Source of the DNA: Scilla litardierei | Lineage: Eukaryota; Streptophyta; Magnoliopsida; Asparagales; Asparagaceae | Assembly: GCA_030789695.1 (NCBI GenBank) | Contig: CM061142.1 | Location: forward strand, 281,978,165-282,042,164 | Length of the DNA stretch: 64,000 bases | Reading direction: 5' to 3' | Shown: piece after piece, positions 1 through 64,000 of the stretch | Layout of the letters: each line of letters starts with the position of its first letter | Position numbering within the stretch: position 1 is the stretch's first letter | Translations under genes and position numbers: made by a program | The notes under the pieces: model-generated | Told to the model about the DNA's origin: nothing | Databases searched by the model: none | What the model saw: only the letters and a program-made list of their open reading frames with translations

Positions 1-731
1 CCCTCCTCGCCGCCGCTTGCGACGAGCCCATCAAGATCGACCTCTATCGGCGGGACCAGGCCAGTCGCCTTCTCCTTCATCCGAGCCAGGCAGTCATCCC
101 ATCCCTCCACGCGGCCCTTCCTTATGCCCTCGACCATCGAATCTGTAAGGGCGGGGATGACGGTTGTCTCCTGATACGTCCGGAATTCCTCGACCCTGCG
201 GGCCAACTCCTCCTCGGTGGCCTTGGCACGCCCCGTTAGATCCTCCGCACGAGCCTCCTCCCTCCGAAGGGCCCCCTCCAGCTCCTTCGCTCTCTCTCCA
301 GCCTCGGTCGCCCTCTGCTCATAATCGGACACGACCTTATTCAGGTGCTCTACTTCAGCCTCATATCGGCCGCCCCGCTCCCTCTCCTTCTCTAGGTCCT
401 CGCCGGCTCTCTTACGAACGGTAGCGACCTCGGCGACCATTCTAGCCACGGCGCCTTCGGCCTTATGTATGGCCGGCACGTGCCGCATCATCCCGAGCAT
501 CAAGTTGAGGATCTGCGTAAAGAAACGCCGAAAAATAAACACATTTAGGGCGTCCGCTAAAACCCGCTGAAAGACGTCACCCGTCTTACATAACATACCT
601 GGACGCCATGAATCACCGCGGTCCCGCACAGACCCTCAGGCTCCACCGCTTCCTCTGACCCGGGAACCCGCACCCCATAGGGTTGTCGCACAAACCGCAC
701 GCGAATCTCCCGGATGTTGATCCTATCCAAC
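1..731 (-). CDS. Antisense extra ORF of Tat-type Ty3/gypsy element (two exons, C-terminus off window)
   Basis: Read on the minus strand, 516-1 is one open frame encoding a Glu/Arg/Ala/Lys-rich heptad-like coiled coil followed by a segment ending in VEGWDDCLARMKEK. A second open segment (about 731-601) precedes it. They are separated by a plausible 84-bp intron with donor CCAG/GTATGT at 600 and a pyrimidine-rich TTACGCAG acceptor at 517, and the frame stays open across the join. The ORF runs opposite to the LTR at 1384-2458 and lies between pol (off window) and that LTR. Tat-lineage elements such as Grande, RIRE2 and Retand are reported to carry an antisense ORF there, related to the plant 'putative gypsy type transposon' family (Pfam PF04195). 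Membership is inferred from position and coiled coil. The usual N-terminal domain is not recognisable, so the gene may be truncated. Function unknown. Confidence 0.6.
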
Positions 732-1363
732 CTACGTCAGGGGGACTCAATGTCTCTCGGTGCAACGGATAGCCATGACCATCTTTCCCTGGTCCGCTGC
801 ACCCCTGGCTGCGACGCCCCCTCGCACGCCGACTCTTCCTCCCCCACCCGGCTACTCCCTCCAATCTCAAATCGAGAGGCCATTGATCGGAAAGGAAGGA
901 AATTAATTGTTGTTACCTGTTGCTCCCTTGAACCTGGAAGGCGATCAGAAGAAGATGGCCGGTGACGGAAGGGACAGGTTAGCCAGCAAGCTCCAAATAG
1001 AAAAATCGAGCGCCGGAGGAGAATCGGAGAAAGACAAAAATTCCCGCCGACCGCTTCCCAGACCTTTTTAGCGGTACAGGTGGCCCCCGGGCCATCTCGG
1101 CCGTCAAACTTTCGCCACGCGGCGCCCATCGAGACATCCCCGACGCCTCGACTGGCGTGAGGGTCACCTCATCCACATGTCGTAAACTCAATCGTAGAGA
1201 CGCTTCGTTTTCCTCTGCCCCCTTTTCAAATCGTAATGATGACCACTAAAGCGGGAGTTCCGAAGCCGCCGCTGGCACAACCCGGTGGGCCCAAGGCCCA
1301 TATTGAGGGTCCGGAATGTTGGATATGGTTCGCCCTCCGAGCCGAGCCGGGCTGCCGCCTCAG
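732..1363. other. 3' internal untranslated region of the Tat-type element
   Basis: GC-rich sequence between the antisense ORF and the polypurine tract. No reading frame here resembles a known protein. It could contain the promoter and first exon of the antisense ORF, but I could not place a TATA box. Confidence 0.45.
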
Positions 1364-1383
1364 ACTCGAAGGCCGGGGGCAAT
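1364..1383 (+). other. Polypurine tract of Tat-type element
   Basis: The G/A-rich run GAAGGCCGGGGGCAAT lies immediately 5' of the TGTTACG start of the LTR, the expected place for the plus-strand primer. It fixes the element as plus strand with only its 3' end in the window. Confidence 0.75.
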
Positions 1384-2458
1384 TGTTACGACCTAAAGAT
1401 CGTAGTAGCCTAACTCCTGCCCGGATCCGCTAACATACCCCTTTAGCTCACCATTTAACAATTAGGGCCGCCGCCCCGAAAACCCGGGGCATCACGGAGA
1501 TAGGCGCGCCTTACAGCGCTCCCCGAAACGGCCGAGGCGAACAACTGTAGCCGGCCGAGGCGAACAACCGCAGCCGCCCGACCCACCGGGGTAGCGCGTT
1601 AGGGGACGCTTGGGTAGCTAGGCTAGGCCTATTGACGGGCGCGGCCGGGCCGGACAACCCCCGACCGGAACGGCCCGTCCGATTCCCGCGAACCGCGACG
1701 CCAAAAGTGAGCCAGGCCTTTAGTTCGACGCTAATGACAAACAGCCTAGGATAAGGACACGACTGACACATACGTCACCCGACCGCCTGACAAAGCACCC
1801 CCAGGCGGCTGACCTGACCGGCGGTTAGTGCTTTCGGCCCTGACATCCCGACAAAAGCACCCCTGGGCCGTTGCGCCGCCTGACAGAGGCAGGTCAGAAA
1901 CTCATGTTCCCGATGTCCTTGTCCGAAGCCTCCGCTGACACCCGAGCCAGCTCAGCACGCCTAGTCATCACCTGTCAGGTATAAATACCTCCTCTCCTCT
2001 TACGGAGAAGGGGTTAGAAAAACTCTCTCATCTTCTATCATTCACACACGAGAGCAAAGGTCCTCCATATCTTTGTTCTCCCACCTATAGCTCGTCACGC
2101 GAGGCGGACACACAGTTAGTCCGGCCGGCGTGTCTAGCCCCCCATTTAAGCCCTTTTACTGACTTAGGCATCGGAGGGGCTAAGGGTTGAACCCCAACCC
2201 CGCCCTTCTGACGAGTTGTTCGTGCTGCAGGAGAGCTCGTCCCTTGACCAAAGTCAGCGTCAGCCTCCCGCCGTCCAACCTTCCTCAGCTGCGTCCGACG
2301 AGATACGATCCCGTGAGCTCCACCGGCAACGGATCCAACCTCTTCATCCCACTAATCACTTGTAATACAGCCTACCTAACCCCTCATTTCCATATAACCA
2401 CCGTGCCCTTGGTTCCCCATAATACAAATTCATTGTACGCGAGTTCCACCTCGTAACA
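1384..2458 (+). mobile_element. 3' LTR of a Tat-type Ty3/gypsy retrotransposon
   Basis: The 1,075-bp LTR starts TGTTACG and ends CGTAACA, a perfect 7-bp inverted terminal pair with the canonical TG...CA. A TATAAATA box sits at 1980-1987. The stretch TGACTTAGGCATCGGAGGGG at 2160-2179 recurs in the solo LTR at 20526-20545, so both are members of related families. A polypurine tract precedes it, so it is the 3' LTR. The target duplication would begin TTGGT at 2459, but the 5' LTR is off window and cannot be compared. Confidence 0.88.
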
Positions 2459-2797
2459 TTGGTAACGTATGATAATGATACACCTGCATGTTAGACAACA
2501 ATCGATAAATAATTTTTTAAAAGATCATTTAAACGAATAATATAAATAAAATAATGTAAAGAAAGAAATTTAAAAAACTTACATACAATATTTATCATAC
2601 ATTGGAAATCATAGCAGAACTTCTGTGTAAACGATGTTTACTGTGTTATTTTTATTGGGCTGAAGGACACATACACGATCAAAAGATGTGCACCTTGAAA
2701 GTGCCACATAAAGATGTCCATGACTGAAAACTGGGGTCCGCAAATCAACTCCAACGAACTTTACAGATTATCACATGTACATGAAACTGTCTTCTTG
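2459..2797. other. AT-rich stretch, no gene recognised
   Basis: Sequence between the Tat LTR and the end of the helicase frame. It probably holds the Helitron helicase C-terminus or 3' UTR in decayed form. I see no hairpin plus CTRR terminus here. Confidence 0.4.
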
Positions 2798-4888
2798 TCA
2801 TATGAAAAGGTAATTCTGTAGCCGATGGTGACAAAGATATTCTTGGTATAAACACAAAACAACGGCTTTATCCCCATTTAAAATTTGAGCTTCAATGACA
2901 TGTGATGCACATCTGACAACCATCAATCGAGTGCCATTGCAAAGCCCGTCTTTAGGTGCAATATTTCGTAATAAAATAATAGGACAACCAACCTTAAGAT
3001 CAAGTTTAAATTGTGGCAACCCAGGAGGATCCAAAGAGTTTATGTACTCAGTTGGATATCGACTTATAATGGTTGGATTGGTTTCTTCATTTTCAGACAT
3101 TTTATCTGCAGCTAGATACGTAATCTTTTGTCCCGGAAAAATGTTTAATGCAGCAGCATTTATAAAAGTAACATCATCATTCCGTGCAGAAAGAATTATT
3201 CGTTCAGTAAGGTATGCCAGAGTCACTGCACCCTCAATATCAAGCTGCGGATAAATTGAAGTATTAACTCGTTTAAATCCTTGCATCTGAATATGTTAGA
3301 AGGAAGTTCTACCACTTCTGTAGGATTTGTCCCAACCTAATACATATGTAGATTAATTTAAGTTAAGGAATGGCTAAGATAAAAATAGTAAGTAAAATTG
3401 AATTAGGCTTCAAATAAAATACCTCCAAAATAAACTTTACAAAATTTGTATTCTCAACAGATGAGTTATTTAACCGCATATTCTGATCCAATAACAAAAC
3501 TTGTATAGAGCACCATAATACAGATCGTCTCAATGAGTTTCTTCTCGAACCCCCTTTGGTATACGTGCAAGATTTGTCGGAAGTCCCCACCAAGAACAAC
3601 AGTAATACCACCAAACGCTCTGTTGTTATCACAAATATCTTTTAACGATCGATCCACTGCCTCAACACAGTGCCGATGTTGTATAGGTACCTCATCCCAT
3701 ATTATAAGTTTTGCTTTTTTGAATAATTGTGCTTGCATGGATTGCTTGCAAAAATTACAAATTGAATTATCTTGCACATCTAACGGGATATGAAATGTGG
3801 AATGTGCAGTTCAGCCTCCGCTAAGTAGCAATGATGCAATACCGGATGAAGCGACGATGATAACTATATTTCCAAGAATACGCAACATTGTTGCCAGTGC
3901 ATTGTATAAAAACGTCTTTCCAATTCTAGCACATCTGCTCAAGAAGAATGTAGTACCTTTATTTTCAAATACGGATGAAGTAATTGCTGAATAAGCATTG
4001 TGCTGTGCATCATTGAGGCAATCAATGCCTTTTTGTGCATCCATTTGTTTCGCTTTATTTATAAGTTCCTGATGTTCATGCAATAATATATTGCCAACAA
4101 TTGCATTCCAATCTCCAGCAGGAAGTGGCATTGGTGGAAAGTCAGATAGACACTTACCGTACCCTTCAAGCAATTCATTGATAAGGAATAATACATAATC
4201 TGCAAGTTGGCATTGAGTTGGGGTAGAAATTGCAAATAAAGTGTGTAGTTTATGTGGAAGATCATCGCAAATGTGCATTGAAAATTCATTCCATAAAGTA
4301 AGGGGGTCAATCGACGAACATTCGATAAGAATAATACAAAACAGTCTTCGTAATTGATATCCTGTTTTCTTAATGGAAGCCTCGGAAAGACATTGACTCC
4401 ACTCGGAATCATTTTCAAGAAGCCCACTTACAATACATGTTGCTTTGAATGTAGGGTACTTGATAGTATAGAATGTGCGTAAATTTTCCCACGATGTTGG
4501 CCCTTTAACAACTGTTAGTTGCAACCGTAGATACAATCGCTCACCAAAATTAGGGCAACTGTGCGTAAATTTTCCCACATGTTCCAAAAAGATGTGTTCT
4601 CAAAGTTGACTTCGACAACTGTTCATCCAACCAATGTAAGGCTGAACAATAAGGGCATGGAATGTTCATTAATCCAAGATAGTGCCGACCAAAATCAACC
4701 TGAGTTGGTGGACCAGATCCATGCTGAGTTGTCCGACATCGTAACATCGAGGATGAGCCATCGTCTTCTTGTTCAACTGGAGAAGTTGTTAATGCAGGTG
4801 TTATTTGAGGTATACTGATAGGAGTCATATATCGAGATATGTTTTTTGAGCTTTTTCTCGTTCTCTCCTTTGACATTGAGCTAAACAA
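2798..4888 (-). pseudogene. Helitron PIF1-like helicase pseudogene
   Basis: From the N-terminus: 4888-4550 holds the zinc-finger region (GLMNIPCPYCSALHWLDEQ); 4587-3811 holds the linker and a damaged Walker A (ARIGKTFLYNAL, where Helitron helicases usually have a G-rich loop); 3777-3466 holds Walker B and motif III ([15 protein letters not shown]); 3286-2798 holds the C-terminal helicase block ([12 protein letters not shown]...GTRLMV). Breaks: an in-frame TGA at 3813-3811, a frameshift near 3550, a likely intron with donor GGAG/GTATTT near 3420, and another frameshift near 3270. The protein passes directly from the N-terminal CGKIYAQLP region to the ERLYLRL region that normally follows Rep, so the Rep/HUH block is deleted. 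Confidence 0.85.
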
Positions 4889-4960
4889 CTATCCAAAATA
4901 AAACCAAAATTAAATAAAATTAAGTTACATTAAAGTAGAGTAGATTTTATGGATAATAAC

Positions 4961-6572
4961 TGGCAGATGGTTCAGCATCTTCTGCAGATATCGTATCGTT
5001 GTGCGAGGCTGATACCTCATCTTCATGTTCAACAAGAGAAGTTGTTACTGCATGTGTGCTTTGAGGCATATCTAGTATACTGTTAGGAGTCATATATCGA
5101 GATGTGTTTCCTTGTATTTGTTCTCGTTCTCTCCTTTTGCGTTGAGCTAAAGCTCTATCCAAATTAAAACCCAAAAATAAATACAAATAAAATACATGGG
5201 TGGAGAATAGATTTTATGTACAGTCAGGTGGATAATAACTTGATAGATGGTCCAGCTATTTGTCCAGAAATCATATCGTTACGTGAGGCTGAGATAGCAT
5301 CTTCTTATTCAACCGGAGAAGTTGTCACGGCTGGTGTTATTTGAGGTATATCAAGTACACTTTCAGAAGTCAGAGTGTGCGATATGTTTTGTTATTCTTG
5401 TTCATGTTCACGTTCTCTCCTCTTGCGTTAAGCTAAAGCCCTATCCAAATTTAAACCCAAAAATAAAGACAAATAAAATACATGGGAGGAGAATGGATTT
5501 TATGTACAGTCGGGTTGATAATAACCTGACAGATGGTCCAACTACTTGTCCAAAAATCATATTGTTACGCGAGGCTGAGACATCATATTCTTGTTCAACC
5601 GGAGAAGTTGTCACGGCTAGTGTTATTTGAGGTATATCAAGTACACTGTCAAAAGTCAGAGCGTGAGATATGTTTCATTGTTCTTGTTCACGTTCTCGTT
5701 CTCTCCTTTTGCGTTGAGCTAAAGCCCTATCCAAATTTAAACCCAAAAATAAATACAAATAAAATACATGGGAGGAGAATGGATTTTATGTACAGTCGGG
5801 TAGATAATAACCTGACAGATGGTCCAACTACTTGTCCAGAAATCATATCGTTACGCGAGGCTGAGATAGCATCTTCTTGTTCAATCGGAGAAGTTATCAC
5901 GGCTGGTGCTATTTGAGGTATATCAAGTACACTGTCAGAAGTCAGAGCGTGAGATATGTTTCGTTGTTCTCATTCTCGTTCTCTCCTTTTACGTTGAGCT
6001 AAAGCCCTAGCCAAAATTAAACCCAAAAATAAATACAAATAAAATACATGGGAGGATGTACAGTCAGGTGGATAATAACCTGACAGATGGTCCAGGTACT
6101 TGTCCTGAAATCATATTGTTACGCGAGGCTGAGACATCATCTTCATGTTCAACCGGAGAAGTTGTCACAGCTTGTGTTATTTGAGGTATATCAAGTACAC
6201 TGTCAGAAGTCAGAGCGTGAGATATGTTTTGTTGTTCTTGTTCTCGTTCTCGTTCTCGTTCTCTCCTACTGCGTTGAGCTAAAAGCCCTATCCAAATTTA
6301 AACCCAAAAATAAATACAAATAAAATACATGTGATGAGAATAGATTTATGTACATTTGGGAGGATAATAACCAGACAGATGGTCCAGGTAATTGTCCTGA
6401 AATCATATCGTTACGCGAGGCTGAGACAGTATCTTCTTGTTCAACCGGAGAAGTTGTCACGGCTGGTGTTATTTGAGGTATATCTAGTACACTGTCAGAC
6501 GTCAGAGCGTGAGAGATGTTTCGTTGTTCTTGTTCACGTTCTTGTTCTCTCCTACTGCGTTGAGCTAAAGCC
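4961..6572 (-). repeat. Tandem array: one Helitron exon plus intron copied about seven times
   Basis: Units of 266-286 bp. The landmark GAGCTAAA (once AAGCTAAA) falls at 4878, 5144, 5430, 5716, 5996, 6276 and 6562. On the minus strand each full unit has an acceptor (TTTGGATAG/GGCTTTAGC), an exon, and a donor (CTGTCAG/GTTATT). The exon encodes an Arg/Glu/Gln-rich start, then an S-V-L-D-I-P-Q-I and T-T-S-P-V-E-Q-E-D block. The unit nearest the helicase merges into its N-terminal coding sequence (PISIPQITPALTTSPVEQED). Several exon lengths I measured are multiples of three (201, 195, 201, 201). One has an extra A. Confidence 0.85.
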
Positions 6573-6599
6573 CTATCCAAATTAAACCCAAACTAATTA

Positions 6600-7978
<1,379 letters not shown>

Positions 7979-7993
7979 ATATATATATATATG

Positions 7994-8025
<32 letters not shown>
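7979..8025. repeat. TA/TATG microsatellite between MITE and Helitron
   Basis: ATATAT with interspersed ATGTATAT. The same TATG-interrupted pattern resumes at 25379 on the far side of the Helitron, consistent with one tract split by the insertion. Confidence 0.93.
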
Positions 8026-8029
8026 CTAG

Positions 8030-8052
8030 TCATAACCCGTGCCCGCGGGCAC
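8030..8052 (-). other. Helitron 3' terminal hairpin
   Basis: CCGTGCCCGCGGGCACGG is a perfect 18-nt palindrome. On the minus strand it is followed by nine bases and CTAG. This is the expected 3' termination structure of rolling-circle elements and fixes orientation. Confidence 0.88.
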
Positions 8053-8129
8053 GGTTCATTTAAGATTTTTTCCCGCGAAATCTTTATTCACAAAAAATTA
8101 TTAGCATAAAAATATTTAGCGGTATGGGC

Positions 8130-8480
8130 GTCTTTGGCACGGAACAACAAATTCGGCATAGACGCCTTCGACACGGAACAACAAATTCGACGTGGTGCAT
8201 TAGGCACGGAATAACAAATTCGGTGTGGAATAACAAATGAGCAGAGAACAACAAATTCGGTGCGGGCACCTTCGGCGCGGAACAACAAATTAGCGTAGAA
8301 CAACAAATTCGGCACAGGTGGGCGCCTTCGGCGCAGAACAACAAATTAGCATAGAACAACAAATTACGCGCATGCGCCTTCGACATGAAAAAACAAATTA
8401 GCGTAAAAAAAATTTAGCGCCTTCGTCACTGGGAAAATTAGCTTAAAAATTTAGAACAAATTCGACGGCGCTCGACACGG
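8130..8480. repeat. Degenerate minisatellite next to the Helitron 3' end
   Basis: About ten diverged copies of a GAACAACAAATT motif, joined by variable links such as CGGCGCG or CTTCGGCGC, with spacing of roughly 20-40 bp. Frames through it give artefactual leucine/cysteine-rich peptides and are not genes. Confidence 0.75.
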
Positions 8481-8989
8481 GCGCCCCTGAAACCTGAAGA
8501 ACATCTATGATAAGTGGATAGTAGATTTATTCTTGTTTTTAGCTGCTTTTTAATTTATTTGGATAAATAGTTTTTATGGACACCGCTTATGAAGAGGTTG
8601 AATAATTAATTAATCTCCAAAACTTGTCAATTTTTATTTTTGAATTTAGGGGGGAACAACATCTCAGATAAGTTGATAGTTGATTTTAGAGTCATTCTCA
8701 AGTGGATAATGGATAGTTAAAGGATAGTTGATACATATATTCATGGACTATTATGGGTTGCCTCGGCAAATTATAAAGTCAATGTGATCCTCTACATCTC
8801 TTCTTAACTGGGCATCTACTCTTATCTATAAGGAGTTTGATCATTGGGTTTAGGGTCACGCATTGAGCGTCTGCATCGTCCCGATCTTTGTTTCTTTTTT
8901 TTGGATTGGGAGTCTTGGGACCTGTACTGTAATGCATTCGTGATCCATCTTGAAATTTTACAGCCAGAATAACAGCAACAACTATACAA

Positions 8990-9170
8990 AGTGCATTTGG
9001 GTGCGTGATATCTCGAGCTTACGTGCCACATTCTCCTTCTGAGCAACATACACAAAAGGTTGCTTATATGGACTTCTTCATTAAGATCTACACGTAAGAA
9101 AAGCATTTGTCACATCTAACTAAAACATCGGCCATAGATCTATAAGTGCCACAATGAACAAAGACTGTGT
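8990..9170 (-). pseudogene. Ty1/copia reverse transcriptase remnant, copy 1
   Basis: On the minus strand, short frames read WPMF-stop-LDVTNAFL and then YKQPFVYVAQKENVARKL, matching the copia RT block normally written as LDV-NAFL...MKQP-G-VAQ. There is a nonsense TAG and a frameshift between the two blocks. Only about 60 residues remain. Confidence 0.6.
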
Positions 9171-9257
9171 GATTAACAAATTTGTAAACCAACTTCAATG
9201 ATTATGCAGCTAAACTTTTTAAACCCGGGCCCTCAACTCTGCTTTAAACTACACATT

Positions 9258-9385
9258 ATCTTGAGCTTACATGCCACATTCTCCTTGAGAGCAACATACT
9301 CAAGAGGTTGCTTATATGGACTTCTTCATTAAGATCTACATATAAGAAAAGCATTCGTCACATCTAACTAAAACATCTGCCATTG
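9258..9385 (-). pseudogene. Ty1/copia reverse transcriptase remnant, copy 2
   Basis: Nearly the same sequence as 9022-9110 (shared GGTTGCTTATATGGACTTCT and ACATCTAACTAAAACATC), again encoding a Y-K-Q-P-L-E-Y-V-A block on the minus strand. It is a direct duplicate of the neighbouring remnant, about 250 bp away. Confidence 0.55.
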
Positions 9386-9399
9386 TTGGTTGACAATAA

Positions 9400-11002
9400 T
9401 AAAAAATAACATGAATGCAATTGAATAGAGCAACATGAGAAATGATCTCAAGGTATTCAGCTCTTCAAGTTTGAGTAAAACATCTAACAACCAGAAGAAC
9501 CTTGTATCTGTCCATTCTCTCATTTCAGTGGTATTTCACCATAAATAGCTAGCAACAACACAAAAAATCCAACTCTGAAGAGGCAGGAACCAAGTGCATA
9601 CATACATATAGAACACATTGGAATATTGTATCATGTTAAAATTTTAGTTAAACTGCTTGTATCATGTTTTAACATCAAACTGCCACCAACACATTGGAAT
9701 ATTTTATTTCCACCAATTTTAACATACAGTTTTAACATAAAATATTTTAGTTAAAATAGTTTTAACATACAATTTTAACATATAGTTTTAACATAAAATA
9801 TTTTAACATCCAAATTTTAACATCAAACTGTTTTAACATAAAATATTTTATTGCCACTAACACATTGTATCCTGTTTTAACATCAAACTGTATGCTTAAA
9901 ATAAGATGATACAATGTTAAAACATCAAACAGTTTAACATTGTAATCAAAATTTGTTATAACAGGATATGCAACTATTAAACTCTTTGTACACCACTCCT
10001 GAGGCGGTCACCAACACATTGAACTCATTGAACTCATTGGAATGGCAAAATTGCTCCAGTTGAAGTCCTCATGAATGATAAATTTGTTATAACATGATAT
10101 ACATATCACACGTCATTCCAATAAGTTCAACTCCTCATGTTAAAATTGTATCAGAACAATGATACAATGTTATTATAATGACTCATGATATGTATGGAAT
10201 CTTGAAGTAGGTGAACCATTCGTTAAGGACTGGAAACCAAAATGATCCATCCATCCATCACCCAAAGCTTGCAAAATAACAAATAAAAAGGAACCAAGAG
10301 ACAGAAGGTTAAATTAGTCATTTTCACTCTATTAAATATTAACATTACCTCAAGTATCAAGGGCTACATTTATCTGACTCAATCCCGTCAAAACTGGACC
10401 TTCAAACAGAGGCAACTCTACTCATTTTTACCCAAGTCCACATAATTCTAGCATTACCATTAAATATAAAATAAACATTAACCAAAGGGCAAAAGTTCAG
10501 AATCCACCACTTGTATTATACACATAGGCAAATTTGAAACCTAAACCATATTTGAGATTCCGAAATCTGTTTAGGATATTGAAAGTCATCTTGAACAGTA
10601 GGACCGAGGGACAATACGGTTGAATCTTGAATTAGGTGAACCCTCATAGGGCTAAGCTATTTAATAACTTGTTGATGTGCTGCTCTTTTACTGTCTCTTA
10701 TGCATCTATTCTCATTATTTAAAATTCAGTTGACAGGCTTCTAGCTATGAAGTAGTTATGCCAGTCTGCCATATAATTGGTTATTGAACCTTCCTTATGA
10801 TCACTGACCCAAAAACATAGTCCACTAAGGTATGGCAGCAGATATATTGCATATTAATTGTATGATGCCCACTATGGAACCCAAAAACATAGTCCACTGT
10901 TGAACTCATTGTACCCAAAAATATGCTTATCATAATCCATAAGAATTTCAGCATACCATAGAAAAGAAATTATTGGTTCTTATATTGTTAAAAGAGGAGG
11001 AA
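9400..11002. repeat. AT-rich Helitron interior with TTTTAACAT repeats
   Basis: Between 9630 and 9960 the word TTTTAACAT (or CATAAAATATTTTA) recurs many times at irregular spacing. The rest is AT-rich with no recognisable gene. Confidence 0.5.
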
Positions 11003-11243
11003 TTGACCTACTGATAAAATAATTGTAATAAGTGCACCTATCCTATAAACATTTGCCTGAACGACATGAATTCTAATTATCCTTGACCTACCGATAATAT
11101 AAGTGTAATAAGTGCACATATCCTTTAAACATTTGCCTAAATGACCTGAATTCTAATTATCATTGACCTGCTGATAATATAAGTGTAATAAGTGCACCTA
11201 TCCTATAAACATTTTCCTAAATGGCCTGAATTCTAATTATCCT
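11003..11243. repeat. Three tandem copies of an 80-bp unit
   Basis: Units start at 11003, 11083 and 11163 (TTGACCTR, then CTGATAATATAAGTGTAATA, then GTGCACCTATCC, ending GAATTCTAATTATCC). Period is 80 bp with a few substitutions per unit. Non-coding. Confidence 0.85.
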
Positions 11244-13657
11244 TGGAGCACCTTTGAATCAATGCTTCCAAAAAATATTTTCAACATAATAAAATTTAAG
11301 ATGAGTTACTGCTCTTCCATTTATATCCCCTTTCTCAATGCGAATGGGTAAGCATATCTATATATGATACAGAAGTTGCAAGCAAAAGAGATGTCAATGA
11401 TCCTATGGTGAAAGGATAGAGAGTCATAAGCATTAGAATTCAGAAGATGTAAAAAAGGATTCATGTAAGTTGATAAATTAGAGGAAATAATGTCCATACA
11501 TCAAACACTGTAGCACGATGAAATTCTATCGCACTGCATCCAGTAAGTATCTGGCCAGCAATTTTTTTCACCATCCTGGAAAACATCATCAATAGAATGA
11601 AAAACAAAGTATTTAAAACACATATAATATGTAGTTATTGGAAAAAAGAAGAAGCCAGTAAGGTTGGCATCAAAAAAGACACTGCTTGTATGAGAAATCA
11701 GGACACATTTTGAAACACATAAATGAACCAATACAACATTCAAATATTTGGTTTTTGCTCCAACATTCAACTATACACCATTCAAATTTTAACTCTGATA
11801 CCCTGTATGAGAAGCCACACCAATTGAAACACACCATAGCCATCTCCTACTCCATGCAATCTGTGCAAAAAAAGAACAAAAAAGTGATAATGAGCGGAAC
11901 AAAAAATTTGCAAACGAAAGCAAGCCCCACCATGGTTCAAATTTCAAAGCTACCACCATGGATATTTTAAGACAAATCATTTAAAAGATATATCAAAACT
12001 AATCTTATATGCACTGAATTTATGACCAAAAATCTCTTTATACATAAAATTTAATTCCATTGTCTTGAGTGTTGTAATTCATCTCTTGGAAAATTTGAAA
12101 TAGACTAAGTAATAGAAAATGATGAATATGATAGTTGAATCCACCTAAATGAGATAATTGACTTCAGTTCATGCCCAAACACGCATATGCTGCTATTCTA
12201 ATATGAGAATTTGAGCATACATTTTACCATTTCAACAAAAAGGCATCACATATCTCACTAATTTAAGAACAATTAAGAAAAAGATCAAACTAATAGGACT
12301 ATACACAAACTCTCTCTGGGAATACACACATTCAAATTTCACTATATGCACCATGAAACTGAGAGGAATATACAAAAACCGTTTATGGGAATACACCCCT
12401 AATTGTGTAAGCCTAAGAATTGACAGTTAAACTGGGTTACCTCATCTATAGCCAAGGAAATTTTCTTGTTAATGACACCCTAAAGCAGCATAACCTTGCT
12501 TCTCCCATTGCAACAACTAAAGATTAATCAGGAGAAACCTGATTGCTCACTAATGCTATTGTAATGAAAGATTGATTGTTGGCATAAGATGATGAAATAA
12601 AAACAATAATCGAGCAAGTTCATTGATAACAAATGCAACGATATTTTAACGTCAGACACCTTAATAGAAACACAATGCAATAAAACATAAGAAGACAAAT
12701 AGATTTCTTCGCTTGTTATAGAAAATTAATCCTTAAAATGTTGTATTATTTAATAAGCTATTTTAAGACAAATCATTTAAAAGATATATCAAAACTAATC
12801 CTATATGTACTGAATTTATAGACCAAAAATCTCTTGAGCACGATGCATGAATTTATATACCAAGATTATAAGCAATCAGGAGGTCTTCATCAATCCTTGA
12901 ACTCAACACCCTCGGCATGCAATCTGTCTGCCAAATTCCCCTTCTCATAAAACTCCAAGAACAACATATAATTGGGCACACCCAAAATTCCACTTCACTT
13001 CAATACCAACAAAAATTATCCAAATTTACTAACATGGGCAGAATCGCGAGATTAAGATAGCTTCAGGATTCTTGCTCCTTGTTATGATGCAACTATGAAA
13101 CCTGAACTTACAAACATAAACATGAAACCTGATTTTAAAACAGAAACATGAAATCTAAAAACTGAAATTAAAACTCAAAAACACTACAAAAGTGTCAGTT
13201 AGGTGTGCCCCTTTGAAAAGCCTGGGCATACAGTATTGCCTAACTGCTTGCTTAATGATGGATGGCCGAATTCTAATAAGATGATGTTACAGATGGAACA
13301 ACACTGCACTATGAATCATGTTTGTTAGCTACCTTTTAGTATCACTTACATGAATGTGTATATATTTTTCGAAAGAAAAACATAATGCAAGCTCATTCCT
13401 ATAACATTCTATGATTTTTTTAAATGAGGAAAACTTATCATGTTATCATATCTTCATTTTTATTTTGAGAAAAAAGAGTGACAATTTGGCCACCAAATCC
13501 ATGGTTTGGTAAATAAATCCAACAAACAATAGCTTGACACAATATCAAAAATAAAATGGTATGTCTTGCTAAAACAACAGCATATATACATACTCCCATG
13601 AATCTATCACACACAACTCATTGTCTAATGCATGAAATAATGGAAGCTAGCATTTTT
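11244..13657. other. AT-rich Helitron interior, no gene recognised
   Basis: No long frame. A repeated phrase, AAAAGATATATCAAAACTAA, occurs near 11975 and 12779, indicating an internal duplication. A minus-strand segment at 12880-12985 (LFLEFYEKGNLADRLH) could be a captured exon, but I cannot identify it. Confidence 0.4.
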
Positions 13658-13662
13658 ATCAC

Positions 13663-13850
13663 CTTGAAGAATTAGTCCACATTCCATGGAGATCATTAGA
13701 TTCTTCATTTGTCGCAGATCTTTCTCCGTGCTGAGCTGGGCTCTGTGTTCCAATGATGCTATGGATATCGATCAAGTAGTCAGCAGAGATCTCACCGGCA
13801 GACCTGTTCATAAATCCATCAGATTGGCCTGCTAGCAAACATTTATCCCA
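13663..13850 (-). pseudogene. Possible captured exon, gene not recognised
   Basis: The minus-strand frame from about 13850 to 13663 reads ESWDKCLLAGQSDGF and on to LHGMWTNSS, and ends at a plausible donor CAAG/GTGATAA. Composition is more balanced than the flanks. It lies just downstream of the lipoxygenase exons on the same strand but does not resemble a lipoxygenase. No assignment. Confidence 0.35.
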
Positions 13851-13977
13851 ACTTTCAAATGACATGATGAAAATCATGAAAAAAGATTGAAACAATTGAG
13901 AAAAATCTTGCTGCAATTCACTGAATATGGAAGAAATTAAATAGAATTTTCGTTCACTTCTACCTCCAAACATTTAC

Positions 13978-14485
13978 CTCCAAACGTTTGATCAACATCG
14001 GATTGACCCCGGCGAGCATCTCTCGTGCGAATTCCTCGTCGGTGTTCCATGCGTATTCATCGGCTGCATTGTGGTACATGGTTAATGACTGGACAAAATT
14101 TCACTACTATACATTTTTGCAGGGAGAAAGAAATTAATTGACCAGCGATGACCTGTGGAACTGGAAACTTCATTGGATTCGCCTTCATCATTCTGACGAT
14201 TTCTTTGAAGAGCTCTTCTGGGAGAAACCCCTTCAGCTTTCCCATCACCATGCCCTCCAGCAGGCGGCTTCGTTTCCCACCATACATGTCCTTTGCCACC
14301 TGCTCGAATGACTCGAAGCTAACACGGTCCCCTTGGAAAAATGATTGCAGCTCTGAGGTCACGAAGTGGAGTATTGCCAGGAGCGAGCTCGTTATGAACT
14401 CCGACAGCTTGCTCGGGCTGAAGCGCTCGTCCAGCGACACGTAGAAATTGAGGTTTATAAGCTTGTGCCTTGTCTCAGTCTTCAG
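13978..14485 (-). pseudogene. Captured lipoxygenase fragment (two exons)
   Basis: Exon one, 14485-14143, starts after acceptor TTTACAG and encodes NFYVSLDERFSPSKLSEF...FESFEQV...FPVPQVIA. Exon two, 14063-13978, starts after acceptor ATGCAG and encodes [20 protein letters not shown], ending at donor GGAG/GTAAATG. The DERF-K-S-F, FPxPQVI and [15 protein letters not shown] blocks, in this order and with the intron between them, are the signature of plant lipoxygenases (dioxygenation of linoleic/linolenic acid). The frame is open through both exons. The PLAT/LH2 domain, the upstream catalytic region and the three-histidine iron-binding core are all missing, so no activity is expected. It lies inside the Helitron and on its strand, which indicates capture. 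Confidence 0.85.
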
Positions 14486-14506
14486 CTGTAAATACATGTT
14501 CATCAT

Positions 14507-16660
14507 GGTTAAGAATGTTGGTAGAGCAGGAACTGGTCAAAAAGTATACTTTCTTGAAAGAATATTGTGAGAGCACAGTTGAGATCATACCACTTCTTGC
14601 TCGTGTGGGCTTGACTATTGATAGATTTAACATTACTATTGGTAGAGCATGTTCTTTCTGTGACAATCTTTTGCTTATTTTTTCCACACACAAAAATATT
14701 TAAGTTGAAATGATTGATGTGTTTTCTCACTTGAGCTACACCATCACATATGTTAGTAAGAACAAAAAGGCAATGTAAGCATAATATCAAAATTTAATTT
14801 AACATTCAAATTGATTGTACAAATCTGTGATGCTGATGTGAAAACAGAATGAACATTTAATTTAACATTCAGATAGTACATGTACACTCAGTTTGCACAT
14901 ACAAATCTGATTGTACGTGTATATTTACTGAATGTACAAATCTGTTAGTAAGAACATTGAAATTTAACATGTAAAATCTGTTAGTAAGAACGAAAAGGCA
15001 ATGGAAGCATAATATCAAAATAAGTATTTGCAAATCTAAGACATCTGAAAACCTCCTTAACAATCCAGTACACGTGTACCTACATGCTGCGCATGTGGGA
15101 GAGAGGGAAGTTGAGAGAAGGGAGGGGAGATCTAGAAGTTTCTTCGAAATTTCCATGAGAACAGCCTGGTAATTCAATACATCAGTCTTCAGACATCAAG
15201 CAAACCAAATAAACAATGTATTTACATGAATAGAATGCAGTCGGAAAAGAATGATATGAGACGCAAGAATCTTTCATCATGGTTCAAGCTCTAAACAACG
15301 CAATCAATGGTGAGGGTTCAATGAAACATAGCAAAAAAAATTGTTATCTCATTGATACAATGTTATTACAATGACTCATTGTATCAATAACATTGTATCT
15401 GTTATCAAACAAATTTCAGGATATGTATGCTTAAAATAACTGGTTAAGAAAACTGATTTCAAATTTCAGTTAAAAAATTTTCAGTTCAATATGTATGCTT
15501 AAAGTAACATTGTCAGTAAAATACTGTGAATATCCAAGTTTGTGGAAAGCCGAAAGAAAAAAGAGGGTTATTTTAAGCATATGTTAAAGTGACTGTTATT
15601 TTAAGCATGACTGTTATTTTAAGCCGAAAGAACTCACCCATATGTGGAACGCATGACTGTTATTTTAAGCATAAATATCCTGAAATTTTAGGTCAAAAAA
15701 ATTGAAATGTGAACTCAAAATTCATATTGTTAATTCAAGATTCAAGACATTTGAAGCTGAGTTCTTTTTCTGGTGATATGTACCAAGGCATCCGTAAATG
15801 ATAAATGACTGACCAAAAACGAAAGCAACCGGATTTATCTCTTATTTTAACAACACTGATAGAATCCCATTACCAGTTAATCAAAAATGAACATGCCAGA
15901 AAGTAAACAAAGGTGTTTGTTTTCGGTGAGAGCAAGAATATCGGACAATACCATTTATCAATGACAGTCACAATCTTGAAAAAGATATAGCTGCTGCCTT
16001 AGACATGGTTGCTGTCAGAAAGCTAGGGCTCAAATACAAACCAAAGCCATTGCCTGAAACGTTGCAACCAAAAAAAAATCAGCAGCATAGATAAGAAAAA
16101 GGCATGTAAAATTTTTCAAAGTACAAATACTTTCTTTTGAATCTAAAATATGAAATAATAAAATTCACTGAGATAGTAAATTTACATCTAAAGTATTTAT
16201 AATTGAATGAATTTGCCAACAAATGCCATTGAACGTATCTAAGTAAATTGAATTTTCAAATCTGTATGATGCACATGATTTGTGAAATTGATGGGAAAAT
16301 GATAATACGAATCAAGATAAATCAGGATTTACGTCAAACCCCATAATATCGGAAGAGAGGATGGCAAGTTAGGAGCTCATAGGTGCATATGGTTAGGGTA
16401 TGGAAAAAATAGAAATTTAAATGCTAAGAGAGTGAGATTGTACTCATCTAGGATATATGACTCAAATTCTAAACAGAACTCTAGTATCTTGATTTTTGTC
16501 ACACGAAATACCAATGCATTTCTTATGACTTACGTTAACATGCTTTAGCTTGTGAACATTCAAAACAATCGAGTTAGGGCTCAAATACAATGGCTGAAAG
16601 CATAATACCAATGACTGAAAGCTTGAAACATACCACACATGCATGCTTGAAACATACCAC
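14507..16660. other. AT-rich Helitron interior
   Basis: Mostly intron-like AT-rich DNA. 15939-16094 on the plus strand has a short open segment (LEKDIAAALDMVAVRKLGL) with balanced composition that may be a captured exon in the opposite orientation; not identified. A 34-bp segment at 15231-15264 is repeated inverted at 16664-16697. Confidence 0.4.
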
Positions 16661-16663
16661 ACA

Positions 16664-16697
16664 GCGTCTCATATCATTCTTTTCCGACTGCATTCTA
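16664..16697. repeat. 34-bp inverted copy of 15231-15264
   Basis: TAGAATGCAGTCGGAAAAGA... at 15231 is matched exactly, as reverse complement, 1.4 kb away. Both are inside the Helitron. Confidence 0.85.
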
Positions 16698-16699
16698 TT

Positions 16700-17720
16700 G
16701 CATAATACCAATGGCTGAAAGCATGAAACATACCACACATGCTGGTGCAAGAGGGATGAAAGTGTGGTCTTGCTTCCGTTCTTCAGTCTTCTCATTTAGT
16801 GTCTGAATGCATGGAAAAGACACTTCAGTAACATTCTCAGTGAGCAAATTTCTAATTTTATTCGGTTGCATAAAACCACAGACTTGACAAAATAATAACA
16901 AAAAAACATAACAACAAAATATATTTATCCCTAATGAACCCTATATGAATGTCAGAAAACACCAGCAATGGTATTTTCACCATTCACACATTATAATTTG
17001 TACTCACATTTGATAAAACATCATAAAACACCATCATTGAATTAATCTTTTATGTTCAACGAAGACATTCTACAATAATGCGAAATGAGACTGATTGCCA
17101 TTTCATATCTAAAGTTTCGTTAGGTTTAATAAATGATTTTAAAAAAAATAAATGAGAACATGAAATCCTCGTCCATTAGGGATATTTAAATGCTTGTAAT
17201 GCATAACCATTCAAAACAATCGAGTTTGTGGCTGAAACATACCACGCGTGCTGGTGCAAGAGGGATGAAAGTGAGGTCTTGCTTCCGTTCTTCTGGCTTC
17301 TCATTTAGTGTCTGAGCACAGGGGGAAGACACTTCAGTAACATTCCCAGTGAGCATATTTCTAATTTTATTCGGTTGCATAAAACCACAGAATTGACAAA
17401 ATAATAACAACAAACACATAACAACAAAATATATTTATACCTAATGAACCCTATATGAATGTCAAAAACAACAGCAATGGTATTTTCACCATTTCACACA
17501 TTATAATTTGTGCTCACATGTGATAAAACACCATCATTGAATTAATCTTTTATGTTCAACGAAAACATTCTACAATAATGCATAATGAGACTAATTGCCT
17601 TGTCATATCTAAAGTTTCATTATTTGGTTTAATAAATGGTTTTTAAAAAAAGAAATGAGAACACGAAATCCTCATCCATTAGGGATATTTAAATGCTTGT
17701 AATTTGGTTTAATAAACGGT
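16700..17720 (-). repeat. About 500-bp direct duplication containing an unidentified exon
   Basis: Copy 1 is about 16700-17215 and copy 2 about 17216-17720, similar throughout, including AT-rich flanks. Each contains a minus-strand exon (16882-16734 in copy 1) with donor TGTG/GTATGTTTC in copy 1, encoding CGFMQPNKIRN...TLNEK-EERKQD-TFIPLAPA. The second copy differs at several residues. I do not recognise the protein. It is probably a captured host exon duplicated inside the Helitron. Confidence 0.6.
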
Positions 17721-20031
17721 TCTTTTAAAATATTCCCCAGTTAAAATCTTAAAGCACAAATAATTGTAATTTAGTTAAAAACATTAGTCTCTCAAAATTT
17801 AGTTCCCCGGAGAATTTAGTTTCCCCAAAAATTTTAGCTCTCTGCAAAATTTTGTTCCCCAAAAAAATTTTAGTTCTCTCCCAAAATTTAGTTCCCTCTA
17901 GAGAATATAGTTCAACCCAAAAAATTGACTTCTCCCAAAATTTCGTTCTCCCCAAATTTTAGTATTCTCTCTATATAATTTTCACAAACTCTCATCATAT
18001 CAAGTGATTTTCAAGATTCAATTACATCCGTCTTTCTAACCACCCTTTTGTCCTAGTCAACAATCACATTCAACACATCCCTTATTTGTATAATAGATGT
18101 CCAAATGAAAACTTAGTTAATTTACACAATAACAGTCGCCAAATTAACATAGACGACATTAAAAAGGGTAAATTTTGTTACCACTCTCTTGTAATCATAT
18201 GATCATTACGTCACTATTATCCTTAAATTATAATATTAACAGAAACCATCAAGCTGTAATGCATTGAACATCGGGTCTTAATAAGTTGATTTTGAGTTCT
18301 CAACATTGATTAGGCACCATAAAGTCTGTCAATTAGTTCTGAAAAAATTGTGTCTACTTTGTTCATAATATACACAGAAAGAATTTAATCGAGGTCATTT
18401 TCTGTTCATTTTGATCCAAAGTAAATAAACAAAGTTGATACAAATAAAATAAACAACTTGATACAAAGAAAATCTAGAAAGAAAATGTTGATACATTTAT
18501 GTTGATCCAATGAAAATCTACAAAGAAAAAAAATTGAACTGAAAAGTCTTGGATCAAGTTGCATGGCACACTTGTGCCTAAACAATTGTTTTAAAAATTT
18601 GTGCAGGTCATAAACTGAAAAGGCAATATCAGGATTAGGGTCAAAAAAATGTTCTAATTATGATGTTGATACATTATGATATCAACTAAAATATCCTGTT
18701 AACGTGATACATTATGGTTGTAATTAGCCCAACTAATTAGCCCAACAAAGGTGATACATTCTTTTCTTTTTGTGAATGAACTGGATCAAAATGAACTAAA
18801 AAATTGTATCAACTTTGTTCATAATCTACTTTGTTCATAATCTACAAAGGAAAGAATTTGTTCCAGTTCATTTTCAGTTCATTTTGCTCCAAAGTAAATA
18901 AACAAAGTCGGTACAAAGAAAACAAACAATTTGATCCAAAGAAAATCTACCAAGAAAAATGTTGATACATTCATTTTGATCAATGAAAATTTACAAAGAA
19001 AAAAATTTGAACTGGAAAGTCTTGGATCAAGTTCTTTCACAGGATAATGGCATGTTTGCATGTTTAAGTTCTCACAGGATGATGGCATGTTTGCATGTTC
19101 AAAATTTTAGTTGTTTAAGGATGTTCAAGTTCCATGATGTTGCCTCATAATTTGCATGTTTGACAACATGATAATGGCCATTCCCAACTGCAAACGAATA
19201 TGAGAACATGATAATTTCCAGAAATTAAATTAAATTAATATGAGCACTTGAACATCCTGGAACTGAAATAGTTACAGGACGTTTCCATTGTGAAAACAGT
19301 AAGGCAACAACTACTAAATTAGCATGGGGAAAACTGAACATAGCTAAAATTCATACATACATTTCTCAAATATCAGTGAAAACTCTGTTGAGAAGCATTA
19401 ACCAATCATAAATGCCAATTAGTTGACTTATCGGCCAATCCCCACCCAAACCCCCCCATCAAATTATCATTCAAAAACATCCATTAATTGTATAATAGAT
19501 GTAAATATTTATAGCGGATAACAAAAATTGTGGAGGATATGCTTTTCTAATACCGACTATGTGGCAGCTTTTGTTCCATCATTGGAGAATGACATGCCTT
19601 TTAGCCACACTCATTACTTGCCTTGCAATTAAAAGTAATATAAATATTGTGCATATGAAATTATTAAATGCATTTCTTACTTACATCTGAGTTCAATTCA
19701 CGGACCCATGTTACTTCGATTTGTCAGTTTGATTTTAGTCACAATGCCATGTTACTTCATTAATTTGCTCAACTGATCATTTCTCACTTGCTCTTGATCT
19801 CCATGATGCTCTTCACATTGAGGACATATAAAGAGTAAGCCGATATCTGCCTCCCCGCCACCTCGACCTCTCGGGAACCTTGCCCTGCTGCCCTGATCTA
19901 GTTATGGGATTGATTGCATTTCTTTTTCTAAGGAACATAAACACCCTCGTTTATAAAATTGAAATTAACAATTGAATACATCCCTAAAACTATTACATCA
20001 CTGCATTAATTTTGAAACTCAAATCCCAAAT
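17721..20031. other. AT-rich Helitron interior, no gene recognised
   Basis: Includes 17780-17960, where a degenerate 18-22 bp unit AAAATTTAGTTCCCC repeats about nine times. Similar CCCCCAAATTTTCGAGCT repeats occur near the other Helitron end (25160-25220). 18400-19100 contains repeated phrases such as ACAAAGAAAATCTACAAAG. No coding signal. Confidence 0.45.
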
Positions 20032-20036
20032 CCAGC

Positions 20037-20981
20037 TGTTACGCCTATTTGACCGAGACCCATAAAGCACGAGCCCAAGAGCCCACCTGCATCCTGAAAG
20101 CCCATTCGACAAAGGCCCTACAAGGGACCTTCTCGAAACGTCGATCAGACCCGGCCCCCATAACCCGTTGGTCGTTCGCCCACTCCTGCGAAAACCGCTC
20201 CCCCGGACGCGCGACCACTAAATGGCGATAATGGGGAGGTGCTGGCATGGCGGAGAGGGCGGCGGCGAGGGGGGAAGGATAGGGCACGATCAATGGCGGG
20301 CGTGGGACGTGGGCCAGAGCCAATCACGCTGGGAGCTATACAAAAGGGTCAGGAAGACGACGAAGAAAGGGACCGCATCTCAGGTAACAAAACCTAAGGT
20401 ACTCCATCAACGACCTCGTTCCCCCAATTCATCTCCTTCCTCCCCCGCTCGCGCCGAGAGACGCCGTCACGATCTCCTCACGAGTCGGACCGTCTCCACC
20501 GGGCCTCCTTTCTCAGATCTCTATCTGACTTAGGCATCGGAGGGGATTTGGCCGGAACCAAGGTCCGGCCCCCTGACGAGCGTTCTCGTCTACGCAGGTG
20601 GACAACAGACCAACGGGCCGAGGCTACCCCTCGCCCCTCTCCGACCACTCGATCAACCGGACAGGGAGGCTTCCCCTCACCGTCAGCCTTCCGTGGCCGA
20701 GCACGCCCTACCGAGGCCGAGCGTCCTAATCGGGTCTGAGACTCACCCTCGCCACCTGACGGCCGCGCATCTACCCGGGCGACTGAGGCTACCCCTCGTC
20801 CCCCTTCCAGCCGAGGCCGAGCGCGTCTGTCCGAGGCCGAGCGTCTCAACCAGGGCCGAGGCTTCCCCTCGCCCCTTCTGCACCGATTCGAAGCCCCCGA
20901 GGGACCCAAAGCGGGCCCCTTGACCACGTTGACCGGGTTCTCCACGGTCAACGCATTGTAGTGAGAAAACACTCTGAAACA
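20037..20981 (+). mobile_element. Solo LTR of a Ty3/gypsy (Tat-type) retrotransposon
   Basis: The 945-bp LTR starts TGTTACGCC and ends CTGAAACA. It is flanked by a perfect 5-bp target duplication CCAGC (20032-20036 and 20982-20986), with no internal sequence. It shares TGACTTAGGCATCGGAGGGG (20526-20545) with the LTR at 1384-2458. It is a solo LTR left by LTR-LTR recombination, inserted into the Helitron next to the captured ATPase exon. Confidence 0.92.
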
Positions 20982-20986
20982 CCAGC

Positions 20987-21074
20987 AAACCCAACAATGT
21001 GCTCTATTAGGGTACACAATGCTCACCAGGGAAAACTCCAATATTTGTGCTCTATTATCAAACATAATGCTCAC
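20987..21074 (-). repeat. Tandem copies of an exon tail and intron start
   Basis: TGTGCTCTATTA...AATGCTCACC(A/T)GGGAAAACTCC occurs twice in a row, about 48 bp apart. On the minus strand each copy holds the end of the neighbouring ATPase exon and its GTGAGCATT donor. The duplication predates the solo LTR, which inserted in a third partial copy. Confidence 0.7.
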
Positions 21075-21199
21075 CTGGGAAAACTCCAGCAAACCCCTTC
21101 GGCTTTCTCAATCAATTCATCAACATGAAGAGCAGCTATTGATTCATCGCTATCCTGCCCAAGCAATGACAAATATGGATACATATATAAGTGTCCTTC
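21075..21199 (-). pseudogene. Captured plasma-membrane proton-ATPase exon
   Basis: On the minus strand, acceptor TTTTACAG, then a frame reading MYPYLSLLGQDSDESIAAL followed by DELIEKAEG, then (after one extra G in a G run) FAGVFP, ending at donor CCCAG/GTGAGC. The LLGQ...DESIAAL, VDELIEKA-GFAGVFP order is diagnostic of plant P-type proton ATPases (AHA/PMA family, cytoplasmic P/N domain region). Only this one exon is present, so it is a non-functional fragment. It follows the carboxypeptidase exons on the same strand. Confidence 0.85.
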
Positions 21200-21262
21200 C
21201 TGTAAAATCCAAAGACCAAAATTCAAAATTTCAGAGTAAATTCAGCTCAAAATGAAACATAC

Positions 21263-21665
21263 ACATAAAGTGCATCTTTGCACTTCTGAAGCATATCGAG
21301 AAATACCTCCAGTGCGTTCCTCTCCGGCATTGGAGTCCCTGACAAAATGTGAGGTGCACAGACAATGACAAATCTGAGGTTCTCATAGCCCATAGCATAT
21401 CCAGCAACATTCACATACCTTAAAAATTAAAGCTTTTATTAAAAAATATCTTATAGAACAAAATGAACAAAACTATCATAGACATTCTTTACTACTTACA
21501 GTTACTGTTAGTTGCTAGAACAGAAATCATATCATATTAAAGCTATAAAGATTCATTACCTCTCCTGTTGCATACCAAGGGTATGAAGAGTTTTGAATTG
21601 GTAGCTGCAAGCTTTCTATGAAGTACTTGGTGGATGTTTTCGGCACCACGCTGTCAGTATCACCA
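21263..21665 (-). pseudogene. Captured serine carboxypeptidase-like fragment (two exons)
   Basis: Exon 21665-21560: acceptor ATAATACAG, then GDTDSVVPKTSTKYFIESL and SSYPWYATGE, ending at donor GAG/GTAATG. Exon 21418-21263: GYAMGYENLRFVIV, a degraded histidine loop, then PMPERNALEVFLDML, ending at donor GTATGTTTC. These match the C-terminal third of plant serine carboxypeptidase-like proteins (S10 family), with the Asp region (GDTD-VP) and the block around the catalytic His in the right order. Catalytic Ser and N-terminal exons are absent. Flanking introns were captured too. Confidence 0.8.
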
Positions 21666-21699
21666 CTGTATTATAAAACAATGTGTAAGTAGTGGTTAG

Positions 21700-23740
21700 T
21701 CAATCAGTGCAATTCTGTAACCGATGCGTAATTAGCTGAAATTTTTTACATTTTTTACATTCCATAAACTCTACATCCAATGCAAAAAAAGCAAGACATT
21801 ATATGCAATGTGATGCTGTTTATCGTTACGGCAAAGCATGGACCTTATGTTATTTAGTAATTTATGACATAAACATAAAGAAAATAAGTCAAATATGTTA
21901 CCCAAAAAAACATTTCTTTAGTAATATTCGGAAAGTTTGCTTATATGAAATTATTGAACAATAATTTGAGTTTTACATTAGAGCCAAAACTAAACTTTAT
22001 TAGTTCTATGAATATGGATATCTTAATGTAAGTAGTGTATCTCAAATCTCCTCACAAACACTTCATTTTCAAAAACATTAACAATTTTGAGTCAATGCTA
22101 CATACTTGGTAAGCAGTCCTGGCTGTTTCCATATCAAAGCTAATATACTTGTTGAGTATATGTATGTAGCACTTGGAAACATCCATAATGTTCAAGCAAC
22201 TTGTTGAGTATATGTATGTGTTTTTCTAATATTCTACATAATGTTCTAGCAACTTATTACATTAGCAAGCAATCAATGCTACATTAGCAATTTGTTGAGT
22301 ATATGTATGTGTTTTTCTAATATTCTCCATAATGTTCAAGCTTTCTATATGGTTTTACAACATTGCATCAGTTATAAACATTTAACTGGCCAACAATCCC
22401 AAATGCGTCATTTCATTTCATCAAACAATTAGTGTGCATTATATCAAAAGGGGAAAGTTAACACCTCAAAGATAAAGGATGAACAGATTCATTAAACAAA
22501 GGCAAACATAGAAAAGAGTACGACCCAACACGCAAAATCCAAAGGCCAAAGCTGTTAGAGAAGAAACGATACATACACTGCACCTCCTCTGTTTGGGAAT
22601 TTCTCAAAACAGATGAAGAATAAGAAAAAGAAGCGTCTGTTGCTTCCAAAGTTCCAAAAAAGACGATTTTTTTCTTGCTTCCACGAACTAAGGCTCCGAT
22701 GGTGGATGCGAAGGCTCCGATGGAGGTCATGCTTCAAAAAAAATTCACATTGTTGCTGTGGGAGCCAGTCAGAGCTGATGGATTTTGGCCGTAGGAATCG
22801 AATTCAGCATGGTATCTACATGTTAGGGAAGACCTTAAAGTAAATAAATTTTGAAGGATGTTAGAAAAAAGCTTACTTAAATGAACATCGTGGTGCTAAG
22901 AAATAACTCGTTAATAAATTTTCAAATTAAAATTTTGCTCCTCCTAATTTGGGACCAAGAGGAAAAAGAAAAAGGTTAACAATTGCTTATAAAATCAAAC
23001 CACAACCTATCCATGAGATTTACATCTGATTCCATCCATATCGTTATACCAATTAATTGCTAACATTATAAACTCAGCTCAAAGGGCACAAATTGTAGAT
23101 TGATTTAAATAATGATTTGTACATGTAAACAAAAGAAATACATACAAAGTAAATAGATAAATGAGGAGAACGCAGTTGCTTCAGAGAGCTGGAATTGCAA
23201 AAGTCTATCATTTTTAATCCAGCTAGAATTTGCTTGAGATGCAGATAAGCATTACAATGGAATTGCAAGTCAGTGATTTGAACCACGTTAAGTATGAAAG
23301 CAAATTCCAAAAAAATCCAACATTTAGAACTCTACACATAAACAATCCCAATCAATAATTTAAAAAAACTTGTTGTGAAGATGATGCTAGCTTTCTTCAG
23401 AGAGGTGAACCTATCGGAGACTTGAGATATGAAAACATAAAAAGGAAACATAAGATGAAACACTATAAAACATTAGCAGGAAGAGGGGAAAGAACACAGA
23501 AATTAAACCTGTAAATGGGTTATTGATATGTGAATCAAGCTGTGTTTAGGTTTTGTGGAGCTGGAAGAGAGATCACCGGAGATTTGCCATGGCTGCTGGA
23601 TGAAGGAGCTCGAATATGAGGAGTTCTATCTGGTGGGGGATTGTATGGTCTTTTTCACTTTGATTGATAATATCAATTTTGTCCTAGTCCCCCCTTGAAA
23701 TTTCTCAAGTTTCAAATGTTAGGTTTACCCCTTATCGCAT
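21700..23740. other. Helitron interior, AT-rich, no gene recognised
   Basis: Includes a repeated phrase TTGTTGAGTATATGTATGT (near 22150, 22200 and 22290), suggesting short duplications. A minus-strand frame at 22730-22458 is open for 90 codons but resembles nothing I know. Confidence 0.4.
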
Positions 23741-23744
23741 CTCA

Positions 23745-24360
23745 TCACTTTGTAGTGCAATTTTGACAAAAACCTGTTATATAAAAAAGCACCAGTTTAT
23801 GAATCTCACCAGTCGAATCATGGAGAAGCATTTGGTGTAGACATCTCTTAGCAAACTCGATCGCATGATTTGCTCCCACGACATTGCTGCTCAATACCAC
23901 ATCATATCTGCAACAAAAAAAGATAAATTTGATATTGATTTGAGCTAAATATTGAATGCTTATGTTTCTACCTCTCATCCAGTTTGGTTATGCTGGCAAC
24001 GTTGGTAATGATGTCGACTTCCTACCACAATTTCTCACAGAGACCACCTGCGGATTCTATTCATAAATGCTTTTGCACAACGTCTCCGACAACGTGAGAC
24101 ACCTTGTCTGAGATGAATGAATGAAAATTGTTGCCATGTTTCTCTTATTACTTTGTATGAGAATTTTGACAAACACATGCGATAAAAAATCACCAATTTA
24201 CGAAACTCACCAGTCGAAACATGGAGAATTGGACATAACCAGAGAATTGCTATATAAAAAATGTCAAGAACCTGAAAGTTTGTCCAATGGGATAAATTCT
24301 TTGGGCTCAAAATGATGATGAAGCCTCTGATCTTCCTCTTTGCCAACCTGCATATATTAA
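23745..24360 (-). pseudogene. Unidentified captured exons with a duplicated intron segment
   Basis: Minus-strand exon candidates: about 23910-23812, reading YDVVLSSNVVGANHAIEFAK after a GCAG acceptor, and about 24343-24277, reading GKEEDQRLHHHFEPKEFIPL after acceptor ATATGCAG. The intervening text around CACCAGTCGAA-CATGGAGAA occurs at about 23810-23830 and 24210-24230, so a segment was duplicated. Gene not recognised. Confidence 0.4.
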
Positions 24361-24892
24361 ATGAGATGCATTGAGCCAAATCAGCTGCTTCTCTTATGTC
24401 TAATATGTATATGTCCTATGAATGCAAGTGATCGTTAAAAAATTTCAAGATTTTAAGCGTGGGAAAAAGTTCAGAGCTTTCATTCAATAGCCATTTTCTT
24501 TCATTAGAATTATATGATTCACAGTTAAAATTTAGTTCCAATGTTTAATTCTAATTACACTATGATCCAATCAAGTTAAAATTTAGTTACAAAACGTGCC
24601 CAATCAAATTAAAATTCACAATGTAATTAGAATTAGGTGAAGCTGTAGCAATTCCTCAAAAGATTCACATAAATCGTCAAAACAAATCATAAACCCAAAT
24701 TCGAGGATACTGAGGAAAGATCTCTCACCATGGAATCAACCCATCCAACTCTGCATGGAAGAACAATAAAGTTCCTAAGATGTTTTTTTCTGAAAAAAAG
24801 AATGAAGAGCATGAGACACGAAAAAAACAGAAAAACCCCCAAAATTGAAGGAATAAGCCCTAGATCGAGCGAAGCAGCAGATTACCTCTTAC

Positions 24893-24969
24893 TGATGCTT
24901 CTTGATCCATCGTCCCTCCTGAATTTGTGCAAGATGCTCAAGAACCGAATCATGATCATTTTGAGCCAT
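24893..24969 (-). pseudogene. Captured 5' end of an unidentified gene
   Basis: The minus-strand ATG at 24969 is preceded by a C/T-rich leader typical of plant 5' UTRs. The frame MAQNDHDSVLEHLAQIQEGR runs 77 nt to a strong donor GTAAGA. This looks like the first coding exon of a host gene taken with its 5' UTR and first intron. No family assignment. It lies nearest the Helitron 5' end. Confidence 0.45.
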
Positions 24970-25378
24970 GAGAGCGAGCGAGAGGGGAGAAGGAGAGAGG
25001 GGGTAGTTGGGAGATTGAGAGGATGAAGCGAGAGCTCCATTGAAGGGTAATTACATGTTTCTGAGGTTTGGGCCGGGCGTTCCTCCACAGGCTCTCTGCC
25101 GTGATCTTCCCCCTCTCTTTGAATGGTCGTGAGGATGAACGGGCTGAGGCAAAGAGATCAGTTTCCCCCCCAAATTTTCGAGCTCCCCCCAAATTTTTGA
25201 GCTCCCCCAAAATTTTCGAGATAGTTATGAGTTCTCTGCTACCAATGCGCCTGGAGATGCGTGCGTGTAGTTCAAATTTTTGATGACTGTGACATTCTTG
25301 ATGACTGGGATAAACAAATTTATGACTGGACTTATGACTGGGACAAAATTCAAAAAAGGTCCTATTTTATAGAATAGA

Positions 25379-25495
<117 letters not shown>

Positions 25496-25514
25496 ATAAA
25501 AAATGGTGAGCTGA

Positions 25515-27198
25515 AATCTCGGTGAAAGCGATCTGAGAGAGGCGGCTAAACCTAGGTCTTACGGCGGCGGGGGTACTAATTCCGATTTGCCAAACAATCT
25601 CAAGGCTACCTATGCAGATGGGCGCAAGGATGATGGATGGCACTTGGTTCGAACAGGCGGAGCAAGATACTGGGGCCATCGTCCTTCAAAAGAGATCAAC
25701 TCACGGGAGGCCATGCGGAATCTCGAGGTAAGGGATCTACTGGTTTCAAGGGATTTACAGGGCACGGAGGGCGCGATGCCAAGGGATTTTCAGGGCGCGG
25801 AGGGCGCGATGCTTCTGCAAATTTGAGGAGCCATCATCGATCCGGCGGTGTGGGAATTAATTCGGGGTTTGCTAACAGCGTGAATTTGCCTGTTAGGCCT
25901 CAAACCCCGTTTCACATTATTCCTTCTGAAGGTAAACGTTCTTGGTCGGATATCTGCTCTTCTCGACGGAAGTATACTGATCCATTGGTGATGAGCTTTG
26001 TGCCTCCAACTGTTAGTGTTGATGGTGTTGCAAAAGCGAAAGTCTCTGATAGCATGATTTTGGAAGGATCTGCTCGATGGCAAAATACACTAGTTGGTTA
26101 TGTGCTTTGGGATATGCCATATTTTGGCCAGATTAAAGCGTGGACTAAGAGACTTTGGCATATTAAAGGAGGCCTACGCATCTTTTCCCGTGAGAACGGT
26201 TACTTCTATTTCAAATTTGAAAATGTGGAGGACCGTGATTGTATTTTGCACGGGGCCCTTGGCTGTTTGATGGAAGGCTTGTCGTCCTCCAAAACTGGAC
26301 ACCAACAACCCAGCATACTAGGGATATTCTGACCGCGGTGCCTGTCTGGGTCCAACTACATAATCTTCCTCTCCCAATGTGGACTCTCGGTATTTTGAAT
26401 CGAATCGCTAGTGTCATTGGCACCCCTCTTTGTTTGGACAAAGCTACTTCAAATCTGGAAAGGATTTCATATGCTCGATGTCTAGTGGAGGTAAACTCAG
26501 AGTGTGAACTAAAGAGGACTGTACCAATTGAACTTGATGACCTCTCCACAATCTCTATTGAGGTCAAGTATGAAGGGGAGCCTCCAAGATGCAATGCTTT
26601 TGCATGCTTTGGGCATCTTGATAGTCAATGCCCTATGGGAGTTAAGGTAGCACCTCCTAGGGTAGTTGACACTACTGTGCAGAATTCCAAAATGTCTGGA
26701 AATTCTAATGTTGATATATCCAGTTCTTTGACGGACCTAAGGGGTAAATCGATTGACACATTAAATTATAAAGGCCAGCTCTTGGAGGTAGGAGAGTGTA
26801 GCACACGTTCTGACATCCCGGATCAAGTAGCAGAGAATTCTCCTTTTAAACCCACGTGCAATGCTAGAGCTTTGGGATTTAATGAGATATGGAGGCGCAT
26901 TATTCGTGGGGCTCAAGTCTTGATCTTCTTTCGATCTTCATGTACTATTAAACCGAAGAGGGGTCATGCTCCTTCTGATGCAATTGTTGGTCATCGTAGC
27001 CCTGATGTTGTTGATGAGGAAGCATCTGAATCAATTGAGAAGTCTATCCAGGATGGTTTACCTGACCCGCCAGTAAACCCAACTATGCCGAATCCCCTCT
27101 GGCATGCACTGCATCTGGAATTGAATAAAGCGAGGGATCAGTCCAAGACTAAGCATGTTATACCTTCACCAGGGTCTGTCCGTAGAGTGCTAGGGTAG
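25515..27198 (+). pseudogene. LINE ORF1 (gag-like RNA-binding protein), frameshifted
   Basis: Three frames must be followed in turn. An N-terminal part (DGWHLVR) is open from 25515. A middle part (about 25655-26255) carries GR-rich repeats and then DUF4283 (NTLVGYVLWDMPYFGQIKAW). The C-terminal part runs to 27198 (PWLFDGRLVVLQNW, then an RCNAFACFGHLDSQCP zinc knuckle). The changes fall near 25652 and within a G run near 26256. Knuckle spacing is unusual (C-x4-C-x2-H-x4-C), so it may be damaged. The protein normally coats LINE RNA. Confidence 0.82.
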
Positions 27199-27241
27199 CG
27201 CATTCATCAGGTGTGCCACCAATCAACCAACAATCGTCTTA

Positions 27242-30200
27242 ATGTCTGTCTTCTTTTGGAATACTAGAGGCCTGAATAATACAGCTAGACAAGAAGATCT
27301 GAGGCATTCAATGTGTAAGCTCTGTCCGTCTATTGTCTGTTTGCTTGAAACTAAGGTTGAATCATGCAATGCTAGTCATATTTCCAGATGCTTTGGTAAG
27401 GATTGGGATAGCATTGACAATAGAGACCATCATAAAGGGGGTCGTATTGTTATCTTCTACAAGTCTATTGTATGGCGTATCACCCCTATTGCGGCCTCGA
27501 ATCAACACATCTCAGCTTTATTCACTAACTCGGCGGGATTTGTAATGGGTCTAAGTGCTGTCTACGGCCTCAATTTGGTTACTTCTAGAATCCCTCTTTG
27601 GAGCAATCTGGTGACGGATGCTGATTTATTAAATAAGATGCCTTGGTTATGTGGAGGGGATTTCAACTGCGTTAGAAGTTCCCATGAGAAGCATGGTGGC
27701 CGACATGTTGATGATATGGACATGGATGCATTTAACTATTGTATTGGGGCATGCCAACTAATTGATCTGAAAAGTACAGGGCCGCGACTCAGTTGGAGCA
27801 ACAAACGTGTTAGGGGAAACCGTATATTAGCAAGGCTTGATCACATTCTTTGCAATACAGTCTGGATTTCTCAGATGACACATTCTTATTATGAATATCT
27901 CCCATCGGGGACTAGTGACCATGCTGCTATGCTGCTTTACCTGCTCCCTAAGGTCAGTTCTAAACCCAAACCGTTCAAGTTTTATAATTCCTGGACATCT
28001 ATTCCTGGCTTTAAAGATATTATTAGTATGAACTGGGGCCAGCATAGGGGTTCTCCTGGCTTGCGTGGGCTTCAGAATCAATTAAGTGCCATTAAAAGTT
28101 TATTAAAGACCTGGGCGGCTGGACAAATGCGGAAGGTGGATGTTAATGCATGCCGTACCAATCTTTCTTCAATTCAAACTGACCTGAACTTGAAATTGGA
28201 TGTAAATCTGCAAAAACAAGAAATTATTGCTTCTCACAATCTTGGAGTGGCTCTTAAAATTGAGGAGGAGGACCTGAGGCAAAAAAGCAGACAGAATTGG
28301 CTAATTCTTGGGGATAGCAATTCTAATTTTTTTTATACTTCTCTGAAAGCTAGACACTGTCATAACAATTTGCATCACCTTATCAATTCTGATGGGAATA
28401 TGAATTCTAATTTTGATGCTTTGCGGAAGGAGGCGCCTCTCTTTTATCAGAATTTATACTATCAAGAAGAGTATTGGAATGTATTTCCTAATCTTATCCC
28501 TAAACGAAAAATTACTGAGGAGGCAGCTAGCTGGTTGGAACTGCCTGTGAATCATGTTGAAATCAAATGTGCATTATTCCAGATTGGCAAGGACAAAGCC
28601 CCAGGACCGGATGGGTTCAACGCCCATTTTTTCCAATATAATTGGGACATTATTGGTGCTGATGTAATTGCAGGGGTTTCTGATTTTTTCAGATCTGGAA
28701 GGATGATCCCTAGCGTAAATCATGCTTTATTAACTCTTGTCCCAAAGAATGCAAATGCTTCTGGCCTGGGTGACTACAGACCGATTGCTTGCTGCAATGT
28801 TATGTATAAAATTATCAGCAAGCTATTATGTAACAGATTGAAACATGTCATTTCTGATCTGATTTCTCCACACCAGGCAGCTTTTCTAAAAGACAGGTTG
28901 CTGGCAGATTACACACTTCTTGCCCATGAACAGATTCGAGAATTTAGCAATCCTATGGGATCCAGAACCTGTATTAAATTGGACATACGTAAGGCGTTTG
29001 ACAGTGTTAATAGGGAGTTCATAATTTTCCTACTTCACCAGATGGGGTTCAAATACACCTTCATTAATTGGTTTTCTCAATGCATATCCTCCCCAATGTT
29101 CTCGGTATTAGTAAATGGTTCCCCTGAAGGTTACTTTGGCTCCACTAGAGGTTTGCGCCAGGGTGACCCTCTTTCTCCGTATCTATTTGTCCTTGTTATG
29201 GAAGCTTTCTCCCTCCTCATGTCTGTGGCTGACTCTACAGGTGCAATTCATCCCTTGCGTAGAACTGGATCAATATCTCATCTCCTCTTTGCTGATGATC
29301 TTTTAGTTTTCTGCCGTGCAAATGCACATTCCCTTCATGGTCTTAAGGATTTGCTTGTGAATTTTAATCTCATGTCGGGGCTTCATATTAATTGGGATAA
29401 GAGTTCTGCAATATTCAGTAAGGGGGTTCGTAATGCGAGAAGCTTATCTGAGATTCTTGGAATTAAATTGGTTTCCTCTTTCACTACCTATTTGGGTCTT
29501 CCCCTTTCATCAAATTACCCCAGAGCTTCTATGTTCTCTAGACTGGTTGATAAATGTAAAAAGAGGCTTCTTGGGTGGTCATCTTCACTGCTTTCTATTT
29601 CTGGGAAAATTGAATTGGTACGCTCTGTCATATACGGTATGGTCGCTTTTTGGATGCAAGCTTATTGCTTTCCTCCTTCTGTTATTAGAGCTACCAACTC
29701 AGTTTGCAGGAAATTCATTTGGGGCAGGAGAAATATTTGGGCCTGGCAGGATATGTGTACTCCTAAAAAGGAAGGTGGCGTGGGTCTGAGGCAATTGGCT
29801 GACTTGAATGTATCCTCTGGTGTTCGCTTAACTTGGAGACTGCTATCTAATAAAGGTATTTGGGCAAATTATATGAGGAGGCACTATACGGCGGTTGACA
29901 GTGGATTTTATACTGCCAAATCATCCCCAACACACTCTGGATCTTGGAAATTCATGCTTAAAAGCCGTCAACTTTCACACCAACTCATTAAACGCACTAT
30001 CAATGATGGGAAATCTACTTCATTCTGGTTTGATAACTGGCATCCGAGGGGGGCCACTTTATCTCTTACAAGAACCTATTACGGGAACTGAAAAAGCCCG
30101 GGTTAGGGATTTCTGGAATGGAAGTGCATGGACTAATGTGCCGCATATTCTTGGATTGGGTAACCCACTAAAGAGTATCACCTTGTGTGAAGAAACATAT

Positions 30201-30776
30201 GATTGGTCTTGGGCTTCTGGGCGCATCTTCTCCCTGCGTGAGATATGGGAAAAAACTCAAGAAATTCGGCCGGCTTTCCCTTATGTTGACTGTGTGTGGT
30301 TTAAACATCAAGTGCCTAAATTCTCTATTGCTTTGCTGCGGGCTCTTCGAGGTAAATTATTAACCAAAGACTGTCTGTACAAGTGGGGAAGCATCTCTGA
30401 TCAATCATGCGCTCTCTGTTCTGGGAATGGGGTGGAGAGTATTGATCATATCTATTTTGAATGTGATTATACTAAATACATACTTGCTAGGACTCTTCTT
30501 AAACTCGGAATTGCAAATCTAGTGCAGTTATCACTTTCAGCAGTATGTGATCTTGTACTATCCAGATTTAAAAAGAGGGATCCGGTGAGCGTGTTGGCTA
30601 AAATCGCCTTGTCTTCTATGGTCTGGCATATATGGAAGCAACGCAATAAGCATATTTTTAAGGAGAAGTTCACAACAAAAACTAGTTTGTTTGAGGAAAT
30701 CACGTCGGATGTCAAAATAGCGCTTAGCTGCTTAGAGTATGATGATGTGTCAAACACAACCCCTTTTGCTAATTGA
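27242..30776 (+). pseudogene. LINE ORF2: endonuclease, reverse transcriptase, zf-RVT
   Basis: Open for 949 codons (27242-30091). The AP-like endonuclease has WNTRG (residue 6), LLETK (34), GGDFN (about 138) and SDHA (about 224). The RT has APGPDGF (about 452), DYRPIACCN, LDIRKAFDS and the catalytic FADDLL (about 682). The frame shifts once in a run of six G near 30048 and then stays open to 30776 through the C-terminal zf-RVT domain (CVWFKHQVPKFSI, C-LC...ESIDHIYFECDYT). No RNase H is seen. Apart from that single shift the catalytic residues look intact. It performs target-primed reverse transcription in active relatives. Confidence 0.92.
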
Positions 30777-30982
30777 CTAATTTTGGATTTTGTTCTTAGG
30801 CTTGTACTATTGTTTGTATTATACTTTGATACTCATTTCTAACAGGTGGTGGTAGTTACTAATATTAGGTAGAGGGTGACGGCGCTTGTGCCCTATCCCC
30901 TCTCCTTTATTATAATTATTGCTTACTTGTCTAGGAATGTTGTATATTTTTTATATTAATAAAGACTAACCTTTACCTGTCA

Positions 30983-30983
<1 letters not shown>

Positions 30984-31020
<37 letters not shown>
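30984..31020. repeat. TA microsatellite between LINE and MULE
   Basis: Pure TA run that joins the LINE 3' end directly to the MULE terminal repeat. Confidence 0.95.
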
Positions 31021-31023
<3 letters not shown>

Positions 31024-31200
31024 AAATTTTCGGCTGCGAACATTTCGCATTGCTACAGTGCCATGCGAAATCGAAGCTCGTCCATCCGATGGGAAAAACT
31101 CAGATCCGAAGGCTTAGGCTGATTTTTGCAGCTGCAGTAGGGCCCAGCCATCAATTCTTCTCTCGCTTCTGTGCGTGTGAGTACGACCCAATTTCTCGTC
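31021..31200 (+). repeat. MULE left terminal inverted repeat
   Basis: Matches the reverse complement of 38133-38309 with about nine substitutions, all transitions, and a short indel. Several are CG in the right copy and CA or TG in the left copy. Confidence 0.92.
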
Positions 31201-31379
31201 ATAGCAGGAGTGGGGCTCAGCCGAAAACACAACACCGTTGGATATAATCCAAGCGTCAAAAGATTTAACAACTCAAGTGGATGTGGAGCCCACAATGGAA
31301 AAATTCCATCTTTCGTCAGAAATGGGATGAGAAAATTCATTTAAGTGCATCGGGATCACAATAGAAAACTCATATCCCA

Positions 31380-31800
31380 AATTGCTAGTTCATCTTCCCT
31401 CCATTCTCATCTCCGTTCGTTCCTCCACCACTGAGATACAGAATCTTGTCGCTTCTCCTCGCGTTCATCTGCCAACGAGAGATCGCCACCCGCCTTCTTC
31501 CTCCGCCAAAGAGAGATCGCCGCATGCCTCCTTCCTCTGCCACTGAGAGATCGTCGCCTGTCGCTTCTCATCTCGTTCCTCCTCCTCCGCGGTATCGGCT
31601 CCCACCGCATATCGTTCCTCCGCCAATGAGAGATCACCGCCCTCCGCCTTCCTCCGCTCCCGAGAGATTTCCACCCATCGCTTCTCATCTCGTTCCTCCT
31701 CCATTGTGGTATCGGCTCCCGCCGCCTATCATTTCCCAGCAAACGAGAGATGGCCGCCCCACCTCTTCCTCTGCTGGCACCGTCTCTTATCGGCTTAGGG
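31380..31800 (+). promoter_or_regulatory. MULE transposase leader region with an internal duplication
   Basis: C/T-rich leader. A segment of about 125 bp (CGCTTCTCATCTCGTTCCTCC...GGTATCGGCTCCC) is repeated at about 31561 and 31678. A donor-like CTTAGG/GTAATT near 31798 and the acceptor TTTTTTGATAG at 32588 suggest one long 5'-UTR intron. Frames here are low complexity and I do not call them genes. Confidence 0.5.
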
Positions 31801-32589
31801 TAATTGATTCATCTTTGTTTCAACTCAAAGTTGCGTTCTTTTTTATTTCTGATGTATCAAAAAAGTTACATTCTTTATATATGCTTGATTATTATATGCC
31901 TGTTATTTGACTTGCTTGGGACAGAATGAATTTACTCATATTTGCATCCCTAACAGTCACACTATCTTTTTAGTAATAAATAGCTATTATGTCCTTAAGT
32001 GTCTCGATTGTAGGACATGAACTAGTTCCCGATCTTCTTGTTTTAGGCCTTTTGCCAGAGTTTGTCATCTCCATTGCACACAAAACAGATCCACCTTAGA
32101 CCATGGAGACTGCTGGAATGCAAAAACATTATTTATCTGTTTGATTGACTAAATTTATGCCATTTTCTCTTCTTTTGGACTATTGAATATGCTCATCTCT
32201 TATCCAAGTAGAGGTCTTTTTAGGAAGATGCTTCTTACATGATAGTTAAATCAGCCGACCATTTATGTGATCCAAGTGTTTCTATGCACAAGTTTTTTTA
32301 CTATGGTTATTCCTTGGAACTGATTTTTGCCGGCTTGCATTGAGAAACTGCATCCATGCACATGACATGGAATTTTTTCAGTTGTAGTTAATTTGTTTTA
32401 ATACTGTCATTTTTTATGATTGGCTAGTTTTCATGCTATCATGGCATCCTCTTCATTGCTACCATGAAACTTTGTTGATTGCATCAATATCAACCTGAAC
32501 TCTTCTCTTATCCTGATGGGCATTACTCCTTTCATCGTAATGTAATTTTCAATTAACCTTTCAATTTATTTATGAATTTTTTTGATAGG

Positions 32590-34921
32590 ATGGAAAATGG
32601 CGTTGCATGCCCTCATGATATTGATCGCCCTGCATCACCATTGGATAGTTTGGTTGTGCCAAATGTTGAGGAACATCTAAAACCGCAAATTGGAATGTGT
32701 TTTAACACAATTGAGGAAGCTGAATTTTTTTACAAGAATTATGGAAAGGCTGGAGGATTTGATGTCTGTAACAGTACAACAAATTACAACAAGAATAGGG
32801 AGCTAGTTGGGATGACTTTTGTATGTTCTAAAGAAGGAGATTCTAAAAATAAGTCATCAGAGATTAGGAGAAGTGGTACAATGAGAACAAATTGTAAAGC
32901 TTTGATTCGATTGAAATTAGAGAAAGAAAGAGACAAATGGGAAATCTACAAGTTTGTCGAAGAACATAATCATAGCGTTATTTCACCAAGCAGAACACAT
33001 TTGTTGAGAGGAAATCATAAGGTAACAGACGTGAAGAAAAGATTGATTAATCAGTTCAAAGAGGTGAACATACCAATAAACAAACAGATGGCTTTCTTTG
33101 AAAATGTGAGTGGAGGTTTTAATAGAATTGGATGCACTGAAACTGATGTGAGAAATTATGAAAGAGATCTGCGTGAGGAGATGTGAGGGCATGATGCACA
33201 GATGATGATAGATTATTTCGAATGGCAACAAGAGATCAATCCTTCATTTTATTATGGTTATGAGGTTGATGATGAAGAGCGATTAACTCGTTGCTTTTGG
33301 GTGGATGGCATTGCAAGAATGGACTATAAACATTTTGTAGATGTGGTTTCGTTTGATGCCACACATAATACCAATCAATTTGGGTTGATCTTTGTTCCAT
33401 TTGTTGGCATGAATCATCATAGGCATTCGGTTTTCCTAGGATGTGGCTTCATTCCAAATGAAGAGGCAAATTCTTTCGTATGGTTGTTTAACAAATGGAT
33501 CGAAGCGATGGGTCATCCTCCATTGGGCATGGTTACGGATCAAGACCTTGGCATATGCACGACAATTAAAAGAGTTCTTCCTCAAATCCGGCACAGATAT
33601 TGTGTCTTGGCATATTATGGAGAAACTATCGGATAAGTTGGGTGCTTGGGCTTATAAAAAATAATTTATGTCGCCTTTTAAAAAAATTGTTTGGGATAGT
33701 GTTACTACTAGTTCATTTGAAGCACAATGGGATGCAATTATTAAGGAATATAATTTGGAAAATAATGCATGGTTGAAGGATATGTTTCAAATCCGTGAAA
33801 AATGGGTCCCTGTATATCATAAGCAACATTTCTGGGCCGGAATGTCTACTAGTCAAAGAAGTGAAGGAATGAATTCATTGCTTAAAAAGCATGTATCAAG
33901 AAAAAATTCATTACATGATTTTGTTGTGATCTTTCAAAGGGTATTGGCAAGACAAAGGGAAAAAGAGCTTGTAGAAGATCATCTCACAATAGAGAAGACA
34001 CCAAAATTGAAGACCCCATGGGTAATGGAGAAGCAAATGTCTGAAATCTATACGAGAAATATCTTTTCCATTTTTCAAAAAGAGATTCACCCTAGTTTGG
34101 TATATAACATTGAATTGGTAGAAGATGATGAAAACAAAACAATTTACCAAGCTAATTTTTGTGGTCAAATCAAAATGAGACATGTTACATATTTCAAGTC
34201 GACGAAAATGGTACGTTGTCCATGCCTCATGTTTGAATTTGACGGTATACCATCTAGGCATATATTGGCATATCTTAAATGTTCTAATTTTCTGGATTTA
34301 CCGGAGCATTATATTTTAAAAAGATGGTGTCGGAATATCAAAAGAAGAGAAATTGTCCTTAGAGATGGACATGTTCTTGGAGATGAAACCACAATGAATT
34401 TTGCTTCCCGCTTCAGTGAATTAAATTGTCTTGCTAATGAAGTTGCCAATGAGGGAATATCTTCTAATGGTGCGTATGAGTTAGCTCGTAAAAGGATGAT
34501 TGAGGCTATTAAAGAGCTACAATGCTTGAAACTCAAGGATGATGAAGAGAACGTGGAAGAAGTGGAGAGAAATGATAGGAGCAAGGAAATATCTCAAGTC
34601 ATTGTTCATGAGCCAAGTCAAGCGAAAACAAAAGGAAGGCCTAGAGGAAATAGATTGAAGCCACTACGAGAGATACGCAAAGGTCGACCGAGAAAATGTA
34701 AATCGTGTGGCAAGCGAGGACAAAATCATGATAGTAGAAATTGTCCTCTTAAGTTAACAAGGTGATGTATCATTTGTTAATTTTCTCTTTCTTTAACTTA
34801 ATGTACAATGTTCTTAACTAATTTCTTTGTTTGTATTTTGTTTAGTGGTTCAACGACACAAGTTGATATTGATGAAGCATCTCAAGATTCAGAAAAATCT
34901 TTTGAGGATGGTAATGGCTAG
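32590..34921 (+). pseudogene. MULE transposase, FAR1/FRS type, disabled
   Basis: Domains in order: FAR1 DNA-binding domain (about 32700-33000; EEAEFFYKNYGKAGGF, FVEEHNH); MULE transposase core (FDATHNTNQFGL, GMVTDQDLGI, STSQRSEGMN); SWIM zinc finger (VRCPCLMFEFDGIPSRHIL); AT-hook-like GRPRGN and GRPRK; zinc knuckle (CKSCGKRGQNHDSRNC). A final exon, 34846-34921, follows donor ACAAG/GTGATG and acceptor TTGTTTAG and ends TAG. Breaks: in-frame TGA at 33184-33186, a one-base insertion near 33608, and in-frame TAA at 33662-33664. Everything else is open. The first ATG after the leader acceptor is 32590. An in-frame ATG at 32572 lies inside the likely intron. Confidence 0.92.
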
Positions 34922-36340
34922 TGCATATTAAATAACTTTAACATCGCATATTTAACCATATTGTCACTCTTTTTTGTGTGCTGAAGAGATTTCAATTTGT
35001 GCAGATGAAATCATCTCTATTGCATAGAGTTTTATGGTTGAATCTGGAACAACATAAGCCTTTTGTATTGCCAAAGAATGCTGATGAATGAAATCTGCTG
35101 TGTAAGGAATCATACGCCTTTCTATATCCGAAAGCCATGCATTTCGCTTGACTTCGACCCATTGCATAAGAGTTCAGAGATTTTTTTGTTGTGCAGGAAA
35201 CTGGGTTGCACTGTATATATGAATCTGGAGACTCCTCACAATTTCAAAACTTCTGTGCACTGGAGTATGTGCACTTGTGCATTGGACGCTCCCCACAAAA
35301 ATCTGAATGTATGTGCATTTTTGCTAATGTAGGCTTTATTCTTTGAAGGCTGCTTGAGATAACAAATTAATTATGCCTAGCTATACACATGATTTCTTAA
35401 TCTGCATTTTATAGGATGTCATGTAATCTGTATAATAATGTTAATTTACGTGCATTATTATGTGAATTCAAATGAGTAGTTCATTTATTTCTTTAGTTGT
35501 ATCATGCTTTAAAGAGGTATGCAGCTTTTTATATAGAAAATTTCTCATTTTCACCTCATTGATGATTCGAATCAAATAGTCTGTGCGGTAGCTATCCTTT
35601 GCATCCTACTTCATTCTGAGGGAACACAAGCTGAACTGAGGGAACACAAGCGTAAACCAAGGATGACTATTTGGTTATGACCATATGGTTATGAATCCTC
35701 AGAAGGTATGACTATTTGTTTGGAAATTTTATTGCTAATAGTTATTTGGAATTTATTGAATTGCATATCAAATTCAATATGGTTGGTTACTGCCTTGTAA
35801 TTGAGATGCTGAATTCCTACTAAATTTTGGTCCTTTTGTTTGTTTAGATGAATTTAAAATATTAATTTGGTTATTAAGGCATGAATTACTGGACTCATGT
35901 TTTGTGAGTAAGATAGATACGAATCTTAAATAGCAAATGTTGAGTCCACCAGTTATGCCAAACCAAGTAATAGTTTCATACACAAACATATGCAAATGCA
36001 TGCATGCATGCAAGGTATTTGAATTATTTCTAGCACTTATCAATGTTTCATACACAAACATATGCAAATGCATGCATACATAAACGTATCAATGCATGCA
36101 TGCAATATGTACTACTATTGTTTAAATTATTTCAAGTTCTGTTTCTATTTTTGCCTTCAGGTTTTGTCTCCGAATTGAGAGCATTTTGCTATCCCATCCC
36201 GATTGCTCACCAGTGTAGAATCAGAAGCTGGCGTTGTAGAAAGACGTGAGAGGACTAGTTTCTACGAGGAATGGCAGAGAAAGACGCGAGGAGTTGTAAT
36301 TTGTGACCGAGAGAGGACTGATTTCTGCGTAAGTAGTTAA
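34922..36340. other. MULE interior 3' of the transposase, no gene recognised
   Basis: AT-rich. Includes a short duplication (CATACACAAACATATGCAAA at about 35977 and 36049) and GCATGCAT runs. No convincing frame. Confidence 0.5.
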
Positions 36341-36341
36341 G

Positions 36342-36424
36342 GATGCGGTCGAACTGTTTGATGAAATGCTGAAGAGTGGAGTGAAGCCGGATATATATTC
36401 AGTTTTAATGCACTGATTAAAGGG
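36342..36424 (+). pseudogene. Captured pentatricopeptide repeat (PPR) fragment
   Basis: The plus strand reads DAVELFDEMLKSGVKPDIYS and then, after a one-base shift, FNALIKG. This is a near-consensus PPR motif (LFDEM--G--PD--T/S-N-LI-G). Only one repeat is visible. PPR proteins bind organelle RNA. Here it is a stray fragment inside a MULE, consistent with Pack-MULE-type capture. Confidence 0.75.
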
Positions 36425-36429
36425 TAATC

Positions 36430-37704
36430 AAGGGAGAAATTAGCAATGCGCGTCTACATACATTATGCTACCAAAGAATCAGATTTTGGCAGGAAGAGTT
36501 TTCTGTAGAATCTTTGCATGATATGAATTATTGTTATAGATATAGCATTTTGTGCTTTTTTAATTCATGATATGTCTGGTCTTTTTTTATTTTAAAGACA
36601 TTCCATTGAACCCTATTCATGAATGCACTTGAATTTGGGAAGCCTGTGCAGATTTGGTTCTCAAAATGTACAAATTAAAGACATGTATATACGTGGTACT
36701 CCTGTTTTTTGTGAATCAGTTATAACATGTGCATGTGAAGGCGATGGATGGTTTACTCTCTGATCGTTGTAAACATCCGTGTATTTTTAGTCTCTGTACC
36801 AGTTGTTGCATCTATGATCAATGTTATATGCTGGTGCTAACATTGGTTTCATCAATCTGATCAGTGTATTTCCTAGGATTTGAATAAGGACATGAAGACT
36901 TAATTTTATTTCCTTGGATGACAGACAAATGATTGCAATGAACAGGCACTTCTTAAGATGACATACAGAAGCTTGCATTGTATTTCCCCTTAGCTGGGAT
37001 ACAGCTCTATAATATAGAGATAATGCAATGCCTACACTACCATTGGAAGCCTGTAAATACCCCACATTCATTGTCTTCATTCTCAAGAAACGAGGGTGTC
37101 TTGAGGTTGGTTTCGTAGACACATTCTCATCTAAACAAAGTCAGCGCTGACCGAGCTTTTGATTCTTGTGCATTACTTGTGGGTTCTTCCGGTGATCCTG
37201 AGCTTCCTTAGGATTCACCTGGAAGTTGGTCAATATTTGATGTAGCTACATTTGCAAGTGCATCAGGTTAGCAACAAAGCCACCCAAAAAACGAAAGGCA
37301 CAAGCCAAGCAACTAGTACACTGATATGAATGGGATGCTGCTGATGCCCGTGCAATTCTCGACCAACAAACATACTTCTTCAAACTATACAACTATCATT
37401 CAACAAACAGAGGCAACCTTCTAACCAAAACTCATTATTAATTACAAACATCGTCCTGACAAAGAAAGAGAGAACATGGATTGAGAATTTAAAAAAAGAA
37501 CACTAAAAACATTAAGAAATTAAAGAATAAAGGTCCAGTCGCCTTCAAAAATAAAGGTCCAGTTGCCTTCAAAAATTAAAGAAGAAACCCAAATCTGTCA
37601 ATGGAATATAAACCAGAAATTTAAACATTGGATTCATCCTTATATGAACCCAATGCTAGCCTAAGCGAGAATGAATCAATCACCGCCGTGAAGCTTGGCC
37701 TCGT
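36430..37704. other. MULE interior, no gene recognised
   Basis: Minus-strand segments near 37260-36990 have coding-like composition (TPSFLENEDNECGVFTG in one frame) with interruptions and may be another captured fragment. Not identified. Confidence 0.35.
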
Positions 37705-38073
37705 CTATGGAATCGGTTCACCTTGAGGACTGCTCATCACCAGATTCGGTTCTATATTGACGAATATCTCATGACAATTAATACGGGAAACCGAAACAGG
37801 AATCGGCGATCGCCGATCTGGATGCCGAACAGCATAATCAATGGCCAATTGCAGAAGCTTCACCATGCCATCTTCAACATTTTGCTGACTTAGCATTTCA
37901 ATACCAAAAACGTCGGCAGTCCATTCCTCCCGAACCCATCGAACGAAGTGGGTGAAGTGACATGGTGAGAGGAAAAAATCCACGGCGAGGCGTAGATCTC
38001 TTGGTGGCGGAAGGAACGAGAGGCAAAGTGGGTGAAGCGGCATGTCGACGATCTGGCGGTGGCGGAGGAACAA
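37705..38073 (-). CDS. Unidentified 122-codon ORF next to the MULE right TIR
   Basis: Open minus-strand frame starting just inside the right inverted repeat, C-terminal part VEDGMVKLLQLAIDYAVRH. MULE terminal repeats often drive outward-to-inward transcripts, so it could be a second element gene or a captured exon. No family recognised, and it may be non-coding. Confidence 0.3.
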   Translation of the reverse strand: MFLRHRQIVDMPLHPLCLSFLPPPRDLRLAVDFFLSPCHFTHFVRWVREEWTADVFGIEMLSQQNVEDGMVKLLQLAIDYAVRHPDRRSPIPVSVSRINCHEIFVNIEPNLVMSSPQGEPIP

Positions 38074-38132
38074 GAGAGAAGAGGGAGAGAGATTGAGAAG
38101 CTGTGATGAGTTTCCAAGGCATTTAAGTCACG

Positions 38133-38309
38133 TGAGATGAGAAATTGGGTCGTACTCGCAGAAACGAGAGAAGAATTGATGGCTGGGCCCCACTGCAGCT
38201 GCGAAAATCAGCCCAAGCCTTCGGATCTGAGTTTTTCCCATCGGACGGACGAGCTTCGATTTCGCACGGCACTGTAGCAACGCGAAACGTTCGCAGCCGA
38301 AAATTTCCA
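38133..38309 (-). repeat. MULE right terminal inverted repeat
   Basis: Reverse complement of the left repeat, with the same terminal GGAAATTTTCGGCTGCG. It retains more CpG sites than the left copy. Confidence 0.92.
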
Positions 38310-38349
<40 letters not shown>

Positions 38350-38351
38350 TG

Positions 38352-38382
<31 letters not shown>

Positions 38383-38388
38383 ATAATA
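38310..38388. repeat. TATG/TA microsatellite right of the MULE
   Basis: (ATGT)n followed by (TA)n. It connects the MULE to the next foldback element. Confidence 0.93.
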
Positions 38389-38781
38389 GCAAAATGGGCA
38401 TGTGCTATCAGCACATGTTCGGTTTTTCTGTGCTAACAGTACTTTGGTGACCAAAAAAATTTTAATTTTTTCCAATGTGTTTTACAACTTATTAACTACC
38501 GCCCCAACATTTTTCAAGTGAATCCAACACTGTTTGAAACCCATCCATGTATTTCAAAAAGCTTGGGAAGATTGGGCTAAAAGTTTCAAATTTCAGAGCG
38601 GTTATTTTGAAATAGATGGATGGAGGCTCAAAAAGTGTTGGATTCACATGAAATTTGGTGGAGAGGTAGCCAACAACTAGTAGAACACATTGCAAACAAA
38701 TTTAAAAAATATCTTTTTTGGACCCCAAAATACTTTCAGCACAAGAAAGATTTCTTGCGCTGAGAGCACAGGCCCATATTC
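38389..38781. mobile_element. Second foldback MITE
   Basis: About 390 bp with long imperfect inverted arms: AAAATGGGCATGTGCTATCAG at left matches the complement of CTGAGAGCACAGGCCCATATT at right, and inner arms share AGTGTTGGATTCAC. Non-coding. TA repeat on the left, CG/TG repeat on the right. Sequence is unrelated to 7579-7978. Confidence 0.75.
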
Positions 38782-38804
38782 ACTCGCGCGCGCGTGTGTG
38801 TGTC

Positions 38805-38944
38805 AAGTGGCCAAGGAGGGGATTTCCTCCTTGGCCACAATCCTGGCCACCCACACCCCCATGTCGGGGTATGGGGCCTACACCCACATGGGGGTGTGGG
38901 CGGCCAGGATTGTGGCCAAGGAGGAAACCCCTACTTGGCCACCT
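38805..38944. repeat. 140-bp near-perfect palindrome flanked by TG repeats
   Basis: Arms of about 68 bp (GTGGCCAAGGAGG...CCCACACCCCCATGT) meet at 38874. Each arm includes a smaller palindrome AGGAGG...CCTCCT. (CG)n(TG)n precedes it and (TG)n follows. Confidence 0.85.
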
Positions 38945-39129
38945 GACCCCCATTAATATGTGTGTGTGTCACATTTATGACACATATGACACATATGTGA
39001 CACATATATATCCAACATGCAACTTTAGTTGTAAGAAACCATTAGTTGTAAAAATGACTCGAACTTTCTTAATTAATATCCATTTTCTAAAATGTCTCAT
39101 TGTTTTCCTATACAAAATAACAGAAATTG

Positions 39130-40596
39130 TGTAGGGTTTTCTGTGGCCTTAGGGCCATAAATACGACGTCTCTAAGTCGGTCAGACGCAGTTATTAAAAC
39201 AGCAGCGAAAAAATTAACTTAAAACAATTTGAAGTGTAGCACTAAAGAGAACACACTCTAACCAAGATCTCTACTATCCCCCAACCAACCCCTAAGGATA
39301 GATCCATCTAACAATTGCAATTTATAAACGCATGAATACTTAAACTACATACATTTCACTTCGTTTCTGCAGAATACGAAAATTCGTTTTGAGCAACATT
39401 TCTTTGGCCCGCGCCGCTTCTCCTGAGCTGAACCGCGTCCCGATCCGCACCTCGTCCCAAGCCAAACTGCTTCCAAACTGCACCGCTTCCCGAGGCAAGC
39501 AACACTCTTGTCACTGAGCCAACCAGGCACCGAAGAAGATTTCACCTTTAGTGGATCCTTCGTCAAGACTCCGGATCCGATCCGAGCTCCTTTGTGGCTT
39601 TGCTAGAACCCGAACAGGAGCAAGGAAGAAATTTAGGGAGAAAGAGACTATTTAATTTAAGCTCAGATTTGGGCTTGCTCACGTTTAATGGAGCTACACA
39701 GATCTGGAGCTTGGAACGAGTTTCAAGGAGGGGAGTAGGCCCCTATTTATATAGGCGGCTGACCCCTCCCCTTCACTCCATATCCGATGTGGGACTAAAA
39801 GATTTGGGAGAAAAATTAATTAAAGTTTGCCTTTCACAGAGACCAAACTTTGGTGAATTTTTCCTCCCTCACCATTGGGCTTTGCAAGTGATACAACCTA
39901 TCAAATCAAAGAGGGCTGAATGGTGAACGCGTAGGTTCGAACGACACTCAATTCCGACTTCGTTTGACCCCTTAAACGAGTGTCCAAAGATAGCCCAAAC
40001 TCGGTTTTTCGAAAAAAATGAGCCGTCACAAAAAAACAGCAAGCCAATGTTCGCAACCCTAGGCGTGGGGCCCACCGCGTGGGCCCCACACATCAGTGCG
40101 CATGCCCAGCAATAGCTGGCGCATGTACAGCACGCGGGCACGCACCCGTGTACATACGGGCGGGGCCCCGCCCACTCCATGCGGGCGGGCCCCGCCTGCT
40201 ACAAGCAGGCGTGGGTGTGCGCCCGCCTTAGCAGGCACGTGCCAGCCCCTCTCACGGGTGCGCACGCGGGTCGGATGCCCGCTGAAGCGGGCCCGACCTA
40301 CAATGCCCTATATGGGTCTTCTCACGCTGTTTTGGCTCTATTTTGTACGTTTGGAGTCCGTTTTTGATGCGGTTTGAACCTGCGTTTAGATCGGGACGAT
40401 CCCCTCATCCAGTTAACCGTTTCAACGCATTTAAATATGTACATAAACATTTTACGACACGTTTAATTCTCCCTTTTACATCATATGCAAAATTTCCACA
40501 TCCTTAAATTTCTAAACTTATATCGCAAACTCTTTACGACTTATAAAATCCATTTGCATCCAATACAAATGAACTGAGGGCATACATCCCCCAACA
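39130..40596 (-). mobile_element. 3' LTR of a minus-strand Ty1/copia element
   Basis: On the minus strand the LTR starts TGTTGGGGGATG at 40596 and ends CCCTACA at 39130. The polypurine tract AGTGCAAGTGGGAGA (40611-40597) precedes it. A minus-strand TATA box, CTATATAAATAGGGGCC, lies near 39750. Length 1,467 bp. Only about 380 bp of internal sequence follows before the next element. Confidence 0.8.
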
Positions 40597-40976
40597 TCTC
40601 CCACTTGCACTCAGTATCATATATCCCGAATGCAGGAGATTACTGCAAACTCTTTGCAGTTTTCTATCCCTTGCATCAAATGCATATTCTCCCTAATTTC
40701 TACCTATTACTCGACGAATATCTCACTCTGTATGAGACCCTACAGCCTGACCCTACTACAATTGGAGCTCGAAACCTCAGACGGCAGAGACCACGAGCAG
40801 TAGGTGTCGTCCCTGTTTCGGTATCATAATTATATGGTTAACTCATTGATATGAGTATTGTCGGGACCACCCTGACTGTGTCTATGATGAATACCGCAGT
40901 TATAGTCTTTTCGTTAAAACTATGCTGCTTAGTCAAGCCTAGCGTATGGTCAACCGTCAACATTGTAAATTTAGCC
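40597..40976 (-). other. Internal 3' remnant of the copia element
   Basis: Non-coding sequence upstream (minus strand) of the polypurine tract, cut at 40977 by the end of another LTR. It implies the SIRE-like element inserted here. Confidence 0.6.
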
Positions 40977-42328
40977 TGTAGGGATCAATACACTAGAGGG
41001 GGGTGAATAGTGTATATAAAACAATGTCGCAAATAAAATGTTAGCAATATTTGCAAAGATGACACAGAAATAAAAAGACAAGATCTGAAATTAAATCAAT
41101 CGCAAACACAGAGATTTATCCTGGTTCGGATCCTTGTGATCCTACTCCAGTCCTCTACCCCGTAGAGATTTTCAATCCACTATAATCACTTGCCCCGCAA
41201 GCACGAACTTACAAAAATGGCGACACTCCCCGTGTCCCAAACTTTGTACAATCTCTAACAGAGATTCAAACCTGTAAAATAATGAAATAGAAAAACACTT
41301 ATAGCCTTGTTATAAATTTCAGAGAATGAATTCAAGGATGGTGTTTTAGAAGAAGAACTTCAAGATGTAAAAGATATGTAATGAAGAGCAACACTTGAAG
41401 TTCTCTGGTTCATAAAAGAAGAGAGAGATCAATCGATTTCTTCTTGCAATTATGAACATAAACAACTTTCCAAAATGATGTTGAAAAATCCAAGTTCTTC
41501 CGTTCTTAAATGAAGAAGGAAATCTAATGATTTCTTCTTACAAATAAGAAAAGAACAACTAATGGCCTAAAGCTTTAGAAAAGAGAAGACTTGATTCCAA
41601 CAAATAAGAGAGTAAAGAAGAGGAAAGTGTGTGAAAGAAACGAGAGGGTCTACCCCTTTATTTATAGTGTTTAGGGACGGTTGGGGACTGTAGTTAACGT
41701 TGGAAAACGGACAAGAACCGTTCCTGAAAATTTGGGATCAAAATGACTAGTTTTGAAATTGGTCGACCAAAAGGACAAATTGGTCGACCAAAATTTAGAG
41801 AGAGAATTTTGACCGTTGGAAGACATTTCTAGAATCTACACGGTTAGGGGAGTTTGCACATGCAATCCCATAACCAAATTCGAAGGTTTAAAATTGGTCG
41901 ACCAAAATGAGGTTATTGGCTGCCAATTTTCAAAGTTGCGAATTTTCGAAATTGGAAAGTGTAGATCTCTGATGAATGGAACCTAGATGACTAAGATATA
42001 TTATCACAAGGCTTTGTGACTCTAATAAAGTAAATTTTACATTGATTACATAAAGCCGTAGATAGGACTGCATCTGCAACTGAATGTGAGAAGCTTCTTT
42101 GCAGGAGATCCTTATCAAGTGATTATATATCCAAGTCGTGGATTAGGTGCCTTTGTCTTTCCAGCTTCATGAATGATACATCTGATTGAGTATGCATGAA
42201 GATATCTCATTTGTGTGGAACTCAACATTGACTTGTGTATCTGCATACGTAGAGTTAGTAACACCGAAATGTGTTTGTCATATCAAAACCATATGGGAAT
42301 AGAAATATTGAATTATGAAATTCCAACA
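40977..42328 (-). mobile_element. 3' LTR of a SIRE/Maximus-like Ty1/copia element
   Basis: On the minus strand it starts TGTTGGAATTTC (42328) and ends CCCTACA (40977), 1,352 bp. Just upstream is the polypurine stretch CATCAAAAAGGGGGAGAA (about 42346-42329), typical of SIRE/Maximus elements. The LTR contains a CACTATAAATAAAGG TATA box near 41660 and the C-rich CTATTCACCCCCCTCTAG near its end. Confidence 0.82.
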
Positions 42329-42350
42329 TTCTCCCCCTTTTTGATGATGA

Positions 42351-43798
42351 CAAACAAGAAATATATATATATAAGTAAAATTGAACATATCAGATATACT
42401 CCCCCTGAATATGTGGAGTTAGTGAATACTCCCCCTGAGTAGATGAAATATATTCTCCCCCTTTGGAATCCTCAAAAAGAGGCAAATTAGAGTTAGTCGG
42501 AAAATAAGCGAGAAAAAATTAGTAACGGTAAAAAAACCGTAAAAATAATGAACAAAAGTGGAACAATGGTGAAAAAGTGTAGGCCGGAATAAAGAGCTTA
42601 CCATTAAAAATAATGAATGGGCAGGTCATGGAAAAAAATAATGAGTGGACATGCCACTGAAAAATGCAGACTAATTCAGGCCGAAAGTGGAAGGCTAGGA
42701 AAGATGTAGCCAAGTATGGTAGGTGTATAAGGAAAAAGAAATTTAAAACAGGTAGCATTAGTGGAAAAAAAAATTTGGGGAGGCCAAATAAGGGAGCATG
42801 CCATAAAAATGAATTGCCAAAGCATTATATTTGTTTTTCTGTTTTTGTAAAAAAAATATGAAGAAGACCACAAAATAGAGGCCAAAATATGTAGGCTGAA
42901 ATAGGCATATAGTAAGAGCAGGCCAAATTAAATAAGTCCTGTAATGAAGTATATGTTCAATGAGCCCAAGGAAAATGGGCTGGTGATGCAACATAGTAGA
43001 ACCTAAAAAACAGAATAAAGAATCTTGAATACCAAGGTTAAAATGAACATTAGAAAACAAGTATACAAATTATCAGGATATAGCTAAAAAATGCAGATAG
43101 CAAGATGCAGGAAAAGAAAGTCACAAATAGTAGCAGAATAGGCAATTGAGACTGAAATTACCAAATGAACAACGCATAGGCTAATGAACAATACTTTTCC
43201 ATATTAACAGAAGTGCCAATGAAGGGAAGAACCAACAGCAGATATAGACTAAAGAACAAAATGAACAACAAAATGAAGTGAAGAACCAACAGCATACATA
43301 GACTAAACAACATAACCATGGACATAAGAGTAACAGAGTGAAGAACAAGCAACAGAAAAAAAACTGAAACAGACATCCATATAGCGAAGTGACCAAAAAC
43401 AGCCGAGGGGCGAAACAACAAACAGTAGATACACCATAGGAACCACAACAGAACAACAAAAAGAACCACATAACTACACCAACATAACAACTAGTGACAG
43501 AATATCCAACATAGCACATAGTCATACAAGAACTTAGGCTAAAGTACATACAACCCACAGAGCCAAGTACCCAAAATATCACATAGTTTGAAACATCAGA
43601 GATCCCAGAGACAACAGAACCAACAGAAACATAAAGGCCCCAAAGTGCCGAACAACAACCCAAGTAACTATCGTCAGAAATATCACCAAAGTGCCTATGG
43701 AACAGAGTATCCAGAAGAACCAAACCAACCAGCAAAGAACCAACAGACAACTGACCGGAAAACAGCGAGGAACAACAGCAAACAAGAGCCCTGGAAGA
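42351..43798 (-). other. Long 3' untranslated region of the SIRE-like element
   Basis: AC-rich on plus, TG-rich on minus, with repeated words such as AACAACAAAATGAA and CCCCCTGA. A 189-codon hydrophobic frame (43750-43181) arises from TTTGTTGTT-like composition and I do not accept it as a gene. Confidence 0.5.
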
Positions 43799-44445
43799 CT
43801 ATGGCCGAGAGGAGGAGCCAGGCCCGGAAGGAGACACATCGGACGAACGTCTAGCGACCCGAAAGTGGAGCGACTCAAAGTGGTTTGCCAAAGAGGCAAC
43901 AACAGTAGTAAGGTCGTCCATCCGCCTGTTATGCTCCTGTATTGTAGCATCACCAGAACTCAAGTGGGTCTGAATGCCACGAAAACCATCGTGCATCTCA
44001 CCCTGAATATCCTGAAATCCCCGAGTCACTGAATGACGCAACACACGAATTTCACCCAGAATAGCATCATGACCAGATGACGGAGTAATAGGAGTGGTAT
44101 GAGAAGCCGCAGACTGAGAATACCGTTTCCGAACCGGAACACGGCCACGAGTGCGAGAAGAACCGGGAGTATGGGATGTGGCAGTGGGTCGGGAAGTAGG
44201 AGTGGGACGAGATCGCGGAGAACGAGTACGAGTGCGTGGAGAGCGAGACATGGACCTAGTGACTGGACGGGAGGGAGTGGGTGAGGTGTCAGGGTCAGCG
44301 GCATCGGCATCGGTACCATCATCAGAGGCAGAAGTGTCAGATATGACCAATTGCATGTGAGTAAGTGTGTCAGAAGTAAAATCAACCGGATTGAAAATAG
44401 TGGCAGAGTTGGCGAATGGAATCTGAAATGCCTCGAAAATCCGAG
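43799..44445 (-). CDS. Extra downstream ORF of the SIRE-like element (N-terminus in gap)
   Basis: Minus-strand frame, open from the gap edge (44445) to a stop at 43799. It reads FEAFQIPFANSATIFNPVDF, then an acidic stretch, a Ser/Arg/Pro/Thr-rich region (RSPRTRTRSPRSRPTPTSRP) and a C-terminal coiled-coil-like segment (RRMDDLTTVVASLANHFESL). SIRE elements carry an env-position ORF between pol and the 3' LTR with low-complexity and coiled-coil parts. This fits by position, but homology is not shown. No membrane segment in the visible part. Confidence 0.55.
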
Positions 44446-44945
44446 NNNNNNNNNNNNNNNNNNNNNNNNNNNNNNNNNNNNNNNNNNNNNNNNNNNNNNN
44501 NNNNNNNNNNNNNNNNNNNNNNNNNNNNNNNNNNNNNNNNNNNNNNNNNNNNNNNNNNNNNNNNNNNNNNNNNNNNNNNNNNNNNNNNNNNNNNNNNNNN
44601 NNNNNNNNNNNNNNNNNNNNNNNNNNNNNNNNNNNNNNNNNNNNNNNNNNNNNNNNNNNNNNNNNNNNNNNNNNNNNNNNNNNNNNNNNNNNNNNNNNNN
44701 NNNNNNNNNNNNNNNNNNNNNNNNNNNNNNNNNNNNNNNNNNNNNNNNNNNNNNNNNNNNNNNNNNNNNNNNNNNNNNNNNNNNNNNNNNNNNNNNNNNN
44801 NNNNNNNNNNNNNNNNNNNNNNNNNNNNNNNNNNNNNNNNNNNNNNNNNNNNNNNNNNNNNNNNNNNNNNNNNNNNNNNNNNNNNNNNNNNNNNNNNNNN
44901 NNNNNNNNNNNNNNNNNNNNNNNNNNNNNNNNNNNNNNNNNNNNN
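44446..44945. other. Assembly gap (500 N)
   Basis: Exactly 500 unknown bases, a conventional placeholder. The sequence to the left is the SIRE-like element on minus; to the right is the middle of a copia gag on plus. The true size is likely much larger than 500 bp. Confidence 0.99.
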
Positions 44946-47900
44946 ACTCACAATGAGAGCATCAAGACCTTCAGCGATGTTTCCAAGCACCTCGAATTAG
45001 AGGAAGAGCGGCTTGCGGCTGCCAAGCCAAGTGCAGAAGTGCACATGGTTGCTAGTTCCTCACACGGGGAAAGAAAAGGAAAGATCGTTCGAAGTCTACC
45101 AATGAACGTAATAAGCAACCTGAGTCTACCAAGAAACCCAAACATAAGGGTGGGCACAAGAAATGGCACAAGAAGAAAGACTTGAAGAGGATCAAGTGCT
45201 TCAAGTGCAACAAGCTCGGTCACTATGCTCGTTCGTGTACGAGTGGAGGCGACGAGGTAACTTGTAATTATACTAGTTACATATGTGTTTCTAGTTCAAT
45301 ATTTCTTGTGGAATCTAATCCATTTTGGATAATTGATTCAGGTGCCACCGACCACATAGCAAGGGACAGACAGTCCTTCGTGGAGTATCACCGGATACCC
45401 CAAGGAACGAAGTGGATCTATGTAGGAAACAACACACGTGTTGAAGTGAAAGGCGTTGGGACTTGCAAGCTAGTCTTGGACAACGGCCGCACTCTCCTAC
45501 TTCATGATGTTCTCTTCGCTCCAGATATTCGAAGGAATATAATATCGGTGGTCGTGTTAATGGGTCTTGGTTATAGCTGGTTTTTTCATGATTGTAAAGT
45601 GGACTTGTGTTGTAATAATTCCTTAATTGGTACTGGGTATGTATTTAAAGGATTTATTGTATTAAATACAATGTATGACTCTTCATTATGTAATGAAAAT
45701 TTCCTTGTTACAAATTCTTTGACTTATGAGTCTAATATAATTTGTTGGCACGCAAGGCTTGGTCATATTGGACCAAAACGAATGGATAGACTTGCCAAAC
45801 GTGGCCTTCTATACAATGTTTCAAAGGTTGAAATGTTGACCTGCGAACATTGCCTTGTGGGGAAATCTTGTCGCAAGCCGTTTGGAACCGGCACAAGGGC
45901 CGAGGTTCCATTACAGCTCATCCATTCGGACATATGTGGTCCGATGAATGTCAAGACAAGACGCGGAAATTCCTATTTCATCACTTTTATTGATGATTTC
46001 ACCCGATTCGGACAAATCTATTTGATATCCCACAAAAGTGAAGCATTAACATGCTTTAAAAACTATATGAGTTTAGTGGAGAATCAATTAGATCGTAAGA
46101 TTAAGGTCTTGCGAACCGATAGGGGCGGTGAATATCAATCAACAAGTTTTAAGGAACTTTGTGATGAAAAGGGCATAGTACATCAGGTAACTATGCAATA
46201 TACTCCTCAACAAAATGGTGTTGCTGAAAGGAGAAATAGGAATTTAATGGAAATGGTCCGTTCAATGATGGCGCAAGCTAACTTGCCAATCACCTTTTGG
46301 GGTGATGCATTATTAACGGCCACTTTCATTTTGAACCGCGTACCCTCGAAATCAGTTAGCTCCACTCCTTATGAGTTGTGAAACCAAAAGTCTCCTGACT
46401 TAAACATTTTAAAACCTTGGGGATGTGCATCTTACGCACATATTTCCTCCCATAAGTATGTCAAACTTGGGCCAACGGGAAGGAAATGTATCTTTATACG
46501 ATACGCAGAAAACTCCAAAGGTTATGTTTTCGTTAGTCAGGAAGACAATGGAGGTCTAATTGAGTTTGAGTCGAGGGATGTCACTTTCTTAGAAAACGAG
46601 TTTCCAAGACAGGGCGAGATAAGTCAGGACTTATCTCTTTTTGAGATTAATGATCAAGGAGGATTACCTCATTCGAGTGGGAGAATTCTTGGTGAAGAAG
46701 AAAATACGTTTCAAACTTCACCAATGGATGATACGAATGACACTAATCATATTCCATACGGGAATAATGATCCAAGTGGGAGCATTTCTAACGACATTCC
46801 AAGTGGGAGTGATATTAGAATTGATCTAAATTCGAGTCAACAAGGACTTGAAGAATCTCAAATACGACGTAGTAGTCATACAAGGTTGGCTCCTCTAAGA
46901 TTTGAGGATGAATTTCCGCAAACCTTTATGACTTTACTACAAGATGATGACGAGCCTGCTACTTTCAAACAAGGTGTATCTTGCCCTGCTAAAGACAAAT
47001 GGATGGAAGCGATGCAAGAGGAGTAAGAATCCATGAAAGTTGACTTACCCAGAGGACATAGAGCTATTGGGAACAAATGGGTTCTCAAGATCAAGCATAA
47101 GGCTGATGGCTCTATTGACAGATATAAAGCTCACCTTGTCACGAAAGGTTTTACGCAACAGGAAGGGATAGACTACGAAGAGACCTTCTCACCTGTTGTC
47201 TGTTTTACCTCGATTCGCCTGATTCTGGCTATGGTAGCTTGCTTAGACCTCGAATTACATCAGATGGATGTAAAGACTGCCTTTCTCAATGGAGAATTGG
47301 ACGAGGAGATCTATATGGAACAACCAACAGGGTTTGTAAAAGAAGGAAATGAACATAAGGTTTGTAAACTTTGTAAATCCATATATGGTCTTAAACAATC
47401 CTCGAGGCAATGGTATATACGATTTCAAGAAGTTGTCTTATCAAATGGTTTTTCCATGCTTGATGAAGATAACTGTGTATATATCAAGAGGATTAAGAGC
47501 AAGTACGTTATTATGTCTCTATATGTAGATGACATTTTAATATCCGAAAATGACAAGGGCTTTGTGATGGATATCAAGGCTTGGCTTTCATCAGTTTTTG
47601 AGATGAAAGACATGGGAGAAGCCGTATATATCCTTGGAGTTAAGATTTCAAGGAATCGTTCGAAGAAACTTCTTTATCTTTCACAGAAGACTTATATAAA
47701 GAAGGTTTTAGAACGTTTTAATATGCAGGACTGCAAGTCCATTGATACTCCTATAAGCAAGTGCGACAATTTATGTCTGAAATCATGTCCAAAGAACCAA
47801 AAGGAAATGGAAATTATAGAAAAAATTCCATATTCCAGTGCAGTTGGTAGTCTTATGTACGCTATGATGTGTACAAGACCAGACATCTGTTTTGCCGTTG

Positions 47901-48492
47901 GAATGGTAAGTCGTTACCAATCCAACCCAGGGCAAGTACACTGGAAAGCGGTTAAGAGGATAATGCGGTATCTCAAAGGAACTGCAGACTATGCTTTATG
48001 CTATCAAGGAGATGCATTGAGGCTCGAAGGCTACACTGATGCTGATTGGGCGGGTGATCTCGATGAGCGACGATCGACCTCAGGATATGTTTTTCTACTC
48101 GGATCCGGTGCAATATCCTGGAGTAGCAAGAAACAATCCTGCATCGCACTTTCAACTATGGAAGCCGAGTTTGTAGCATTTAGCATGGCAGTCCAAGAGG
48201 CTGTTTGGCTTAGGAAGTTCTTAGACATGCTTATTAATGCAAATGACTCAGGTGTTGTACCAATACACAGCGACAGTCAAGCATCTATAGCCTATGTCAA
48301 AGATCCAAAATTCCATTGTAGACCAAACACATAGATATCCGCTACAAATTTGCAAAAGACTATGACAAGACCAAGAAGGTAGACATAAGGTACATATCTA
48401 CGCATGAGATGATAGCGGATCCGCTTACGAAGACGATCCCCAGAGATGTGTTTTACAAACACTTATCATCTCAAGGATTGCGTAAGAGCTAA
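44946..48492 (+). pseudogene. Copia element A gag-pol polyprotein, disabled
   Basis: Domains in order: gag with zinc knuckle (CFKCNKLGHYARSC, about 45200); aspartic protease (WIIDSGATDH); integrase with zinc site (HARLGH, CEHCLVGK) and catalytic acids (HSDICGP, TFIDDFTR), QNGVAERRNR; reverse transcriptase (MDVKTAFLNG, YVDDIL); RNase H (YTDADWAGD, STMEAEF). Breaks: loss of one G near 45058 relative to copia B, in-frame TGA at 46379-46381, in-frame TAA at 47024-47026, apparent loss of several codons just after it, and a one-base loss near 48325. The final TAA is at 48490-48492. The 5' part lies in the gap. Confidence 0.93.
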
Positions 48493-49495
48493 GTTGTACC
48501 AATGTAAATTCCAATGTCTGTAAATGATCAAATTTAATAAAATAATAAGTTTTTTTTACATTGCATATGAATTTCTTAAGAAATGTTTGTATACATTTTT
48601 GAAATCTCAGCTGAATTCTAGTATGTCGGACAGATTAAGGTTGGCTCTCTCACATGAGCAACCGCCTTTATTTTATCAGACGGGTAAAATAAAGATGAGA
48701 CCTGTTTAAAGTCAAAATCGTCAGACGGACGATTTAGAGTCATGACTTAAACAAAATGGTCATCTGCATCATATGGATGCTTTCAAAAGATCTAAGAGGA
48801 TTTTGAAATCCTATCTGTCTTATGCGGGATGTGAGTCCAGAAGATTATTTTAGTAGTAAAATGGACTCAAAGTCAGACATTGTGGTGTCTGGTTATCATC
48901 CTCACAACATCATTTAGACATACGCTCCCTGGGAAAGGAGTGATGTTGTAATACGTATTCATACTACGTATGCATTTTGACCATTGGGTTAGAATAGTAA
49001 TTGTGTTTACTATTATGTGAGACCCAAAGACCACATGTGTCTTAACTCGTTACCTTTAAGGACTCTAATTGGTTCCTTAAGATTTGACTGGGTGATTGCT
49101 ATCTTTGCATGTTGCTTCTGGACTATGGTTAATTCAGTCCGGCGGGGCATGTTAGAAAAGCGAGTCAAGTCGAGATCAAAAGGATCGCAAGAAGAGGAAG
49201 ATTAATTTCATATTCACATTTGGACTTTAGAGATTCAAAGCTGGCCAGCCAATTGTAATCCAGATGGGATTCAATTGTTGAATATAAAGTATAAGAAATG
49301 TGAAGAAATAATCTAGGGTAAAGCATGCGTTGATCTACTCAACTTTGCACCTCGAGGGGTGTTGTGTATCTCTAACAAGTACACAACAGCGGACTCTATG
49401 CGTATGACGGTCACACGGCCTATTTCTCGGTATGATAAACAGAAGAGTTAAAGGAAAGAGGTTTCCTTACAATCCCCTCAAGTGTGAGTGGGAGA
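48493..49495 (+). other. Copia A 3' untranslated region and polypurine tract
   Basis: About 1 kb without a gene. Ends with AAGTGTGAGTGGGAGA (49480-49495), the polypurine tract immediately before the LTR. Confidence 0.75.
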
Positions 49496-50046
49496 TGTTG
49501 GATATGGACGACATGAATACACCCATGAGGGGATGTATGAGGGTATACGAACCTCAGATGTCGCATGCACGAAGGCGTGCACGAAGAGAGCCTTTTCTCG
49601 TGTGAAAAGGACCACTCGATAAGTGGAAAAAGCCACTCGATAAGTGGAAAAAGTCACTTTATAAGTGCATAAAGGCACTTGATAAGTGAATGAAGAAGAG
49701 GATAAATGAATGTGCTAATATAGGATAATAAGCTTATAATTGGTTATTTCCTACAATACCTACCGCTAAAGCCTATAAATAGGACCCAAGGGTAAGGCAT
49801 TCATTCCACACTTTCTATGCCATAAGTTTGCAAAAGGCATCTTATGTTCTTCTTCTCCCTTCCATTAAAATCCTCTTCTAAATAGAGATTTAGGCAGTGA
49901 AACTCTGCTTCGATCCTCCGTGACGAAGTATCGACCGTTGTGACGAATCCGAGGGCAAAGTTCAGAGATTACGGTGCCGCATACGCGAACGAAAGTCTCT
50001 ACTTTATTATTCGATTCTAATGTCGCTGTTTTGACAGGATCCTACA
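49496..50046 (+). mobile_element. Copia A 3' LTR
   Basis: 551 bp, TGTTGGAT...ATCCTACA. Same length and family as the inverted LTR at 52755-53305. TATA box CCTATAAATAGG near 49775. A small repeated word, CACTCGATAAGTGG, occurs in its first third. The last base is joined to copia B protease coding sequence. Confidence 0.93.
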
Positions 50047-51020
50047 ATCCGGTGATACTCCACGAAGGACCAATTGTCCCTTGCTATGTGGTCGGTGGCA
50101 CCTGAATCAATTATCCAAAATGGATTAGATTCTACAAGAAATATTGAACTAGAAACACATATGTAACTAGTATTACAAGTTACCTCGTCGCTTCCACTCG
50201 TACACGAACGAGCATAGTGACCGAGCTTGTTGCACTTGAAGCACTTGATCCTCTTCAAGTCTTTCTTCTTGTGCCCACCCTTATGTTTGGGTTTCTTGGT
50301 AGACTCATGTTGCTTATTACGTTCATTAGTAGACTTCGAACGTTCTTTACGTTTCTTTCCCCCGTGTGAGGAACTAGCAACCATGTGCACTTCTGCACTT
50401 GGCTTGGCAGCCGCAAGCCGCTCTTCCTCTAACTCGAGGTGCTTAGAAACGTCGTTGAAGTTCTTGATGCTCTCATTGTGAGTGAGATGCATCTTCATTT
50501 GGTCCCACCCATTTGGTAGGGAACGTATGACTGCTTGGATTTGTTGCTCATCTGTGAGCACATGACTTGCATCCTTTAACTCTGAGATTAGATTCGCCAT
50601 ATGTCGCAGATGTTTCCCCATGGAATGATCTGGACGTTTCTTGTATGAATCAAATCTTATAGTTAAGGCGCGAAGTTTGGACACTTATGTGCCACCAAAC
50701 TTCTCCTCAAGCTTGGACCATATGTCTATGGCTAGGTCATGCTCTCGAAAGATGCACATTATGTCATCGGCCATACTGCTCAATAATGTAATGCGAGCTA
50801 TCTTATTCTTCCGAGACCAAGCATCAAAAGCTTCCTTGTCTCATCTGTGTTGGGCCGTAGTGCCCAACTCGGGTTCAATCATTACGTTCTTTAGAGTTTC
50901 GAGCACTTCTTGCTCCTCTAGAACGTATTGTATCTTAATGGACCAAAGTTTGTAATTATCGCCGTTGAGTTTTTCACCTCTGTTTAACTCAGCGACGATA
51001 TTCTTTGAAACGGAAGACAT
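50047..51020 (-). pseudogene. Copia element B gag-protease fragment
   Basis: The minus strand starts at ATG 51020 (MSSVSKNIVAELNRGEKLNG). It contains the gag domain, zinc knuckle CFKCNKLGHYARSC and protease WIIDSGATDHIARD, and is cut at 50047 where the copia A LTR begins. In-frame stops: TGA near 50841 and TAA near 50685. Sequence is close to copia A through the shared region. Integrase, RT and the other LTR of B are not in the window. Confidence 0.9.
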
Positions 51021-52740
51021 TTTACTTTTAAAATGCTGCAAAAGACACAAAACCGAAGGTTTGATCAAAAACATTGCATTAAAAAGTCTTAAAATACAAT
51101 TCCCACTTGAAATGATAATAGAATATCCCATTTGGATAGTTCTAATTTCAACTCCCACTTGGAATGATATTTATAATTTGATAAGTTACTTTCGAAAAAT
51201 ATTGAAGATGTTGTTATAGAATCGGAAAGGTTTCTACGATTCCAATCACCATCTAGAACAAACCTTCAATATTTCCCCCTCACTTATCAAACGATAGTAC
51301 TCTTATAGTACTTCGCAGCGGAAAAGCGTTTTTGAAAACATATTTTTCAAAACGTATGAAAACGTATATTTCAAAAAATTTATATTTCAACCTGGTACCC
51401 TTATTATACTAGCGAAATATTCGGCACTTCTTGGCCATTTGCCGGGGTTGTGCCGTATCCGTGCCAAGGCCGGATACCCCATGTGGGGATTTTTCTGCAA
51501 GCCATTGTCGCCGGCTCCCGTATGGATCCAGGCGCTTCTCCCCGTAAAGGAGAATTTTGCCGCAGACGACTGTCGTTAGCCCCGTATGGGCTAGTCGGCA
51601 TGTTCTTGTTACATCGACCAAGGCTTCTCACCGAAGCCGACCAATGCGACCAAAAATCCCTGATTGGTCGACCAGGGCCTCTGCCCTGGTCAGCCAAGGA
51701 CCCCGGCATCCCCCCGGCCAGGGCCTCTGCCCTGGCCGGCCTGGGGCCCTGGCCCCTCTGCCAGGGCCTCTGCCCTGGTCGAGGCTGGCCAGGGCCAGCC
51801 AAGGCCTGGCCCTGGCCTCTACCAGGGCCAGCCAGGCCCCTGGCCTGGCATTGGCCCCCCGCCAGGGCCAGGTCGAGGCCAGCCAGGGCCCTCTGGCCCT
51901 GGCCTGGCCTCGGCCAGAGGCCGGCCAGGGGCTCTGGCCTCGGCCAGAGGCCGTCCAGGGCCCCCTGGCCCTGGCCAGGCCTCGGCCAGAGGCCGGCCAG
52001 GGCCCTCTGGCCCTGGCCAGGCCTCGGCCAAAGGCCGGCTTTGGCCTGGCCGAGGCCGGCCAGGGCCCCTTGGCCCTGGCCAAGGCCGGCTAGTGCCGGC
52101 CTGGCCATGGCCTAGCCATGGCCCTTTGGCCATGGCCGGCCATGGCCCATATGGCCATGGCCGGCCACCCCCTTTCATGGGTTTGGCCGCACACCCCCGC
52201 AGGAGGGGTGGCCGTGGAAGTTATTGGCCGTAGCCAACCCCCTCCGCATGGGGAGGGGGGATGCATTGCCTCCATAGCCCATTTGGCCATGGTGATATTG
52301 CACCAAAAGTCATCTTCTCCAATGGGAATAACCACCGTCGTCTTCATCGATGAAGCACCCGTTCGTCGATGAAGCACCCGTTCGTCGAGAAAGTAGTTAT
52401 TCTCTAATGGCCGTGTGCCAAAATGAAAAAATAACATACTTTAAAGTTCGTAAACTACACGCTCCACATGAAGAGAGTTCACATTTCCTATGAATGGAGA
52501 CTCAGCATCCATGAAGAGTGCGAGCTTGACGATATGAACGGTCGGTTCTTCCCGTCACGGAGAGTTCCTGCCATATATGTAATGGTAGGAGACCCTAACG
52601 TGAAAAGAACAACCGCTGCGTTCTCTCCGTCACGAAGCGTTCCTACCATATCCATAATGGTAGGATACCCATTCATGAAAAAGACAACGCCTCGTTCATC
52701 GGTTCGACGTGGCGGCGGTTTGACCGGGGCGAACCCGTAT
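51021..52740 (-). other. Copia B 5' leader containing a GGCC-rich repeat block
   Basis: 1.7 kb between the primer binding site and gag. No gene. 51660-52175 is extremely rich in GGCC, CAGGG and CCTGGCC words. Frames here (A/G/L/P/R/W-rich on both strands) are composition artefacts. Confidence 0.75.
51660..52175. repeat. GGCCAGGG-type tandem/palindromic repeat block
   Basis: Dozens of CTGGCC/GGCCAG words in short direct and inverted order, for example units of about 60 bp containing CCTCGGCCAGAGGCCG repeated between 51910 and 52030. Strongly self-complementary. Confidence 0.9.
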
Positions 52741-52753
52741 GGCTCTGATACCA
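52741..52753 (-). other. Copia B primer binding site (initiator Met tRNA)
   Basis: The minus strand reads TGGTATCAGAGCC one base after the LTR end, the standard Ty1/copia PBS complementary to the 3' end of initiator methionine tRNA. Confidence 0.93.
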
Positions 52754-52754
52754 A

Positions 52755-53305
52755 TGTAGAATCCTGTCAAAATAAGGACGTTAGGATCGATTAATGAAGT
52801 AGAGACTTACGCTTGCGTATGTGGCACCGTAGTCTCGGAACTTCGCCCTCGGATTCACCACAACGGTCGATACTTCGTCACGGAGGATCGAAGCAGAGTT
52901 TCACCGCCTAAATCTCTAATTAGAAGAGGATTTTAATGGAAGGGAGAAGAAGAACATAAGATGCCTTTTGCAAACTTATGGCATGAAAAGTGTAGTATGA
53001 ATGCCTTACCCTTGGGTCCTATTTATAGGCTTTAGGGGTGGTTATTGTAGGAAATAACCAATTATAAGCTTATTAGCCTATATTAGCACATTCATTTTTC
53101 CTCTTCTTCATTCACTTATCAAGTGCCTTTATGCACTTATAAAGTGACTTTTTCCACTTATCGAGTGGCTTTTTCCACTTATCGAGTGGTCCTTTTCACA
53201 CGAGAAAAGGTTCCCTTTGTGCACGCTTTCGTGCACCCGACATCTGAGGTCCGTATACCCTCATACATCCCCTCATGGGTGTATTCATGTCGTCCATATC
53301 CAACA
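52755..53305 (-). mobile_element. Copia B 5' LTR
   Basis: 551 bp, on the minus strand TGTTGGATATGG...GGATTCTACA. Followed on the minus strand by the PBS. Inverted relative to the copia A LTR. The flank at 53306 begins GTTGG, the expected target-duplication sequence. Confidence 0.93.
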
Positions 53306-53460
53306 GTTGGCACCTAAAGAAAGACATCGAGAAGCTTGTGAGCCAGGGGCATCTGAAGAACGCTGCCAACGATCCCGCCTCGGGAGAAGGAACGTCCAAA
53401 CAACAGGACAGGAGAAAAGGGGTGAACGCGGTCCAGACAGTTGCGCATATCATCGAGTGA
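53306..53460 (+). pseudogene. Ty3/gypsy (Tat-like) gag C-terminal remnant
   Basis: The open plus-strand segment WHLKKDIEKLVSQGHLKN... to a TGA at 53458-53460 resembles the LK-DIE-LI--G-L segment near the end of plant Ty3/gypsy gag proteins. The N-terminal part is separated by the copia B insertion and not seen. Confidence 0.6.
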
Positions 53461-53716
53461 GGAGATAGAGTAAATAGCCGCCGCTCCGCCAGGGGAGGGC
53501 TACCCTGCTAGAACCTCCCCTGTGTCTTGTCGCCTTTTCCTTTTTTCATTACTTCAAATGTATTGTCTCACGGAAATGAAGGCATACACTGTCAATGCAA
53601 ACTCTATCACCTGTTTTGAGCAGATGATTCAGGAACGAAGGAGGACTCAATCAAGGCAACCGCGGTCCGACTAATATGGACCAGCCCGAATTTCAGGGGC
53701 CCACTTCTTCGTCGGC
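53461..53716 (+). other. Spacer between gag remnant and tandem arrays
   Basis: No gene or repeat recognised. Likely internal sequence of the same Tat-like element. Confidence 0.4.
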
Positions 53717-54133
53717 CGTAAGCCGAGGGGTAACTCCCCTCGCCACCGAACGAATCTTCTTCGTCGGCCGTATGTCGAGGGGCAACTCCCCTCGCCACCG
53801 AACGAATTTCCTTCGTCGACCGTAAGCCGAGGGGCCACTCCCCTCGCCACCGAATGAATCTCCTTCGTTGGCCGTAAGTCGAGGGGCAACTCCCCTCGCC
53901 ACCGAACGAATCTCCTTCGTCGACCGTAAGTCGAGGGGCAACTCCCCTCGCCACCGAACGAATCTCCTTCGTCGGCCGTAAGTCGAGGGGCAACTCCCCT
54001 CGACACCGAACGAACTTTCTTCATCGGCCGTAAGCCGAGGGGCCACTCCCCTCGCCACCGAACAAGTCTTCTTCGAACGGCCGTAAGTCGAGGGGCAACT
54101 CCCCTCGCCACCGAACAAATCTCCTTCGTCCGC
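53717..54133. repeat. Eight tandem copies of a 52-bp hairpin unit
   Basis: Units begin CGTAAGYCGAGGGG at 53717, 53769, 53821, 53873, 53925, 53977, 54029 and 54082. Most contain the hairpin CGAGGGG-YAACT-CCCCTCG; some have CCACT in the loop. Period 52-53 bp. The minus-strand peptide repeats (EGSCPSTYGRR) are translation artefacts. Confidence 0.93.
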
Positions 54134-54628
54134 CGTAAGCCCAGGGGTACTCACCCCCGCAGACCGAGCAAATCACCCACTCCTAAGGCTGGGGGCAACA
54201 CCCCCAGCCGACGAGCACGACGCCCGGTCGTAAGCCGAGGGGTGCTTACCTCCGCGGACCGAGCAAATCGCCCACTCCTAAGGCTGGGGCAACTCCCCCA
54301 GCCGATGAGCACGACGCCCGGTTGTAAGCCGAGGGGTGCTTGCCCCCGCAAACCGAGAAAATCGCCCACTCCTAAGGCTGGGGGCAACTCCCCCAGCCAA
54401 CGAGCACGACGCCCGGTCATAAGCCGGGGGGTGCTTGCCCCCGCGGACCGAGCAAATCGCCCACTCTTAAGGCTGGGGTCAACTCCCCCAGCCGACAAGC
54501 ACGACGCCTGGTCATAAGCCGAGGGGTGCTTGCCCCCGCGGACCGAGCAAATCGCCCACTCCTAAGGCTGGGGGTAACTCCCCCAGCCGACGAGTATAAC
54601 GCCCGGTCATAAGTCGAGGGGTGCTTGC
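54134..54628. repeat. Five tandem copies of a 95-bp unit related to the 52-bp array
   Basis: Units begin at 54134, 54231, 54323, 54418 and 54513, with a partial at 54608. Each starts with the same YGTAAGCCGAGGGG or CATAAGCC word as the 52-bp units but adds a second hairpin, CTGGGGG-CAACT-CCCCCAG. Confidence 0.92.
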
Positions 54629-54919
54629 TAATCACTCCTTATTTTACACTTTTTTCCCGTATGTTTGCATGCCATTTAGATCGCCCAAATCATGTTTTTC
54701 ATGATATATCGACGATATTGCGATGCTTTTCACGATTTGTTGTTTTTGTCGCATTTCAGGTGATTTGGAGCGATTTGGAGTGATCTCGAGATACGCTTAC
54801 TCCGAAGGGTCACCGACGACCTCCCCAAGGGGTATTTTGCTGTTGGAGAGGAGCAGAAGAAGAACGGACGTCACAGGAGCGACGAGGAGGCCAAAACAAG
54901 CTGTTTGGGCATTTTTGGT

Positions 54920-55310
54920 GTCCCACTCGGCCGAGTGAAGGAGTCACTCGGCCGACCAGCGAGACACCGCTCGGCCGACCAGATCAGACACGATTCATAT
55001 GTGCACTCGGCCGAGCGACGGAGACCACATCGGCCGAGTGACGAGATCCCGTCCGCCCGAGTGGCGCCCAGACGAAGCCATTCAAAAATCGCCAACTTAC
55101 TGTTTTTCGGCTGCCTGAGCTTCAGAAGACCCACTCGACTGAGTGGATAATCCCGACCGCCCGAGTACCAAGAAGCCCGCGGCCGAGTGACGACAGCTCA
55201 CTCGGCCGAGCCGCCCCCGAAGTGAAGACCCCTGAAGATCAAGACTTACTGGAAATTTACAGGGTTTCTCACTCGGCCGAGCGACTTTTGTCACTCGGCC
55301 GAGTGCGACG
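54920..55310. repeat. Cluster of CTCGGCCGAG palindromes in the LTR
   Basis: About nine copies of ACTCGGCCGAGY or one-base variants, at irregular spacing (about 54927, 54947, 54968, 55005, 55028, 55182, 55201, 55269, 55291). The same word is clustered again at 59700-60010. Confidence 0.88.
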
Positions 55311-55788
55311 CGCTGCCTGTAGCGAAAATTGCGGATTTCAGGCTGCGCAGGGGTATTTTGGTCACAGTTTTTGGACGATTTTGGGGGGTATTTAACCCCT
55401 GTTTTTACCCTAGTTTTGGAGAGCTTTTCCTCTTAGATTTTTGCAGCTTTTTAGATTAACTTTTAGCTTTATTCTTGTGATTGGAGAGGAGACAAAAGTT
55501 GATTTTTGTTGGATTATTTGAAGAACTCAATTGGTTTGTCTCTCTCTTCTCTAAACATTCTATTTTTATTGCTTATCTCAATATTGTGATGAATTCTCTT
55601 GTTAATTTCATTGATTATTTTTGTGTTTGTGCTATGAATTGTGAGTAGTCTCCACGTCTTGGGGCGTGGGGATGAACCCTACAAGCCCTATTTCATATTT
55701 GTGATGAATTGGTAGAAATTTTGCTAGAATTGCTATTAGGGATTAGTTTGGGAGCAATTTACTACGGATAGCTAGGAGTTCATACCGA

Positions 55789-56086
55789 TTGGGATTTGCA
55801 AGAGATTGGATCCCAACTCGATAGGAAACCCTAGAAATCCGAATTGGGTTGGAATCGAATTTCCGTAGTATCGGTTTGCAAGAGATTGGACCGATACTAG
55901 GGTTCCCGGTTGCAATTCCGTGCCGATACCCGTTTGCAAGAGATTGGACGGGTAGGAACTATCCCAACCTAGGTCGTTGGCCGAGTTTGCAAGAGATTGG
56001 GCTCGGTGCGCGATTGAACGATGATGTTGATCCTAATGCTAGCTTCCCTAGGCTAGGATTTGCAAGAGATTGGACCCGAACCTAGG
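55789..56086 (+). repeat. Five hairpins with one constant loop and different stems
   Basis: The loop TTGCAAGAGATTGG occurs at 55796, 55876, 55934, 55987 and 56060. Arms: TTGGGAT/ATCCCAA (55789-55816); TAGTATCGGT/ACCGATACTA (55866-55899); TACCCGT/ACGGGTA (55927-55954); CCGAGT/GCTCGG (55981-56006, closing T-G); CCTAGGCTAGGAT/ACCCGAACCTAGG (56047-56086, three mismatches). The loop is identical in all five and the stems differ, yet each pairs with its own partner. They would lie in the transcribed part of the LTR. Confidence 0.9.
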
Positions 56087-56451
56087 ATAGCTATAGACCG
56101 GCAACAGCGCGAGAGCGTGAGCTTGGTTCTACATTCAGTTGCAACTAGTTCATCCAAAATCTTATTCTAGCAATTTTGATACCGATGAACCACATTTACG
56201 AAATACGGTGAGTAGCGGGAATTCCCCATTCCCTGGACGTTCTTTATTTGATTTGATATTTCCGTACTTTGTCTGACGATTGTGACAGGATCGCCAAAGG
56301 CAAATTTCTCTCTTCTTAAATAGCCAGGTTGATTAGAACAAGCACGGTCATTCGTCCTCCCTGTGTTCGATAACCCGCTCGCTGCTATACTGTGCACTTG
56401 CGGTAAAACTACAACCGTTCTTTGGGTTACATCCCGGAGCGATCAAGTTTT

Positions 56452-56469
56452 TGGCGCCGTTGCCGGGGA
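56452..56469 (+). other. Athila-type primer binding site (Asp tRNA)
   Basis: TGGCGCCGTTGCCGGGGA, the Athila-lineage PBS complementary to aspartate tRNA, six bases after the LTR end. Confidence 0.93.
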
Positions 56470-56571
56470 GGCGATTGCGTTTGATCTTACCACCCTAGCT
56501 ATTTCTTTTATTTTTATTATTATTATTTTATTTCTTTATTTTTCTTTTACCTAACCCTTCCATTGTGCTAA

Positions 56572-59376
56572 TCACTTCTTTGAAACTTTGTTCTCCTGTG
56601 CATATACACGAGATCTACGGCGGACCCTGAAGCTATATTATTTGATCCCGAGATCGAACGTACCGCGCGGAGAATTAGAGCGGAGAGGAGACAAGATCGG
56701 GAAGGGAGGTTTATGACCAACCCGGAAACTGCGGACCAATTAGCGGCAAGAATGGCGAGGATAATTTCTATTCGAGACAGGCTTCGGCCTAAGACCTCTT
56801 CTACGACCTCATCCATTGCCATGCCGGAGTTGGCGGCTGACAAGAACTTTGAGCTGAAGACTGGACTAGTGGTTCTGATGCAGCAGGATCCATTTCATGG
56901 GAATGCCCATGAAAATCCTCACTACCACATCCAATTATTCTTGTCGAAGTGCGCCACATTTCAGATGCCGGGGGTCTCCATCGATGCCATCAGACTGCGT
57001 CTCTTCCCCTTCACACTAAAAGACAAGGCACTCTATTGGTTGAGGACGCATGCTGAGGGAGTCTTTACCACTTGGGACGAGTTGGCGAGTGTATTCATTG
57101 ATAAGTTCTATCCGCCCTCCAAGACGGTGAAGATTCGGAGCGCTCTTATGTCCTTCAAGCAAGGACACCAAGAGACGCTCTATGAGGCCTGGGAGCGTTT
57201 TAAAGATCTGCAGCATCAATGCCCGCACCATAGCATTGAAGACTGGGAGCTAGTTCATAGCTTCTACAACGGTCTCCAACCGGGGACCAAACAAATTATT
57301 GATGCCGCGACGAATGGTGCTATCTTATCAAAGACTCCCGAAGAAGCTACAGCCCTAATTGAGGAGATGGCCTCAAACAATCAACAATGGGGCGATGAGC
57401 GAGGACACTCTACATCCTCCTTGAAGCCAACTAGTATCTATGAGGCGAAGGCCGTAGCGGAGCTTACAAGCAAGTTTGATTCTCTCCACAAGGTAGTGGA
57501 GAGACTGGAGAAGTTTATCACGGAGCCCCAAGGAACCCCTTCCACCTCCGCGCCATCGAACCAAATGTGTGATTGGCAAGACCAATCTCAAGCCATGTAC
57601 TCGGGATGAGAGCAAGGAGAAGGATCCTTGGAGCAAGTGCAATATGTTGCGGGGAACCAAGGGTATTGGGCCAATCCGGCCACAAGAAATCATCTCGGTT
57701 TCTCTTACGCCAACAATGAAGAAGCTTTGAACCAGTCACAACAACCACCTCAACAAGCTCGACCGCCACCCCCACCCCAACAACAACACTATCCACCAAG
57801 GGGGCCTCCACAACAAAGTTTCCAACCGAAGCAACAAGTTCCACCTTATAGGCCGCCCGGATACAATCAAGGGTGGAGAAATCAAAATCAAAACCCTCCA
57901 CAAGCTCAACAACAATCCGACTTCGAAGCTAGAGTGGAGGCGTTTATGGTCAAGCAAAAGAAGGTCAATGCTACCTTGAAGGCGGGGCAAGACTCCCTTA
58001 CAACCGTTGTGGCCCAAATATCGGAACAATTGGCGTTGCTCAATCGGAACACTCAACATTTACCGGCGCAACCCGAGCAAAACCCACGGGGCAACACCGG
58101 CCACATCAATGTCGTAGTTGCCGTCACTACTAGAGGCGGGAAGGACACCACCCCCGCCATGATTCCTACCGAGGAGCCCGTGGAGGAAAGTTTAGAGCCA
58201 ATTGAGCCGGTAGTTGAAGTTGAGAAGGAAAAAGAGCCGCAAGAGAAGGAGAAATCTAGAGCGGAGCAATTGATTGAGGAAAGGCGCTTCATGCCATCGG
58301 TCCCATTCCCCCAAAGGCTTGCTAGAGCGAAAATGGAGAAAAGGCTAGCAAAGTTTCTTGAGTATCTGAGAGGGGTTAGCCTCAACATTCCCTTCCTCGA
58401 CGCCATCGTGGAGATCCCCACATATGCTAAATTCTTAAAGGATTTGATTTCGGGGAGAAAGAGGAAGGAGAAGATTATGCTAGCCGAGGAGGGCTCTTGG
58501 TTCACCAAGAGAGAGAAGGAGCCTGCCAAATTCAAAGATCCGGGGAGCTTTCGAATTCCTTGCACCTTGGGCGGCGTCCCTCTTCAAAAGGCGTTGGTAG
58601 ATTTAGGGGCTAGTGTGAGCCTCATGCCTCTCTCCATGTTCTTAAGGCTAAACACCGGGACGAAGTTGAAACCTACCGACATGCGGATACAATTGGCCGA
58701 TGGGCGAATAACAAGGCCGGTAGGGATCGCCGAAGACATCCCGCTACAAGTCCCGGGGGGAATATGCTTGCCATGTGACTTCGTGATCATGGACGTTAAG
58801 GAGGAGGGAGATACGTCATTGATACTTGGACGCCCGTTCCTCACCACCGTCGGTGTGATTGTCGACGTGCGAGAAGGTACACTTACTTTGAACGTCGGCA
58901 ACATCGAGGTGGAGCTTCATATTCCTAAGGCTATGAAACACATGCCTTACCACGAGGAGCTTGACTACATGGACCTCCTTGATGAGGTAATTGAAGAAGT
59001 GATCCCCCACTCGATTGGCGTTCTATTCGATGAGGATTTCGAGGGAGGCCCGGATTTAGGCAGAGATGAGAAGATAGATGATTCCCCCGACATCTCTGCT
59101 GAAAATGATGAAGGCGACGCTGATGTCGCAAGGATTCGAGAGCTCTGCAAGCTCTCGAAATTGAAGTCTCCGAAGAAAGCTCCGTCGATACGGAAATCGG
59201 CGTCACCGGTGAAGCCGTTGACCAGAGCAAATGCTAGCTTGGGGGAGCCTCCCCCCAACACTATTCGAGACAGGAGACCACCGAGGGAGAACACGCCGCC
59301 GCAACTTCCGAATCCAAGCGTTCTCCCCGGAAAGTTTGATGGGTGCATCTCGTATGCACCAAACATCCCGCATTAA
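56572..59376 (+). pseudogene. Athila gag-protease polyprotein with one stop
   Basis: Open from 56572 (first ATG 56713). The gag domain (Retrotrans_gag-like) spans about 56880-57330 (FKDLQHQCPHHSIEDWELVH), followed by a Gln/Pro-rich linker (57720-57930), then an aspartic protease with ALVDLGASVSLMP (about 58590) and a flap/ILGRPFL block (58830). An in-frame TGA at 57607-57609 divides gag from protease; otherwise the frame is intact to TAA at 59374-59376. Reverse transcriptase, RNase H and integrase are absent: protease is followed by about 80 acidic/basic residues and a stop. Confidence 0.9.
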
Positions 59377-60020
59377 TTGAAAATCATAGGGGGTCGAGCT
59401 CATGACCTTAAACGAGCGCTTGTCGGGAGGCAACCCGACGGTTATTGCTTTATTTTTACTTTTTCTTTATTTTTGTTTTAGAAATTTTTAGTGTTTTGAG
59501 TCGTTCGCCCAAAAATTTTGTGATAACGGGTCCTATTTTTCTTGACAGGAGAGGAGATAGGTAAATCCATCATGAGGAGGATGAACGAAGTGATAAGGAG
59601 CACCCCAGGAAGGCGCTCGATGCTTAGGAGGAAGATGAAATCGACTGGAGGAAGAAAGACGGAGTTTAGAGCCAAAACGAAGACAAACAGCAGAACACAA
59701 GGCTCACTCGGCCGAGTACACAAGTTCGTCCGGCCGAGCCGCTCACGAACGAGGGAAGTCTGCTACACCCAACTCTCTGTTTATTTTCCTGATTTCAGTA
59801 TAACTGCTACTCGGCCGAGTATATATATTCACTCGGCCGAGTAAAACGGATACGCTCCTAGGGCGAGTCTTGCCGAGTAGCTTGAGCCACTCGGCCGAAT
59901 GGACTTACTCCACTCGGCCGAGGCTGGCAAGGCCACTCGGCCGAGGCGTTAGCGAGTAGGGATTTTCCATTGATCTCGCTCGGTCGAGTGACTCAGTCAC
60001 TCGGTCGAGTCGTAACTTTT
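59377..60020 (+). other. Athila spacer with a second CTCGGCCGAG cluster
   Basis: Begins with the hairpin GTCGGGAGGCAACCCGAC (59418-59441 region), a motif commonly found after pol in such elements. From 59700 to 60010 it carries about nine CTCGGCCGAG or CTCGGTCGAG words. No coding frame accepted. Confidence 0.7.
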
Positions 60021-60564
60021 CCTATAAAAGGGAGCTGGGTCGGGCTCGTTTTTCGAAACGACACATACCGCAACGACCCCCGACCCTTCAGCTCCCTCGC
60101 CCGAACTCACCCCCTACTCGCCCGACCGACGTCGCCGCGCCGCTCGGCCAGCCACCTCCGGCCGAGCCGCCGCCGCTCCTCGCCCGAGTCGCCGCCGGCG
60201 GCCACCACTCCGGCCACCTCCGGTAACCCCAATTTTCGCCTTTTACTCCTCTTTTGTGTGTTTTTCGAGGATCCATGTGCTTAACGAACCCCAAACCCAA
60301 ATTAATTTCTATATCTATCTATTATACCCCTAATGCTCCATACATTTTGAATATTACTCGCTGATATCTCCATTTCATGCGCAGGTTGTTTCTGGGAGCT
60401 TAGGGGAGCCCAGGGGAGCTTCTCGGGACTGATTTGGGCTGCGTGGAGGCGTCGTCTTCGCACGCTTCCATTGCTTTGCACTCGCGGCATGTCGTGGTAC
60501 ACTCTTTCCTTTATTTTACGCACGTCGCACTTTTTACGTTTTTTGGGGCGCGCTCGGGGCACAC
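60021..60564 (+). promoter_or_regulatory. Likely internal promoter and 5'-UTR intron for the env-position ORF
   Basis: TATAAAAG at 60023-60030 is followed by a C-rich leader, a donor-like CTCCG/GTAACC near 60220 and an acceptor TTCATGCGCAG near 60384. The ORF starts at 60565. The layout is that of a plant promoter with a leader intron. Inferred from sequence only. Confidence 0.55.
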
Positions 60565-62649
60565 ATGCCGCCCCGGACACGGCCGCGGTCGAAGAGAGCT
60601 TTCGCCAAGCGGAAGCGGTCGGATGACGCCGGCCCCTCCCACGAGCTGGAGGACTCTCCTCCGCCTTCTCCCACACACCCCGTCCACCCAGCACAGCCTG
60701 CAGGCCCCGCACACCCCGCACAGCCTGCAGAGCCCGCACAGACCATACACCCCGCACAGCCGCCCCCTGCCGCTCCACAGCCACCACCTCCGGCTCCACT
60801 TATCGGGCCGCTGGGGATTACGTTCCGAGACGACGCACACCGCGTCGCTTTCGAGCGTATTTCCCAGCGCTCGATCGTACCCTCCAGGTTTGCACACCTT
60901 GCCGACCTAGGACGCCTGGGGGTACTAGAGGGGATGCTCACGTTGTACGACAACGTGTGCTGGCGAGATTTCTTTCAGGTGTCGGCAGACACGTTTATCC
61001 GTCCGACACTTGAGGTAATTAGTTCGATCGCCCGGACCGACGAGGGATGCTCGTTTCGGTTCATGGACCGGGAGTGCCAGGTCACTCTCGGTATGATGAG
61101 AGCCTTTTTCTCGTGGCCCGATGTCCCCGGGGCCGATCGAGGTTACGCCCCCACCCATATCCCCCCACCTTCCTTCGACGCCGGTGCCTTCTGGGCCCGG
61201 ATTACGGGTCTTCACACTGCCTTTGACCCTAGTAGGGCCAAGGCCTCGGCCATTATCCACCCCTGCCTCCGTATAGCTCAGCGCATAATGGAGACGACCT
61301 TTTTGGCCAGATATGAGCCAGGCACGATGTCCACGCCAGAGCTCTACATGCTCTACGCGATGACACGGCCCAGAGCTCTATCTAGGGATGGCGATGAGCT
61401 GGTCCCCGCCGTCGTGATTGATGTCGCGGCTTGGTTTTTGGACCGCATCATTGTATCGGTGGGCGCTCGCTCACCGATATGCTGCGGCGGCCTGATCACC
61501 TTGCTTGCCCTTATGACCGGCGAGGACTTCCCTGACGACCTGCGACGAGCACCGGGCCCCACTTCTCTGTCGATTGATGTTATGGCCCGGATGAAGATGC
61601 TTCGTCCGCACGGTGAGCGACACTGGGTCTGGCTGCACGGCCCTTACGGTGCCGATTACATGATTCTTCCGAGCCCAGCTCGGACTCAGATTGCACCGGC
61701 CCATGTGGACTGGCTCCCTGCGATGGATGTTCTGATCCCAGCCGCTTACGTGCTCGAGGCCGAGGAGGCCGAGCAGGCCCACGCTGCCCACGCTGCCCCC
61801 GCAGACCCTGTTGCCCCTGCCGAGCCTGCTGCCCATGTTGACCCCGTGGCCCCTCAGCCTATCCACGATGTTTCCGATGCTCCAGACACCTCTGTCCACA
61901 CCTCTGTCGGTGTCGGGAGTACCTTAGCTGAGCCCACTTCCACTGCTTCCACGCCTGTCACCACCAGCACTGGCCCTCTGTCTGCCGAGCCCGTTTCTTC
62001 TGCCCCACCCGAGCACGCCCCGCCGACTATAGTTGAGTGCGACGAGCCCTCTGTCCCCATTGCTGCTGTATTTTACGAGAGTGTCCTGGCGTCTGTCCAC
62101 ACTTCTGTGCCACCGACCTCTCTGGCCGCCTCGCCGCCACTTTTGTATTCTTCTTTCGCTGCTGCTGCCTCCACTTCTCACCGTCCTGCCCAGCCTCGCA
62201 CTGAGGCCAGGCCCACATTTGCGAGCGCAGCCCCTTTTGTTCACTTGCCTGCTGAGCCCGTCACCTACGCCACCAGAGTACGCCAGCCCCGACCTGCACA
62301 GCCCCGACCGGTGCGTCCCTCTGCACCACCTCCCCCCGACACTGTACTTCAGAGCATTCGTGCTCTCGAGGGGGCGGTGAGTGGCCTCAGAGGCGACCTT
62401 CGGACCCTGTCCGCCACCGTCTCCGCGATGGCTGGCCGCTTTGACCTGCTCCCGCAGATTCATTACTGCCTTACCCAGGTCCTGGAGCGTCTCCCCCGCG
62501 TACCCGTACCCACCCAGCAGGTTCCCACCCACACTTCCACACACACTCCTCCTGCTTCCACTTCCACACCCACCCCCGCTCAGCAGTCACTACCACCACC
62601 ACCTCCTCCTCCGCCTCAGGACGGAGACGGTGCAACACCACCTTCTTAG
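60565..62649 (+). CDS. Intact 694-codon Athila env-position ORF
   Basis: ATG 60565 to TAG 62647-62649 with no break. An N-terminal basic patch (PRTRPRSKRAFAKRKRSDD) may be a nuclear signal. Then a Pro/Ala/Gln repeat region (HPAQPAG, HPAQPAE), a globular domain at about residues 85-390 (ITFRDDAHRVAFERISQRSI, MLTLYDNVCWRDFF, RFMDRECQVTLGMMRAFFSW), a long Ala/Pro/Ser/Thr/His-rich tail, a short coiled coil (LEGAVSGLRGDLRTLSATV, about 600) and a polyproline end. The globular part fits the ATHILA ORF family (Pfam PF03078) by pattern and position. I see no signal peptide or transmembrane segment, so an envelope role is not supported. GC-rich codons (third position mostly C or G), unlike the rest of the window. 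Confidence 0.8.
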   Translation: MPPRTRPRSKRAFAKRKRSDDAGPSHELEDSPPPSPTHPVHPAQPAGPAHPAQPAEPAQTIHPAQPPPAAPQPPPPAPLIGPLGITFRDDAHRVAFERISQRSIVPSRFAHLADLGRLGVLEGMLTLYDNVCWRDFFQVSADTFIRPTLEVISSIARTDEGCSFRFMDRECQVTLGMMRAFFSWPDVPGADRGYAPTHIPPPSFDAGAFWARITGLHTAFDPSRAKASAIIHPCLRIAQRIMETTFLARYEPGTMSTPELYMLYAMTRPRALSRDGDELVPAVVIDVAAWFLDRIIVSVGARSPICCGGLITLLALMTGEDFPDDLRRAPGPTSLSIDVMARMKMLRPHGERHWVWLHGPYGADYMILPSPARTQIAPAHVDWLPAMDVLIPAAYVLEAEEAEQAHAAHAAPADPVAPAEPAAHVDPVAPQPIHDVSDAPDTSVHTSVGVGSTLAEPTSTASTPVTTSTGPLSAEPVSSAPPEHAPPTIVECDEPSVPIAAVFYESVLASVHTSVPPTSLAASPPLLYSSFAAAASTSHRPAQPRTEARPTFASAAPFVHLPAEPVTYATRVRQPRPAQPRPVRPSAPPPPDTVLQSIRALEGAVSGLRGDLRTLSATVSAMAGRFDLLPQIHYCLTQVLERLPRVPVPTQQVPTHTSTHTPPASTSTPTPAQQSLPPPPPPPPQDGDGATPPS

Positions 62650-64000
62650 GCACCCTTGATGCCATCGATTATTTTTGCCGTTGTGCTGCCCGTTTCTGCT
62701 GAGTCCTGATGCATTTTTGCCCCCCTCCCCTCACTTATTTTGGGATTCTCATTCTGATCGTATCTTTTTATATCTTTTTTGGGAGAGAGGGAGAGTTTTT
62801 GGTGCCACACCTGTATATCTGTATCACTCCTATATCTGCATGCATCATGTCCGCATCATCATTTCCGTTTCATTATTTTCTTATTTTTCATCATGCATGC
62901 ATCCTCACTTGCCCCTCCCATTACTTGTCTCTCGGTGTGCCACACTTTGCACATTGAGGACACTGTGCCATTTAGCTTGGGGGAGTGAGTTCTCACGTTC
63001 TTTTTCGATTTGCCACCTTTATTTTTAGTTTTTCACACCATTTTCCGCTTTTGCACTTATTTTCATCATTTTTTCTTTTATTTTACCATGCATCACGTTT
63101 TTCTTATTTTTCTGTGTGTCGCATTGTAAATAGTTCTATTTTCCCTTTATCTTTATTTCCTTTTTTTCTTTTCATCTCATGCTAGAGATGACTTTCCTAT
63201 GATGATGATGACGTGGAGTTAGCTTGCTCTATTTGCATGCTTTATTTGTCATGTCTTAGACTTTATTTCTGATATCATATGCTATGACTTGCCTTGCATC
63301 TAGAGATAGTAACCCATACTTTTTCCACGTGAAAATGGATGAAATTTTATTATTAGCTGAGTCTGAATATTCATATGTATGCTATCGCAGAAAACACACC
63401 AAGATTCACGCATTAAATGCTTATATCTGGAGTACCGATTTCTTTTCCTATATCACTTCTATATGCATGAATTATACATTTCACTTCAGGATGATTGAAT
63501 GATGTTAGCTATGATAAATCTGGATTAGTTAGCTTTTTTTTCTGATCGAAACTGAGTAGATTAGATTACCCTGCTGAAGTTGGCGTGCATGTCTTATAGA
63601 GTGAACCGAGAGATATATTTATTTCTTTCTCCACAAATCTTGAACATTATTTCTCTACTATTAAAATCATTGGTGAATCTCCCCTTAGCGATTCTATTAT
63701 ATGGCATTTCCCCCGCTATTAATTCCTAGCTCCAAATTTCCCAAACCAAAAAAAGAGAAAATATTCTTGTATATCATTATCTCTCTTTGAGTTGGGATCG
63801 TTGGGTCTGTATGCTGTATCAAAAAAAAACAAAACAAAAAAAAGAGAAAAAGAAAAAGAAAAGAGGAAAAATCCTCAATAAAAGATCCCATCTCACTTTC
63901 TTTCTTTCTTCTCTCTTTTCGTGTTCATTTTTATTACTTTTGGAGCTTTATAAAAATGGGGATGTGAATATTTTTTTTGCCACCATGCTCATAGATAAGC
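62650..64000 (+). other. Athila 3' untranslated region; 3' LTR not reached
   Basis: Contains ACATTGAGGACACTGTGCC and AGCTTGGGGGAGTGAG (62953-62990), a conserved Athila-type motif downstream of the env-position ORF and a possible polypurine tract. T-rich sequence follows, then an A/G-rich run at 63819-63872. No LTR start matching T(A/G)ATC(A/G)CTCC before the window ends. Confidence 0.6.

What the first reader, a model, noticed from the sequence alone, without database searches (positions are those of the whole stretch)
55789..56086. Five hairpins share an invariant 14-nt loop while their stems covary
TTGCAAGAGATTGG occurs five times in 300 bp of an Athila-type LTR. Each copy is flanked by its own complementary arms (7, 10, 7, 6 and up to 13 bp), and the arms are unrelated between copies. 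Identical loops with different but self-complementary stems are the pattern expected if the hairpin itself is selected or is copied by a mechanism that regenerates arms. A tandem duplication would instead copy the arms too. The hairpins lie downstream of the TATA-like box, so they would be in element RNA. Possible roles (packaging, dimerisation, translation control, a protein-binding array) are speculation. I know of no described family like this.
Basis: seen in the sequence. Interest (0 to 1): 0.88.

Follow-up and report, generated by a model that had tools for sequence, protein, structure and literature searches.

The report
Hairpin array in a split retrotransposon
Five RNA hairpins with the same tip but different stems sit at the front of a very abundant plant jumping gene and are kept by selection; the gene family seems split into elements that carry only gag and elements that carry only pol, so the hairpins may be the tag that lets both be packed and copied together.

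Summary
The window lies in a 3.68-Gb plant genome holding 167,774 exact copies of the 14-mer (reversed control 5). Of 90 elements fetched by their primer-binding site, 61 carry the array, 59 with all five hairpins at fixed spacing. Stems differ between sites and subfamilies but stay paired (96.4% of 2,926 cells; about 48% when slid by one base). The "loop" is itself structured: U·G pair, 2-nt bulge, 3-bp stem, GAGA tetraloop. Its closing pair switches A-U to C-G: 167,774 and 32,129 copies, against 247 for one mismatched intermediate. G·U far outnumbers A·C, so sense RNA is selected. Copying that regenerates arms is rejected.

Array LTRs flank different interiors: gag-protease elements without pol (the window's too) and pol elements without gag. 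One element looks like a gag/integrase recombinant. Best reading: a repeated cis-acting RNA tag, most likely a packaging signal shared by the parts of a split Athila-type retrotransposon. Structure and selection are shown; splitting is shown on a limited sample; packaging is inferred. Against it, an array-less sister family appears split too. No prior description was found in the searches made.

The parts
54624..54628 (.). 5-bp target-site duplication CTTGC; it recurs directly after the 3' LTR
   Evidence: read from the sequence
54629..56445 (+). 5' LTR; the 3' LTR lies beyond the window at C13:282042774-282044589 (98.46% identical over the 1815 aligned columns)
55389..55395 (+). TATA-like box TATTTAA; the array lies about 380-700 nt downstream
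   Evidence: consensus match only
55767..55839 (+). hairpin 1, long imperfect rod; tip TTGCAAGAGATTGG at 55796-55809
   Evidence: five pairs with changes on both sides
55845..55920 (+). hairpin 2; tip at 55876-55889
   Evidence: 9 pairs of helices 2 and 3 with changes on both sides
55927..55954 (+). hairpin 3; tip at 55934-55947
   Evidence: arm pairs 4 and 5 C-G/U-A
55972..56015 (+). hairpin 4; tip at 55987-56000; in 39 of 62 arrays the tip here is TTGCACGAGAGTGG
   Evidence: closing pair C-G 41, A-U 18, U-G 2, C-U 1 of 62
56040..56093 (+). hairpin 5; tip at 56060-56073; inner stem weakened in this copy
56450..56469 (+). primer-binding site, tRNA-Asp type (tRNA identity recalled)
56713..57609 (+). 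gag ORF (PF03732); the frame is interrupted between this and the next ORF in this copy
57628..59376 (+). ORF with aspartic protease (PF13650); no RT, RNase H or integrase match in the window
60565..62649 (+). ATHILA ORF-1 family protein (PF03078)

Best explanation
The array is a five-fold repeated RNA recognition element in the 5' leader of an Athila-type LTR retrotransposon family. Each unit is a stem of free sequence that presents one fixed tip: a U·G pair, a UG bulge, a 3-bp stem and a GAGA tetraloop of GNRA type. Selection keeps the stem paired and the tip fixed, as expected if a protein reads the tip and the stems only hold it up. The same LTR and array flank different interiors: gag-protease elements without pol, and pol (RT-RNase H-integrase) elements without gag. 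I propose that the array is the packaging tag of a split retrotransposon: Gag made by gag-type elements, or Pol made by pol-type elements, binds the five tips, so RNAs of all kinds enter the same particle and are reverse-transcribed together. Shown: structure, covariation, sense strand, shared array, complementary coding content in the elements tested. Inferred: protein binding, packaging, co-packaging.
For: Covariation: 101 pairs x 29 arrays, 96.4% of 2,926 cells paired, 47.6% and 47.9% when slid by one column, 24 pairs with a change on both sides, covariation score 0.244 against 0.176 (sd 0.004) in shuffles, 0 of 500 as high; between sites, 90.6% of 372 cells, score 0.573 against 0.215. At least 15 changes between Watson-Crick pairs at 8 positions on a tree built without the array. 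Genome-wide closing pair A-T 167,774, C-G 32,129, C-T 247. Identity among 62 arrays: first three tip bases 0.989, GAGA 0.979, inner stem 0.925, arms 0.816, U3 0.639. Strand: G·U 493 against A·C 48 cells, or 169 against 45 in pairs dominated by Watson-Crick. Split interiors: of 20 array loci with 1.5 kb of interior in hand, 9 match the window's gag and none of these RT; 3 match RT over 464-496 aa and not gag; 6 match weakly (33-41% over 61-132 aa) the part of the pol ORF before RT; 2 match none. 5 of 5 gag-type pieces taken 2.4-4.2 kb after the primer site run from the end of the protease ORF to the ATHILA ORF with no RT, RNase H or integrase match; 2 of 2 further pol copies have array, primer site and then the pol ORF. 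Open frame 1337-1339 aa in 59 of 86 pol copies listed; 927-941 aa in 40 of 132 gag copies listed, 2 longer. One of those two gag frames runs into integrase. LTRs of gag and pol kinds interleave on a tree (5 and 3 changes forced by starred branches). Precedent: BARE2 lacks Gag but keeps dimerization and packaging signals (PMC3735527, passages).
Against: No protein binding, particle or expression data exist. In all 29 of 90 elements with the same primer site lack the array. A complete gag-pol element may exist outside the samples; lists show only top-scoring copies. Many changes are shared by descent and LTRs may recombine, so counts overstate independence; 6 of the 15 changes are at the site-5 tip and could be exchange with site 4. 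RNAalifold itself chose another pairing inside tips 1-3; I named the CAA/UUG pairing because sites 4 and 5 covary there, and single-sequence probabilities for it are about 0.6 at sites 1-4 and 0.17 at site 5. In this window hairpin 5 folds better on the minus strand. On the LTR tree the kinds, though interleaved, are more clustered than shuffled labels (0 of 200 shuffles as low). In HIV-1, replacing the conserved GGAG loop did not much affect packaging (PMC7599994, passages), so a conserved tip need not be the packaging determinant.
Confidence: 0.52

Rival explanations
1. The hairpins bind Pol or the ATHILA-ORF protein rather than Gag, as the RNA-dependent uptake of separately made Pol in foamy viruses does (recalled), so the array brings RT and integrase to the RNA rather than the RNA to the capsid.
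For: Pol is encoded without Gag in the pol-type elements, so it needs its own way into particles. A C-terminal tail of about 137 aa and the ATHILA ORF are shared by gag and pol kinds.
Against: Pfam recognised only RT in the first 496 aa of the pol ORF. Nothing here tells Gag from Pol.
Confidence: 0.17
2. The array serves translation or RNA fate in the leader (ribosome shunt or entry, nuclear export, stability) instead of packaging.
For: It lies in a leader of about 1.3 kb with 8 ATGs before gag, if transcription starts near 55420. Repeated tips also occur in export elements of animal retroviruses (recalled). An array-less sister family appears split too, so the array may do something other than join the parts.
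Against: Elements with quite different first ORFs keep the same array. Three ATGs lie inside the array, so it is not ATG-free.
Confidence: 0.18
3. RNA dimerisation signal: the UUGCAA palindrome at each tip forms kissing contacts between two genomic RNAs.
For: TTGCAA is self-complementary, and retroviral dimer linkages use palindromic loops (PMC516450, passages).
Against: 41 of 62 site-4 tips have the C-G closing pair, that is TTGCAC, which loses the 6-nt palindrome, and three of the six bases are paired inside the tip.
Confidence: 0.05
4. No function in the element: a DNA-level feature (cruciform or palindrome) or a copying process that regenerates arms.
For: Perfect palindromes would result if the tip were removed from copies 1-3; the DNA z-score is -5.6.
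Against: G·U far exceeds A·C. The inner tip pair covaries 167,774 / 32,129 / 247. The five sites recur at fixed spacing in 60 of 62 arrays.
Confidence: 0.03

Closest known systems
Retroviral packaging (psi) and dimer-linkage hairpins, e.g. GACG tetraloop stem-loops of alpha- and gammaretroviruses
   Same: Leader hairpins capped by a fixed tetraloop; the GACG tetraloops are involved in packaging (PMC516450, passages)
   Different: Here five units with a GAGA tip plus bulge, inside the LTR upstream of the primer-binding site, in a plant Athila-type element; packaging not tested
BARE1/BARE2 of barley
   Same: BARE2 cannot make Gag, keeps dimerization and packaging signals and is packaged into particles (PMC3735527, passages)
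   Different: There BARE2 is described as a parasite of BARE1; here gag-only and pol-only kinds complement each other on paper, with a repeated hairpin array
TR-GAG elements
   Same: LTR elements with gag only; one moved in Arabidopsis ddm1 (PMC8704663, passages)
   Different: There a single ORF and a potentially autonomous full-length relative (ATCOPIA63); here gag-protease plus ATHILA ORF, with a pol-only partner kind
Sirevirus repeated motifs
   Same: Palindromes with CGG-CCG core upstream of a TATA box and near env (PMC2829016, passages and outline), like the CTCGGCCGAG boxes of this element
   Different: Those are repeated palindromes upstream of the promoter; the hairpin array is downstream, with variable stems and fixed tips

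Membership tests
Athila lineage of Ty3/gypsy | ATHILA ORF-1 domain | tested here: met
   PF03078 E 7.7e-08 in the window, E 9.5e-11 in the pol-type L221
Athila lineage of Ty3/gypsy | Ty3/gypsy-type gag and RT related to plant elements | tested here: met
   324 gag relatives, the top-scoring one 48% identical; RT relatives, e.g. 81% over 47% of the query. No lineage tree was made
Athila lineage of Ty3/gypsy | complete gag-pol in one element | tested here: not met
   in the elements sampled: no pol in the window or in 5 of 5 gag-type pieces; no gag match in the pol-type L139, L145, L146, L221, L223
Retroviral-type packaging signal | conserved stem-loops in the leader RNA with a fixed tip | tested here: met
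Retroviral-type packaging signal | binding by Gag/NC and needed for encapsidation | not testable with these tools
   needs binding and particle assays
TR-GAG | LTR element whose only ORF is gag | tested here: not met
   protease and ATHILA ORF also present
Any Rfam family | match at gathering score | tested here: not met
   window 54500-57000: one match with E up to 1 (CrcZ, minus strand, 56429-56548, 14.6 bits against 95), outside the array
Retrozyme / hammerhead element | hammerhead ribozyme in the LTR | tested here: not met
   no hammerhead among Rfam matches with E up to 1 in 54500-57000

The most novel reading that the evidence does not exclude
This is a segmented LTR retrotransposon: gag-protease and pol (and perhaps further) element kinds are separate genomic segments that share one LTR with a five-hairpin identity tag, are co-packaged through it, and exchange LTRs and coding blocks by template switching, so that the family propagates as a multipartite system with tens of thousands of tagged LTRs.
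Probability: 0.4. Interest if true: 0.92.

Novelty: new variant of a known kind. Interest (0 to 1): 0.82.

Why it matters
Little is known about which RNAs plant LTR retrotransposons package and how (PMC3735527 says this for elements other than BARE, passage), although these elements can be most of a plant genome. Here covariation over very many natural copies picks out a short RNA tip that can be tested directly. If gag and pol really live on separate, complementary elements tied together by this tag, it would be a multipartite retrotransposon and would help explain how elements that each lack essential genes multiply so far. The array also gives a simple genome-wide marker for which element kinds use the same machinery.

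Tried and rejected
Led nowhere: two-loop pattern in viral contigs and genome contigs, 0 hits; gag in viral contigs, alone and as an alignment, no relatives; primer-binding site in viral contigs and in two contaminated bacterial genomes (three more were not held), 0 hits; plasmids; Rfam. The hairpin model found nothing above chance in the 29 array-less loci (best 16.9 bits, L138) or in L095-L099; phage controls holding the 15-mer by construction reached at most 27.7 bits, the ten window and 3'-LTR hairpins 38.7-46. A search for other repeated-apex arrays in 14 of those 29 loci gave only a few words, in three loci.

Rejected: arm-regenerating copying, DNA-level palindrome, kissing-loop dimerisation through TTGCAA (reasons in rivals). 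Tandem duplication alone is rejected because stems differ while tips agree, although copies 1 and 5 may be closer kin.

Literature: ten searches of open-licence PubMed Central; none of the listings names such an array or a complementary gag/pol split. Seen: passages of PMC2829016 (plus its outline), PMC516450, PMC7599994, PMC3735527 and PMC8704663; other papers only as listings with abstract starts. Foamy-virus Pol uptake, export elements and the tRNA-Asp identity of the primer site are recalled.

Limits of sampling: 90 of the 100 primer-site places listed were fetched (20,312 exist); all lie in the first 12.5 Mb of C1. An array means at least three motif hits with at most 2 mismatches in 1290 nt. 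The alignment used 28 of 59 complete arrays, chosen for diversity, plus the window. Interiors were seen for 20 of 61 array loci and only for 1.5 kb, plus the window and pieces of others. In some searches the best-scoring 86 of 85,479 and 132 of 62,015 candidates are listed. The A-G mismatch count was asked three times and never answered.

Full report
Observation. The 14-mer is present five times at the stated places, each inside complementary arms, though copy 5's are interrupted. True arm pairings beat the 119 other pairings of the five 5' and 3' arms. The same 15-mer in 94 unrelated viral contigs never has 4 or more perfect flush pairs. The finding is therefore not chance.

Setting. The copy is the 5' LTR (54629-56445) of an element with target-site duplication CTTGC and a 3' LTR beyond the window at 98.46% identity. 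The element carries gag (PF03732), an ORF with protease (PF13650) and an ATHILA ORF-1 protein (PF03078); no RT, RNase H or integrase match to the family's own pol is in the window. The array lies between a TATA-like box (55389) and the primer-binding site (56450). The window is in a genome of 3.68 Gb.

Genome-wide picture. Pairs of tips 30-60 nt apart occur at 29,590 + 29,340 places (reversed control 0); single exact tips at 84,400 + 83,374 (control 1 + 4). To avoid choosing by hairpin, I fetched 90 loci by the primer-binding site; 61 carry the array, 59 of them with all five sites.

Structure. In RNA the tip folds as U·G, bulge UG, C-A-A/U-U-G and GAGA, with probability about 0.6 for the inner stem at sites 1-4. 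Comparison supports the inner stem: site 4 has C-G 41, A-U 18, U-G 2 and C-U 1 of 62 for the closing pair, site 5 A-U 48 and C-G 12 of 60. Across the genome A-T has 167,774 copies, C-G 32,129 and the C-T mismatch 247; the A-G mismatch could not be counted. Outer stems covary too: site 2 arm 4 C-G 33, U-A 28, U-G 1; site 3 arm 4 C-G 34, U-A 24, U-G 4; site 4 arm 6 U-A 36, C-G 26. Over an alignment of 29 arrays RNAalifold predicts 104 pairs, 25 with changes on both sides, but pairs UUG with UGG instead of the inner stem in tips 1-3. For a named structure of 101 pairs with the inner stem at all sites, 96.4% of cells pair and sliding by one base halves this. On a tree built without the array at least 15 changes between Watson-Crick pairs occurred at eight positions. 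G·U outnumbers A·C 493 to 48, or 169 to 45 where Watson-Crick dominates, so the sense RNA is what is kept. Not all pairs behave: site 2 arm 7 pairs in 42% of copies, site 5 arms 5 and 7 in 55% and 38%, and the window's hairpin 5 is weak and folds better on the other strand.

Conservation. Among 62 arrays the first tip bases and the tetraloop are 0.99 and 0.98 identical, arms 0.82, the rest of the array 0.81, U3 0.64. A conserved block spans about 55640-56150 and ends in a stretch of 0.89-0.94 just after hairpin 5. Fixed tips on free stems are what a protein-read hairpin leaves behind.

Split interiors. With 1.5 kb downstream of the primer site in hand for 20 array loci, 9 match the window's gag and the start of its protease ORF and not RT; 3 (L139, L145, L146) match RT over 464-496 aa and not gag; 6 (L130-L133, L151, L154) match weakly, 33-41% over 61-132 aa, only the part of the pol ORF before RT, and may be distant pol kinds whose RT lies further on; 2 (L148, L156) match neither. 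L146 continues with RNase H and integrase (L223), then a 137-aa tail homologous to the end of the window's gag-protease ORF and an ATHILA ORF (L221). Five of five gag-type pieces pass from that tail to the ATHILA ORF with no pol match. Two more pol copies on other chromosomes also have array, primer site and then pol. The pol frame is open for 1337-1339 aa in 59 of 86 listed copies, 3 of them with one inner stop; the gag frame for 927-941 aa in 40 of 132, 2 of them with one inner stop, and only 2 are longer. One of those two runs, in frame by its coordinates, into an integrase 99% identical over 196 aa to the pol kind, apparently a recombinant. LTRs of gag and pol kinds interleave on a tree of 23, though they are more clustered than shuffled labels. 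Gag kinds occur in both major LTR groups of that tree; the five pol kinds with RT seen fall in one.

A result against. Among the 29 array-less elements, the LTR family of L138 and L150 (79% identical) has RT near the primer site in L138 and a gag 58% identical to the window's in L150. So splitting is not tied to this array; that family may have another signal, which I did not find. L136, L143 and L152 carry a gag at about 37% and lack the array too.

Mechanism. Elements with different and complementary first ORFs keep the same five tips, so the array must serve something supplied in trans or common to all. Packaging by Gag is the simplest such service and has precedents in GACG tetraloops of animal retroviruses (PMC516450) and in BARE2, which lacks Gag but keeps its packaging signals (PMC3735527). 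Binding of Pol, translation control and export remain open.

Novelty. The components are known kinds: leader hairpins with a fixed tetraloop, gag-only and gag-less elements. The five-fold tip array with covarying stems, and complementary gag-only and pol-only elements that share it, were not found in the searches listed under Tried and rejected. I therefore call it a new variant of a known kind, with a bolder reading (segmented retrotransposon) at 0.4.

Noticed in passing
54926-55303 and 59707-59945: CTCGGCCGAG palindromes (10 exact in the window, five in each cluster) lie upstream of the LTR TATA-like box and again upstream of a TATAAA (60023) before the ATHILA ORF: the layout reported for Sirevirus CGG-CCG motifs, but in a Ty3/gypsy element; possibly an internal promoter.
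   Followed up: partly
L098:300-760: Plant DNA in a bacterial assembly: the LTR of another gypsy element has five hairpins sharing the tip CCACTTGG with partly different stems; some units are within a 245-bp duplication. Possibly an independent array of the same type.
   Followed up: partly
56092-56150: Most conserved stretch of the LTR (0.89-0.94 in 30-nt steps), with CGCGAGAGCG, which could form a sixth GAGA-capped hairpin without the bulge; no covariation seen.
   Followed up: partly
L138 and L150: An array-less sister LTR family that also seems to have a pol kind and a gag kind.
   Followed up: partly
L146:1532-2600: The part of the pol ORF before RT has no Pfam match, and many listed relatives align over little more than half of the query.
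   Followed up: no
L130, L131, L132, L133, L151, L154 (downstream of the primer site): Long ORFs without Pfam match follow the array and primer site; they resemble weakly the part of the pol ORF before RT: distant pol kinds or further kinds.
   Followed up: partly
L229:525-2101: A gag-type open frame of 1352 aa on C7 contains integrase 99% identical over 196 aa to the pol kind: a gag/pol recombinant.
   Followed up: partly
53707-54628: The element inserted into a tandem-repeat array (52-bp and 95-bp units); the repeat continues after the 3' LTR.
   Followed up: no
9722-9820: A small cluster of GTTTTAAC palindromes with arms, seen in the scan for repeated loops.
   Followed up: no
L095-L099: Plant retrotransposon sequence in deposited genomes of Solirubrobacter, Geminicoccus, Blastococcus and Modestobacter: contamination.
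   Followed up: no
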